From a virus: DNA of 43,475 nt. How positions within the stretch are numbered: the stretch's first letter is position 1; every line of letters starts with the position of its first letter. Both the position numbers and the translations under genes were made by a program. Shown piece by piece: positions 1 to 43,475 of the stretch. Location: positions 1-43,475 of the IMG/VR virus record IMGVR_UViG_3300025010_000111; one strand, given 5' to 3'. The notes under the pieces are model-generated. The model had not been told where the DNA came from. It ran no database searches and saw only the letters and a list, made by a program, of their open reading frames with translations.

Positions 1-318
1 ATCAACAAACGATCCGCAGCGATTGAACACTTCTTGTCTGATCTTTGTCATTATGCAGATGAGATTCAGCAAAATTTAAACCTACTTGAAGAAGACAAAA
101 TTAACTGCCGGGAACGCTCGGATGTATTGCAATCCTTCCATAGGAATCCAGGCTATGCTTGTACAACATTTAGTTCAGTTTGTCCATATTATGATCTTTG
201 CCGGCTCCGAAATAATCCGTTGCACTGGATGGAAAAGGCGCCTCAAGGTTTTATTCATTCCGAATGGGATCCGGAACTTCACGAGGCAAAGACAAAGCAG
301 AGGTTGAGTGAAGTTTAA
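1..318 (+). CDS. C-terminal part of a PD-(D/E)XK/Cas4-like nuclease (5' partial)
   Basis: The reading frame is open to base 1, so the true start lies outside the window and only the last 105 codons are seen. A TTG at 34 is an internal codon rather than a convincing start. The tail has a cysteine cluster, C-x6-C-x5-C (YACTTFSSVCPYYDLC), preceded by the phrase FHRNPGYAC. Cas4/AddB-like and many phage PD-(D/E)XK exonucleases end in such an iron-sulphur cysteine cluster, and the catalytic core would lie upstream. The Sak4-like ATPase and SSB-like gene that follow suit a recombination exonuclease. The nuclease core is not visible, so the assignment rests on the tail motif and on context. Confidence 0.55.
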   Translation: MNKRSAAIEHFLSDLCHYADEIQQNLNLLEEDKINCRERSDVLQSFHRNPGYACTTFSSVCPYYDLCRLRNNPLHWMEKAPQGFIHSEWDPELHEAKTKQRLSEV

Positions 319-327
319 GATTACTAT

Positions 328-344
328 CATTTAAAGGAGTTTTA
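328..344 (+). promoter_or_regulatory. Repeated ribosome-binding-site box
   Basis: The 17-base string CATTTAAAGGAGTTTTA occurs here and again exactly at 904-920, each time just before a start codon. Shorter versions are at 1729-1742 (TTAAAGGAGTTTTA) and 2054-2069 (one base changed). All contain AAGGAG at good spacing. The copying suggests strong, uniform translation of the recombination genes. Confidence 0.75.
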
Positions 345-345
345 G

Positions 346-897
346 ATGAAAACATTTGAATTAGTTTATACAATCGAAGCAGGCTCATCCTGGAGAGGTA
401 AAGAAGCTATTAAGATTAAGAGCAATCTTGCCGATGATAAATTGGTTGAATGTGAACTTTCACAAAGCCTTATTGATCATCTCAAAACAGAAGCTGCTGT
501 TCTTGATCCAGATAAACTTCTCTTAACCATTGCTGAGGCACAGAAACGAGAGATTCAAAACAGTATTGAAAGCATGGACGATATGGCTGTTCAAGCAAAA
601 GTTCATGCTGACAAAGCATACGAAATTCTTTCAAGTATTTCTGAGGAAGCAGAAACTAAGTATGCAGAGATTGAAAAGAAGTTTTCAGATACAGAAAAAC
701 GCTTCAAAGATAAGATGCTTTCCACTTCTGAGAGTATCAAAACGCATATGGAAAAACTCTCTGTGATTGATGAAAAACTTACAAAGATCGACAATTGGAG
801 TCTGGAAAAATTAACGGAGACTTTGAAACAGTTAATTAAGATCATAGAAGTTGATCCTGAACTTGTTAAGTTGGTTTTGGATTATAAGAAAGCATAA
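346..897 (+). CDS. Coiled-coil protein of unknown function
   Basis: This 183-residue protein has no family I recognise. Residues 1-45 look like a small beta-rich domain (alternating hydrophobics in MKTFELVYTIEAG). From about residue 60 to 165 the sequence is highly charged and heptad-like, rich in E, K and S, which predicts a long coiled coil. The start follows a strong AAAGGAG box. It sits between the nuclease and the Sak4-like ATPase with the same ribosome-binding box as its neighbour, so it is likely co-expressed with the recombination genes. A structural or scaffolding role on DNA is possible but is not shown by the sequence. Confidence 0.8.
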   Translation: MKTFELVYTIEAGSSWRGKEAIKIKSNLADDKLVECELSQSLIDHLKTEAAVLDPDKLLLTIAEAQKREIQNSIESMDDMAVQAKVHADKAYEILSSISEEAETKYAEIEKKFSDTEKRFKDKMLSTSESIKTHMEKLSVIDEKLTKIDNWSLEKLTETLKQLIKIIEVDPELVKLVLDYKKA

Positions 898-921
898 TTA
901 TTTCATTTAAAGGAGTTTTAA

Positions 922-1728
922 ATGAATCCACAAGCAGCTACAGCACCAAGTTTTAACAAAAAAGTTTTATCTGAGCGTCAACGAAGCTTTGATCTTAAAT
1001 TCTTACTTGTAGGTAATAGTGGATCTGGAAAAACACATCTCACTGCAACTTATACAAAAGGACCACTCCACTACTACATGTTTGATCATGGAGGCCGAAG
1101 GACTGTAGAAAAGTTTGCAAAAAACCGATCAGATATAACTATTGATGATTTTTCAGATAGTAAAGTTTTATTCTCAGATTTTTGGAGACAGTTTCAAGAG
1201 GATGAAAAAGCTGGATTCTTTCAGTGGCTTGCAGATAATAATGGCTTGTTAGTTCCTGATAGTTTAACTAATGCAAACTTAAAAGCTATTGCTGAGATAG
1301 CTAAGAAATCTGGTGTAACTCCAAGTGGAATAGGCAAAAAGATTGATATGAAACTTGGTATGTCACCTGCTCACTGGGGACAGTTGCTTAACTGGATGAC
1401 AACGATGGTAACTGCATTTCAAGAACTTCCATGTGCGGTTGCTACAACTGTTCATTTACACACCCTGATGAATAGTGATCAACAAGTAGTAGCTCGCTAC
1501 CCATCTGTGAATGGTCAATTTAGGCAGACACTTGGAGCAGACTTTGATGAAGTATATCTTTTAACTGTTCAAGGATCAAAGCGGCAGATCTATTTTACAG
1601 AGAAGTTAAGTTTTGAAGCAAAGTCTCGTGTATTTGATATGGCCAAGGTTGAAGATGTAACTATGGATCAGATTGCAGCAGCTTATTTGGCAGGTAAAAC
1701 AGTTATTCCACAATCCATCTCAGCTTAA
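922..1728 (+). CDS. Sak4-like RecA-fold ATPase (phage AAA_24-type nucleotide-binding protein)
   Basis: This 268-residue protein carries a clear Walker A, GNSGSGKT, at residues 31-38, followed by an aspartate-containing strand (YMFDHGG) typical of the compact phage RecA-like AAA_24 proteins. Known Sak4 proteins of this group act in single-strand annealing and recombination with a cognate SSB. The gene order nuclease, ATPase, SSB-like matches that pairing. The start ATG is 10 bases after AAGGAG in a box copied from the upstream gene. Sak4 function is inferred from fold and context; related phage ATPases of unknown role share the same domain. Confidence 0.75.
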   Translation: MNPQAATAPSFNKKVLSERQRSFDLKFLLVGNSGSGKTHLTATYTKGPLHYYMFDHGGRRTVEKFAKNRSDITIDDFSDSKVLFSDFWRQFQEDEKAGFFQWLADNNGLLVPDSLTNANLKAIAEIAKKSGVTPSGIGKKIDMKLGMSPAHWGQLLNWMTTMVTAFQELPCAVATTVHLHTLMNSDQQVVARYPSVNGQFRQTLGADFDEVYLLTVQGSKRQIYFTEKLSFEAKSRVFDMAKVEDVTMDQIAAAYLAGKTVIPQSISA

Positions 1729-1745
1729 TTAAAGGAGTTTTAATT

Positions 1746-1934
1746 ATGAAAATTGGATTCAAACCAAAAAGTTATAACGATGTCATTTGTTTTGAGGTTG
1801 ATGATGAGGAAAAGGATTCAATTATTGATGGGCTTTTTCATACCATTTCAGCTAGTCCAGAATATGAACTTGACTTTGTAGTAACTATTACAAGTAAAAA
1901 GATTAATGAAGTTGAAAAAGATCAAAACAGTTAA
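1746..1934 (+). CDS. Small acidic protein of unknown function
   Basis: This 62-residue protein has a repeated AAAGGAGTTTTA box before its ATG, which supports expression. It is rich in D and E in the first half (FEVDDEEKDSIIDGLF) and lysine-rich at the end. No motif or membrane segment is seen. It lies between the Sak4-like ATPase and the SSB-like gene. I do not recognise a family. Confidence 0.6.
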   Translation: MKIGFKPKSYNDVICFEVDDEEKDSIIDGLFHTISASPEYELDFVVTITSKKINEVEKDQNS

Positions 1935-2017
1935 TCAACCAAATCAATTAAAGCAAACAAAAGGAGAAAACAAGACACTCAAAACAAAACTAATAATTAA
2001 CTAAAACAATCAACTTT

Positions 2018-2042
2018 TGATCGAAGAATAGTTCTTTGGTCA
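2018..2042 (+). promoter_or_regulatory. Hairpin in the leader of the SSB-like gene
   Basis: The 138 bases before the SSB-like gene (1935-2072) hold no gene. TGATCGAAGAA (2018-2028) can pair with TTCTTTGGTCA (2032-2042) over 11 base pairs, two of them G-U, around a TAG loop. There is no T-run after it, so it is not a typical terminator. Its place about 20 bases before the ribosome-binding site makes a translational operator or RNA-stability element plausible. Confidence 0.5.
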
Positions 2043-2072
2043 CGCAACACACAATTTAAAGGAGTATTAACT

Positions 2073-2495
2073 ATGTCTATGATTCCTAATCTGTCCGAAA
2101 TTCCTGACAAGGCCCCTGTTGAAGTTGGCGAGTATGACCTGACCATCTCTAAGGTCAAAGAGACCAAGTCTCAGCGTACAGGCAGGTATGGTTGTCAGCT
2201 TATTATTAATATCGACGGAGAAGATAACGCTTCAACTATTTTTCATACTCTCTGGTATGGTAACTACAAAGATTTTCAGGGAGACGATGAGGAAAAGAAC
2301 AACCTCATGTGGCGAATGGTAAAAGATTTTCTTCGCGCACTGGGGCTTGATCCTGACCAAGAAACCGACGAATCAGATTTGGTCGGCCTCAATTTTACGG
2401 CTGAACTCAGTTTTAATGATGGTATGAGTACAGACGATGATGGTAATCCGATCAAGGTTGGTCAGCCAAGGAATGAAATTGCTCGCGTTGTTTAA
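2073..2495 (+). CDS. SSB-like / DUF669-type DNA-binding protein
   Basis: This 140-residue acidic protein begins with a short N-terminal segment (IPNLSEIPDKAPVEVGEYDLTI, about residues 4-25) and a beta-rich core (QLIINIDGED, TIFHTLWYG, LNFTAELSF) with an acidic mid-region. This pattern is typical of phage DUF669 proteins, which are regarded as OB-fold single-stranded DNA binding or recombination helpers and are usually encoded beside Sak4-like ATPases and PD-(D/E)XK nucleases, as here. It has a strong AAAGGAG site but sits after a separate 138-base leader, so its expression may be controlled independently of the upstream genes. Confidence 0.6.
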   Translation: MSMIPNLSEIPDKAPVEVGEYDLTISKVKETKSQRTGRYGCQLIINIDGEDNASTIFHTLWYGNYKDFQGDDEEKNNLMWRMVKDFLRALGLDPDQETDESDLVGLNFTAELSFNDGMSTDDDGNPIKVGQPRNEIARVV

Positions 2496-2507
2496 ATGAA
2501 TTACTAT

Positions 2508-2940
2508 GTGAGTGGAATAGGGAAACAGTCTGCTACGGGGATAAACCCGCGTTGATGTCTACCCGAGGCTGAGATAAAGTGATAACACGCTACAGACTAT
2601 CCACTCACTTTTAACCAAGGAGCTTTATGACCAAGTTTAATTCGATATTAGAGTCTAGTTACCACTTTCAGTTAACTAGGTTTGACATTGCCTGAACAAT
2701 GTCATTCTGAACGAGGCGTTGATGTGACGCCTACAAGATGTTGAATTAAGCAAAATTTGCTGTTCACTTATGAACGAACTGTTGAATGGTTTGCAAGTAA
2801 GTGAACAGCAACCTACAATTGAATGTATGAATCTAATAATCCACATAGATCTGGCCTATGGTTAGGATTATACCTAAAGTAGCATTTGTGTAATGCTATA
2901 GCTCGTAGCCGCCTGACAAAAGATATCGGACGCAGAGCTA
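2508..2940 (+). ncRNA. Candidate large structured RNA, a chain of hairpins
   Basis: The 565 bases between the SSB-like and ligase genes hold no convincing long gene but many inverted repeats. (1) GTGAGTGGA 2508-2516 with TCCACTCAC 2600-2608, closing AGTCTG 2527-2532/CAGACT 2593-2598 and CGGG 2536-2539/CCCG 2546-2549. (2) CTAGTTA 2655-2661/TAACTAG 2673-2679. (3) GACATTG 2684-2690/CAATGTC 2697-2703. (4) AGGCGT 2714-2719/ACGCCT 2727-2732. (5) A perfect 14-base-pair stem, TTGCTGTTCACTTA 2757-2770/TAAGTGAACAGCAA 2798-2811. (6) ATAATCC 2836-2842/GGATTAT 2865-2871 enclosing CATAG/CTATG, or alternatively TTAGG 2862-2866/CCTAA 2873-2877. (7) AGCATT 2881-2886/AATGCT 2892-2897. (8) TAGCTC 2899-2904/GAGCTA 2935-2940. 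A terminator follows at once. I find no tRNA cloverleaf or known ribozyme core. Phages encode large ornate RNAs of similar length (ROOL, GOLLD), but membership is not shown. Confidence 0.6.
2627..2695 (+). CDS. Possible 22-residue leader peptide inside the hairpin region
   Basis: An ATG at 2627 follows a well-placed AAGGAG (2618-2623, spacing 3-4) and opens 22 codons, MTKFNSILESSYHFQLTRFD plus two residues, ending at TGA 2693. The frame runs through hairpins 2 and 3 of the RNA candidate, so translation and folding would compete. It could be a leader peptide, the relic of a gene, or chance. No similarity is recognised. Confidence 0.25.
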   Translation: MTKFNSILESSYHFQLTRFDIA

Positions 2941-2941
2941 A

Positions 2942-2985
2942 GATATGAGAGGTATAATACCAATGCCTCTCATATCATTTTTATT
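2942..2985 (+). terminator. Rho-independent-type terminator after the structured RNA
   Basis: GATATGAGAGG (2942-2952) and CCTCTCATATC (2966-2976) form a perfect 11-base-pair stem with a 13-base loop, followed by ATTTTTATTTATCTTT. The T-rich tail fits termination on the plus strand. It would define the 3' end of the RNA candidate and insulate the ligase gene. Confidence 0.75.
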
Positions 2986-3037
2986 TATCTTTACTAAGAA
3001 TTAATCTGCTAAAATATTAATGTTTAGCAAAGATAAA
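2984..3037 (+). promoter_or_regulatory. Nested inverted repeats in the ligase leader
   Basis: TTTATCTTT (2984-2992) is complementary to AAAGATAAA (3029-3037), and inside it GCTAAA (3008-3013) pairs with TTTAGC (3023-3028). The two right-hand arms are adjacent, so they would stack. The element lies between the terminator tail and the ligase ribosome-binding site (AAAGGAG, about 3047-3053). It may be an operator, a leader structure or the place of a promoter; I cannot choose among these. Confidence 0.4.
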
Positions 3038-3060
3038 TATCCTTCTAAAGGAGCCAACCT

Positions 3061-4827
3061 ATGAATCATGAACAACTCATAAAAGAAATCTCCCAAGCTA
3101 ACATGGCCTATGCTTCTGGCATACCATTCATGACAGACAGCGAATACGATCTGTTGTGGCAACAACTTTATGCCATAGACCCTCATAATAATATCCTTTA
3201 CCATACCGCACAAGGTCGGACTGCACTGACTGGCAAAGCCTGGCACAAGCATCCAATATATGGAACGAATAAAGCATTCAACATGCTCGACCTTAAGCCA
3301 TTCCTTACAAGGTTTGGCAGCTACAAACTTCGAATCGAGCCCAAATATGATGGCTGTGCAGCAGTTATAACTCTCACAGATACTGGAATTAACATAACTC
3401 TTGAGGGTGACGGAAGATGTGGGCGGGATATAACTCACTTAATGCCATACATTACGTTTCCATTCCAGATGAGACATTTTCAACCAGTTGAAATACTTAT
3501 CCCGCTGAATGAGTGGAATTCAGATTATGGAGCAAACCCAAGAAATGTAGTTGCAGGTTGGTTAGACCGCAAATATGACAAGCCTTCTGCCATGATGACA
3601 GCCATACCCCATAATCATGGCAACCTATTTGAAGAATATACCTACTCCGGTAGCTTAGAAGCTATGGGAGATTTTCTGCTTGAGACATACAATAAATGGT
3701 CAAAGATCTATCCAATGGATGGACTTATGATTAAGGTTGCAGATGAGAAAGTTCGGTTAGTTGCAGGTAATAATGGCCAGACCAATAACTGGAGCATAGC
3801 CTGGAAGCCTCCAATCCAAGTTAAAGAAACAAAAGTTGTTAATATTGAATGGAATATCTCACGTCTCGGCAGGGCAATTCCAACAGTTGTATATGAACCA
3901 ATTGAACTTTGTGGTACAACAAATAATCGCGTAACAGGTAATAATGCTGCTTGGATAATAAATAAAGGAATTACATCTAATTCAGTTATAACTGTAGGAA
4001 AAGCTGGAGAGATAATTCCTAAAATAATTACTGTTAAAGAACCATCTGAAAATGATGCACATGAACAACTTCCAGCTTATTGTCCAAAGTGTAATGATGT
4101 ATTATCTTGGGATGGAGTACATCTTGTTTGTAATGGACCAACCTGTATAGCAAAATCAATTGTCTCAATTGCTTACTTCTACTCTCAGAAAGGCATCAAA
4201 ATCGACGGAGTTGGCGAAGGTATTATAGAAAAGCTCCTTCAGAATGAAAAATGTTATTCAGTTCTTAGTACCAAGCCTTGGGCCTTACTCGATCCACTTA
4301 GCTACGACCTTGTACCATACATTATCAATATGATTGGCGTAGCAATTTATAGCAACATAGCTGAGCAAGTATTTTCAATGAATAATCAATGCACAATGGC
4401 ACATTTCGTAGCTGGTCTTGGCTTGCCAGGATTAGCATATAAGTCATCTTTGAGGCTCTGTCAATATTTAAAAACTGGCCAGATTAATATTCACATAACT
4501 GATAATGCCAAACGCAGCTTTATTACGGCTGCTACTATTTATACTGAAGCAATTAAAGAAATGAAAAACTTCTCTTTCGCCCAACTCCCTAGTGAAGCGA
4601 AAGCAATTTATTGCATTACCGGATCATTAAGCCAGTCACGAGAAACTATGATTGAAATTCTGAACGGTTACGGATATGAATTTTCATCTGGAGTAACGAG
4701 AGAAACAAATTACTTAGTTGTCGGTGATGATCCAGGCAGAACTAAGATAGAAAAGGCAACTCGTTACAACATCCCTCAAATAACTGAGGAACAACTTTTT
4801 ACATTACTGCAAAAGGAGCATAATTAA
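3061..4827 (+). CDS. ligA: NAD-dependent DNA ligase
   Basis: At 588 residues this is a little shorter than cellular LigA (about 670). The adenylation motif KYDG is at residues 95-98 in the phrase EPKYDG, with K95 the nucleotide-accepting lysine. An OB-fold region follows, then a four-cysteine zinc finger (C341, C344, C357, C362), a helix-hairpin-helix region (GVGEGIIEKLL) and a C-terminal BRCT domain (about residues 512-585, with GYGYEFSSGVTRETNYLVVG). The enzyme seals nicks using NAD+, during replication and recombination. It starts at an ATG after AAAGGAG. It follows a terminator and a structured leader, so it probably opens a new transcription unit. The assignment is secure. Confidence 0.95.
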   Translation: MNHEQLIKEISQANMAYASGIPFMTDSEYDLLWQQLYAIDPHNNILYHTAQGRTALTGKAWHKHPIYGTNKAFNMLDLKPFLTRFGSYKLRIEPKYDGCAAVITLTDTGINITLEGDGRCGRDITHLMPYITFPFQMRHFQPVEILIPLNEWNSDYGANPRNVVAGWLDRKYDKPSAMMTAIPHNHGNLFEEYTYSGSLEAMGDFLLETYNKWSKIYPMDGLMIKVADEKVRLVAGNNGQTNNWSIAWKPPIQVKETKVVNIEWNISRLGRAIPTVVYEPIELCGTTNNRVTGNNAAWIINKGITSNSVITVGKAGEIIPKIITVKEPSENDAHEQLPAYCPKCNDVLSWDGVHLVCNGPTCIAKSIVSIAYFYSQKGIKIDGVGEGIIEKLLQNEKCYSVLSTKPWALLDPLSYDLVPYIINMIGVAIYSNIAEQVFSMNNQCTMAHFVAGLGLPGLAYKSSLRLCQYLKTGQINIHITDNAKRSFITAATIYTEAIKEMKNFSFAQLPSEAKAIYCITGSLSQSRETMIEILNGYGYEFSSGVTRETNYLVVGDDPGRTKIEKATRYNIPQITEEQLFTLLQKEHN

Positions 4828-4828
4828 A

Positions 4829-5038
4829 ATGGAAAATCATAAGCAATTTAAAAATTACAGAAAAAAGAATGTTCAGCCTATGCGACCATATATACCTGGA
4901 GAAGCTTTAACAGGTGTTTCAGTTAGTCCTGAAGATACTCCAGAGGAAGGTGGAATGATTGCAATTAATCCGAATAATCCAAATGATAAATGGTATGTTG
5001 CAAAGAAGTTTTTTAATGATAACTATATAGAAGTTTAA
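4829..5038 (+). CDS. Small protein of unknown function
   Basis: This 69-residue protein begins one base after the ligase stop, with its ribosome-binding site (AAGGAG, about 4814-4819) inside the ligase gene, so the two are translationally close. The N-terminus is basic (NYRKKNVQPMRPY). The rest contains a possible strand-turn pattern (GMIAINPNNPNDKWYVAKKFF). No family is recognised. An auxiliary replication role would be only a guess from position. Confidence 0.6.
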   Translation: MENHKQFKNYRKKNVQPMRPYIPGEALTGVSVSPEDTPEEGGMIAINPNNPNDKWYVAKKFFNDNYIEV

Positions 5039-5066
5039 TTCTTTTTAACCTTTTAAGGTGAACAAA

Positions 5067-5276
5067 ATGCTCAAAGAAGAATGTAAAGTAACTGCACGAA
5101 TAGACAAAGATTTGTACGAACAAGTCCAGGAACACTTCCATCATGGCCAGCAAACAAAATTATTTCGGCAAATCTTCATGTCGTTAAAAATTCTTATTGC
5201 TGATGGAAAATTCAATGAAGTCCTGGACTATATGTATAAGGGCAAACCGTTAACGTTGTCTGGAATTGAGGAATAG
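5067..5276 (+). CDS. Ribbon-helix-helix-like small protein
   Basis: The preferred start is ATG 5067, because AAGGTG lies 6 bases before it; a GTG at 5058 is in frame but overlaps that ribosome-binding site. The 69-residue product has a short strand with alternating residues (KVTARIDKDLYEQV) followed by two helices. This resembles Arc/MetJ-type ribbon-helix-helix DNA-binding proteins, though the match is weak and the C-terminal half is extra. If correct it could be a regulator of the early block. It sits 3 bases before the MazG-like gene. Confidence 0.45.
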   Translation: MLKEECKVTARIDKDLYEQVQEHFHHGQQTKLFRQIFMSLKILIADGKFNEVLDYMYKGKPLTLSGIEE

Positions 5277-5278
5277 AT

Positions 5279-5605
5279 ATGAACTTTAATGAATATCAAA
5301 TCAAGGCAAAATCTACAGATATTTACCCAAAAGATCATGCATTAGATTGCCATGTGTTTGGCTTAACTAATGAAGCTGGAGAAGTTGCAGGTAAACTTAA
5401 AAAGATTTATCGCGACAACAATAGTGAACTTTCTGGCGAGAAGAAGCACGAAATAGCTAAAGAGCTTGGAGATGTTCAATGGTACTTAGCTTTAGTTGCA
5501 GATGATATTGGATATACTCTTGAATCTATTGCCGCTATGAACATTCAAAAACTTGCTGATCGTAAAGAACGCAACAAGCTAGGTGGTTCTGGAGATCATA
5601 GATAG
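5279..5605 (+). CDS. MazG-like nucleotide pyrophosphohydrolase
   Basis: This 108-residue helical protein has the metal-binding signature of the MazG family: EAGEV (an E-x2-E pair) at about residues 32-36 and KELGDVQWYLA (an E-x2-D pair) at about residues 62-72. MazG proteins hydrolyse nucleoside triphosphates to monophosphates and pyrophosphate. Phage copies are thought to clean the nucleotide pool or change alarmone levels. The neighbours (ligase, polymerase with uracil glycosylase, ThyX) fit nucleotide-pool control. It is short, containing only one MazG repeat. Confidence 0.85.
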   Translation: MNFNEYQIKAKSTDIYPKDHALDCHVFGLTNEAGEVAGKLKKIYRDNNSELSGEKKHEIAKELGDVQWYLALVADDIGYTLESIAAMNIQKLADRKERNKLGGSGDHR

Positions 5606-5619
5606 AAAAGGAGATATTA

Positions 5620-5787
5620 ATGGATCAACATACTGGATATCTTATATCAGGATTAGCTGGAATATTATTTGGTAGTATGAACATTCCATTTTGTATGAAA
5701 GGATATAATTTCAATTATTTTTGTTTAGGTGCATGTTATGGAATGTCAATGATTCAGATTATTATGTATTTAATGGGGCCTAACTAA
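5620..5787 (+). CDS. Two-segment membrane microprotein
   Basis: This 55-residue gene starts at ATG 5620 after AAAAGGAG. It has two hydrophobic stretches, LISGLAGILFGSM (residues 8-20) and a cysteine-containing second one ending MSMIQIIMYLM (about residues 34-52), so it probably spans the inner membrane twice. Its stop overlaps the next start (TAATG at 5785-5789), which shows translational coupling. No family is recognised. Small phage membrane proteins often act on host envelope or superinfection, but nothing here proves that. Confidence 0.6.
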   Translation: MDQHTGYLISGLAGILFGSMNIPFCMKGYNFNYFCLGACYGMSMIQIIMYLMGPN

Positions 5788-6077
5788 TGCCATTAATGGA
5801 CCGTATTTATACTCGATCTTTCTTGGAAATGTCATATCCAGAACAGGCCAGACTAGTTGAAAAAGTTCGTACTATGCGAACGTCCGCCCTAAATGCTGCT
5901 CTTGTCAAAGCGCAGAAAGTAACTAAGTCTGCGATGAAGAACATTTCTAAAAATGCCGGAACAAAGAAAGGTAAGAAGATGCTGGCTGATCCTACTAAGA
6001 ATGCAACAGACTTGCTAGGTAAACTTTCAGCAGATCAAATAGAGTTAATCAAAAAGCAGTTTCAAAATTTAAACTAG
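5787..6077 (+). CDS. Basic helical protein of unknown function
   Basis: This 96-residue protein has a lysine-rich middle (about residues 44-65, including KNAGTKKGKKMLADPTK) and predicted helices at both ends. The charge suggests nucleic-acid binding. Its start codon overlaps the stop of the upstream membrane microprotein, so the two are coupled. No named family is recognised. Confidence 0.6.
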   Translation: MPLMDRIYTRSFLEMSYPEQARLVEKVRTMRTSALNAALVKAQKVTKSAMKNISKNAGTKKGKKMLADPTKNATDLLGKLSADQIELIKKQFQNLN

Positions 6078-6086
6078 GGTTAAATT

Positions 6087-6257
6087 ATGAAATGGGAAGA
6101 ACTTGATAAAAATCTATATCGCACTATAGTTCCTGGAGGTTGGTTAGTTAAACATGAAATTATTGATATTAAATATGATATAGCTTATTTACTTAATGTG
6201 TCTATATGTTTTGTTCCAGATCCTGATCATAACTCTTGGATTATTATTAAAGGATAA
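6087..6257 (+). CDS. Small protein of unknown function
   Basis: A 56-codon gene runs from ATG 6087 to TAA 6257, filling the gap between two larger genes. The product starts MKWEELDKNLYRTIVPGGWL and ends in a hydrophobic strand (WIIIKG). The pattern resembles a small beta domain of the sort seen in many phage 'one-domain' proteins. The ribosome-binding site is weak (AGGGTTAA), so expression is less certain than for its neighbours. Confidence 0.5.
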   Translation: MKWEELDKNLYRTIVPGGWLVKHEIIDIKYDIAYLLNVSICFVPDPDHNSWIIIKG

Positions 6258-6263
6258 ATAAAA

Positions 6264-7694
6264 ATGCAACTCTTCCAAATTGAAGAACGTAACATCTCAG
6301 ACATTATCATCAAAGATCGCGCACGATCAGCTGTAGGCGACATTTCTAGCCTAGCTGATTCAATCTCGATGGTCGGCCAGCTTCATGCGATTCTCATAGA
6401 TTCAAACAACGTCCTAATTGATGGCTTACATCGCATTGAGGCGTTTAAGAAACTTGGCAGAGAAACAATTGAAGTTCGAGTATTTGACGGAATTACTGAG
6501 GATGATCATTTTTTGATCGAACTTCTTAGTAATATGGACCGTAAGGAATTTCTGTGGCATGAAGAGATTGACCTCAAGTATAAGTTGCATAACTATTGGG
6601 TAGAATCTGCAGGCAAGGAAGGCAAATCTTGGGGCTATAGAGAAACAGCCAAGAGGCTCAAATGCAGTCTTGGAGGCTTATCTACTGATCTTGCTTTCGC
6701 AGAAGCTCTTAAAGTCTTTCCGATCCTCAAAGACCAGTCTACTAAAGGCCGAGCTAAAGAAGCCTACAAAGCTCTTGGTGAACAAGCTAAGGCACTTCAG
6801 CGAATGGGAAGTTTCACAGACACAGAAAAGGAACGCTTGGTTGCATTACAGAGCGGATTTATGACTGCACCGATAAAAAATACTGTAACTCAGAATGTGT
6901 TTGAGAAAACCAAGCAAGCCAAAGAAAGACTTACCGAGTTCGATGAAGATGCTGAAGACCTTAACGATGAACAAGAACCAACCCGTTCTAACATTCAAGT
7001 AATTTATGTAGCCGAAAACTATAAAACATTCCTCGACAAGATTCCAAACAACTCTGTTGGGATGGTAGAACTTGATCCACCGTATGCAATTGATTTTAAC
7101 GACAATTATGGTAAGACAAATAAGATCGAATGTAAAGCTCAAGATTGGGACGAAAAAGAGCTTTATGATTTTTACTTCAATTATCTTCCCCTTGTATATG
7201 AGAAGATGCTTGACTGTAGTTGGGCTTTAGTCTGGACAGGCAAAGAACATTTTATTCAGATCAACAACATTGCACGAGACATAGGATTTGGTACTCAGTC
7301 TCCTGGTTCATGGAATAAAGTTGGTGGCAGTACCAATAAACCTAAAACAAACATGGTGAGCAACTGGGAAATGTTTTTGCTACTGCGTAAGGGAAATGCA
7401 CAGTTCAATACTCCTAGCTTGTCGTCTTCAATTAACATAAGCACAGTCAGTTCAAGTCAACGAATTCATCAGTGGGAAAAACCGATTGAACTTTATGATC
7501 ATTTCTTAAAAGCCCTAGGTAAACCTGGAACACTGTTTATGAGCCTCTTTGCTGGTTCTGGTAATTGCTTGATCAGCGCGGCTAAAGAAAAAATGATGCC
7601 AGTTGGTTGTGATAAGAGCCAGAAGTATATTCCAGAATTTTACCAGAGACTTGAGAATTATCTTGGGATAACTGCTGAAGTAGAAGGACTTTAA
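6264..7694 (+). CDS. ParB-like domain fused to a DNA methyltransferase
   Basis: Residues 1-75 form a ParB/sulfiredoxin-type N-terminal domain (SLADSISMVGQLHAIL, then LIDGLHRIEAFKKLG). The C-terminal half is an adenine-N6/cytosine-N4 methyltransferase with DPPY at residues 271-274 and the SAM-binding FAGSGN at 429-434. The catalytic motif precedes the SAM-binding motif, which is the beta-class order. Phages use such orphan methyltransferases to protect their DNA from restriction, and the ParB-like part probably contributes DNA binding or NTP hydrolysis. No restriction enzyme gene is nearby. The product is 476 residues long. Substrate base and recognition site cannot be told from the sequence. 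Confidence 0.88.
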   Translation: MQLFQIEERNISDIIIKDRARSAVGDISSLADSISMVGQLHAILIDSNNVLIDGLHRIEAFKKLGRETIEVRVFDGITEDDHFLIELLSNMDRKEFLWHEEIDLKYKLHNYWVESAGKEGKSWGYRETAKRLKCSLGGLSTDLAFAEALKVFPILKDQSTKGRAKEAYKALGEQAKALQRMGSFTDTEKERLVALQSGFMTAPIKNTVTQNVFEKTKQAKERLTEFDEDAEDLNDEQEPTRSNIQVIYVAENYKTFLDKIPNNSVGMVELDPPYAIDFNDNYGKTNKIECKAQDWDEKELYDFYFNYLPLVYEKMLDCSWALVWTGKEHFIQINNIARDIGFGTQSPGSWNKVGGSTNKPKTNMVSNWEMFLLLRKGNAQFNTPSLSSSINISTVSSSQRIHQWEKPIELYDHFLKALGKPGTLFMSLFAGSGNCLISAAKEKMMPVGCDKSQKYIPEFYQRLENYLGITAEVEGL

Positions 7695-7695
7695 T

Positions 7696-7887
7696 ATGAG
7701 AGAAAAAATTATTCAATATAGTTGTGATGGATGTGGAAAAACAAAAATTTTTCCAATAAATAGCAGTGAAGATATTATTTTAAGTTTATATTGGGTAATA
7801 CTTAAAAGAAAAAATGGCTCTATATATCATTTCTGTAATCAAAAATGTTTAGATAAATATTTAGCCAATGATACTTCAAAGGCATAA
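7696..7887 (+). CDS. Small zinc-finger protein (MYM/TRASH-like)
   Basis: This 63-residue protein has the cysteine pairs CDGC (residues 10-13) and CNQKC (about residues 47-51), with an aromatic before the second pair (YHFCNQKC). That arrangement is typical of treble-clef or TRASH/MYM-type zinc-binding domains. It starts 1 base after the methyltransferase stop, with AAGGA inside that gene. A DNA or protein contact role is likely but unspecified. Confidence 0.6.
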   Translation: MREKIIQYSCDGCGKTKIFPINSSEDIILSLYWVILKRKNGSIYHFCNQKCLDKYLANDTSKA

Positions 7888-7889
7888 TT

Positions 7890-8162
7890 ATGACTGAAAA
7901 ATACAGAGTCGGACAACTATCCGAACAGAAAGCTCCCATCACACCGGGTTCCAACTGTTGCCTACACAAAAACATCGTGCCACTTGAAATAGGATTTGCA
8001 TCTAAGAGTTGGCCGAACGGCTATAAGAATGAGCCAAATTATAACTTTGCGGTCAGCATCATTAGTGCAAATGTTATCCGGGTTCGTTCTTACCTTTGCT
8101 TAGATTGCAAGCAAGAAATAAAAGCTCCGAATCCAGGAGCATTAACAAAGGATAGGATATGA
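7890..8162 (+). CDS. Possible zinc-binding protein of unknown function
   Basis: This 90-residue protein has cysteines at about 23-24 (NCCLHKN) and a C-x2-C near residue 75 (CLDCKQEIKAP), which could hold one zinc ion. The middle is beta-rich (YNFAVSIISANVIRVRSYL). It starts 2 bases after the upstream stop, and its own stop overlaps the next start (ATGA at 8159-8162). No family is recognised. Confidence 0.55.
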   Translation: MTEKYRVGQLSEQKAPITPGSNCCLHKNIVPLEIGFASKSWPNGYKNEPNYNFAVSIISANVIRVRSYLCLDCKQEIKAPNPGALTKDRI

Positions 8163-8398
8163 TAAAGAACTTATTTAAAAAGTTTTTTAAACCAAAGGCT
8201 AATCCTGAAGAAAAATTAAAACCTAATCCTGGAGAATCATGGACATTAATTGATAATTCTCCATGGCCACAAAATTATCCTCCAGTAAAAATTTTAGCTG
8301 TTAAGGATGGTTGGATAAGATATGATATGCCGCCTGTATTTATGGATCAAAGAATGAAGTTAAAAGATTTTTTACGTATTTATAAAAAAGTAAAATAG
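8159..8398 (+). CDS. Small basic protein of unknown function
   Basis: This 79-residue protein has a basic N-terminus (MIKNLFKKFFKPKANPEEKLK), then a segment rich in proline, tryptophan and glycine (NPGESWTLIDNSPWPQNYPP) that looks like a small SH3-like or beta-barrel fold (VKILAVKDGWIRYDM). It is coupled to the upstream gene by an ATGA overlap and lies just before the polymerase gene. No function is assigned. Confidence 0.55.
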   Translation: MIKNLFKKFFKPKANPEEKLKPNPGESWTLIDNSPWPQNYPPVKILAVKDGWIRYDMPPVFMDQRMKLKDFLRIYKKVK

Positions 8399-8408
8399 GA
8401 TATAAGCA

Positions 8409-10931
8409 ATGATAATCCCTAGCATATCAACTACAGCAACTCCGCAGAAAGAAGGTTCTTTCAATTGCTTAGCTGTAGAGTGCGCTCCAACTGATAACAT
8501 ACTCACGGCTGAAATTGCAATGGTTGGCGAAGCTCCAGGCGAAATCGAAGTCCTGAAGAACGAACCATTCGTAGGTCCGACAGGATCTCAGCTTAATCGC
8601 ATCTGTGCAGCAGTCAGACTAGCTAGATACAAAATCTACTTAACCAATGCTTGCAAAGCCAAGTTTCCAAAAAATAATACAGCAGTATTATGGACTGACA
8701 AAGGATATCGCCATCCAGACTGGTCCAAGTTGCAATCCGCACTAATTGATGAACTTGCTCAATTTCCTGGCAAAGTCATAATGTTGCTCGGTGCTACTCC
8801 AATGAGACTGTTGCTGGACGAGCCTAAGTTCGATTCAATTACAAAATATCGTGGTTCTTTCTACCATGCTGAAGACTTTCCTCATTTGAAAGACAAACTG
8901 GCTGGCAAGATAATAGGTTTGTCTTATCATCCATCTTTCACCCTCCCATACGGACAGCCAATCCATTTCTACACGATGATTGCAGACTTCACAAAAGCAC
9001 TGCGAATCATTGAAGATCCAGAATTGCTTACCGATAATGTGGAAATAAAAATCAAGCCTAGCTTTGAAGAAATCATGCAGTTCTATGCATTGATTAAGAC
9101 AAAGCAATATGTAGCTTTTGACATTGAAGCTACGCCAGAATTTATTACTTGCTACTCATTGGCTGTTTATCATGATAATAAGATTTTATCTATGTCTATT
9201 CCTCTAATGAACAATCAAGGCAATTATTGGGCAACAGCAGAAGAGATAAAAATCTGGACTGGCTTAGCAGAAATACTTAATGATGAAGCCATAGGCAAGA
9301 TTTGTCAAAATGGAATGTTCGACATAATGTTTACTTTTCGTACCATGATGATTAAAACAGATAACTTTTATTTTGACACCATGCTTGCACAGCACATATG
9401 CTATACTGAACTCCCAAAGGGACTTGATTATCTAACTTCAACATACACATATTATCCCTATTACAAAGACGAAGGAAAGCAGTCACATCTTAAGGCTATC
9501 AAGAACTGGCCACAATACTGGACTTATAATGCCAAAGACTCAGCCTACTTATTGCCAATAACCGAGAAGCTCCTAGAAGAATTAGGTGAATTCGATTCTA
9601 TGGATGCTATGGATTATACAATGAATCTCCATAAGCCACTCATGGAAATGGAGTTCAATGGCATCCTGACTGATACAGATGGAATTGAAAAGATCAAATC
9701 TGAGTATGAAGTTAAACTGATTGATCTTCAAGCAGAGCTTAACAAGCTAGCCGGCAAGGAAATTAATCCAGGTTCAGCGAAACAAATGGTTGCATACTTT
9801 TACGGAACTTGTATGATTAAACCATATGTAAATCGCAAAACTGGATCAGTCACATGCGATACTGTAGCCTTACACAGAATTGCAAAGAAAGATGTTAAAG
9901 GTTCTGCAGAAGCTAGAATCATCATAAAGATTAGAAAGTACCAAAAGCTTGTATCTACATACTTTAATATCCAAGTCGATGAAGATAAGAAACTCCGATG
10001 TAATCACAAAATCTCTGGAACAGTCTCAGGTAGGATTGCCACAGAAAAGACTTATTTTGGTACTGGATCGAACCTTCAGAATCAGCCTTATGTTTTTAAA
10101 TATTATCTCATTACAGAAGATGGTTGGATTCTTTGTGAGGTTGACCTTGCCAAGGCTGAAGCTCATGTAGTTGCATATCTAACTCAAGATGCTAACATGA
10201 TCCAGTCGTTCGAATCAGGAATAGATGTGCATAGCTTTAATGCTAGCAAGATATTTAATGTTCCAATTGAAGAAGTTATTCATGAAGCAAAAACTAAAAA
10301 GGCTGATCAGAAATCTACAATGCGTTACATGGGCAAAAAAGTAGTCCATGCCTCGAACTATGCAATGGGGCCACAGACATTCTCTGACAACCTAGCTGCT
10401 GAAGAAATTTTCAAATCTCAATCAGAATGCAAAAGACTTCTTGATAGTTATTCTGATCGCTTTCCTGGCCTGAAACGCTGGCATAGATCAATCGAAGAAG
10501 AAGTTCAAAAGAATAGGGTTCTATATAACTTGTTTGGCCGGCCTCGCAGGTTCTTGGGTGAAATGAATGCAGCACTATTCAGGAATGCCTATAGCTACAA
10601 GCCTCAGTCAACTGTTGCAGAATTGCTTAATCGAGGAATGATAAAAGTAGTTAACGATCCTAGGCTTGGCAAAGATGGCTTTGATATTAGGTGTATGACA
10701 ACTGTTCATGATTCGTTTGTATTCAGGTTTCATAAAAGCCAGATTCCAAACTTACCTCAGATTCTTCTTATCATTAAAGATCATCTGACACACACATTTA
10801 CTTACAAGGGAAAGAGTTTTACTATTGGCTTGGATGCCAAGATCGGCACGCAATGGGCTGGTAATACGGCTGAAATCAGTAAGTTCACTCAGGAAGAATG
10901 TGATAAAGCTATTGAGAAAATAGGTTTTTAA
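8409..10931 (+). CDS. polA: Uracil-DNA glycosylase / family A DNA polymerase fusion
   Basis: This 840-residue protein has three parts. Residues 30-190 match a family 4-type uracil-DNA glycosylase (GEAPG, EPFVGPTG, LGATPMRLL, SYHPSF), although not all cysteines of the usual iron-sulphur cluster are seen. A 3'-5' exonuclease follows, with FDIEA carrying D238 and E240. The polymerase has motif A at D579 (DLAKAEAHV), the O-helix (RYMGKKVVHASNYAMG, residues 639-654) and motif C with H767-D768 (TVHDSF). Compared with E. coli Pol I, motif A has lysine and histidine where Q708 and R712 stand, and the O-helix has H647 at the F762 position. This is the likely replicative polymerase; the fused glycosylase may remove uracil next to synthesis. 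Confidence 0.92.
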   Translation: MIIPSISTTATPQKEGSFNCLAVECAPTDNILTAEIAMVGEAPGEIEVLKNEPFVGPTGSQLNRICAAVRLARYKIYLTNACKAKFPKNNTAVLWTDKGYRHPDWSKLQSALIDELAQFPGKVIMLLGATPMRLLLDEPKFDSITKYRGSFYHAEDFPHLKDKLAGKIIGLSYHPSFTLPYGQPIHFYTMIADFTKALRIIEDPELLTDNVEIKIKPSFEEIMQFYALIKTKQYVAFDIEATPEFITCYSLAVYHDNKILSMSIPLMNNQGNYWATAEEIKIWTGLAEILNDEAIGKICQNGMFDIMFTFRTMMIKTDNFYFDTMLAQHICYTELPKGLDYLTSTYTYYPYYKDEGKQSHLKAIKNWPQYWTYNAKDSAYLLPITEKLLEELGEFDSMDAMDYTMNLHKPLMEMEFNGILTDTDGIEKIKSEYEVKLIDLQAELNKLAGKEINPGSAKQMVAYFYGTCMIKPYVNRKTGSVTCDTVALHRIAKKDVKGSAEARIIIKIRKYQKLVSTYFNIQVDEDKKLRCNHKISGTVSGRIATEKTYFGTGSNLQNQPYVFKYYLITEDGWILCEVDLAKAEAHVVAYLTQDANMIQSFESGIDVHSFNASKIFNVPIEEVIHEAKTKKADQKSTMRYMGKKVVHASNYAMGPQTFSDNLAAEEIFKSQSECKRLLDSYSDRFPGLKRWHRSIEEEVQKNRVLYNLFGRPRRFLGEMNAALFRNAYSYKPQSTVAELLNRGMIKVVNDPRLGKDGFDIRCMTTVHDSFVFRFHKSQIPNLPQILLIIKDHLTHTFTYKGKSFTIGLDAKIGTQWAGNTAEISKFTQEECDKAIEKIGF

Positions 10932-10945
10932 TTAAGAGATAATAA

Positions 10946-10961
10946 AATGGGAAAGCCCATT
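10946..10961 (+). promoter_or_regulatory. Short hairpin in the leader of the helicase-like gene
   Basis: AATGGG (10946-10951) and CCCATT (10956-10961) form a 6-base-pair stem with an AAAG loop, between the polymerase stop and the next gene. An ATG inside it (10947) opens a 21-codon frame ending at 11012 with no convincing ribosome-binding site. The element may modulate translation of the downstream gene; evidence is limited to the pairing. Confidence 0.3.
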
Positions 10962-10996
10962 CAACAATCGTATGTTGCTATTCAAGGAACCTTTTC

Positions 10997-12268
10997 ATGT
11001 CGAGGCAATTAGATAATTGGTTGGCACATTACATGAAGTACACACAGCGAACAGAGCCACCAGAACTATACCATCTTTGGAGCGGACTAACTGCAATAGC
11101 TTCTGCATTACGAAGAAAGTGCTATTGTAATTGGGGAGCACTTCGTGGTTATGTTTATCCTAACTTATTCGTATCTCTTGTCGGTCCACCTGGAGGACGG
11201 AAAGGCACAGCCATGAAAATTGCAAAGAGCTTTGTACAGAAACTAGACGTTAATATTGGTGCAGATTCGCTCGGCTCCACCCAGGCGTTGTATAGAGAAC
11301 TCATGGACAGCGAAGATACTTATGTTGACCATGTTGGACTTACTCGCAAGCATAAGAGCGTATCAATCTGGTCGGAAGAATTTCAGGTCTTCTTGAACGA
11401 TAGAGACCAGATGCTCCTAGCCTCTTTGACTGACCTGTTTGATTGTGCAGATACTTGGAAGTATAAAACTCTAGCAAGAAAGACTGAAGATATATCCAAT
11501 TGTTGGCTAACGCTTTTTGGTTGCATTACTCCTAGTCTTTTGCAATCTAAGTTGAGTCAAGACGCAGTTGGTGGTGGACTAATCTCTCGGATTATTTTCG
11601 TAGTTGGCCAGGGGCCAAAGCAAAGAAGAGCCTTACAGTTCTTGACTGAAGAAGAAGAAAGTACACAGAAAATGTTAGAAAACGACCTACAGGAAATTGC
11701 AAACCTATCCGGACAATTCACCTTAAGTAAGGATTTTCTCAAAACTTATGTGCGTTGGTATGAACAAGATTATGACGAATCTGGTGTTCCAAGTGAGCGG
11801 TTCTTAGGTTATAATCATAGGCGGCCGTTACATTTGAATAAGGTCTGCATGCTTGTATGTGCTGCCGAGTCTGACGACATGATCATTACGGCTGAACATT
11901 TCGAGCAAGCCTTAGCTATAATGCAAGCAACAGAACTTGAGATGCCAAACGCGTTCTATGGTTTAGGTTTGTCAAGTCAAGCTAACATTTATGCAAAGAT
12001 ACTTTCATTCATTGATGCTCACGAATCTTTTGAATGGACAGAACTGGTTAGGAATTTCCATCTAGATGTAGATAACATTCCTCAACTACGTGGTTATGTT
12101 GAAATGGCTGAGCAATCGGGAATACTTAAGGCTGAAAATTCTGCTACAACTTGCAGGTACACTACCATTCGTAAGAAACAAAAGCTTCGTGATCCAACTT
12201 ATCTTGATAGAACAGTATTTAGATTGATGTATAGGAATGTTATTAAAAATCAAATGGAGAAAAACTAA
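10997..12268 (+). CDS. Helicase-like P-loop protein (DUF3987-like)
   Basis: This 423-residue protein has a modified Walker A, GPPGGRKGT (about residues 63-71), and a following acidic strand (SVSIWSEEFQVFL) that could serve as Walker B. The overall pattern, with SGLTAIASALRRK near the start and PSLLQSKLSQDAVGGGLISR in the middle, resembles phage primase/helicase-like proteins of the DUF3987 type. Beside the polymerase and a DEDD exonuclease it most likely acts in DNA unwinding at the fork. No primase domain is visible in it. The start has AAGGAACC about 9 bases upstream. The next gene follows the stop directly. Confidence 0.6.
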   Translation: MSRQLDNWLAHYMKYTQRTEPPELYHLWSGLTAIASALRRKCYCNWGALRGYVYPNLFVSLVGPPGGRKGTAMKIAKSFVQKLDVNIGADSLGSTQALYRELMDSEDTYVDHVGLTRKHKSVSIWSEEFQVFLNDRDQMLLASLTDLFDCADTWKYKTLARKTEDISNCWLTLFGCITPSLLQSKLSQDAVGGGLISRIIFVVGQGPKQRRALQFLTEEEESTQKMLENDLQEIANLSGQFTLSKDFLKTYVRWYEQDYDESGVPSERFLGYNHRRPLHLNKVCMLVCAAESDDMIITAEHFEQALAIMQATELEMPNAFYGLGLSSQANIYAKILSFIDAHESFEWTELVRNFHLDVDNIPQLRGYVEMAEQSGILKAENSATTCRYTTIRKKQKLRDPTYLDRTVFRLMYRNVIKNQMEKN

Positions 12269-12892
12269 ATGACACCAGCTACAAAAGTATTATTCTTTGA
12301 TACAGAAACTTCCGACTTTATCAAAAAAGCTCTTCCTGCTAACGATCCATCCCAGGCCTGGACAGTACAGATTGGAGCAATTCTTGCCAGCCAAGAAGAA
12401 GAATTTGATCAAATGAATATCATCATCAAAAGTAATGGCCGGCCAATGAACTATTATGCCCAAGAAGTACATGGCATCACGATTGAACGATCCGACCAAG
12501 AAGGAATAGACGAACTAATTGCTGCCGAACAATTTGGCTTAATGCTTAGACAGGCAGATTTAGTTGTCTGTCATAACTTTTCTTTTGATTGGAACTACGT
12601 TTACCAGATGATGGAACGCAACCTTGATGACTTGTCTGATGAGGCTAGAAGTGCATTCTATCTTGATCTGCCAAACCATTGTACGATGAAAGATAAGGCT
12701 GTGGTAAAAATGTGTGGACTGAAAAACAAGGCTGGTCGTGCAAAATGGCCCAAGCTAAGCGAGTTGCATGAGCACTTATTTGGTGAATGCTTTGATGAAG
12801 CGCATGATGCCTATGCAGATATCAGTGCAACTAAGCGATGCTTCTTTGAATTGGTAAATAGAGGAATTGTTACTTTAAATCAAGAGGAATAG
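12269..12892 (+). CDS. DEDDh 3'-5' exonuclease (DnaQ-like)
   Basis: This 207-residue protein has the three DnaQ/RNase T motifs: D11 and E13 in FFDTETSDF, D107 in CHNFSFDWNYVY, and H179 with D184 in AHDAYADISATKR, making it a DEDDh enzyme. The family degrades single-stranded DNA or RNA from the 3' end. The polymerase upstream has its own exonuclease domain, so this separate enzyme may act in repair, host DNA or RNA turnover, or end processing. Its ATG directly abuts the stop of the helicase-like gene, which implies translational coupling. Confidence 0.88.
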   Translation: MTPATKVLFFDTETSDFIKKALPANDPSQAWTVQIGAILASQEEEFDQMNIIIKSNGRPMNYYAQEVHGITIERSDQEGIDELIAAEQFGLMLRQADLVVCHNFSFDWNYVYQMMERNLDDLSDEARSAFYLDLPNHCTMKDKAVVKMCGLKNKAGRAKWPKLSELHEHLFGECFDEAHDAYADISATKRCFFELVNRGIVTLNQEE

Positions 12893-12893
12893 A

Positions 12894-13052
12894 ATGATAA
12901 AATTGTTTGTTTTAGCAACAGGAATATTTCTATTCATGTTTTCATGCCTAATTCGTGGAGAGCTTGAAAATGATCATATAGGATGGCCATTAATTGTATT
13001 ATCTGTAGCAGGATTATTCATGATATTCATAGGTGCATATTGGACACATTAA
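12894..13052 (+). CDS. Two-segment membrane microprotein
   Basis: A 52-codon gene starts 1 base after the exonuclease stop, with AGAGGAAT as ribosome-binding site. It has two hydrophobic stretches (LFVLATGIFLFMFSCLI at residues 4-20 and WPLIVLSVAGLFMIFIGAYW at residues 31-50) joined by a short charged loop (RGELENDHIG). This predicts a helical hairpin in the inner membrane. The first stretch could also be read as a lipoprotein signal (MFSC), but no typical lipobox is present. Function unknown. Confidence 0.6.
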   Translation: MIKLFVLATGIFLFMFSCLIRGELENDHIGWPLIVLSVAGLFMIFIGAYWTH

Positions 13053-13075
13053 TAACAATGGAGATAATATAAATT

Positions 13076-13246
13076 ATGGATAAAAATATAATGTTATCTT
13101 ACCTTAGAAACCCATATGGAATTGATGAACTTGAATTACGTACAGCAAGATTGCAAGCAGCTACTGAACTTGAAAGACTTTATAAGATTGAAAAAGGATT
13201 GAAAGATCTTATAGCAAAAATAGAAAAACATAATAATGGAGTTTAA
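13076..13246 (+). CDS. Small helical protein of unknown function
   Basis: A 56-codon gene with a GGAGATAAT-type site upstream. The product is mostly helical and charged (LELRTARLQAATELERLYKI, then EKGLKDLIAKIEKHNN) and probably forms a short coiled coil. It lies in a run of small genes between the exonuclease and ThyX. No family is recognised. Confidence 0.5.
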   Translation: MDKNIMLSYLRNPYGIDELELRTARLQAATELERLYKIEKGLKDLIAKIEKHNNGV

Positions 13247-13248
13247 TT

Positions 13249-13584
13249 ATGCAAATTGATCCTTGTCCAGCAGAAGAAGATTACGAACCTGGTCCTTCAT
13301 TACGTGCAGCTGAATGGCAAAACTTTGCTACTAGAGTCTTCAATCATATTGAATCTTACACTGTTCCACAATACGGAGATAAAGGATCAGATCAATGTTC
13401 AGAATTTAACGAATCTGATTTCATCACCCAGATGAAAAAATACCTAAATCGTTATGGCAAGAACTCTCGTGAAGGCCAACAGAGGCTTGACTTGCTAAAG
13501 ATTGCACACTATGCAGGGATGCTTTATACAAAACTAGGTGAGAAAGAACAAGAGATTGATAAAATAATTACCCATTCAATATAA
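13249..13584 (+). CDS. Conserved-looking helical protein of unknown function
   Basis: This 111-residue protein starts 2 bases after the upstream stop, with AATGGAGTTTAATT as its ribosome-binding region. The phrases VPQYGDKGSDQCSEF and RLDLLKIAHYAGMLYTKL resemble short helical proteins often found near phage nucleotide-metabolism genes, but I cannot name a family. The last segment is acidic and helical. Confidence 0.6.
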   Translation: MQIDPCPAEEDYEPGPSLRAAEWQNFATRVFNHIESYTVPQYGDKGSDQCSEFNESDFITQMKKYLNRYGKNSREGQQRLDLLKIAHYAGMLYTKLGEKEQEIDKIITHSI

Positions 13585-13596
13585 GGAAAAATAAAA

Positions 13597-13824
13597 ATGT
13601 ATTGCACACAGGAATTTCTAAGGAGTGAAATTGAAGTACTGAAAGAAATAGTGGATGACATTGGAACTATTGCATCAAACATTAAAGCCGGTGCAAATGC
13701 CAGCAATATGACATTCTTAGAGAAGCGTGGGGTACAGTCTTTGATTGAGGAGATTTATGAACGCCTTCAAAAATACGAGAACAGGCACAATGATGTAGTA
13801 AATTTTCAGCTCAAGGAAGAGTAG
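13597..13824 (+). CDS. Small helical protein of unknown function
   Basis: This 75-residue, mostly helical and charged protein (FLRSEIEVLKEIVDDIGTIA, then SLIEEIYERLQKYENRHND) probably forms a helical bundle or coiled coil. AAGGAAAAAT precedes the ATG. It is part of the small-gene run 12894-14541. No function is assigned. Confidence 0.55.
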   Translation: MYCTQEFLRSEIEVLKEIVDDIGTIASNIKAGANASNMTFLEKRGVQSLIEEIYERLQKYENRHNDVVNFQLKEE

Positions 13825-13832
13825 CTAAGTTT

Positions 13833-14084
13833 ATGAAAAAACTAACTGAACTAGACTTACAAAACGCTTTAGATGAATGCGAATTATTACAGTTCAAATC
13901 TCATGGAGATTGGCTGGCTGGCATGATCAGAAGATTAAATAAGGTTCTTGAAAAAAGTGTAGAATCTAAAATAATGATTCCACTAGTTGAAGATCCTACT
14001 AAGGCTAATTATTCAGTAAATATAACTAAGACTAGAATAAAAACTGGTAATTCTGTTGAACCAGAAGTTCCGTGCAAAAGCTGA
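13833..14084 (+). CDS. Small protein of unknown function
   Basis: This 83-residue protein begins with a helical half (LTELDLQNALDECELLQFKS) and ends with a polar, likely flexible tail. It starts 8 bases after the previous stop, with AAGGAAGAG inside the preceding gene as a possible ribosome-binding site. No motif is recognised. Confidence 0.5.
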   Translation: MKKLTELDLQNALDECELLQFKSHGDWLAGMIRRLNKVLEKSVESKIMIPLVEDPTKANYSVNITKTRIKTGNSVEPEVPCKS

Positions 14085-14094
14085 AGTGATTAAC

Positions 14095-14111
14095 TACACC
14101 TGGAGGGTGTA
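14095..14111 (+). promoter_or_regulatory. Hairpin enclosing a ribosome-binding site
   Basis: TACACC (14095-14100) pairs with GGTGTA (14106-14111) over 6 bases, and the GGAGG ribosome-binding site of the gene at 14115 lies in its loop and right arm. Folding would hide that site. This could limit translation until a ribosome or protein opens the stem. Confidence 0.4.
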
Positions 14112-14114
14112 ACA

Positions 14115-14312
14115 ATGCCAATGTTATTCAAATCTATAGTGTTGCAAAAACTCCAAACTTATTTACTTTCTCGGGAAGCAGAACCAACTAGAGATGCAGC
14201 CAACGTAATAATTCCTAATGGAGTTACAGCAGCAGCAACTATACAGGCAATTAAAGATTGTATTAAAATAGTTGAAGGAGCTAATAATGAAAGCACATCT
14301 GAAAACACTTGA
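14115..14312 (+). CDS. Small protein of unknown function
   Basis: This 65-residue protein follows the GGAGG site enclosed in a short hairpin. The product has a helical first half (LFKSIVLQKLQTYLLSREAE) and an alanine/isoleucine-rich second helix (GVTAAATIQAIKDCIKIVEG). Its last 26 bases overlap the start of the next gene in another frame. No family is recognised. Confidence 0.5.
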   Translation: MPMLFKSIVLQKLQTYLLSREAEPTRDAANVIIPNGVTAAATIQAIKDCIKIVEGANNESTSENT

Positions 14313-14541
14313 TAGAGCACATATCAATGCACCATTGCTTAGAGAGTTTCTTATTAAGGATCTAACAGAAGCTAGTATAATTGCTATTGAGGAAAAGATT
14401 AAACAACTATATAGTCAGATAAGAGTTTTAGCTGATCTAAAATGCCCGTTAATGAATAGTTCAAAAGACTGTGCAATTGATCACAGAGAATCTTTACATA
14501 ATGATTTGATAGCAGCTTTAGCTCATGAGGATGGAGAATAA
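14287..14541 (+). CDS. Small helical protein of unknown function
   Basis: The chosen start is ATG 14287, because AAGGAG (14275-14280) lies 6 bases before it; an in-frame TTG at 14272 would cover that site. The 84-residue product is helical, with a possible coiled segment (ASIIAIEEKIKQLYSQIRVL) and two cysteines around residues 50-60. It overlaps the previous gene by 26 bases and ends 4 bases before the ThyX start. Function unknown. Confidence 0.5.
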   Translation: MKAHLKTLDRAHINAPLLREFLIKDLTEASIIAIEEKIKQLYSQIRVLADLKCPLMNSSKDCAIDHRESLHNDLIAALAHEDGE

Positions 14542-14545
14542 AATT

Positions 14546-15562
14546 ATGAAAATAATCAAACCAAGCGTTGAATATTTTGGAGCAATACCTACAGAATATA
14601 ATGCTGCACTTAAGTTTATCGAGATAGCAGGCAGAACTTGCTACAAGTCAGAAGACAAGATTACTGAAGATAGTGCCGAGGAATTCGTCCGTAAGCTGAT
14701 TAAGGCAGGGCATCTGGCTATGATTGAGCACTCGAATTTTGTGGTGCGAACTAGGAGAATAGATTCTCTACTTACCTCATTACAAGGATCTATAGGCAAA
14801 TACTTAATTGCTGTAGCTACTCCTGATTACACTTACATAGGAGGAAGTTTGACAGCATGGTATCAGAGGTTATTGTTAGAAAATACATATAAAGGTCCGT
14901 TTAACTGCTTCTTTCATATTTGGGGCAATCTTTTTGGATTAGATAAAATAGTATTTTCACATGGTTTCAGAGATATTCCTAAAACAGAGTGGTGGCAACC
15001 ATGCCTTTATGATGAAATCCCCAAAGAACTCCACCGTTACTCAGCAAAATTCATCTGTGATCGTGGAGTCAGTCATGAGTTGGTACGACACCGACCTTGC
15101 AGCTTTGCACAAGAAAGCACCAGGTATGTGAATTACGGTGGCAAGGATATGGAGTTTATTGAACCTACTGATCTTGAGAATTGGCAAGATGATTCTTATC
15201 GTCAGTTCATGTTAGCTTGTGCTGATGCTGAGGATGCGTATCATTACATGGTAAAACCTGAAGGGCCTTTATCCCCTCAACAAGCCCGAGCCGTCCTTCC
15301 CAACGCTCTGAAAACCGAGATCGTGGTCACGGCAGATGCAGCTGAGTGGGCACATATCAGAAAGCTGCGAACAGCTAAGGCAGCTCATCCGGATATGCAG
15401 CGAGTAATGAACATGATGCCTTGGGAGGAGTTCTTAGATAAGCAAACTGAAGAAAATAAAATTCATCGCTGCAAAAAACATCATAAAGATTTTACTGGTA
15501 ACATTTGTCTTGAATGTGAAGAGGAAGAGTCGAATATTCCAACTGCATATCACGAAGGATGA
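14546..15562 (+). CDS. thyX: Flavin-dependent thymidylate synthase
   Basis: ThyX makes dTMP from dUMP using methylene-tetrahydrofolate, FAD and NADPH. The family signature RHRPCSFAQESTRY is at residues 181-194 when the start is ATG 14546, chosen because GGAG lies 9 bases upstream and the previous gene stops at 14541. An in-frame ATG at 14525 lies inside that gene. The 338-residue protein is longer than typical ThyX (about 220-250). Extra sequence includes a C-terminal tail with CKKHH and CLEC, which could bind zinc. With MazG and the uracil-glycosylase polymerase it forms a nucleotide-pool theme: the phage makes thymidylate and removes uracil. Confidence 0.93.
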   Translation: MKIIKPSVEYFGAIPTEYNAALKFIEIAGRTCYKSEDKITEDSAEEFVRKLIKAGHLAMIEHSNFVVRTRRIDSLLTSLQGSIGKYLIAVATPDYTYIGGSLTAWYQRLLLENTYKGPFNCFFHIWGNLFGLDKIVFSHGFRDIPKTEWWQPCLYDEIPKELHRYSAKFICDRGVSHELVRHRPCSFAQESTRYVNYGGKDMEFIEPTDLENWQDDSYRQFMLACADAEDAYHYMVKPEGPLSPQQARAVLPNALKTEIVVTADAAEWAHIRKLRTAKAAHPDMQRVMNMMPWEEFLDKQTEENKIHRCKKHHKDFTGNICLECEEEESNIPTAYHEG

Positions 15563-15568
15563 AAGAAA

Positions 15569-15598
15569 AATAGGGCATGGAGAGATTCATGCCCTATT
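15569..15598. terminator. Bidirectional terminator between convergent gene blocks
   Basis: AATAGGGCATG (15569-15579) and CATGCCCTATT (15588-15598) form a perfect 11-base-pair stem with an 8-base loop. A-rich sequence to the left gives a TTTTTC tail on the minus strand, and TTTTAATT follows on the plus strand. It sits between the thyX stop and the stop of the minus-strand block, so it can end transcripts arriving from both sides. Confidence 0.9.
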
Positions 15599-15620
15599 AG
15601 TTTTAATTCATTTATAAAGT

Positions 15621-18600
15621 TTATCTTACTTCAAAATATCTTTTCAAGATCACCTCTCGTTGCTGCTGCAATTGCCCAAGCCTTTCCCTAACATTTGTTG
15701 TCTGATCAATCTTTTTCAACTTATTAATTACTGCCTGGTTCCGATTTAGTGCTGATTGAAAATTTTCATGCAACTTCATTTGCTTGAACCCATCCAGGTT
15801 TGAATTCAAGAAAGTTCGCTTGTCTTCAGAATTTTCAAGCTGCTTCTTGAATATGCCTACTTCCTTGCTAAGCTTACCAAACTCTTGTTCATTGCTACTC
15901 TTCTTATAGTCTTCACCTCTTCCGTAATGCCAATAGTAGAGCTTACCTGCAATTGGGATAGACTCAACAATTCTTGCATGATCAAAATCTATTGTATCCC
16001 CCGTAATGTACGATCCATACAATTGGTTAAGATCCTTACTGATGGAATTTACAAACCTGAAGGGGGGCAAAATCTGTCCGATCAATCCAGATCCTAGCCC
16101 TTCCCGAGCTGTTTGCATCCTAACATACTTTGATGCCCCACCCATTGTAAGGAAATTCTCAATTACGTGATCCTCAAACTTAGTTTCTTTCCCAAGCAGC
16201 AAGTCTTTCAGTTCATCTGCACCAGCATTAGCCAGTGTAAGTAAGCTCACCAGCTTGATCATGTTACCAATTCCTTCAATAACTTGATCTCGTTCACCTG
16301 TCTTAATTTTGTGCCAAGCCTCATTTCGGAAGACATCAAACTGTTTAAGTGTATATGTCTTGAGCATATAAAACACTCGACCATTTCCACTCTTGAGATA
16401 TTGCTCTGACATTTCAGAGAGCGCTACAGGTTGAAAATCCAACAACCGATGATACAGTAACATCTTTACGTTGTCTGTTGGATTATTTGCAAGCAAATCA
16501 TTTATTACACTCTCAGACTGTGTTCCAAAGATCGGTTTGATTTGCTTTAGCAATGATGTTCTTCCAGCTTCTGTGTTAGCCATAACTTTGTAGTTGCTAA
16601 ACGCATTGTTAATTAAAGTCTCTTTGCCGATAGAATCTATTCTTTCAAGCCCAACCTTTTTGAATACCCAACTTACTGCATTCCCCAACGTAGTTCCGTC
16701 TGCAAACTCTTGGGCAATCCTTTCAATGCCTAAGTCTTCCTTAGTTATTTCAGACTTCTTAGTTATGGCCTTACCAACATTTTTAATTGTATCAGCTAGT
16801 CCGCGTGGTGTCCATACTTTACCTACATACATTGCCCAAGCCAAATCTCCAATCTGAGTCAGCGCAGATATTGGCGAACCCATTACATCGATGTATGACA
16901 TATTTTTGTAGGCATTAACTATTCCTGTAGCTCCATGCTCGTGGAACCTAGAATCAAGAATATCCCTTACTACTTTTTCATCCTCTGCTTGGATTCGACC
17001 AGACATTCGCAAGTCATTAATATATGTGCCAATATTCTCAGTGTAGTCACGCTGAAGTTTGTACTTATCCAATTCTTGTTCAATCCGCAATAAGTCACCT
17101 GAAACATCTTCGATTCTTGCAGCATTGTTAGCTTTTGTATACTCTTCTAGCATTACCTGCTTGCGTTTCTTTTCAGCCTTCAGGCTGGCTATTCTCTCTG
17201 GAACCTTCCCAAAGAAACGTCTTGCTTCTATTTTCTTGGTCATACTATAGATGTATTGCATCAATGCTGCATCACTATCCATGTAGAACTTATTCAATTC
17301 TGGCGGAACAGTTTCATATTGCCTGGCTTGAATGTTGCCTGGGCCACCAATACCTAGGTTCCTCCCCAGTATTGTGTTGCTTGCAATATCTGCTGCCTGT
17401 TCAGGATATTCAATCTCAAACTTTTCAACTGTCATCCCAAGCTTATCTGCATAAACTTTGATTGCATCAGTAATAACTGGTCGTTGTGAAATTCCTTTGG
17501 TTGTCTGCAAGAATCCTTCCTGATCCTTGATTATTCGTGGCCAGTATTCTTCAATAAAGCCCACATCATAACCAACATCAATTGCATCTTGCCTAATCTG
17601 ATCCAGGACTGATCGCAGCTTTTCTTGATCCTCGGTCATGTTGTATTTTTCTGCTAGTTCTTTTATCTTAACTTCGTCTGAATTTCTCCTAGCTGCATCC
17701 CAAACAAACTTGTCTTGAGGACTCATTTGTTTAGTCTTCTCCAGGAGTGGATGTGCAATTCGTAAAGCAGTTACAATCTTTTGTGAAGTCCGAAAATCGA
17801 GGTTTCTAATCTCTGTGCGAAGCATAGGATCTACATTCTTAAGCCTAGTTGATATAGACCCCAAGCCTTTGTCAATGAGTTGCTTAATTTCATGTCCGCG
17901 CATTCGAAGAGTCTGGCCGATTGTACGGACCAAGCTATTTCGTTCAGTGTACATTTGATGATAAACATCATCGCTGATCTTTTGAGTTGGGGTTTCACGA
18001 ACCTCGAACATTGGCATACCTTCACGGAGTGCCTCAGCTTGACGCTCATAAATCTTTCCACTTTCTACTTCACGAGCCAACCCTGAGACTGTCTGCTTGC
18101 CAAAAGAAAGTAATTGCTGGAAGAAGTCCATTACTCTTTGAATCACTTTACCAAAAGCAGTATTCCTATATGATTCTCGATTGACCATAATCTGAGCAAA
18201 CATATTTGCACGATTTTCAACCATCCTCTGTTTTGGATCTTTATGAGTACTCAGAGCAAACTCAAGTTTACCTGCTTTGCGAAGTTTATTAAACTCTTTA
18301 TTCAAAGCGCTGTCATCTGCTTCTGTAATCATGTCCAAGTTGTCAAGGACATGCTTGTTTTCATGCCAAAGAGTTTTGTTGTCGGCAAAGTTTTCATCAA
18401 GAAGAATTTCATTGCCTGTTGTAATGCCAAGGATTTTTCCATCTTTTGACATCTGACCAGTTTCAATTGCTAACTTAACAAGATCTTGACCAGCAGCTTG
18501 GATGCTATTGATTGTTAAGCCTTTACCATTCTTGAACTTAACTGATATTGATCCATCAGGAGATTGATTTATTTCTTGTCCTGGAAAAGTTAATTTAATG

Positions 18601-20912
18601 TCTTCAAGATTAACTTTGCCTAATGCTTCTTGATTTTCACCAACCTGAAACTGTGGAACACTACCTACTTGTCGTTCATTAGTGAACCCACTCTGCAAAC
18701 CTCCTGGCAAGTTTCTAGGAATTTCAGTTTCAACTGCTTGGATATTAGTTGATGGAACATCTCCAAGAGCTTTGGCAATTTGTTTAAACCATTGTTGGCG
18801 TTTATTCTGTTCAGCCAAAGATGGAACAACATTTTGTTTTGCTTCACCTTTGGATGCTGTATCACTTTTGACATTACCTTCAATTTCATTAAGTTTCGTT
18901 TCAAAGAATTTCTTCCTCATGAATGCTTCCGTTCCAGGAGTCATTTCTTCCTGACGAAGATTCAATTCTTTTTTAATTCCCTGCCAATAATTTTCAATAA
19001 TCTTTCTTTCTTCAGTGGTAAAACTATTATTTATATAAGTCTTTACATAGTTTACATAATCTTCAATTTGTCTTAGATTATGTTCTTCCTCAAGAGTTCT
19101 TGAAGGTGCTTTCTCATTTAAAGCTGATCTCTCTTGAGATTTATTTGCAATTATTTGATTCGCATAATCAGCTATAGATTTTGGAACTATTTCACTTTCT
19201 ATAATCTTTGCTGATTCAGCAGCATCTTTTTCTATACCAACCTTCTCACCTACATTAACAGTCCCAAAAAGTTCCTCAAGATATTTCTGTCTACCATCTC
19301 TAGTAGTATATGGAGCAAAAGCTTTCTTAACCTCAGGCGTTTCTTTATCAAGTAACTCATTACGCCTTTTGTTCAATGTAATAAGTTTATCTTCAATTAC
19401 TTTTCTTTCTTCTGCACTTGTTGAAGTTTTAGCATCTAATGCATAAGGATCAAACTTACGATTATATTGTTCAGAGAGAGTTGTAATCTCCTTATCAATA
19501 TTTGTAATTCTTTCATTAAGTTGGCTTGCAGATTCATACCTATGATCATTTAATTTATTTTCAATTTCTTTTGCTTGCTTCTCTTCAGGAGAAAGAGCTT
19601 CATATTCCTTCTTAGCCAGTTCTTCTTTCTTCTGGATTCCAGAATTAATCCGATCAAGAAGGCTCTGGCTATTTTTATTATCCTCAACAATCTTTCTGAT
19701 TAATTCAGCCGGATCGACATTTAACTCTCTTGCTTTCTGATCAAGTTTATAAGGATCATCAAGAATTTCTTTATTCAAATTAAGAGTATCATTTAAAGTT
19801 TGGATACTTTGCCCAAGTTCGTCTTTTTTCAAATTGAGAATATTCGCCGCTCTTCTGTCAAGCTCAATCTCTGCATCAGTCTTTCCAGGTCCAGGATCTT
19901 TTGCTTGTGCAGAAAAGCCTGCATTAACTGCTGCACCAGCTCCACCACCAATCGCACCAGCAGCCATACTCTCAATAATGCGCTCAACATTATCAGCAGT
20001 CAACAGCTTATCATCTGTATTCGCTACAGTATTAAGAACACTAAGCAGTTCCTGACCACCTTCTTGCAAAGCTTCTTGAGGAATATTTGTAAGCAATTCC
20101 TTTGCAGACTTTTTAACCATTCCAGTTGAACCCTTACTCAGGGCATCAACAAAAGTATCTACCAGCTTACTATTACCACCAGCAAACTCTAGTGAGGTTG
20201 CCAGAGCACCAAATAGCAATGCAGTCTCAGGGGCATCAATGCCTTTATTTTGAAGCAGCTCTGCATACATTCCACCAGATTCTAACGGCATAACTGATCC
20301 GGCAATACCAACCTTACCACCAAACTTCTTCAATGCCTGGCCAGTAAGTTGCTTTCTTACTTGAGCTTCTGTTAAATCTCCAATTCCACGTTTAACTGAC
20401 TGTTTGACAGCTTCATCAATTCCTTTTTTAAGAATTGTTCTACCTGCCAAACCTCCGGCAACAGTACCTGCACCTGGAGCAATAGCAGATCCTGCAACAG
20501 CCCCAATCGCAGCCTCAGCCATACTAGGAACAAGTTCACCTAAAGTTCCTTGTGCCCAGTCAATAGCACCACCGATTCCTGCTTCACCACTATAAACATC
20601 TTTAAAAGAATGCTTCTTAGGATATAATTTTGCTTCTTCAATATTCCTGTTATATCCTTTCATGCCAAAATTTTGCACAGCCTGGCCAGCAGATTCAATC
20701 CCAAGCTTTTTCAATCCTGAGCCTGCAAGTGCAGTAGCACCATAAGCAGAGGCTTGAAGATTCTGAAGTCCTCGCTGAACGCCTGGAATAAAATCAGAGT
20801 CACTTGCTACAGCAACAGGTTTCTTTACTGGATAACCAGACGCAAACATCTTAGCAAATTCGTCTGTCTCATCTTCATTACTACTTCCAAACATCTTATC
20901 AAACTCATCCAT
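15621..20912 (-). CDS. Giant internal virion (polyvalent-type) protein with HExxH motif
   Basis: This is a 1763-residue protein. The N-terminus repeats a short motif (DEFDKMF at 2-8 and DEFAKMF at 17-23). Residues 131-160 and a second stretch near 310-330 are glycine/alanine-rich and hydrophobic, resembling glycine-zipper membrane segments. A long charged coiled region follows (about 340-660). HENKH at 850-854 fits an HExxH zinc-metalloprotease motif (LWHENKHVLDNL). The rest is helical. Such giant proteins in short-tailed phages are usually packaged and ejected ahead of the DNA, and may carry enzymes to protect it ('polyvalent proteins'). It is the last gene of the virion block, coupled to the upstream gene by a TAATG overlap. 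No muramidase or helicase motif was seen. Confidence 0.75.
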   Translation of the reverse strand: MDEFDKMFGSSNEDETDEFAKMFASGYPVKKPVAVASDSDFIPGVQRGLQNLQASAYGATALAGSGLKKLGIESAGQAVQNFGMKGYNRNIEEAKLYPKKHSFKDVYSGEAGIGGAIDWAQGTLGELVPSMAEAAIGAVAGSAIAPGAGTVAGGLAGRTILKKGIDEAVKQSVKRGIGDLTEAQVRKQLTGQALKKFGGKVGIAGSVMPLESGGMYAELLQNKGIDAPETALLFGALATSLEFAGGNSKLVDTFVDALSKGSTGMVKKSAKELLTNIPQEALQEGGQELLSVLNTVANTDDKLLTADNVERIIESMAAGAIGGGAGAAVNAGFSAQAKDPGPGKTDAEIELDRRAANILNLKKDELGQSIQTLNDTLNLNKEILDDPYKLDQKARELNVDPAELIRKIVEDNKNSQSLLDRINSGIQKKEELAKKEYEALSPEEKQAKEIENKLNDHRYESASQLNERITNIDKEITTLSEQYNRKFDPYALDAKTSTSAEERKVIEDKLITLNKRRNELLDKETPEVKKAFAPYTTRDGRQKYLEELFGTVNVGEKVGIEKDAAESAKIIESEIVPKSIADYANQIIANKSQERSALNEKAPSRTLEEEHNLRQIEDYVNYVKTYINNSFTTEERKIIENYWQGIKKELNLRQEEMTPGTEAFMRKKFFETKLNEIEGNVKSDTASKGEAKQNVVPSLAEQNKRQQWFKQIAKALGDVPSTNIQAVETEIPRNLPGGLQSGFTNERQVGSVPQFQVGENQEALGKVNLEDIKLTFPGQEINQSPDGSISVKFKNGKGLTINSIQAAGQDLVKLAIETGQMSKDGKILGITTGNEILLDENFADNKTLWHENKHVLDNLDMITEADDSALNKEFNKLRKAGKLEFALSTHKDPKQRMVENRANMFAQIMVNRESYRNTAFGKVIQRVMDFFQQLLSFGKQTVSGLAREVESGKIYERQAEALREGMPMFEVRETPTQKISDDVYHQMYTERNSLVRTIGQTLRMRGHEIKQLIDKGLGSISTRLKNVDPMLRTEIRNLDFRTSQKIVTALRIAHPLLEKTKQMSPQDKFVWDAARRNSDEVKIKELAEKYNMTEDQEKLRSVLDQIRQDAIDVGYDVGFIEEYWPRIIKDQEGFLQTTKGISQRPVITDAIKVYADKLGMTVEKFEIEYPEQAADIASNTILGRNLGIGGPGNIQARQYETVPPELNKFYMDSDAALMQYIYSMTKKIEARRFFGKVPERIASLKAEKKRKQVMLEEYTKANNAARIEDVSGDLLRIEQELDKYKLQRDYTENIGTYINDLRMSGRIQAEDEKVVRDILDSRFHEHGATGIVNAYKNMSYIDVMGSPISALTQIGDLAWAMYVGKVWTPRGLADTIKNVGKAITKKSEITKEDLGIERIAQEFADGTTLGNAVSWVFKKVGLERIDSIGKETLINNAFSNYKVMANTEAGRTSLLKQIKPIFGTQSESVINDLLANNPTDNVKMLLYHRLLDFQPVALSEMSEQYLKSGNGRVFYMLKTYTLKQFDVFRNEAWHKIKTGERDQVIEGIGNMIKLVSLLTLANAGADELKDLLLGKETKFEDHVIENFLTMGGASKYVRMQTAREGLGSGLIGQILPPFRFVNSISKDLNQLYGSYITGDTIDFDHARIVESIPIAGKLYYWHYGRGEDYKKSSNEQEFGKLSKEVGIFKKQLENSEDKRTFLNSNLDGFKQMKLHENFQSALNRNQAVINKLKKIDQTTNVRERLGQLQQQREVILKRYFEVR

Positions 20913-22027
20913 TAGATTTCTCCATTAGCTATTTTCTGAAGAATAACTTCTCTATTAATGTTTGGATTAGCTTTAATCAAGGCATTGATTTTACTTCTTT
21001 GTTCAGTAGTAACTTGTGGAGTATTAGTTGATGCTGGTGTATCATCAACATATCCAGTATCGTCATCATTTGGCATTAGAAGTCTTTGTCTCTTAGTATT
21101 TCCAGTAGGATCAATAGGATCGGATTCCTCAATTATCATAGGCTTTAATCTACGTTCTTTATCTGGAGGATTCTGTAGTACTTGTCCTTGAATATCGCGC
21201 AGTTTATTTTCTGCAATAACTCCTTGCTCATCTATCCGATTCTTATCTGCATCAAGAGAAAGCTGATCTCTTGCAATCTGGTTACGATCTAAAGTAGAAA
21301 GGAAATTTGCTCGATTAATATCTTGATCTGCTTCAGCATTTGCTATTTGTGAGTCAGCTCGAGCCTGTTTACTTTGCAGACCTCGCACAAACATTCCACC
21401 AATACTATCATCTACAGGTTCTTTTGACTCTAATGGAGTTGCTCCAAAGAATCTACCTCTTGGTGAATTTATATAAGCATCATATCGAGCTTGTTGCTGC
21501 CTACGATAATCATCCCAAGTCGGTTGCTGCCTACCGGATTGTCTATTTATATTTCTTAAATTGATCTTACCCTTATCTCCTTCATATGAAAGAGTATTTC
21601 CACCAATAGCATAAGTGGTTGTATCTCCATTAGTTGATATATTCATTTTACCTAATTCTGTATCTCTTTGTACATTAGGAGTTTCATTAATCTTAGGATT
21701 TTCAGTTTGTACAGTATTTACTACAGGTAATATATTTTTTTCAACTATTCTCGTTCCTTGCCCAACTCTGTCAGGACGAGAATTAATAAATTTTAAATTC
21801 TTTTTTTCATTAGCTGATGCTTCTGCGCTAAAGGCTTTTGTAGGATCATTAATACTTTTTCTATATTCTGCTGTATTTTTTAAATTGTCAATTACATTAA
21901 TTATACGAGGAGTTTTATTCAGCGTTATTGGCTTACCTTCTTTATTATATGTACTCATAGGATTACTTTTATTAAGCCAAGGCGCGGATTTTAACTTTCT
22001 TTTCTTCTCTTCTTCAGTTTGAGCCAT
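20912..22027 (-). CDS. Probable internal virion protein, unknown fold
   Basis: This 371-residue, very hydrophilic protein is rich in N, R, Q and D (RNINRQSGRQQPTWDDYRRQ). A helical stretch near residues 200-270 is charged (ADQDINRANFLSTLDRNQIA). It lacks any enzyme motif. It sits between a 322-residue virion-type protein and the giant 1763-residue protein and shares a TAATG overlap with the latter, so the two are probably made together. An internal core or ejection-protein role is inferred from position only. Confidence 0.6.
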   Translation of the reverse strand: MAQTEEEKKRKLKSAPWLNKSNPMSTYNKEGKPITLNKTPRIINVIDNLKNTAEYRKSINDPTKAFSAEASANEKKNLKFINSRPDRVGQGTRIVEKNILPVVNTVQTENPKINETPNVQRDTELGKMNISTNGDTTTYAIGGNTLSYEGDKGKINLRNINRQSGRQQPTWDDYRRQQQARYDAYINSPRGRFFGATPLESKEPVDDSIGGMFVRGLQSKQARADSQIANAEADQDINRANFLSTLDRNQIARDQLSLDADKNRIDEQGVIAENKLRDIQGQVLQNPPDKERRLKPMIIEESDPIDPTGNTKRQRLLMPNDDDTGYVDDTPASTNTPQVTTEQRSKINALIKANPNINREVILQKIANGEI

Positions 22028-22050
22028 TTTAGCCTCGCAGATTAATTTTA

Positions 22051-23019
22051 TTATTCAAATGCACTAACAGATTGAGAAACAACACTGTTCAAAGACATCA
22101 AAGCAGCTTGCGCAGTCTTAGCAAAAACATCTGCTGCAGCAGCAAGTGCCTGAACATCAACCTGACTATTCTGAGTAGCATTATCTCTTCTATGCTTATA
22201 AACATCAACTCCTGCATCAAGCTCAGCAAGTTTTGATTGCAAGATCATTTGATCACGATTCTGTCTTGCTCTATACCAATCTGCAGCAGCACTCATCATC
22301 TTAGCTTTAATATCTGTATTTAGAGCCGCTATTCTTGCTGCTGCATCTGGAGCTACTGCTAAGGCCCGAATATAATCTATTGCTGCCTGCATTGCTGCCA
22401 GTCTAGATTCAATAGCCTTACCTATGGCAAACTTAATAGTTTCGATGGCTATTTCAATTTGTTTTACAGCAACTGTTGTCGTTGCAATACCAATCCTGCC
22501 TGCCTGTTCAAAGGTTGCTTGGTTAAGATCATAAATCATTGGACCCTGGATGAGCGAAAATCCTCTTGCAGTATATCCAGCAGCTATACCACTAGAAACT
22601 CTCTGCCCATCTCTAATAATTCTATCTCTTTCGCGCTGAATTATTTGATCCTCAAGTGCTGCCGGAATTCCTGTACCACCATTAGTAATTGTATTGATTA
22701 ACCAATTAGTAGCTTCATCAAAAGCATCACTTGCTAAAGGATAATAAGTAGCAAAAAAGTTAGCTAGTTGACCAGATAATAGGGCAATTAATGCATCACG
22801 CTCTGCCTGATAATTATATGTTGAATCATCTGCTGTTGGTATTTCTGGCTCTATTGCAGCAACAGTAAATCCTGTAGCAGTTGTAGGTGGAGTAAGATAA
22901 AAACCTGCATTGCTATGAATAAGATCATCTGCAGCATCTTGTGCAGAATCAGTTGCTGTAGTTGCTGTAGTAAGAGCATTTGTAATAACTTGATTTATAA
23001 ATTCTGATGCTTCCGACAT
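22051..23019 (-). CDS. Probable virion protein, alanine-rich helical
   Basis: This 322-residue protein is rich in A, T, I and D, with long predicted helices (for example AAMQAAIDYIRALAVAPDAA). There is no enzyme motif. Its start overlaps the stop of the upstream gene (23019), in a series of tightly coupled genes. The composition and place next to the internal proteins suggest a tail or internal virion component. I do not recognise a named family with certainty. Confidence 0.6.
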   Translation of the reverse strand: MSEASEFINQVITNALTTATTATDSAQDAADDLIHSNAGFYLTPPTTATGFTVAAIEPEIPTADDSTYNYQAERDALIALLSGQLANFFATYYPLASDAFDEATNWLINTITNGGTGIPAALEDQIIQRERDRIIRDGQRVSSGIAAGYTARGFSLIQGPMIYDLNQATFEQAGRIGIATTTVAVKQIEIAIETIKFAIGKAIESRLAAMQAAIDYIRALAVAPDAAARIAALNTDIKAKMMSAAADWYRARQNRDQMILQSKLAELDAGVDVYKHRRDNATQNSQVDVQALAAAADVFAKTAQAALMSLNSVVSQSVSAFE

Positions 23020-24200
23020 TAGAGTCTCCTATTCAGTTGCATGATTTCAAACATAATATTTTCAAGATCAAAATTGTAACCATTATTTTTAAGTATATAA
23101 TTCCAATAATAGCCAGAAAGTTCACTTCCCATATTAATACGCTGCTTTGTCATTGTAGTACTTGAATCCTTCATCAAAAATGTACGAGTCTGTCCATCAG
23201 TGTTAACGATTAATGAAAGTTTTCCACTGGAATTCAGTCCTAAGTATGCTGAAGTAACTCTCTTCTTATAAATTGAGCCTAAATCAGATCGTCCAAAATC
23301 AACTAAAGTATCTATTTCAATTCCATTATCAGTACTTCCAGTTAATTCATAAATACCATCTCTTGCTATACCATAGTTTTTACCTTCATATGTATAAAAG
23401 GAAAGATAGCCATAATTATCATATTGACTAGTAGCATTAGTATCAATGTTAACTACCCAAACTCTGGCAGTATTATCAAGGGCAACAACATTATCAAGTG
23501 CAGCAGCCTCACCAGATGTAGCAATAAATACATCATCTGTCATTATAGAAGTATTGAAAGAAGCAAGAAATGATCCAATAACTGTGAAGTTATCAGTTAC
23601 CTGCATGGAAGCCAGCAGTTGAGAGATGTATATATGGCTACCAGTAATAGTATCAATGATCTGGCCAGAATTGTCAAGTATGACGACGAATACTGGCCGA
23701 CGACCGAAAGCATCCAAGGTGTAACAGAAACTGTAGAGCTTACGCTCAAACGGAGTCGCATCGTAGATACCAGAAGAAACAAAAGAGGGAAACTCAGCCT
23801 CACCTTCACCGTATTCTCCCTCGCCTCCCTTAGCAAGCATAGCAGGAAATTCAGTAGATCCATCAATGTATGAGATTGTGCCAAGAATTCCTGAAGAAAC
23901 CAACCGAGGAAGTGTAGCATAACCATAATTCGTCAAGGTAGGAACATACAGTCCACCCTCAGCATAAGATTCAAGTGCTGGAAATTCAGCCTCTCCTGAT
24001 CCATAACTTGTGATGTATCCGCCGAATCCTGCCAATGCTGGAAATGTGGCATAGCCATAATTGTTAGAAGCTGTAGCAACCATCTCGCCAGAACCAGACA
24101 TTGTTACACTTGCTGATTGGAAATTAGAAAGTGTCAGCGTTCCAGCTCCTATCATCAGCACGTCATAATCTTGAATGGTTAGTGTTCCGTAACCTATCAT
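23019..24200 (-). CDS. Tail protein with tandem glycine/proline repeats
   Basis: This is a 393-residue protein. Its first 150 residues hold a degenerate short repeat, G-x-[AGE]-x-[FL]-P-x-[LMF], seen as YGYATFPAL, GEAEFPAL, YGYATLPRL, GSTEFPAM and GEAEFPSF, after earlier forms GYGTLTIQ and GAGTLTLS. The spacing is about 15-25 residues. The C-terminal 230 residues look beta-rich (IYELTGSTDNGIEIDTLVDF) and resemble tail or baseplate-type proteins. It overlaps genes on both sides by one base or so. The repeat suggests a beta-solenoid or fibre shaft; the C-terminal part may anchor it in the tail. Function is inferred. Confidence 0.6.
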   Translation of the reverse strand: MIGYGTLTIQDYDVLMIGAGTLTLSNFQSASVTMSGSGEMVATASNNYGYATFPALAGFGGYITSYGSGEAEFPALESYAEGGLYVPTLTNYGYATLPRLVSSGILGTISYIDGSTEFPAMLAKGGEGEYGEGEAEFPSFVSSGIYDATPFERKLYSFCYTLDAFGRRPVFVVILDNSGQIIDTITGSHIYISQLLASMQVTDNFTVIGSFLASFNTSIMTDDVFIATSGEAAALDNVVALDNTARVWVVNIDTNATSQYDNYGYLSFYTYEGKNYGIARDGIYELTGSTDNGIEIDTLVDFGRSDLGSIYKKRVTSAYLGLNSSGKLSLIVNTDGQTRTFLMKDSSTTMTKQRINMGSELSGYYWNYILKNNGYNFDLENIMFEIMQLNRRL

Positions 24201-25504
24201 TAGACACTCCCATACTGGACTTCACCAGTTTTGAATACGGCTGATGTTATCTTATCTCCCGCTGTGTAGAGATAACCATAAGCATAGAGCGGAATTAACA
24301 AAGACTTTGTAGAAACTGTACTGGTATGAACTACTGAAGATGCTCCGGTGATCGCCACGTAGACAATCGTATTCGATGACTGCCGGTATATCCTCAATTC
24401 TGACAGCGCAGTCTGTGTGGCGTAAAGCGTTTTGACCATTGCCCCGTTCTCATACACCCTGACCCCGGAAGAATCACAGATGATGCCGTGCGTGAACCTT
24501 GCAACTCCGGCTCCTTCCATGCCTTTGTTGGCAATTGTAATACATGCACTCGTCACCCCGGATGCTGCTGTGAATTTAATAAATGTACCTGCTCTCAGAG
24601 GGAGTATTGATCTAGCCCAAGAGTTCCAGCCGCTGTTTGTTAGTTTCAGAATCTGAGTATAGGTGAGCGGAGTAGATTCACCAGTAGTAGCATCTTGTGC
24701 AGGCATGACCGTCTCGACAGTATATGAGACGTTCGTTGTCGTCTGATCTCCAGTCAATGAGGTGCCATCATTATAGGTATCTGAAGATACGTCTCTCAAT
24801 GGCTGCGATTCATACCCATCCGCAAATCCTATGTCGAATATCTCATCCCACGATGTAGGCTCACCATTCTCGTCTAAAGTCTCTTGATACACCCAAGTTG
24901 ATTTGTCTTCTTGAAGTATTTGCTCCATGAGCGCATCATAAGACTCCTGATTGAACGTGCCTGCATTAGTAGTAAGCGTCTGCGTTGGTTGCTGTGCTGC
25001 GGTGTACCCTACGAAATAATACAAGCCGTATCCAGCAAATCCGAACCAGAAAGCCAGGTAACTACCATCAAGATAGGTGTATTTTGCAAGACCAAGTTGA
25101 GATTGTCCTTGATACCAAACTAGTTTGTGATGGTTTATCCGAGCCTCAAGATCAAGAAGGGTGCCATCCCAGTCGTTAGGATACAGTGCCCGCATCATAT
25201 CATTTTCCTGAACATCCGTAGCCAGGTAAATACCTTTCGCATAACTTGTCGGGACATCTCCAATAAAGCCGTTAGGATAATACAAACCGTAGTCCGTAAG
25301 CGCATCGTTTACCTGCAATCTACCTTCATCATCTATCCATCGCCCATCCTCCAACTGCGTCCAACCTGGAGGGATATAGTAGTAGGTCAATGTTGAGCCG
25401 GAAGAAGTTCCTGACGTTGTTGACGTATACCCATCTGTCCCTGCTGTTGATCCTGACGTAGTTGTGATCGTTTCGTACTTGAAGTCTTTCAATAATATAC
25501 TCAT
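24200..25504 (-). CDS. Probable tail/fibre protein, unknown fold
   Basis: This 434-residue protein has an N-terminus rich in T, S and G (TTSGSTAGTDGYTSTTSGTS), then an aromatic-rich region (YGLYYPNGF, WFGFAGYGLYYFVGYTAA) and a beta-rich C-terminus (VYVAITGASSVVHTSTVSTK). No transmembrane segment or enzyme motif is clear. Local base composition is GC-richer than in the genes at 30-33 kb. The stop overlaps the next start. It is likely part of the tail fibre or tip complex, by position. Confidence 0.55.
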   Translation of the reverse strand: MSILLKDFKYETITTTSGSTAGTDGYTSTTSGTSSGSTLTYYYIPPGWTQLEDGRWIDDEGRLQVNDALTDYGLYYPNGFIGDVPTSYAKGIYLATDVQENDMMRALYPNDWDGTLLDLEARINHHKLVWYQGQSQLGLAKYTYLDGSYLAFWFGFAGYGLYYFVGYTAAQQPTQTLTTNAGTFNQESYDALMEQILQEDKSTWVYQETLDENGEPTSWDEIFDIGFADGYESQPLRDVSSDTYNDGTSLTGDQTTTNVSYTVETVMPAQDATTGESTPLTYTQILKLTNSGWNSWARSILPLRAGTFIKFTAASGVTSACITIANKGMEGAGVARFTHGIICDSSGVRVYENGAMVKTLYATQTALSELRIYRQSSNTIVYVAITGASSVVHTSTVSTKSLLIPLYAYGYLYTAGDKITSAVFKTGEVQYGSV

Positions 25505-27324
25505 GGCATCCCTATAGCATATTTAGCGTATGGTCCTATCGGACTTTGTGGCACGATGGGAGGACATTGGTATTCCGAGAGAGCAATTGCTAGAGCATCA
25601 TCTCCATATAATCCTACTGACAGATTATCAGAATCCCCTACCTCGAATGGAAGCTGTCCCATTATATTCCAAGGCGCGATACTTGCTTCCTCAGTCTCTG
25701 TAGCCGCAGTCCACTTGAGAGAAGCGAAGGCGTATTTATCTACTTCTACTTCATTCGCCAAAATAGTATATTTTACTACCCCTATTAGGAAAATATCTGT
25801 AGGTGTGACTAGGACAGGTCTTGCTGATATAAGCTCGTATCCAGATGGTGTGCCAGGAAGTTGAGTCCAAGAAGTAAAAGGAGAACCGTAATGTACTGCT
25901 CTCACACCAATCTTTACTGCATTACTTATACAAAGGTATAACGGAGTTTCATTATAAGTTCCTGCATATGTTATGTCAGGTCTAACTCCATTTTCTTCTG
26001 ATACAGCAGTAGGTACTACAAGATCCTCTGCAAATAATCCAGTAGTACTGAATTTGACACCTCCATATTTCCTAGTCCAAGTATACACATTGCCATCATG
26101 GCCGTGAAACATTACAGAATCATAAGGCACTGTAAAGTTAGTGTTCGGATATGCCCCCGCTAGTTGCTCAAGCATACTCATCGCATTATACCAATGACCA
26201 GTATCTACTGTTTCTGTTGCAAGGGATGTGAGTAATGGCATGAATTGTTCAGAGTTAACAATTGATACTACTCCGTCAACAATCATTGAGTAAAACAGTC
26301 TCCACTTATCGTCTTCTGGATGAACAGCATAATACACAGAAGCCTCGCACGATTCGCCTCCTTCTCTGTACAGGTGTGTCGAGGCATTAACTGCATGAAA
26401 AAATGTCGTACCAAAAGCATAAGATCCTATAGGTTCACAAGAACCATCATTCTGTGAAGTAATCAAGATAGTTCGCAATGCAACTGGTATATCTTCAGTT
26501 AAAATATTCGCAAGAGAAATATATCCTACAGAACTCATCGGTATATTGATATCTACACCAACATATTTTACTTGGTCCTCACCTATGGTAACAAAGTCAT
26601 AAATCCAGGTACTTTGAAATGTTACATATCTATCATCTCCGATCTTTTGATAAATTCGTTTTGGGTTGTAATTGTAACTATCATTCTGCACATGATGAAT
26701 AGCACATGACAGCCTACTTTTCTGAATACCATTTGAGATATAGAATGATGTAGTTTTCTCAAAAATTGACCTGAACCAGTCAAATGTACCGTTTCCATTT
26801 CTATCAAAATCAACAGAAGAAGAAACGAGCACGTTGAACAACTCTCCCCTTTCTGGAATTATTACAGGATTACAAGGAAAATCATATTCTGGTATAGAAT
26901 CGTTGAACAAAGAATAAGTGTCTGTTGGGACAAACCGCATCGTTGAGTATTCCAGTGTGTTTTCAGGGTCTATCGGTCCGTTGAAAAGTGTTGTGAAACT
27001 GCCTGAACTTTGATATATGTACCCGTCTTCCTCGTATGTCCCTAAGTCCTTGAATATGATATACAAATCCTGTGCCCCGTTGAATCCTCCAGCCCAATAA
27101 TCAGCAACGGCAATTTTGATTCCGTTCCGTGTTGAACAAGCTGCAACCGCACCCATAGGGGCAGTGACATTACCTCCGTCGATGTCTCCGAGTTGCCATG
27201 CATTAAACCTGAACCCGTTCCATACGACTGTACTGACAGGCAGTGACATTTCCTTTATCTGATCAAGTTTTTTCTTGGCAAACCATTTACGCTTTAACGA
27301 TCTATCTCCATCTGTACGAATCAT
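25501..27324 (-). CDS. Large tail/fibre protein, unknown fold
   Basis: This 607-residue, beta-rich protein with many aromatics has no signal peptide, repeat or enzymatic motif that I can name. A patch of D, N and G (FDRNGNGTFDWF, about residues 170-185) resembles calcium-binding loops. The next gene downstream overlaps it by 4 bases (ATGA), and the kelch-type gene upstream overlaps it likewise, so these proteins are probably synthesised together and may form one receptor-binding structure. Confidence in a tail role comes from the neighbours. Confidence 0.55.
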   Translation of the reverse strand: MIRTDGDRSLKRKWFAKKKLDQIKEMSLPVSTVVWNGFRFNAWQLGDIDGGNVTAPMGAVAACSTRNGIKIAVADYWAGGFNGAQDLYIIFKDLGTYEEDGYIYQSSGSFTTLFNGPIDPENTLEYSTMRFVPTDTYSLFNDSIPEYDFPCNPVIIPERGELFNVLVSSSVDFDRNGNGTFDWFRSIFEKTTSFYISNGIQKSRLSCAIHHVQNDSYNYNPKRIYQKIGDDRYVTFQSTWIYDFVTIGEDQVKYVGVDINIPMSSVGYISLANILTEDIPVALRTILITSQNDGSCEPIGSYAFGTTFFHAVNASTHLYREGGESCEASVYYAVHPEDDKWRLFYSMIVDGVVSIVNSEQFMPLLTSLATETVDTGHWYNAMSMLEQLAGAYPNTNFTVPYDSVMFHGHDGNVYTWTRKYGGVKFSTTGLFAEDLVVPTAVSEENGVRPDITYAGTYNETPLYLCISNAVKIGVRAVHYGSPFTSWTQLPGTPSGYELISARPVLVTPTDIFLIGVVKYTILANEVEVDKYAFASLKWTAATETEEASIAPWNIMGQLPFEVGDSDNLSVGLYGDDALAIALSEYQCPPIVPQSPIGPYAKYAIGMP

Positions 27325-28364
27325 GTAAGTATCTCGGTCTGACCTGAAAAGTTAGTCCAAAAAATCGACACATACCCTATCTCAGAATAATCGTTATATC
27401 CTCCAGAAAACGGGGCATATTGAACGTAAGCCGTAGTAGATGGATTCCCCCCACCAAGCAAGTATACTCTGCTATTTGTGGTAACTGCCGCCATAGACCG
27501 CATTGCCGCACGATAAAGAGTCGTCCCAAACGCCCATGTTCCAATAGTTCCGTCTGAATTTATTGGTGCAGTAAGCACTGTCCCCCCGCTTACATCACCG
27601 CCCAGTAAATATATTCTTGATCTCGTGACAACTGGGGATGATTTTGATATAATAACACTGAGAGAAGAACCAGCAGACCACGCAGAAAGAACTCCAGTTT
27701 CTCCGTAAGTGGCGCTGTATGTGTTACTTACTTTTACCCCGGCAGATACCCCTCCAAGTACATATATTCTTCCATTGACATCAGCAAGCGAAGTCCATGC
27801 CAGAGTGATTGGTAATGATGGCCCATATTCCCATGCCCCGACAATCCCATCGTCGTCTATAGGAGCGGTAAGTGTAGTATTCCTATACCCTACGCCTCCA
27901 CCCCCAATCCCTCCTATGAGGTAAACCCGATCCTTGGTGATAATTGACTTTGCCGCATACCTTCCATCTATGAGTGATGCAGACTCGCTCCATGTCCCAA
28001 TCATTCCAGCATCGTCTATCGGCGCGGAATATACCTTGTTTATATACTCAGACCCTGCATTTGTCCCGCCTGCCAGGTACACTCTATTCTTCGTAATCCA
28101 TGCACAAGCATCATTTGCCATGTTATATGGAAGTGCATCGGAAGCTGCCCATGCCCCAATAACTCCGGAACCACTGATTGCCGCTGTATATGACGAAACG
28201 CCAGTAAATATATATACCCTGTTCCTAGTGACAATAGCCGAAGCTTGACTGATGCCTACCGGCAGGTTGGTGTCACCAGCCCACCCGGTTATATTGGTAA
28301 CCTGACTGGTATTAAAGTCGTACTGCTGATCCCACGGTTGGCCGTTTGTTATATACGTTGTCAT
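27321..28364 (-). CDS. Kelch-type beta-propeller protein, likely receptor-binding
   Basis: This 347-residue protein contains six repeats of about 50 residues. Each has a strand [NDSG]R[VI]Y[LIV]xxG (NRVYIFTG, NRVYLAGG, DRVYLIGG, GRIYVLGG, SRIYLLGG, SRVYLLGG) and a following phrase such as APIDDDGIVGAWE. This is the pattern of kelch-like propeller blades. No signal peptide is present, so it is probably part of the virion. Propellers often bind glycans or proteins, which suits adhesion to the host. The gene overlaps both neighbours by 4 bases. Confidence 0.75.
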   Translation of the reverse strand: MTTYITNGQPWDQQYDFNTSQVTNITGWAGDTNLPVGISQASAIVTRNRVYIFTGVSSYTAAISGSGVIGAWAASDALPYNMANDACAWITKNRVYLAGGTNAGSEYINKVYSAPIDDAGMIGTWSESASLIDGRYAAKSIITKDRVYLIGGIGGGGVGYRNTTLTAPIDDDGIVGAWEYGPSLPITLAWTSLADVNGRIYVLGGVSAGVKVSNTYSATYGETGVLSAWSAGSSLSVIISKSSPVVTRSRIYLLGGDVSGGTVLTAPINSDGTIGTWAFGTTLYRAAMRSMAAVTTNSRVYLLGGGNPSTTAYVQYAPFSGGYNDYSEIGYVSIFWTNFSGQTEILT

Positions 28365-28828
28365 TCCGCTGGGAACCCGAGAGAATAGGAGTTGATCGGC
28401 TGCACAACCCCAGATGTCATGTAGGCGTTGGCGATGATCAGGTCTTTGCCAACTGTACCGACAGAACCTTGGACACGTTTTTCTGTAGTGCTCAAGACCC
28501 CTGTGTCAGAACTCAAAACTCCACGATAGAACGAAGCGTAACCGGAAGCAGCGTTTGTTCCTGTCCATGTTTCAGCCGCCGCCTTGGTAATAACTCCAGA
28601 GGTAGGAGCATCAAACGTGCCACCTGTTCCGCCACCATTTACCGAGATGGTACAGAGCAAAGTAGCCGAGCCGATAGCCGCGTCAGCAGTTGCAGGGATA
28701 AGCGCATCCGCTGCCGCCTGGCTTGTGGCAGACCCATAAATCTTGATGAGAAAACCACTCATGCCTGTCGAAAATGGGCCAGTACCGAGCATGTAATTCC
28801 GTAATCCTGTAGATACCTTAAAAGCCAT
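28361..28828 (-). CDS. Conserved virion-type protein
   Basis: This 155-residue protein starts MAFKVSTGLRNYMLGTGP, a beginning shared by small structural proteins in many tailed phages. The middle is rich in G, T and A with beta propensity (TISVNGGGTGGTFDAPTSG). It lies between the propeller protein and a fibre-like protein. A tail or head-decoration role is inferred. The stop overlaps the next gene by 4 bases. Confidence 0.6.
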   Translation of the reverse strand: MAFKVSTGLRNYMLGTGPFSTGMSGFLIKIYGSATSQAAADALIPATADAAIGSATLLCTISVNGGGTGGTFDAPTSGVITKAAAETWTGTNAASGYASFYRGVLSSDTGVLSTTEKRVQGSVGTVGKDLIIANAYMTSGVVQPINSYSLGFPAE

Positions 28829-28836
28829 ATATCACC

Positions 28837-29232
28837 TCAATCCAGTGCGGCGATAATCTCGCCTATTTCAAAAGTTAAAGGACTTGCATTACTGATTGTC
28901 CGAGGAGCCGCCAGAGTTCCATACATAATGCAATTACCTGCCGTAGATGCAGTCCATATACTTACATGTGTTACAGTATAAGACCCTGCAGCAACAGCAG
29001 GTGTAAACACAACCTGTGTAGTACTGGCGGATGTTCCTACACTTGAAGTTCCCATTGTAACGGCTTTACGAATATAATCAGCATCAGTCCCAACAACCAT
29101 TTCAGCAACTGCACCAGTCTCAGTTGGATCGGCAGTATGTAAAGCAACGAACCAGGCTGTCGGCCGAGTAACGGAATCAGTGTTGAATGCCCAGTTAAGA
29201 AGGAGGTTTTCTCCATATGTTGTAAATGACAT
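28837..29232 (-). CDS. Phage tail-fibre-like small protein
   Basis: The start is ATG at 29232, after GGAGAAGAAT; the longer frame back to 29418 overlaps the preceding gene and lacks a ribosome-binding site. The 131-residue product reads YGENLLLNWAF then TAWFVALHTADPTETG, with a C-terminal YTVTHVSIWTASTAGN. This is a common phage protein type, often annotated as tail-fibre or structural, with a jelly-roll-like beta pattern. It probably belongs to the fibre complex with the genes around it. Confidence 0.7.
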   Translation of the reverse strand: MSFTTYGENLLLNWAFNTDSVTRPTAWFVALHTADPTETGAVAEMVVGTDADYIRKAVTMGTSSVGTSASTTQVVFTPAVAAGSYTVTHVSIWTASTAGNCIMYGTLAAPRTISNASPLTFEIGEIIAALD

Positions 29233-29242
29233 ATTCTTCTCC

Positions 29243-29749
29243 TTATGCCGAGACGAGTGCAAACCCGACTGGAACTCGTAGCGAGCCGAGATTGGCCAAG
29301 GTAAATGGAGAAGCAAATAAAGCTGCAGAAACAAGTAATCCAGTACTTGACCCTCTTGTAAGTCCAGTAGTAATAAATGCCCCTCTAATTGTTGCAGCTC
29401 CTGTGAAGTCAAATTCATTCGGTGCTGCCGAAGTAGTAATAGATCCTGCTACAGGAGCTGGAAGTGTAAGAGTTTGCCTATTCGTTCCTGTAGTTGTATA
29501 ACTTGTATTTTCCCCACAAGCGGCCATGAAAGTCGTCATTGTATCCCCAGGTAGCGGAAGATAATTATTTTCATATAGAGACAGATAATACGTAGAATAC
29601 TGACTACCACTTCTCAAGGCCGCATTGAGCATATATGTAATCATATCTGCTGGCATGAGGTTATGTACTTCTTGCTGGGAAATAATTTGCCCATCTTCAC
29701 TTACATGCGTCGGAGTGTAAACAAATCCGACTTTGTATTCATTATTCAT
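29243..29749 (-). CDS. Probable virion/tail-fibre protein
   Basis: The start at ATG 29749 follows GAGAGG and overlaps the upstream stop (TAATG); an earlier in-frame start at 29785 lies inside that gene. The 168-residue product begins NNEYKVGFVYTPTHVS, with a helical stretch (MPADMITYMLNAALRSGSQY) and then a beta-rich, alanine/threonine-rich C-terminus. It resembles small fibre-associated proteins encoded beside its neighbour in other phages. No enzyme motif is seen. Confidence 0.6.
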   Translation of the reverse strand: MNNEYKVGFVYTPTHVSEDGQIISQQEVHNLMPADMITYMLNAALRSGSQYSTYYLSLYENNYLPLPGDTMTTFMAACGENTSYTTTGTNRQTLTLPAPVAGSITTSAAPNEFDFTGAATIRGAFITTGLTRGSSTGLLVSAALFASPFTLANLGSLRVPVGFALVSA

Positions 29750-30981
29750 TATACCTCTCTCCGAATTTGTTCTGCAGTTATCCAACTACTTGCTGCCATA
29801 GCTGACATTGATGGATTATTAAGACTTGTTATTGCCTGTTTCATACCATTTTCTTCCCTAATCAACATAGCGCCTTTAGCACTGTAATCCGGTACAACCT
29901 GATCTTCTTGCATGTTCTTTATTTCTCCTCCGTTTCCTGCCATTATTAAACCTCTTGTTGAAAACCAACATACATTTTTATTTGAAAGTTTTTGTCCTGT
30001 TCCAAGAGCAGCACCATAATCAAGTTTAGTTAATTGCTGAAAGTTTTCAGGCCCACTTCCAACAAAGAAATAAGTTTTATCTGCTACAAGCCAAACTCCA
30101 TCATCAACAGGTTCTACAACAGTTATATCATCACTAAATTGAAAATAACTATTACTTAATTGTGAAACAAGATCAGTTGAATATGCTTCAGTTACATAAA
30201 GCAAGTTATCCTTTGCAATCAAAAGTCTACTATTATGTTCACGTATAATTTGTCCAGCAGGTGGTTTTGTCATGAATAAAGTTTCAAGAACCTTTCCGCC
30301 ATCATAAGGCAATGTTACTTGATAACTAAGTGTTCCAATCGCAGCATCTCCACACTGATAAAAGATTTTACCATTCGCAGTAGTCATATATAAACGAATT
30401 CCGATAACCTGATTATCACTAGAAGATGGAAGACTAGTGAAAACAATACTACTATTTTCTATAACTGAAATTGAGGTAATGTTACTTGCTCCAGATTCAT
30501 TACCAAGTGCATCATAAAAAGTCAGGCAACACAAATAAACTCCTGCACCAAATATTCCAGAAGAACTATAAACTACTGGAGCAGTAGGATTACTCATGCC
30601 CCAATTTTGGGCTGTACCATTTATAATCTTTTTTCCTACTAACCCATCACTAAAAAACAATTCATTATTATGTTCATAATAAGCAAATGTATCTCCAAGT
30701 ATTCCACTTGAAATAGTAGTCTTTGTCCAATCAGCATTAACTTTTTTAAGTATCGTTCCTTCAACTACAAACTGTCCTTGCAAACAAGCAAAGCCATATT
30801 TCATGTCAAATCCACTACATTTCTTAGTACTGCCATTTCGCATTTTGATCTTTCCCACATTGGTAAAATCAACACTTACAGCATTTCTAACCATTGTACT
30901 TGAATCTTCTGAATTAACTGGCAACGCATGATCTTCAGCGCGATTATTCATACCCTTAAAAGGCCCAAGTGAAAGTTTCAT
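29749..30981 (-). CDS. Tail hub/stabilisation protein, beta-propeller-like
   Basis: This 410-residue protein opens with GPFKGMNNRAEDHALP and then RNAVSVDFTNVGKIKMRNG, a signature common among structural proteins at the neck or tail of short-tailed phages. Repeated strands such as ELFFSDGLVGKKI, RLLIAKDNLLYVTEA and VWLVADKTYFFVG suggest a propeller. It follows the adaptor-like gene in transcription order, which suits a tail tube or nozzle component. The start has AAAGGAGC just upstream. The function is inferred from pattern and order. Confidence 0.65.
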   Translation of the reverse strand: MKLSLGPFKGMNNRAEDHALPVNSEDSSTMVRNAVSVDFTNVGKIKMRNGSTKKCSGFDMKYGFACLQGQFVVEGTILKKVNADWTKTTISSGILGDTFAYYEHNNELFFSDGLVGKKIINGTAQNWGMSNPTAPVVYSSSGIFGAGVYLCCLTFYDALGNESGASNITSISVIENSSIVFTSLPSSSDNQVIGIRLYMTTANGKIFYQCGDAAIGTLSYQVTLPYDGGKVLETLFMTKPPAGQIIREHNSRLLIAKDNLLYVTEAYSTDLVSQLSNSYFQFSDDITVVEPVDDGVWLVADKTYFFVGSGPENFQQLTKLDYGAALGTGQKLSNKNVCWFSTRGLIMAGNGGEIKNMQEDQVVPDYSAKGAMLIREENGMKQAITSLNNPSMSAMAASSWITAEQIRREV

Positions 30982-30992
30982 TTTAGCTCCTT

Positions 30993-31904
30993 TTACTTAA
31001 GCATGAATCCACGAGTATAAGATGGGATAGTTAGTTCAAGAGTTCTCATAGCTTCAAGAAAAAAGATTTTATATTTCAAAGTATTTTTCATCTCATCATC
31101 TTTATCATCTTCAAGTCTTTCATATGCTTTCCATGCTCCAAAATTAACCAAGAGAGCTTCTTGTAAATGTTCTGGAATTCCATCTGGAGTATCAGCATCA
31201 TTAATCATATTAACTGGTTTTCTATAATAATGTAATGTTACTGTTTCACTACTTGTAGGAATACCTTGATAATACAACTTTCTACCGTGTTCAATTACTT
31301 CAGAAATTTTGCCTGACTTATTCAACAATGGATAAGTTTCTGCAAACTCAATAAATGATTCTGATATATCAATTTCACTTCCAGTAGATGATGATACAAA
31401 TTGCAAGTCTCTATGAAAATTAGTTGGCATATTTACATAAGCAGCAGTAGAAGTTGCAACTGTATCTATTGTAAACAATCCAGGCAGTGGAGGCGTAAGT
31501 GAATTCGGTAGTGGATTATCAATTCCATCTAACAATGAGGGCATTCCACCAGCAATTTCATAAACACCTTGATTTATAAAATCACCTAAAAAATCAAAGA
31601 TCGCTGGATTATCAATAAGAATATTTACTTTGGCTACTAATGATGCAAAAGTATGACTAGATGGTGTTACTGCTGTATCTCCATAAAATATCTGAAGAGT
31701 ATCACCATCAGACATTGAAGATGTGTCATATGCTAATGTAAAAACTTTTCCAACAAGTGATCCAGTAAGTACTAAAGAAGTTGAACTATAAATAATAATT
31801 TCATCTATACTATTTATTATAGCTTCAATTTTATCTTCAGCTACAGTATCAGTGAAAGTTATTGTTCCTTCGCTGGCATCAAATACATAGTCAGTTCTAA
31901 GCAT
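30993..31904 (-). CDS. Head-tail adaptor-like protein with N-terminal beta domain
   Basis: This 303-residue protein has an N-terminal part (residues 1-75) that looks like a small beta-sandwich (LVLTGSLVGKVFTLAYDTSS). The remainder has the helical pattern of adaptor/neck proteins (FASLVAKVNILIDN, then HLQEALLVNFGAWKAYERLEDD near the C-terminus). Adaptors join the portal to the tail. It is followed by the tail-hub-like gene. The start has GGAGCGTTCTA upstream. The N-terminal domain is additional to typical adaptors, and may be a fusion or decoration. Confidence 0.55.
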   Translation of the reverse strand: MLRTDYVFDASEGTITFTDTVAEDKIEAIINSIDEIIIYSSTSLVLTGSLVGKVFTLAYDTSSMSDGDTLQIFYGDTAVTPSSHTFASLVAKVNILIDNPAIFDFLGDFINQGVYEIAGGMPSLLDGIDNPLPNSLTPPLPGLFTIDTVATSTAAYVNMPTNFHRDLQFVSSSTGSEIDISESFIEFAETYPLLNKSGKISEVIEHGRKLYYQGIPTSSETVTLHYYRKPVNMINDADTPDGIPEHLQEALLVNFGAWKAYERLEDDKDDEMKNTLKYKIFFLEAMRTLELTIPSYTRGFMLK

Positions 31905-31925
31905 TAGAACGCTCCAATATTTTTA

Positions 31926-32165
31926 TTATAAATCATTAGGTGTAATTGGAACAGTTATAAAATTTTCCTCTGGTTCCGGCCTATGTACAGGAACACTTTG
32001 CTTCTCACCCAATGGTTTCGGATCAGTATATTGTGGATGCTTCTCTTCCCAACAAGTATCAGCACAAACAAACAACTTATCCCAAGTCATCCGGCATTCA
32101 GATGCATAACGCTGAAAACCACATTGATCACAGATTACTAAATAATCACCAGGTTTATATGACAT
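31926..32165 (-). CDS. Small zinc-ribbon protein conserved beside head-tail genes
   Basis: This 79-residue protein has CDQCGFQRYASE (residues 12-23) and then VCADTCWEEKHPQ (about residues 33-45), giving a C-x2-C and C-x3-C pattern with a conserved EKHPQ. Similar proteins are common next to neck or adaptor genes in phages. It probably folds round zinc as a structural or assembly factor. Start and upstream stop overlap (TAATG at 32165). Confidence 0.65.
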   Translation of the reverse strand: MSYKPGDYLVICDQCGFQRYASECRMTWDKLFVCADTCWEEKHPQYTDPKPLGEKQSVPVHRPEPEENFITVPITPNDL

Positions 32166-32638
32166 TATTCAAAAATCCCCCATGCTTGTCTGTAAAATTC
32201 ATTCCAAGTTTGCCTATGTGGTCTTCCTGGTCTCCAGGCTTCGATATATTGTTCCCAAGATTTTTCATATTCGTCTTTTTGAGGAAGCGTATCTGGTAAA
32301 GTCCAAAGCAATAAACGAGCATATGCAGTAGCTAAAACATCATTATGTTCAATAGCTAAGTAACTTGTAGAAATGCTTCTATCATATTGAAGACGATCAA
32401 GCACATCTTTTATAATCATGCCAGTTTGATAATGTTGTAAAACTCCAGCTACTCCACCCAATTTCTCAAATTGATAAAAACCTCTTGCTGGGCCACCAAC
32501 TTGCCTACGATAAACAAACTTAGATTCTTGTAAGCCTATTGTTAGCAACATAACTATTGCAGCTGGAGAAGTCATTTGCTTTGGAAGTAATGCTAGTCCA
32601 GGATAAATTACAACCTGCAAAACATCAGAAAGCTTCAT
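32165..32638 (-). CDS. Lytic-transglycosylase-like virion or lysis protein
   Basis: This is a 157-residue protein. The phrases GLQESKFVYRRQ (E38 a candidate catalytic glutamate) and GGPARGFYQFEKLGG (48-62) fit the SLT/lysozyme-like pattern, where a catalytic E-S pair is followed by G-x-x-G-hydrophobic-x-Q. A short hydrophobic stretch near residues 24-35 could be part of the fold rather than a signal peptide. The family cuts the glycan strand of peptidoglycan. Its place before the adaptor genes suggests a virion enzyme that opens the wall on entry; an endolysin role is the alternative. Confidence 0.6.
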   Translation of the reverse strand: MKLSDVLQVVIYPGLALLPKQMTSPAAIVMLLTIGLQESKFVYRRQVGGPARGFYQFEKLGGVAGVLQHYQTGMIIKDVLDRLQYDRSISTSYLAIEHNDVLATAYARLLLWTLPDTLPQKDEYEKSWEQYIEAWRPGRPHRQTWNEFYRQAWGIFE

Positions 32639-32642
32639 ATAA

Positions 32643-33377
32643 TTATCCTTGTACTATTGCTTTCTTAGCAAACGCACACTCACCACCGCGCTTCATAAAT
32701 ACTTCTGTAAAATCATCAAGGTCCATCACCCAGTATCCATTACGCAATAGGTTCCAATCTGGCCATGAGTTAGGCCCACCAATAATATTTTGATGGAGAT
32801 TAATAAATGTAGCTACTGTACAGTGTCCGCCGACCACCTCGCCACCAGGAGTGCTCAAGCCGTCTACTTCACGAGGATATACCATGCCCTCAGTCCATTC
32901 AAGTCCAAGTACTGCAGAACTATAATAATCAATTCCACGAATAACTTCATCAACAGTCCTTGCTCGACAATATGATTCAATCAAGCCTTCTTGCTTTGCA
33001 GTCTGCATCACCGCCGCAAGTGATGTTCCATAACTAATTGGCTTTGATTCAGGTCGTTCAGAACCAGGCCACTGATCATTATCCTGACACCTAAAATAAA
33101 ACTCAAGAGCCCATTCATCACCAAGAGTACAGATGTTCGGCTCATGCTCAAGAAACGCAGTAAATCCAAATCCTCCGCAAGCACTCCAATTACCCTGATT
33201 AAGCAATGGAGCTTTAAACTTCTTTACTCTATACTTTGATATTAATTCTCTATACCTGAGATCAATACCATCATCAATTGGGGGTACAGCAAGAATGTTC
33301 GGCGCACTTGGATCAGGTTGAAATATAAGTCCACATCTCGAATCTTGAGTTTCAGTTTTACCATCTTTGAGTAGCAT
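32643..33377 (-). CDS. Papain-like (C1-type) cysteine protease
   Basis: This 244-residue protein matches the papain catalytic layout. Q61 and C67 are six residues apart in NQGNWSACGGFGF (papain Q19/C25), H185 lies in GGHCTVATF and N203 in GPNSWPDW, which corresponds to the NSW motif. The spacing between C67 and H185 is close to that of papain. No signal peptide or prodomain is obvious, and the 57 residues before Q61 are shorter than typical prodomains. The gene lies between a membrane protein and the transglycosylase-like gene. It could process virion proteins or act on host targets. Confidence 0.75.
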   Translation of the reverse strand: MLLKDGKTETQDSRCGLIFQPDPSAPNILAVPPIDDGIDLRYRELISKYRVKKFKAPLLNQGNWSACGGFGFTAFLEHEPNICTLGDEWALEFYFRCQDNDQWPGSERPESKPISYGTSLAAVMQTAKQEGLIESYCRARTVDEVIRGIDYYSSAVLGLEWTEGMVYPREVDGLSTPGGEVVGGHCTVATFINLHQNIIGGPNSWPDWNLLRNGYWVMDLDDFTEVFMKRGGECAFAKKAIVQG

Positions 33378-33389
33378 ATTATTTCCTTA

Positions 33390-33770
33390 TTAATTGCCAG
33401 TAATAGCCTTTTTGACTGTATCTGTAATCCTCGCCCAATATCCATATATCGTGAGGCCTGAGACTCCTGTTAAAACCAATACTAGAAAGAATCTCCTGAC
33501 TACAGTCCTGTTGTCTGCCATTACCACCGTAAATTTATTGAAAGCTGATATCATGTTCTTTAGGTCGTCTGGATTGATTCCTTTAAAAGCAGAAACCATA
33601 TTATTTAGATCTTCGGTAGAGATCCTACCAAACCGACAATCCTCTGCTTCATGCCTACGGCTTCTATGTGTAGCTTCGATTATGGCTGCAATAGCATCAA
33701 GATCTTCATTGGTCAGATTGTTCCTTCTTCGTGGCCTCAACTCTTCATACGCCTCACCTGATTCCGTCAT
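33390..33770 (-). CDS. Single-pass membrane protein, C-terminal anchor
   Basis: The preferred start is ATG 33770, which has AAAGGA 7 bases before it; ATG 33788, overlapping the previous stop (TAATG), is the alternative. The 126-residue product starts polar and charged (EELRPRRRNNLTNEDLDAIA), with two similar helical phrases (LNNMVSAFKGINPDD and LKNMISAFNKFTVV), and ends in one hydrophobic segment (FFLVLVLTGVSGLTIYGYW) and a short tail. This layout suggests a membrane-anchored helper, perhaps of the lysis set. No family is recognised. Confidence 0.55.
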   Translation of the reverse strand: MTESGEAYEELRPRRRNNLTNEDLDAIAAIIEATHRSRRHEAEDCRFGRISTEDLNNMVSAFKGINPDDLKNMISAFNKFTVVMADNRTVVRRFFLVLVLTGVSGLTIYGYWARITDTVKKAITGN

Positions 33771-33787
33771 CCCATATTCCTTTCGCA

Positions 33788-34222
33788 TTATGGTGCAACC
33801 TTTATAGACCGTTCTTTCGACGGCCAAAGATTGTTACGTCCGAACCTGTTCAAAACTCTTTCCCACAACTTAGCCCGGAGCGGCCACATACCGTCTTCCA
33901 AGGACCATCTTTCCAGAAGGGCATCGAAAACCTTGTGCAGATCAGCAGGCAGGAGCCCAAGACGACAGAGCTTGTACAAGGCATCATGCCCGGCTGAACT
34001 TCGCATTGATGATTTGGAGTCAATCGTCGGACCGGAAGCGCCATCCCAGGCATAGCCATCTCTGAGCCGCATGAATCCGTTCGGAAAGAGCCGAATAAAT
34101 TTGGTTTTTATATCGTAGCCAAGAATGCCTGTAGCAAGCCAACAATCTGATCGTAATTGATATTTCATACCATCTGAATAACGAATTGATTTTGATTCAA
34201 CAAATACTTGAGAAGAAGTCAT
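33788..34222 (-). CDS. DUF1353-like phage protein
   Basis: The start is ATG 34222, after GGAGGATTCGACG; the upstream in-frame sequence back to 34327 lies inside the nuclease gene. The 144-residue product contains DGYAWDGASGPTID and then AGHDALYKLCRLG, which match DUF1353, a small domain common near phage lysis or tail genes whose function is not established. It overlaps the thermonuclease gene by 4 bases and so is probably co-translated with it. Confidence 0.7.
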   Translation of the reverse strand: MTSSQVFVESKSIRYSDGMKYQLRSDCWLATGILGYDIKTKFIRLFPNGFMRLRDGYAWDGASGPTIDSKSSMRSSAGHDALYKLCRLGLLPADLHKVFDALLERWSLEDGMWPLRAKLWERVLNRFGRNNLWPSKERSIKVAP

Positions 34223-34683
34223 CGTCGAATCCTCCGCCAAGTCCACGGCTGTACCGGTACCGGGTCCGCCCAGATCCCTACGCGATTGCCCGCCGAGATG
34301 CCTTGCAGGCTCGACCAGGCGTTGCAAAACGATTTCTTGCAGTAATCAGGATAGACCCAAGCGTAGCCGGAAAGTATCAATTGCTCCTGTAAGCATTGTG
34401 TCCCGAGCATCACAATTGCAACCGTCCGGCCATAGGTGTACTCTCCGGTCGGCAGGATATCGACAGTTTTTCCTTCGACCATTGTTTCGGTAAAATCCTT
34501 CGCCGCCATGCCGTAGGCTTGCTTTTTCTCCGGGCTGTCGATACCGTAGAGCCTGATCGTGGTCAGTCCTGCCTCGTCGATTACTTTGATTGTGTCACCG
34601 TCCACCACGCTCACGACTGTGGCGGTTTTGGCCTGGGCAGTTGCAGCGATAAGGAGCATGAGAGCGATAATTATGGTCTTCAT
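34219..34683 (-). CDS. Secreted thermonuclease (SNase-type)
   Basis: This 154-residue protein begins with a Sec signal peptide (MKTIIIALMLLIAATAQA, cleavage expected after residue 18). The mature part has all SNase catalytic residues: VVDGDTIKV, R44 and D49 in RLYGIDSPE with E52, and R86 in YGRTVAI. The enzyme would cut DNA or RNA in the periplasm or outside the cell. A phage could use it to destroy incoming competitor DNA, or to break down host nucleic acid after lysis. ATGA overlaps join it to both neighbours. Confidence 0.88.
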   Translation of the reverse strand: MKTIIIALMLLIAATAQAKTATVVSVVDGDTIKVIDEAGLTTIRLYGIDSPEKKQAYGMAAKDFTETMVEGKTVDILPTGEYTYGRTVAIVMLGTQCLQEQLILSGYAWVYPDYCKKSFCNAWSSLQGISAGNRVGIWADPVPVQPWTWRRIRR

Positions 34684-34880
34684 CTCTTTTTCTCATCAGC
34701 GCAGAATTTAACCCCAGTTGAAATCATACTGAACCTGTCGCACGATTTCCCCTGCCGGCCGTTGCAATCAAAAGTGAAGCACCACTGACTTTCATCCTTA
34801 CAGTAGCGATCCCGGACCCGGTGCAGGCCGTTTTCGTCTTTGTCGCTCATGTGCAAACTCGCTTCCGCTATGACTCTCAT
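34680..34880 (-). CDS. Small cysteine-rich protein of unknown function
   Basis: The start is ATG 34880, because GGAGGGAAT precedes it; the frame back to 34919 has no such site. The 66-residue product has cysteines in the phrases RYCKDESQWCFTFDCN, KSCDRF and KFCADEKKR. The spacing does not fit a plain zinc ribbon; disulphides are possible, but there is no signal peptide. The stop overlaps the thermonuclease start. It may be a partner of that nuclease, which is an inference from coupling alone. Confidence 0.5.
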   Translation of the reverse strand: MRVIAEASLHMSDKDENGLHRVRDRYCKDESQWCFTFDCNGRQGKSCDRFSMISTGVKFCADEKKR

Positions 34881-34906
34881 ATTCCCTCCGGGAGTAAAGG
34901 TCAGCC

Positions 34907-34993
34907 TCAGTCGTCGCAATCCTCATTAGGCGTCAAACATACAGGGCAGAACCCGCCGTGGTATTTATGGCCGCAGTTTTTACAGGTGGTCAT
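34907..34993 (-). CDS. 28-residue zinc-ribbon microprotein
   Basis: A 28-codon gene starts at ATG 34993, overlapping the stop of the preceding holin-like gene (ATGA). It encodes MTTCKNCGHKYHGGFCPVC followed by an acidic tail (LTPNEDCDD). Two C-x2-C knuckles, CKNC and CPVC, nearly fill the protein, which is a minimal zinc ribbon. It fits exactly between two coupled genes, which supports a real gene. Function unknown. Confidence 0.55.
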   Translation of the reverse strand: MTTCKNCGHKYHGGFCPVCLTPNEDCDD

Positions 34994-35226
34994 ACCATCC
35001 GCTTATGTTTCAGCCAGGTTCGCCCTGCAACGTAAACGGCTGCAACCAGAGCCGGCGCCTGTGATGTGCTTTGCACCACTTGGATATCATGCTGCGACTG
35101 AGTAACCACTGCGATTACCGCCCCGAGATCAATCCCGAGCTGGTTGCTGAAATATGGTATGATCACGGCCGCAACCATCCAAAATTCAGAGGATTTGAAT
35201 CCTTTTAGGAGTAAGCCTTCGTTCAT
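34990..35226 (-). CDS. Holin-like small membrane protein
   Basis: The start is ATG 35226, with GAGGTG 6 bases upstream; an in-frame GTG at 35235 overlaps that site. The 78-residue product has one or two hydrophobic stretches (FWMVAAVIIPYFSNQ and APALVAAVYVAGRTWL) with a basic end (LKHKRMV). The pattern KSSEFW and the basic C-terminus resemble small phage holin-type proteins. In a cassette with a lipoprotein, a hydrolase relic and a nuclease this suits a lysis role, but holins are too variable to be sure. Confidence 0.5.
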   Translation of the reverse strand: MNEGLLLKGFKSSEFWMVAAVIIPYFSNQLGIDLGAVIAVVTQSQHDIQVVQSTSQAPALVAAVYVAGRTWLKHKRMV

Positions 35227-35250
35227 ATCAATCACCTCATTGCCGCAATA

Positions 35251-35490
35251 TCAGCAAATCACTTTCCAGGGATCAGGAATAACGTCACCAGTACCGTCAC
35301 TCCAATATGGCTTAAAAGGAGCATCCTTAAATAAAGTGGGATAAGTGGGATAAGTGGGATAAGCAGGTAGCGCAGAAGGAGCAGACGCCAATTCATCAAT
35401 AACCTTCCGTAATTCCCTCAACTCTTCCATCGTCAGAAGGTGAACGGCCTCGCCTATCTTCAACTCTATCTTCACTGATATGTTTGTCAT
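35251..35490 (-). CDS. Small protein with YPT repeat
   Basis: The start is ATG 35490 in the leader GGTGATTGATATG; GTG 35499 is in frame but overlaps the upstream stop. The 79-residue product has a helical half (IGEAVHLLTMEELRELRKVI), then a proline-rich tail with three YPT units (PAYPTYPTYPTLFKD) encoded by a 9-base tandem repeat. The tail could be an extended linker. Function unknown. Confidence 0.5.
   Translation of the reverse strand: MTNISVKIELKIGEAVHLLTMEELRELRKVIDELASAPSALPAYPTYPTYPTLFKDAPFKPYWSDGTGDVIPDPWKVIC
35335..35361. repeat. Three 9-base tandem repeats (AGTGGGATA)
   Basis: AGTGGGATA occurs three times head to tail. On the minus strand each unit encodes Tyr-Pro-Thr in the gene at 35251-35490. 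Copy number could change by slippage without shifting the frame. Confidence 0.9.
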
Positions 35491-35495
35491 ATCAA

Positions 35496-36185
35496 TCACC
35501 AGTACATAGTTACAGTTTTGCTCTTATCGCCATAAGGGGCATGTAGATAGATGCCGCCGTGGCTTGTCCCCGTGTCCGAGTCGCCATCTCCGTTCGGTCC
35601 TATTCCGGGCTTGTACACAAATCCGTACATAGCGGCCTTGCTGTTCCGACTGCAGTTCTCCTGGTCCCGGCAATTTTTCAATGGATTTTTGACGATGAAG
35701 GTTTTCCCAGAAGAGAAGACAAATTTAATCGGCCCCGAGCCAAGTTCATCGCCGCCCTTGGGAATTCTCCAGGCCATCCGCCCGCCATTCCTTTCCCCAT
35801 ACGATGTATATGTGGCCTTATGGTCATAGTCTCCCGTCGGCGTGGCCGGTACATCAGGAACGTTCGGCGCATCAGCCCCGGCAATATATGAGTATTTCTG
35901 CCCGCCATCCATCTCTATGACCATTTTCAGCGGCCGCATGTAATTATGGCCTGGGTTTTTCATCAAGAAAACCGGACATCCCTTGTACGAATTGCCTTTC
36001 CGCGCCATCTCATTGTTGACCGTGACAGCTACGACATCGGCATCCGTCAGGGTTCGGAAAAGGATGCAGGCTGCGCCGTTGCCTTGGTCGCTGTCGTTTT
36101 CCCATGTGACTTTGTATGGGAATGGCTTAAGCGTCGGCTGTGGCGTGTCGGTCCACGTGTGTTTACACTTCGGGCAGGTCGGCAT
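35496..36185 (-). CDS. Protein with N-terminal zinc ribbon, unknown function
   Basis: The start at ATG 36185 overlaps the upstream stop (TGATG). The 229-residue product starts with a zinc-ribbon half-site (CPKCKHTW). It continues with a beta-rich body containing two similar stretches (ACILFRTLTDADVV and GPIKFVFSSGKTFIV), each followed by VKNPLKN- or MKNPGHN-type turns, so an internal duplication is likely. Several cysteines (NCRDQENC) lie near residue 175. No family is recognised. It lies between the lipoprotein and the YPT-repeat gene in the accessory cassette. Confidence 0.55.
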   Translation of the reverse strand: MPTCPKCKHTWTDTPQPTLKPFPYKVTWENDSDQGNGAACILFRTLTDADVVAVTVNNEMARKGNSYKGCPVFLMKNPGHNYMRPLKMVIEMDGGQKYSYIAGADAPNVPDVPATPTGDYDHKATYTSYGERNGGRMAWRIPKGGDELGSGPIKFVFSSGKTFIVKNPLKNCRDQENCSRNSKAAMYGFVYKPGIGPNGDGDSDTGTSHGGIYLHAPYGDKSKTVTMYW

Positions 36186-36526
36186 CACTCCACCTCTTCA
36201 AACTCGCCCTGCCCGGCAGGACTGACAGCAGCAGGTTCAAATGTTTCCTCTTTTGTCACCGGAACGACCGGGATGATGATATCCTCTCCCTTCTGCAGGC
36301 TGTCGACAACTTTGCCGATATTCCCCTCAATCCAGGCTTTTGCCGCCTCGATCGCACCAGAAAAATCCCCATCAGCCTTTTGGTCGGTGGTGGTCGCGTT
36401 GGTCGCGCCGGCTGCATCAATCCGCATACTGGTGCCGGCTTGCAGGTAAATCGACGTATCGCGCTGGTTCACTGTGCAGCCTGTCAGGGCAGCCAAGGCA
36501 ATAACTAGTACCCATACTTTCTTCAT
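36185..36526 (-). CDS. Lipoprotein of the accessory cassette
   Basis: This 113-residue protein has a type II signal peptide, with the lipobox LTGC at residues 14-17 (MKKVWVLVIALAALTGC), so C17 would carry lipid and anchor the protein to a membrane. The mature part is hydrophilic, with a helical stretch (AIEAAKAWIEGNIGKVVDSL) and an acidic C-terminus (GQGEFEEVE). It has a strong AGGAGGGG site. In a lysis cassette it could be an outer-membrane spanin subunit, but it is longer and more acidic than most Rz1-type proteins. Confidence 0.7.
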   Translation of the reverse strand: MKKVWVLVIALAALTGCTVNQRDTSIYLQAGTSMRIDAAGATNATTTDQKADGDFSGAIEAAKAWIEGNIGKVVDSLQKGEDIIIPVVPVTKEETFEPAAVSPAGQGEFEEVE

Positions 36527-36538
36527 GATCCCCTCCTG

Positions 36539-36661
36539 TTAAATTCCTCGTATTACTGCACGACAAAGTTGATGATCCGAGGCTGCCCCCCTGATCGATT
36601 CGCCCCTGGCCTCGTGGTAGACGGTCAGCGCGAGCCAAAATAGAGCTTGCGTCATGTCCAT
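36539..36661 (-). pseudogene. Broken SleB-like cell-wall hydrolase remnant
   Basis: A 40-codon frame from ATG 36661 reads LTVYHEARGESIRG and then loses the pattern and stops. HEARGE is the catalytic signature near the start of the SleB/CwlJ-type Hydrolase_2 domain, which normally continues with a GQ.AV..VV.NR phrase over about 110 residues. The loss begins exactly at a run of six G on the coding strand (plus-strand C run, 36586-36591). Removing one G restores GQPRIINFVV before another stop. It is best read as a frameshifted and truncated relic. A ribosome-binding site (GAGGT) remains. Confidence 0.45.
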
Positions 36662-36663
36662 AT

Positions 36664-37977
36664 CTACCTCATGTTTCCAAGCGGAACTGTCCCGCGTGAG
36701 ACAGTTGACGGAGGGATGTTAGTTCCGACCAAGGATACGTCAACCCCCATGTCATCCCCATCACTTGCCGCATGATACCCCACACTCTCAGCAGTCAGCG
36801 CAAATCCTGCTATCGTGGTTGGTGTTGCCCCACCAACAAAAGTAGGAGTCGCCTGATACGAGTAACAGCTGTTGTCTGCATCTGGACAGCCGCCCAAGTA
36901 TGTCTGATAGTTTGCCAGTGTATACGATGTTGAATAGTCCCTGATAACCAAACTAGGCACATACAGATTGTAACCGAATGTAGTGTAATGCGGCGTACTT
37001 GTGTATGGGTACAATTGTATCATCGTATCAAATATGGAGTTACGATAATCGTTGTACTGGGCACCATTGTCGCTGTGCTCCTGATTTACTGATGTAGTTG
37101 AACTGTAAATTGTGTTGTGGTTGAATGTGTTATTGTCGGCTGATATAGTCCCACCTGATCCAGTGTCAAATTGTATGCCCAGGCGGTTGTCTACAATGAG
37201 GTTGTTAGATATCTCCGCATCATGGATATCCAAACGAATTCCAGCATCATTATCATGGATGTAGCAGTTTTTGATATATGACTGCGTATCGCCCGCGTCG
37301 TTTGAATGTTTTGCGTATATTCCATTATTAAACCCACTTACATCGCAGTTTTGTATCCTGATATTGTTGGTGGAGAACGTGATAACTGATGCGTTACAAG
37401 ATGACGTCCCCGGCCCGACAAACGTACATCCATCGACGAGCATATCAGCAGTGGTGGAATTTGCCTGAATCGCTCCACCCCCATCCGTGCAATAGTACTC
37501 AGATAGAGTGAATGTATCATTGATGAACTTCCAGCCAGCTGGCTTGCCGGTCGTCGCGTTGTTCATGCGAAAGACGCCATTCGTTCCCTGGAAATTAAGG
37601 TCTTCTATTGTCCAGTAGTTTTTATTGATATCGAATGGAAAAGGAGAGACATTAGATACAATAGTGACTGTTGCCCCTGGATATGCCTTATGAGTGATCG
37701 GTGATTCTGCTGTGCCGTCTGCACCCGTTCCCCCGTACAGAGTAATGAGCGACGATATGGTGTGCGTCCCGGCCAGATAATACACAACATCTCCGGCAAC
37801 CGATTGCTCAAATGCGTGTTTCATCGTTGCCCACGGTCCGCATGCACCTTCGTCGGTAATGCACTGCCCTGAATCGCTATCACTTCCAGAGCCATCCGGG
37901 GCAACATAATATGTAGTAGCAAATGCGGACTGTGCAAAAAGCAATATTGCCACAATGTAGAGTATTAGTTTCATCAT
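36664..37977 (-). CDS. Secreted right-handed beta-helix protein
   Basis: This 437-residue protein has a Sec signal peptide ending in SAFA (about residues 17-20). The mature part starts TTYYVAPDGSGSDSDSG, a phrase typical of pectate-lyase-like beta-helix proteins. It continues with repeated N/D/G turns and short strands (NNIRIQNCDVSGFNNGIYAK, NCYIHDNDAGIRLDI, NNLIVDNRLGIQFDTG) that match coils of a parallel beta-helix. This fold is common in polysaccharide-degrading tailspikes, but such spikes lack signal peptides. Export suggests action in the periplasm or at the cell surface. It is coupled to the upstream gene by a 4-base overlap. Confidence 0.75.
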   Translation of the reverse strand: MMKLILYIVAILLFAQSAFATTYYVAPDGSGSDSDSGQCITDEGACGPWATMKHAFEQSVAGDVVYYLAGTHTISSLITLYGGTGADGTAESPITHKAYPGATVTIVSNVSPFPFDINKNYWTIEDLNFQGTNGVFRMNNATTGKPAGWKFINDTFTLSEYYCTDGGGAIQANSTTADMLVDGCTFVGPGTSSCNASVITFSTNNIRIQNCDVSGFNNGIYAKHSNDAGDTQSYIKNCYIHDNDAGIRLDIHDAEISNNLIVDNRLGIQFDTGSGGTISADNNTFNHNTIYSSTTSVNQEHSDNGAQYNDYRNSIFDTMIQLYPYTSTPHYTTFGYNLYVPSLVIRDYSTSYTLANYQTYLGGCPDADNSCYSYQATPTFVGGATPTTIAGFALTAESVGYHAASDGDDMGVDVSLVGTNIPPSTVSRGTVPLGNMR

Positions 37978-38675
37978 GGCGCATCTCCTGAGCCTATGAC
38001 TGATGTGCTCATAAGTACCTGATCTATCTCAAAATCCATACTACTGTTCGTCTCAAAACGTACTGCATTGGTGTCTGTTGATGTAGTGCCATTAGCGCAA
38101 CTGCCGATGGATGTCCCCGGTTTAGTCGAATCAGTGCTCTGCCAAATTTCCAGCGTTGATCCAGTGCCGCCATTGTTAGTATACGCCCACCAAATATAGT
38201 AGGGAGTTCCAACACTCATAGCATATCCAGCCGCTGCATAGAATTGTGTGCAGCCAGTAATGACACCGGTTATTCTACCAGTTATTTGCTGGGCTATTTC
38301 ACCGATCCTGGTTGCTCCATTATACAGCCCGAAGAATCTGGTCGTCCCGGCAGGAAGCACTGCAAAATCAACCATGAAGCGACCATAAACAGTAGTCGCA
38401 CTGGAAACAACGGGGCTTTTAGCGTTGGAGTCAGCATTGACTAGTCGTAAATCCTGTGAACCCCTTAGCGGAGTCGTTGTATAATCTGGGTACACCGTTC
38501 CACTAGAGGTCCATGTCTCGCTATTGTCGTATCCGGTGCCCTCAAAATTTTGATTTACGAGATAGGTAATACCTCCTGCGGCCGCTGGGCCTCTCGTCAC
38601 GCTAACACTATGCGATCCTGCAAATGACAGACAAGGGAGCAGCGCCAATATCAATATCAGTATATGTTTTTTCAT
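37974..38675 (-). CDS. Secreted beta-sandwich (LamG/jelly-roll-like) protein
   Basis: The start is ATG 38675, giving the signal peptide MKKHILILILALLPCLSFA with cleavage after residue 19. Upstream in-frame codons to 38696 overlap the neighbouring gene. The 214-residue mature part reads NQNFEGTGYDNSETWTSSG and then MVDFAVLPAGTTRFFGLYNG and FEIDQVLMSTSVIG, a pattern seen in concanavalin-like carbohydrate-binding domains. No catalytic residues are evident. Placed between two other exported proteins, it could bind cell-surface sugars. The fold is judged by eye. Confidence 0.6.
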   Translation of the reverse strand: MKKHILILILALLPCLSFAGSHSVSVTRGPAAAGGITYLVNQNFEGTGYDNSETWTSSGTVYPDYTTTPLRGSQDLRLVNADSNAKSPVVSSATTVYGRFMVDFAVLPAGTTRFFGLYNGATRIGEIAQQITGRITGVITGCTQFYAAAGYAMSVGTPYYIWWAYTNNGGTGSTLEIWQSTDSTKPGTSIGSCANGTTSTDTNAVRFETNSSMDFEIDQVLMSTSVIGSGDAP

Positions 38676-38676
38676 A

Positions 38677-40395
38677 TCAATCCCAATCCCCCTCAATTTG
38701 CCATGAGCATTCGTTCAGCGCGTCATCGGGGTCTGAGAGCGTAACGAAGACTTTTGTTCCAGCCGGAATTGTTGCATCGTCAAATCCAGTCGTGAAAGTA
38801 GCTGTTCCGTTTACGGTAGAAATGGCCTCTATCGTGGTTGGAGTGCCGTAGCCAACACCCGCTGCTTTGTGCTGAAACATTAGAGTGATTTCTGTTGTCG
38901 GATCAGCATCACATGAGATATTTATTTCAGTTATCGTAAAAGCTGCCGGAACATTATTGATCAGAGTTACAGCATGGTTGGTGCCGTCAACCGCATAAAT
39001 AGCTTGTGGGTCTAGCAGCGTCCCGTAGAAGTCGGCCTCTGTTCCTGAGACATACTTGGCTATGGCAGCTTGCTCGTTGCCGTTGAGCTTCTGTATTGCC
39101 TGCAGGATGGTATCAGTCGCAGCGACAGTGCCGGCACCAGAAGTGTATCCGGTAAGAACAGCGGAAGCTCCAGCCGCATTTCCAACAACGACAAAGCCGC
39201 CAGTACCGTTGGCAGCTGCAGCAAGAGCGGTACCGACGCCAGTGCCGAAATCGCGAGAAAGAATAATGTCATACTCGGTGTCGTTCTCTACGGCCTTTAT
39301 TGCTCCACCCTCATTGTAAATTTCCTCACTGCCATCCGCGAGTGGGGCAATACTGGCATTGCTGGGAAGGATCGATCTACGGCTACCATCTGCGGCAGAC
39401 GAGAGGATTTCAGCCGCTGTGACTGTGGTAAACGTACCTGCTGCCGGCGTCGTGCCACCGATAGCGCCAGGAGTGGCAGGAGTATAGGAAACCTTGTTGT
39501 TGAAGGTGTCCCAGTCGGTATCGGATAGCGCCCCGATTGTACTGGTAGAGGCCAAGCCAAGGGTTAATACCTGACTTCCGTCCACACTCAAGCCGTTGGC
39601 TGTGGCATTGATCGTCACAGCATCATGCCCACCAGCCAGAGTTTCTATCTTATCGCGAATTGCATTCTTGGTTGCCGCGTCCGTGTTAGCGTCCCAAGTT
39701 GTCGCATCATAGGCTGTGTCGTCTGCCGGGCTACCGAAGGTTGCCGGGTCGGTAAACCCCCCCGTTCCGTCAGCGTCAAAATTCAGCAGGTAATTGCTCC
39801 CTCCAGCAGCAGCCGGGGGGAATCTAAGGGTAACGATCCCAGTAGGAGTTGCAGCGGGCAACCATCCTGCTGTATAGATTGGGTCAGTGTTGCTGTAGAG
39901 TACCAGTGCCCCCTGAGTAGTATTCGCCACGCCTGCATAGAGCGTTCCCCCAGATGCCGTCACGTTGCCGAAGGTGACATTATCCGTAACCTCTAAGTCT
40001 CCAAGCCTTGCTTTCTCGGCGTCTGTGACATAGTTATCATCTTCACCGAGAGCTGCGGCATATAAATCCACTCCATGATATTTCCATTTCGTTGCCCACG
40101 AATCTCCAACTCCAGGCTCATCTCCGACTGCACCTGAAGCAGAAGAAGTATGATTAACAATACAAACGAAAACATGTCCACCATGTGTCACTGACTGAGT
40201 ATTTGCAGTATAAGCTGTAGCTGTTACCCATGTTATTGCAGATATGTTTGCCTTAGAATTAACTGCATTCTTAACATTATTAGCTTCAGATGCTGAAAAT
40301 GTTCCTCCTGTAACTTTATCATCATAAGTTACATCAGTTGCAAAACATTGGGAAGCAATCAAAGACATTCCCAAAATAAAAAATATTCTTTTCAT
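38677..40395 (-). CDS. Secreted fibre-like protein
   Basis: This 572-residue protein has a Sec signal peptide (MKRIFFILGMSLIASQCFA, cleavage after residue 19). The mature part contains VTGGTFSASEANNVKNAVNS, a phrase often found at the N-terminus of phage tail-fibre or side-tail proteins. A region with VTATAYTANTQSVTHGGHVF resembles a carbohydrate-binding module. Long A/T/G/D-rich stretches with GSP-type turns follow. The C-terminal 100 residues are beta-rich. A signal peptide on a fibre-like protein is unusual, because virions assemble in the cytoplasm. GGAGTAAGCA precedes the ATG. Confidence 0.6.
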   Translation of the reverse strand: MKRIFFILGMSLIASQCFATDVTYDDKVTGGTFSASEANNVKNAVNSKANISAITWVTATAYTANTQSVTHGGHVFVCIVNHTSSASGAVGDEPGVGDSWATKWKYHGVDLYAAALGEDDNYVTDAEKARLGDLEVTDNVTFGNVTASGGTLYAGVANTTQGALVLYSNTDPIYTAGWLPAATPTGIVTLRFPPAAAGGSNYLLNFDADGTGGFTDPATFGSPADDTAYDATTWDANTDAATKNAIRDKIETLAGGHDAVTINATANGLSVDGSQVLTLGLASTSTIGALSDTDWDTFNNKVSYTPATPGAIGGTTPAAGTFTTVTAAEILSSAADGSRRSILPSNASIAPLADGSEEIYNEGGAIKAVENDTEYDIILSRDFGTGVGTALAAAANGTGGFVVVGNAAGASAVLTGYTSGAGTVAATDTILQAIQKLNGNEQAAIAKYVSGTEADFYGTLLDPQAIYAVDGTNHAVTLINNVPAAFTITEINISCDADPTTEITLMFQHKAAGVGYGTPTTIEAISTVNGTATFTTGFDDATIPAGTKVFVTLSDPDDALNECSWQIEGDWD

Positions 40396-40398
40396 TGC

Positions 40399-40821
40399 TT
40401 ACTCCAATATAAATGGAAACACATAAGGAAATGATGTATTTACTGTTGCCGGATCAACTTTTGTCCAGGCCTCAAAGATAAACTCTATTGCACCATCACT
40501 GAATAATTGTATAGCCTCAGTCTTAGTTTCATACTCATCAACATCGCTCATTACCAATGTTTCAATATATTTCGTCGCAGAAGTAATAGTAATTGCACCA
40601 GACTGAAATTCTTCCATACCATTTGCACGATGCAAACCATTTACAACAGATATTGTTGAATCAACAGATGGTTTCGGTGATGGATACCAACGACGAGAAA
40701 TTACCTGTGTATTGAGTTCTTGATCGTCTTTACTACCTGGAGTTCTAGCAACAAAATCTCCATAACGATTCATCCCGATCACAGAATTATTAAATGGTCC
40801 TACAAGAGGTGAACTAAACAT
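40399..40821 (-). CDS. Virion-type protein of unknown function
   Basis: This 140-residue protein starts at ATG 40821, overlapping the upstream stop (TAATG). The sequence MFSSPLVGPFNNSVIGMNRYG and a beta-rich C-terminus (AIEFIFEAWTKVDPATVNTS) give no recognisable family. Base composition here is AT-rich like the capsid genes, so it probably belongs with the head genes rather than the GC-richer cassette that follows. Confidence 0.5.
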   Translation of the reverse strand: MFSSPLVGPFNNSVIGMNRYGDFVARTPGSKDDQELNTQVISRRWYPSPKPSVDSTISVVNGLHRANGMEEFQSGAITITSATKYIETLVMSDVDEYETKTEAIQLFSDGAIEFIFEAWTKVDPATVNTSFPYVFPFILE

Positions 40822-41129
40822 TATTCAAATCCTATTCCAAAAGAATTGCCAACACTTTCAGCCTTAGATATCCTATAAGTACCACGAAAAGGAATACTTC
40901 TTCGATTATTATTAGCATCTAAAACATAAGTAATACCATCATAGACAAGCGGAGTCCAATCAGTATCAGTATCTACAGCAGGATTTTCTACCTTAGGAAT
41001 CTCAATAGCAACAGTTTCAGTAGTAACAAGTCCTATAATAGAAACTGATCCATTAAGATTTAAATTATCTATAATTAATATCTTATTTGCAGCAGCTGTT
41101 GTTGGTGCTATTAATGTTTTTGCCCTCAT
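40821..41129 (-). CDS. Small virion-type beta protein of unknown function
   Basis: This 102-residue, beta-rich protein (ANKILIIDNLNLNGSVSIIG, then VAIEIPKVENPAV) resembles small head-decoration or fibre-stem domains. It starts after AGGAGAATATT and follows a strong hairpin at 41186-41215, so it may lie in a separate, lower-level part of the transcript. No family is recognised. Confidence 0.5.
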   Translation of the reverse strand: MRAKTLIAPTTAAANKILIIDNLNLNGSVSIIGLVTTETVAIEIPKVENPAVDTDTDWTPLVYDGITYVLDANNNRRSIPFRGTYRISKAESVGNSFGIGFE

Positions 41130-41185
41130 AATATTCTCCTATATGATAATCATGATTAGATAAATATTTATATTAACATAAAACC

Positions 41186-41215
41186 TGTAATAATAAAGTT
41201 TCCTTTATTATTACA
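41186..41215. terminator. Strong hairpin downstream of the capsid cassette
   Basis: TGTAATAATAAAG (41186-41198) and CTTTATTATTACA (41203-41215) form a perfect 13-base-pair stem with a 4-base loop. It follows the small head gene on the minus strand. The tail on that strand is AGGTTTTATG, a weak T-run, so partial termination or 3' end protection of the capsid message is likely. The plus-strand side has TTCTTTTTTA, a better tail for antisense transcripts. Confidence 0.65.
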
Positions 41216-41246
41216 AGTTCTTTTTTAATATGTCCTAAGCACTATA

Positions 41247-41651
41247 TTAACTTACAGTACAAACAGAAGAAATTAACAAGGAACCATCAGGCTTGACAAA
41301 CACAACCCAATAATCATCAGCAGCCGCAGTAATTGTCAAACCAAGCAATCCCGCAGCTGTAGTAGTAAATAAACTCGGACCAGCACTACCAAGATTCTTA
41401 AGTGCACCATTAGTCAATACAGCCAAAGTCGTATCGGCTAAATCATTTGTCAGTCCAGTAGCTACTTCACTCAAATAAAGCAGTCCAGACACTGGAGCCG
41501 TAAGAGCATTACCAGAAACATCTTTGAAAACAAATTGAACTGCACAGGAACCTGATGCAGGTGTAGCAGTAGTAGTTACTGATGCGAAGGCAGGATAGAT
41601 TGCAATGCCTTCAAAAGTCGGACCGGTTCTACCAAAAGAATATTTTCCCAT
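41247..41651 (-). CDS. Small head protein (likely decoration)
   Basis: This 134-residue, beta-rich protein has a high alanine, threonine and glycine content (VTTTATPASGSCAVQFVFKD, then AGLLGLTITAAADDYWVVFV). It starts after AAAGGGTGGT and directly follows the capsid gene, with a strong hairpin on each side. Position and beta structure suit a capsid decoration or head-stabilising protein. No named family is recognised. Confidence 0.55.
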   Translation of the reverse strand: MGKYSFGRTGPTFEGIAIYPAFASVTTTATPASGSCAVQFVFKDVSGNALTAPVSGLLYLSEVATGLTNDLADTTLAVLTNGALKNLGSAGPSLFTTTAAGLLGLTITAAADDYWVVFVKPDGSLLISSVCTVS

Positions 41652-41674
41652 TTTACCACCCTTTCCTTAGAGCA

Positions 41675-41702
41675 GCGTTGGAAGATTGGTTTCTTCCAAC
41701 GC
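41675..41702. promoter_or_regulatory. Intergenic hairpin between capsid and decoration-like genes
   Basis: GCGTTGGAAG (41675-41684) and CTTCCAACGC (41693-41702) form a perfect 10-base-pair stem with an 8-base loop. No T-run follows on either strand, so it is not a classical terminator. It could be an RNA processing or stabilising site that sets different levels of the two messages. Confidence 0.55.
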
Positions 41703-41748
41703 CAGTATTAAAATTAGTCTTGACCGTTCACTTATGAACACCAAGTTA

Positions 41749-42672
41749 TCATGCAGCACCAGGTGAACCAAATATACCTCGAGGATCTGACCAACCAAAC
41801 GAACCACGGAAAGTCGCTTTGAACTTAGCATTCTCCGTATCAAAGTCATTCTCAGTTCCAAACGCATCAGGCCGACGTTCCATGTACTTCAAGCCATCCG
41901 GGCAGTTGGTCTTAATAAACCATGCATCACTATCCGTCAGGTAATGATTCACAGCAATGCCTTGTGGAAACTTTTTTGAGGCTCGAATAGCATTGATATC
42001 ATTATTTGCACTGCCAGACTGTCCAATAGACTCGAGAATCCTCATAGCGTCGAACTCAAGTGCGGTCGGAATGATCAACTTCTGGGGCATAATCGCGATC
42101 TTAAGGCCACGATCAGTGGTGAATGCAGCAATGTCAATGCATGCCTGCTCGAGAGCAGCTTCACTAAGATCTGCCGCAGTAGCAAGTTCATTACGCCACG
42201 TACCACCAGACTTGTTCGGATGATCAGTAGCACAAAGCTCCTTACCATCACTATTAGTCCCCATAGTATAAGCAGCAGTAAAAGCCCTATTGAGAATATT
42301 CGCTCCAATGATCTCTTTGGTCTGCCGAATGGAGAATGCCAGCGCATTTGCACGACGCAGCGCTACAGTAACAGCTATACCATCTTCGTACATTTCTCGA
42401 GTAATAATAAACCCAAGGCCATACGTTACATGAGTGTAGCGGCTAACAAATCCTTGCTCCTGCTCATCATACGCAATCCCAGCTCCCTCGGTTTTTACTG
42501 CTGCGAGGCCGAAACCAGTTACGCCAGCTTCCTCTTCGAAAGCCTTCGTAGAGTTACCCTTTTCAAAAACATCCAAATATTCAATCGGATACTCTTTATA
42601 TTTCTGCCCGAACCAAGTCTTTACACCCGGTACAAGATCTTTTGCAAAATTACTAGTAGTAATAATACCCAT
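41749..42672 (-). CDS. Major capsid protein (Mu gpT-like, HK97 fold)
   Basis: This 307-residue protein matches the pattern of Mu gpT-type major head proteins. The N-terminus has TTSNFAKDLVPGVKTWFGQ, followed by EYLDVFEKGNSTKAFEE, then YTHVTYGLGFIITREMYEDG and a long helix with RANALAFSIRQTKE. Later, CATDHPNKSGGTWRN and LTDSDAWFIKTNCPDGLKY are typical of the capsid core. It forms the icosahedral shell. A strong TTTAAAGGAGCTTAC site precedes it, as expected for an abundant protein. Terminase, portal and protease genes are expected to the right, outside the window. Confidence 0.85.
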   Translation of the reverse strand: MGIITTSNFAKDLVPGVKTWFGQKYKEYPIEYLDVFEKGNSTKAFEEEAGVTGFGLAAVKTEGAGIAYDEQEQGFVSRYTHVTYGLGFIITREMYEDGIAVTVALRRANALAFSIRQTKEIIGANILNRAFTAAYTMGTNSDGKELCATDHPNKSGGTWRNELATAADLSEAALEQACIDIAAFTTDRGLKIAIMPQKLIIPTALEFDAMRILESIGQSGSANNDINAIRASKKFPQGIAVNHYLTDSDAWFIKTNCPDGLKYMERRPDAFGTENDFDTENAKFKATFRGSFGWSDPRGIFGSPGAA

Positions 42673-42724
42673 TTGTAAGCTCCTTTAAATGATGATTAAA
42701 TAGCAGAAGTTAATAAGCAACTAA

Positions 42725-43321
42725 TTAAACATCAGTTGAAATAGTCAGGCCCAGCTCATGCTCTCCGAAAAGAACTTCCCACTTGGCATAATTTCCAAGT
42801 TCATTATCGTCACGATTCACAAGCTTCAAAATTCTGCAATTACCACTAGTGTCGGTTGCAGTATCACTAGAGTCAAGTTCCATAGCAGACTTGCCAGTAG
42901 CAGTTGAACCCGAGCCAACTACAAAGTTAGTAGACAGTCCAACCATTGCAGCAGTAATAGAGTTGGCATCACTATCTTCCTGAACCTCAAAAATAACCTG
43001 AGGATCATCAACTACCAAACAATACATTGCAGTAGCAGCCGGCCTATATGCCCGCAGCGGCGTGTCAGCCTGAATCATTACATAAGGATTATCACCAAAA
43101 CCAATTACAACACCACGAACAGCCGCACCAGCAGTAGCTTGTGCGACCGTAGGATACTTGCCGGTTGCATCTGCAGATCCAGCACTTTTAACTGCATCAC
43201 CTTTAAAAGTTGCAGTATTATCCGTAGACGGAATGTAATAAACATTTGCCTGACCGTTCCAAGGAGACCCGTTCAAATGTTTTACCGGCTTAAAGCCGAA
43301 AGGAGTATCAAGATTAGCCAT
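42725..43321 (-). CDS. Head protein encoded upstream of the major capsid gene
   Basis: This 198-residue, beta-rich protein opens MANLDTPFGFKPVKHLNGSP and later has GAAVRGVVIGFGDNPYVMIQ and YCLVVDDPQVIFEVQEDSD. Proteins with these phrases are common just before capsid genes in phages and are usually annotated as structural or decoration proteins. It has a GAGGTAAAAAAT site. It may be part of the shell or a minor capsid protein. Confidence 0.7.
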   Translation of the reverse strand: MANLDTPFGFKPVKHLNGSPWNGQANVYYIPSTDNTATFKGDAVKSAGSADATGKYPTVAQATAGAAVRGVVIGFGDNPYVMIQADTPLRAYRPAATAMYCLVVDDPQVIFEVQEDSDANSITAAMVGLSTNFVVGSGSTATGKSAMELDSSDTATDTSGNCRILKLVNRDDNELGNYAKWEVLFGEHELGLTISTDV

Positions 43322-43348
43322 ATTTTTTACCTCAACAAAGTTTAATTA

Positions 43349-43475
43349 TTACGAAATAGTCACACTTCCAGACAAGCCATCTCTACCCTCGCCACGAGAG
43401 TTCCGCTTAATTTGGTTTTCTACCTCACTAATCTTGGCTTGTGATTCGGCTCGGTCTGCCTCATAAATCTCTTCT
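43349..43475 (-). CDS. C-terminus of a charged coiled-coil protein, possibly scaffold (5' partial)
   Basis: Only the last 42 codons are in the window; the frame stays open to the right edge. It reads IYEADRAESQAKISEVENQI, then KRNSRGEGRDGLSGSVTIS. It is charged and helical, with a short glycine-rich tail. Scaffolding proteins upstream of capsid genes often end in a charged coiled coil, so that is the best guess, but too little is visible to be sure. Confidence 0.4.
   Translation of the reverse strand, partial: EEIYEADRAESQAKISEVENQIKRNSRGEGRDGLSGSVTIS

What the first reader, a model, noticed from the sequence alone, without database searches (positions are those of the whole stretch)
2496..2985. 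Large hairpin-dense RNA candidate between SSB-like and ligase genes
About 490 bases with no supported long gene contain at least eight stems in a row, including a perfect 14-base-pair stem (2757-2770/2798-2811) and an enclosing stem at 2508-2516/2600-2608, and end in a rho-independent-type terminator. This density and the clean 3' end point to a dedicated non-coding RNA. Length and phage setting recall the ROOL and GOLLD ornate RNAs, but the position (recombination/replication genes, no tRNAs seen) would be unusual and it may be a new class.
Basis: partly seen in the sequence, partly recalled or inferred. Interest (0 to 1): 0.78.

Follow-up and report, generated by a model that had tools for sequence, protein, structure and literature searches.

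The report
Swappable structured-RNA cassettes in a phage
A gap between two DNA-replication genes of an uncultured phage holds a row of four separate folded RNA pieces, not in the RNA catalogue searched, that related phages keep swapping for others, including tRNA look-alikes without a normal anticodon arm; this looks like a store of small accessory RNAs that may act on the host, although their function is untested.

Summary
It is not one ornate RNA. It is a tandem array of four independent modules on the + strand: A (2508-2608), B (2641-2745), C (2753-2812) and D (2815-2976, ending in a terminator-like hairpin). Homologous phage contigs give compensatory base changes for A, B and C, and G-U pairs fix the RNA strand. 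In about 30 contigs with SSB proteins 76-100% identical, the same slot is 283-1355 nt long and holds different module sets; several put in a tRNA-like RNA whose anticodon/variable region is replaced. Module B carries a hairpin, ACGAGGCGU...ACGCCUACAA, that recurs in at least 120 viral contigs (reversed-pattern control: 2) and 35 genome contigs, many from Patescibacteria. Most of the non-coding matches form a covarying four-way-junction RNA absent from Rfam 15; module B shares the hairpin but is not a member of that class. No ROOL, GOLLD or tRNA is present in the window. Best explanation: an exchangeable small-RNA cassette locus, probably trans-acting on host translation or RNA-directed defence. 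The structure is shown; the function is inferred.

The parts
2073..2495 (+). SSB-like gene (DUF669-like), left anchor of the slot
   Evidence: ORF; weak Pfam DUF669 match, just under its cut-off; 30 contigs found with it
2508..2608 (+). Module A: closed multi-stem RNA; P1 2508-2516/2600-2608, inner stem 2527-2532/2593-2598, hairpin 2536-2539/2546-2549
   Evidence: 100% of pairs kept in 4 distinct sequences, 3 pairs with double changes, 0 when slid
2617..2695 (+). Shine-Dalgarno AAGGAG, ATG at 2627 and 22-codon ORF entering module B
   Evidence: in-frame start 21, 24 or 27 nt before the same codon in 13 of 13 module-B loci
2641..2745 (+). Module B: P1 2641-2649/2737-2745; P2a 2655-2660/2674-2679; P2b 2683-2690/2697-2704; P3 2715-2719/2727-2731
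   Evidence: 99.3% of cells paired in 10 distinct sequences, 8 pairs with double changes against 0-3 when slid; 33 G-U cells fix the + strand
2711..2739 (+). ACGAGGC-hairpin motif (ACGAGGCGUUGAUGUGACGCCUACAAGAU), shared with RNAs of many other phages
2753..2812 (+). Module C: long hairpin, 14-bp stem 2757-2770/2798-2811 with inner stem
   Evidence: 91% paired in 15 distinct sequences, 9 pairs with double changes
2762..2775 (.). Palindrome GTTCACTTATGAAC inside module C, a dispersed phage DNA motif
   Evidence: 3 in the window, 0.05 expected; 3-8 per record in 14 records, reversed control 0-1; present in all 30 SSB loci
2815..2976 (+). Module D: several hairpins, last one 2942-2976
   Evidence: homologues in L003, L005, L006, L008, L009, L022; diverged relatives in L019 and L020
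2942..2986 (+). Terminator-like hairpin and T-rich tail, probable 3' end
   Evidence: the hairpin itself is kept in diverged module-D relatives that lack a T-run
2982..3039 (.). Dyad around a possible extended -10 promoter (TGCTAAAAT) for the ligase operon
   Evidence: self-match of the reverse strand, 79%; conserved in relatives
3061..4827 (+). NAD+-dependent DNA ligase, right anchor of the slot
   Evidence: Pfam and PHROGs

Best explanation
The gap is an exchangeable small-RNA cassette locus. SHOWN: four self-contained RNA modules (A-D) lie in tandem on the + strand; their stems are kept by compensatory changes (A, B, C); the module set differs between close relatives; module D ends in a terminator-like hairpin before a new putative promoter. 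SHOWN in relatives: the same slot and others carry RNAs with a tRNA acceptor stem, D arm and T arm but a replaced anticodon/variable region, two of them holding an 18-19-nt stretch of 23S rRNA. INFERRED: the modules are co-transcribed with the SSB gene, fold independently and are released as small stable RNAs. INFERRED and least certain: they act in trans as tRNA/rRNA mimics or RNA decoys on host translation or RNA-directed defence, which would explain their fast turnover. The confidence is for the whole chain; that these are real conserved structured RNA modules I put at about 0.93.
For: Fold z = -7.66. Covariation: B, C, A. Slot 283-1355 nt with different modules while SSB is 76-100% identical. 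tRNA-like RNAs in the slot and elsewhere; Rfam's tRNA model matches L011, L016, L311 and L334 with 43-78 nt inserted in place of the anticodon-arm region. Module-B hairpin motif shared with RNAs next to phage tRNAs, control 2 against at least 120. 23S stretch in two inserts, E about 1e-6. Phage tRNAs can block retron and other defence (abstract of PMC11555353).
Against: No transcript, processing site or target is shown. Module B carries a conserved short ORF, so it may act in cis or be translated. Module C overlaps a dispersed DNA palindrome, so part of it may be a DNA site. No defence-related partner gene was found near the hairpin motif. Fast turnover is also expected of neutral or regulatory elements.
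Confidence: 0.45

Rival explanations
1. Cis-acting region: the stems are the 3' UTR of the SSB transcript plus an attenuator/leader that protects the message, ends it, or couples translation of the short ORF to RNA folding.
For: Short ORF with Shine-Dalgarno in frame before module B in 13 of 13 loci; terminator-like hairpin and a following putative promoter.
Against: Modules A, B and D and the tRNA-like RNAs come and go with the same neighbours; the downstream gene differs between relatives; the ACGAGGC hairpin recurs in unrelated phages with no shared neighbour beyond close relatives.
Confidence: 0.25
2. DNA-level element: origin, recombination hot spot or operator region in which hairpins matter as DNA, centred on GTTCA-N4-TGAAC.
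For: The palindrome is in all 30 SSB loci and 3-8 times per record; in several records the 4-base core is shared between copies.
Against: Explains only module C; G-U pairs in B (33 cells) point to RNA; modules turn over although the flanks are conserved.
Confidence: 0.12
3. Decaying tRNA cluster: tRNA genes degenerated into structured debris.
For: tRNA-like RNAs with replaced anticodon regions in the slot of relatives.
Against: Acceptor, D and T arms are kept, and the modules show compensatory changes, which debris would not.
Confidence: 0.07
4. One large ornate RNA of the ROOL/GOLLD kind.
For: Phage setting, length and hairpin density.
Against: No Rfam match even at E up to 10; modules vary independently.
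Confidence: 0.03

Closest known systems
GOLLD and ROOL RNAs (RF02032 for GOLLD)
   Same: Structured phage RNAs without known function, often near tRNA islands (PMC12286853); one contig with the ACGAGGC RNA also holds a GOLLD (L344).
   Different: Not matched by either model; short separate modules instead of one RNA of several hundred nt.
Phage tRNAs that evade defence (PMC11555353)
   Same: tRNA or tRNA-shaped RNAs made by phages; relatives carry acceptor, D and T arms in this slot.
   Different: No normal anticodon arm, so no decoding role is likely; the window itself has none.
ACGAGGC four-way-junction RNA, defined here (model R1)
   Same: Module B has the same ACGA-[GGCGU..ACGCC]-UACAA hairpin.
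   Different: Module B lacks its P1/P2/P4 layout; R1 scores it only 17.4 bits, E 0.065.
T4 stable RNAs of the tRNA cluster (from memory, not tested)
   Same: Small non-tRNA stable RNAs encoded among phage tRNAs.
   Different: No sequence comparison was made.

Membership tests
GOLLD | match to Rfam covariance model | tested here: not met
   no match at gathering in the window or at E up to 10 in 2400-3060; the model does detect GOLLD in L344
ROOL | match to Rfam covariance model | tested here: not met
ROOL/GOLLD | homo-oligomeric RNA particle | not testable with these tools
   needs cryo-EM or native gels
tRNA | cloverleaf with anticodon in the window | tested here: not met
   ARAGORN 0 in the window, Rfam none
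tRNA-like scaffold (relatives of the window) | acceptor, D and T arms with replaced anticodon region | tested here: met
   Rfam tRNA model with 43-78 nt inserts in L011, L016, L311, L334; further candidates by pattern
ACGAGGC four-way-junction RNA (R1) | hairpin ACGA-GGCGU..ACGCC-UACAA | tested here: met
   window 2711-2739
ACGAGGC four-way-junction RNA (R1) | P1, P2 and P4 of the junction | tested here: not met
   R1 weak match over the hairpin part only
conserved structured RNA | compensatory changes supporting the stems | tested here: met
dedicated small RNA gene | discrete transcript | not testable with these tools
   no expression data

The most novel reading that the evidence does not exclude
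A class of phage loci works as RNA cassette islands: exchangeable small RNAs, many built on a tRNA acceptor/D/T scaffold or around one shared ACGAGGC hairpin, act as diversifying decoys of host tRNA- or rRNA-directed machinery, an RNA counterpart of protein anti-defence islands. The shared hairpin and its four-way-junction host would be a new widespread RNA class, also present as a stand-alone small RNA in Patescibacteria.
Probability: 0.3. Interest if true: 0.92.

Novelty: new variant of a known kind. Interest (0 to 1): 0.72.

Why it matters
Accessory phage genes are searched for as proteins. A slot in which unrelated folded RNAs replace each other, some dressed as tRNAs without a normal anticodon arm, would mean that a whole layer of phage accessory functions is being missed. 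The ACGAGGC hairpin gives a handle: it is abundant, sits in a covarying host RNA and is absent from Rfam 15, so its partner can be sought directly by pull-down.

Tried and rejected
Rfam at gathering and relaxed thresholds for the window and for representative loci of the motif: nothing credible beyond tRNA, GOLLD (L344) and a hammerhead (L332). BLAST of the gap and of the SSB-like protein against annotated phages: no match. A first loose motif pattern hit mostly protein-coding DNA and was replaced by a stricter one. A search for a common neighbour gene of the motif found families in at most 14 loci and no clear partner beyond close relatives. Considered and rejected: module B as a full member of the four-way-junction class; protein coding as the cause of conservation, because changes follow pairing. 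The literature searches returned no description of such a locus or motif, but the library lacks most subscription papers.

Full report
WHAT IS THERE. The window is a 43,475-base virus record. On the + strand an AAA/Sak4-like gene, an SSB-like gene (2073-2495) and an NAD+-dependent ligase (3061-4827) follow each other, with a small ORF between the first two. The gap 2496-3060 has no conserved long ORF, no tRNA and no Rfam match. The fold of 2490-2990 has z = -7.66, and the segment from 2701 is the most structured + strand segment of a whole-window scan. A terminator-like hairpin lies at 2942-2976, followed by a dyad around a possible extended -10 promoter in front of the ligase gene.

FOUR MODULES, NOT ONE RNA. 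Homologues of the SSB protein were found in 30 viral contigs and 40 with an alignment query, with overlap. Between SSB and ligase the distance varies from 283 to 1355 nt, although many of the proteins are 90-99% identical. Reading the gaps side by side and searching the pieces against each other shows that the piece in the window consists of A, B, C and D, and that each is gained or lost on its own. A is in the window and its near-twin L003, and in L007, L010, L012, L015 and L017. B is in most close relatives and also in L020, L029 and L055. C, or at least its palindrome, is in all of the 30 loci. D is in the window, L003, L005, L006, L008, L009 and L022, with diverged forms in L019 and L020. 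Other relatives have unrelated structured pieces or small ORFs at the same place.

THE STEMS ARE CONSERVED AS RNA. Module B: ten distinct sequences, 28 pairs, 99.3% of cells paired, 8 pairs with changes on both sides; sliding the partner gives 30-51% and 0-3 pairs. Thirty-three cells are G-U on the + strand, which would be A-C mismatches if the - strand were the RNA. Module C: 15 sequences, 91% paired, 9 pairs with double changes. Module A: only four sequences, yet 100% paired with 3 double changes and none when slid. Control (a) of these counts does not correct for relatedness; control (b) does. The structures of A, B and C were drawn from the sequences themselves, so the percentage paired leans towards them; the double changes are the stronger evidence. 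Module D rests on four sequences and was not counted.

A SHORT READING FRAME. In all 13 module-B loci examined a start codon stands in frame with the same codons of the module, at 21, 24 or 27 nt, and most of them show a purine-rich AGGA/GGAG-like sequence before it (the Shine-Dalgarno assignment is my reading). The frame ends at different places. Translation into the RNA is therefore plausible, and it is the best argument for a cis role of B.

tRNA-LIKE RNAS IN THE SLOT AND ELSEWHERE. L004, L007, L024, L025, L036 and L055 carry in this slot RNAs with acceptor, D-arm and T-arm sequences of tRNAs, with an abnormal middle. Further ones lie kilobases away, for example L011:1170 and L016:1574, which share the insert but not the acceptor stem. 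Rfam's tRNA model confirms L011, L016, L311 and L334 above its gathering score, with 43-78 nt placed where the anticodon arm should be. ARAGORN reports none of these four; it does report L024 as a tRNA with a four-base anticodon. The others in my list come from a pattern script whose output also holds chance matches, so they are candidates. Two inserts, in L004 and L007, contain 18-19 nt identical to a stretch whose context in a Patescibacteria genome reads as 23S rRNA.

A SHARED HAIRPIN. Module B contains ACGAGGCGUUGAUGUGACGCCUACAAGAU (2711-2739). Of 170 distinct sites of a looser form, 67 have a T-arm-like sequence just upstream and 59 overlap an ORF of 100 codons or more, so some are coding matches. 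A set of 42 forms a four-way junction, P1-GUAG-P2-GAAYAACGA-P3-UACAA-P4-GAGA-P1'. P1 and P2 covary strongly (92.4% paired against 37-45% slid). P3 cannot be tested because the pattern fixed it, and P4 was seen by eye but not counted. Several sites directly follow a tRNA-like RNA. In the genome set a promoter-like sequence lies directly upstream in 11 of 22 (control 5.5%) and a terminator-like one downstream in 10 of 22 (control 17%), so there it is probably a separate small RNA. The model built from the set finds module B only weakly (17.4 bits, E 0.065): B shares the hairpin, not the junction.

HOW IT MOST LIKELY WORKS. Inference: the modules are copied with the SSB transcript, fold as they emerge, and the 3' end is made at 2942-2986. 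Closed terminal stems and A/T-rich linkers suggest that they are cut apart. Rapid replacement in an otherwise conserved genome is the usual sign of accessory genes that meet a changing host. tRNA shapes and a piece of 23S rRNA in the relatives point to the host translation machinery or to nucleases that attack it; phage tRNAs are already reported to evade retron and other defences (PMC11555353, abstract seen). None of this is tested. Cis regulation is the main rival.

KNOWN OR NEW. Phage-encoded structured RNAs near tRNA islands are a known kind (GOLLD and ROOL, PMC12286853). None of the modules, nor the four-way junction, is matched by Rfam 15 in the searches made. I therefore call it a new variant of a known kind; the hairpin and its junction RNA look like a new RNA class. 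I cannot exclude that it is described in papers outside the library.

Noticed in passing
window 2762-2775, 18674-18687, 41726-41739; 14 related records: Dispersed palindrome GTTCANNNNTGAAC, 3-8 per record against 0-1 for the reversed pattern; in several records copies share the 4-base core or its complement. Possibly a phage operator or recombination site.
   Followed up: partly
L296:9770-9885, L311:7400-7480 and other loci: Four-way-junction RNA around the ACGAGGC hairpin, with strong P1/P2 covariation, often directly after a tRNA-like RNA in phages.
   Followed up: yes
L385-L417 (genome contigs, many Patescibacteria): The same four-way-junction RNA as an apparent stand-alone small RNA with promoter-like and terminator-like flanks.
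   Followed up: partly
L011:1170-1270, L016:1574-1674: tRNA-like RNAs with the same insert but different acceptor stems, as if the insert were exchanged between scaffolds.
   Followed up: partly
L004:4554-4716, L007:4680-4844: 18-19 nt identical to 23S rRNA (GAGTAGCGGCGAGCGAAAA) inside tRNA-like RNAs whose inserts are otherwise different.
   Followed up: partly
L213:598-790, L280, L318, L377, L409: Another RNA type with the ACGAGGC hairpin: CUGCUAC..AAAGGGUCAG..AAGCGUGCG, with a possible pseudoknot GCUAC/GUAGU that changes to GCUGC/GCAGC.
   Followed up: no
L320, L335, L341, L350, L383, L428: A third RNA type with the hairpin, sharing GUUAGCU..AAAGGGUCUAAUG..GUGUUGCGUU upstream in several of them.
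   Followed up: no
window 8409-10931 and 6264-7694: DNA polymerase A with an N-terminal uracil-DNA-glycosylase-like domain, and a ParB-like/DNA methyltransferase fusion.
   Followed up: no
window 41101-41220, - strand: Strongest local fold of the window scan (z = -7.4), between head genes; not examined.
   Followed up: no
L055 1-1190: Contig end with the SSB-gap region inverted next to the ligase gene, perhaps an assembly join.
   Followed up: no
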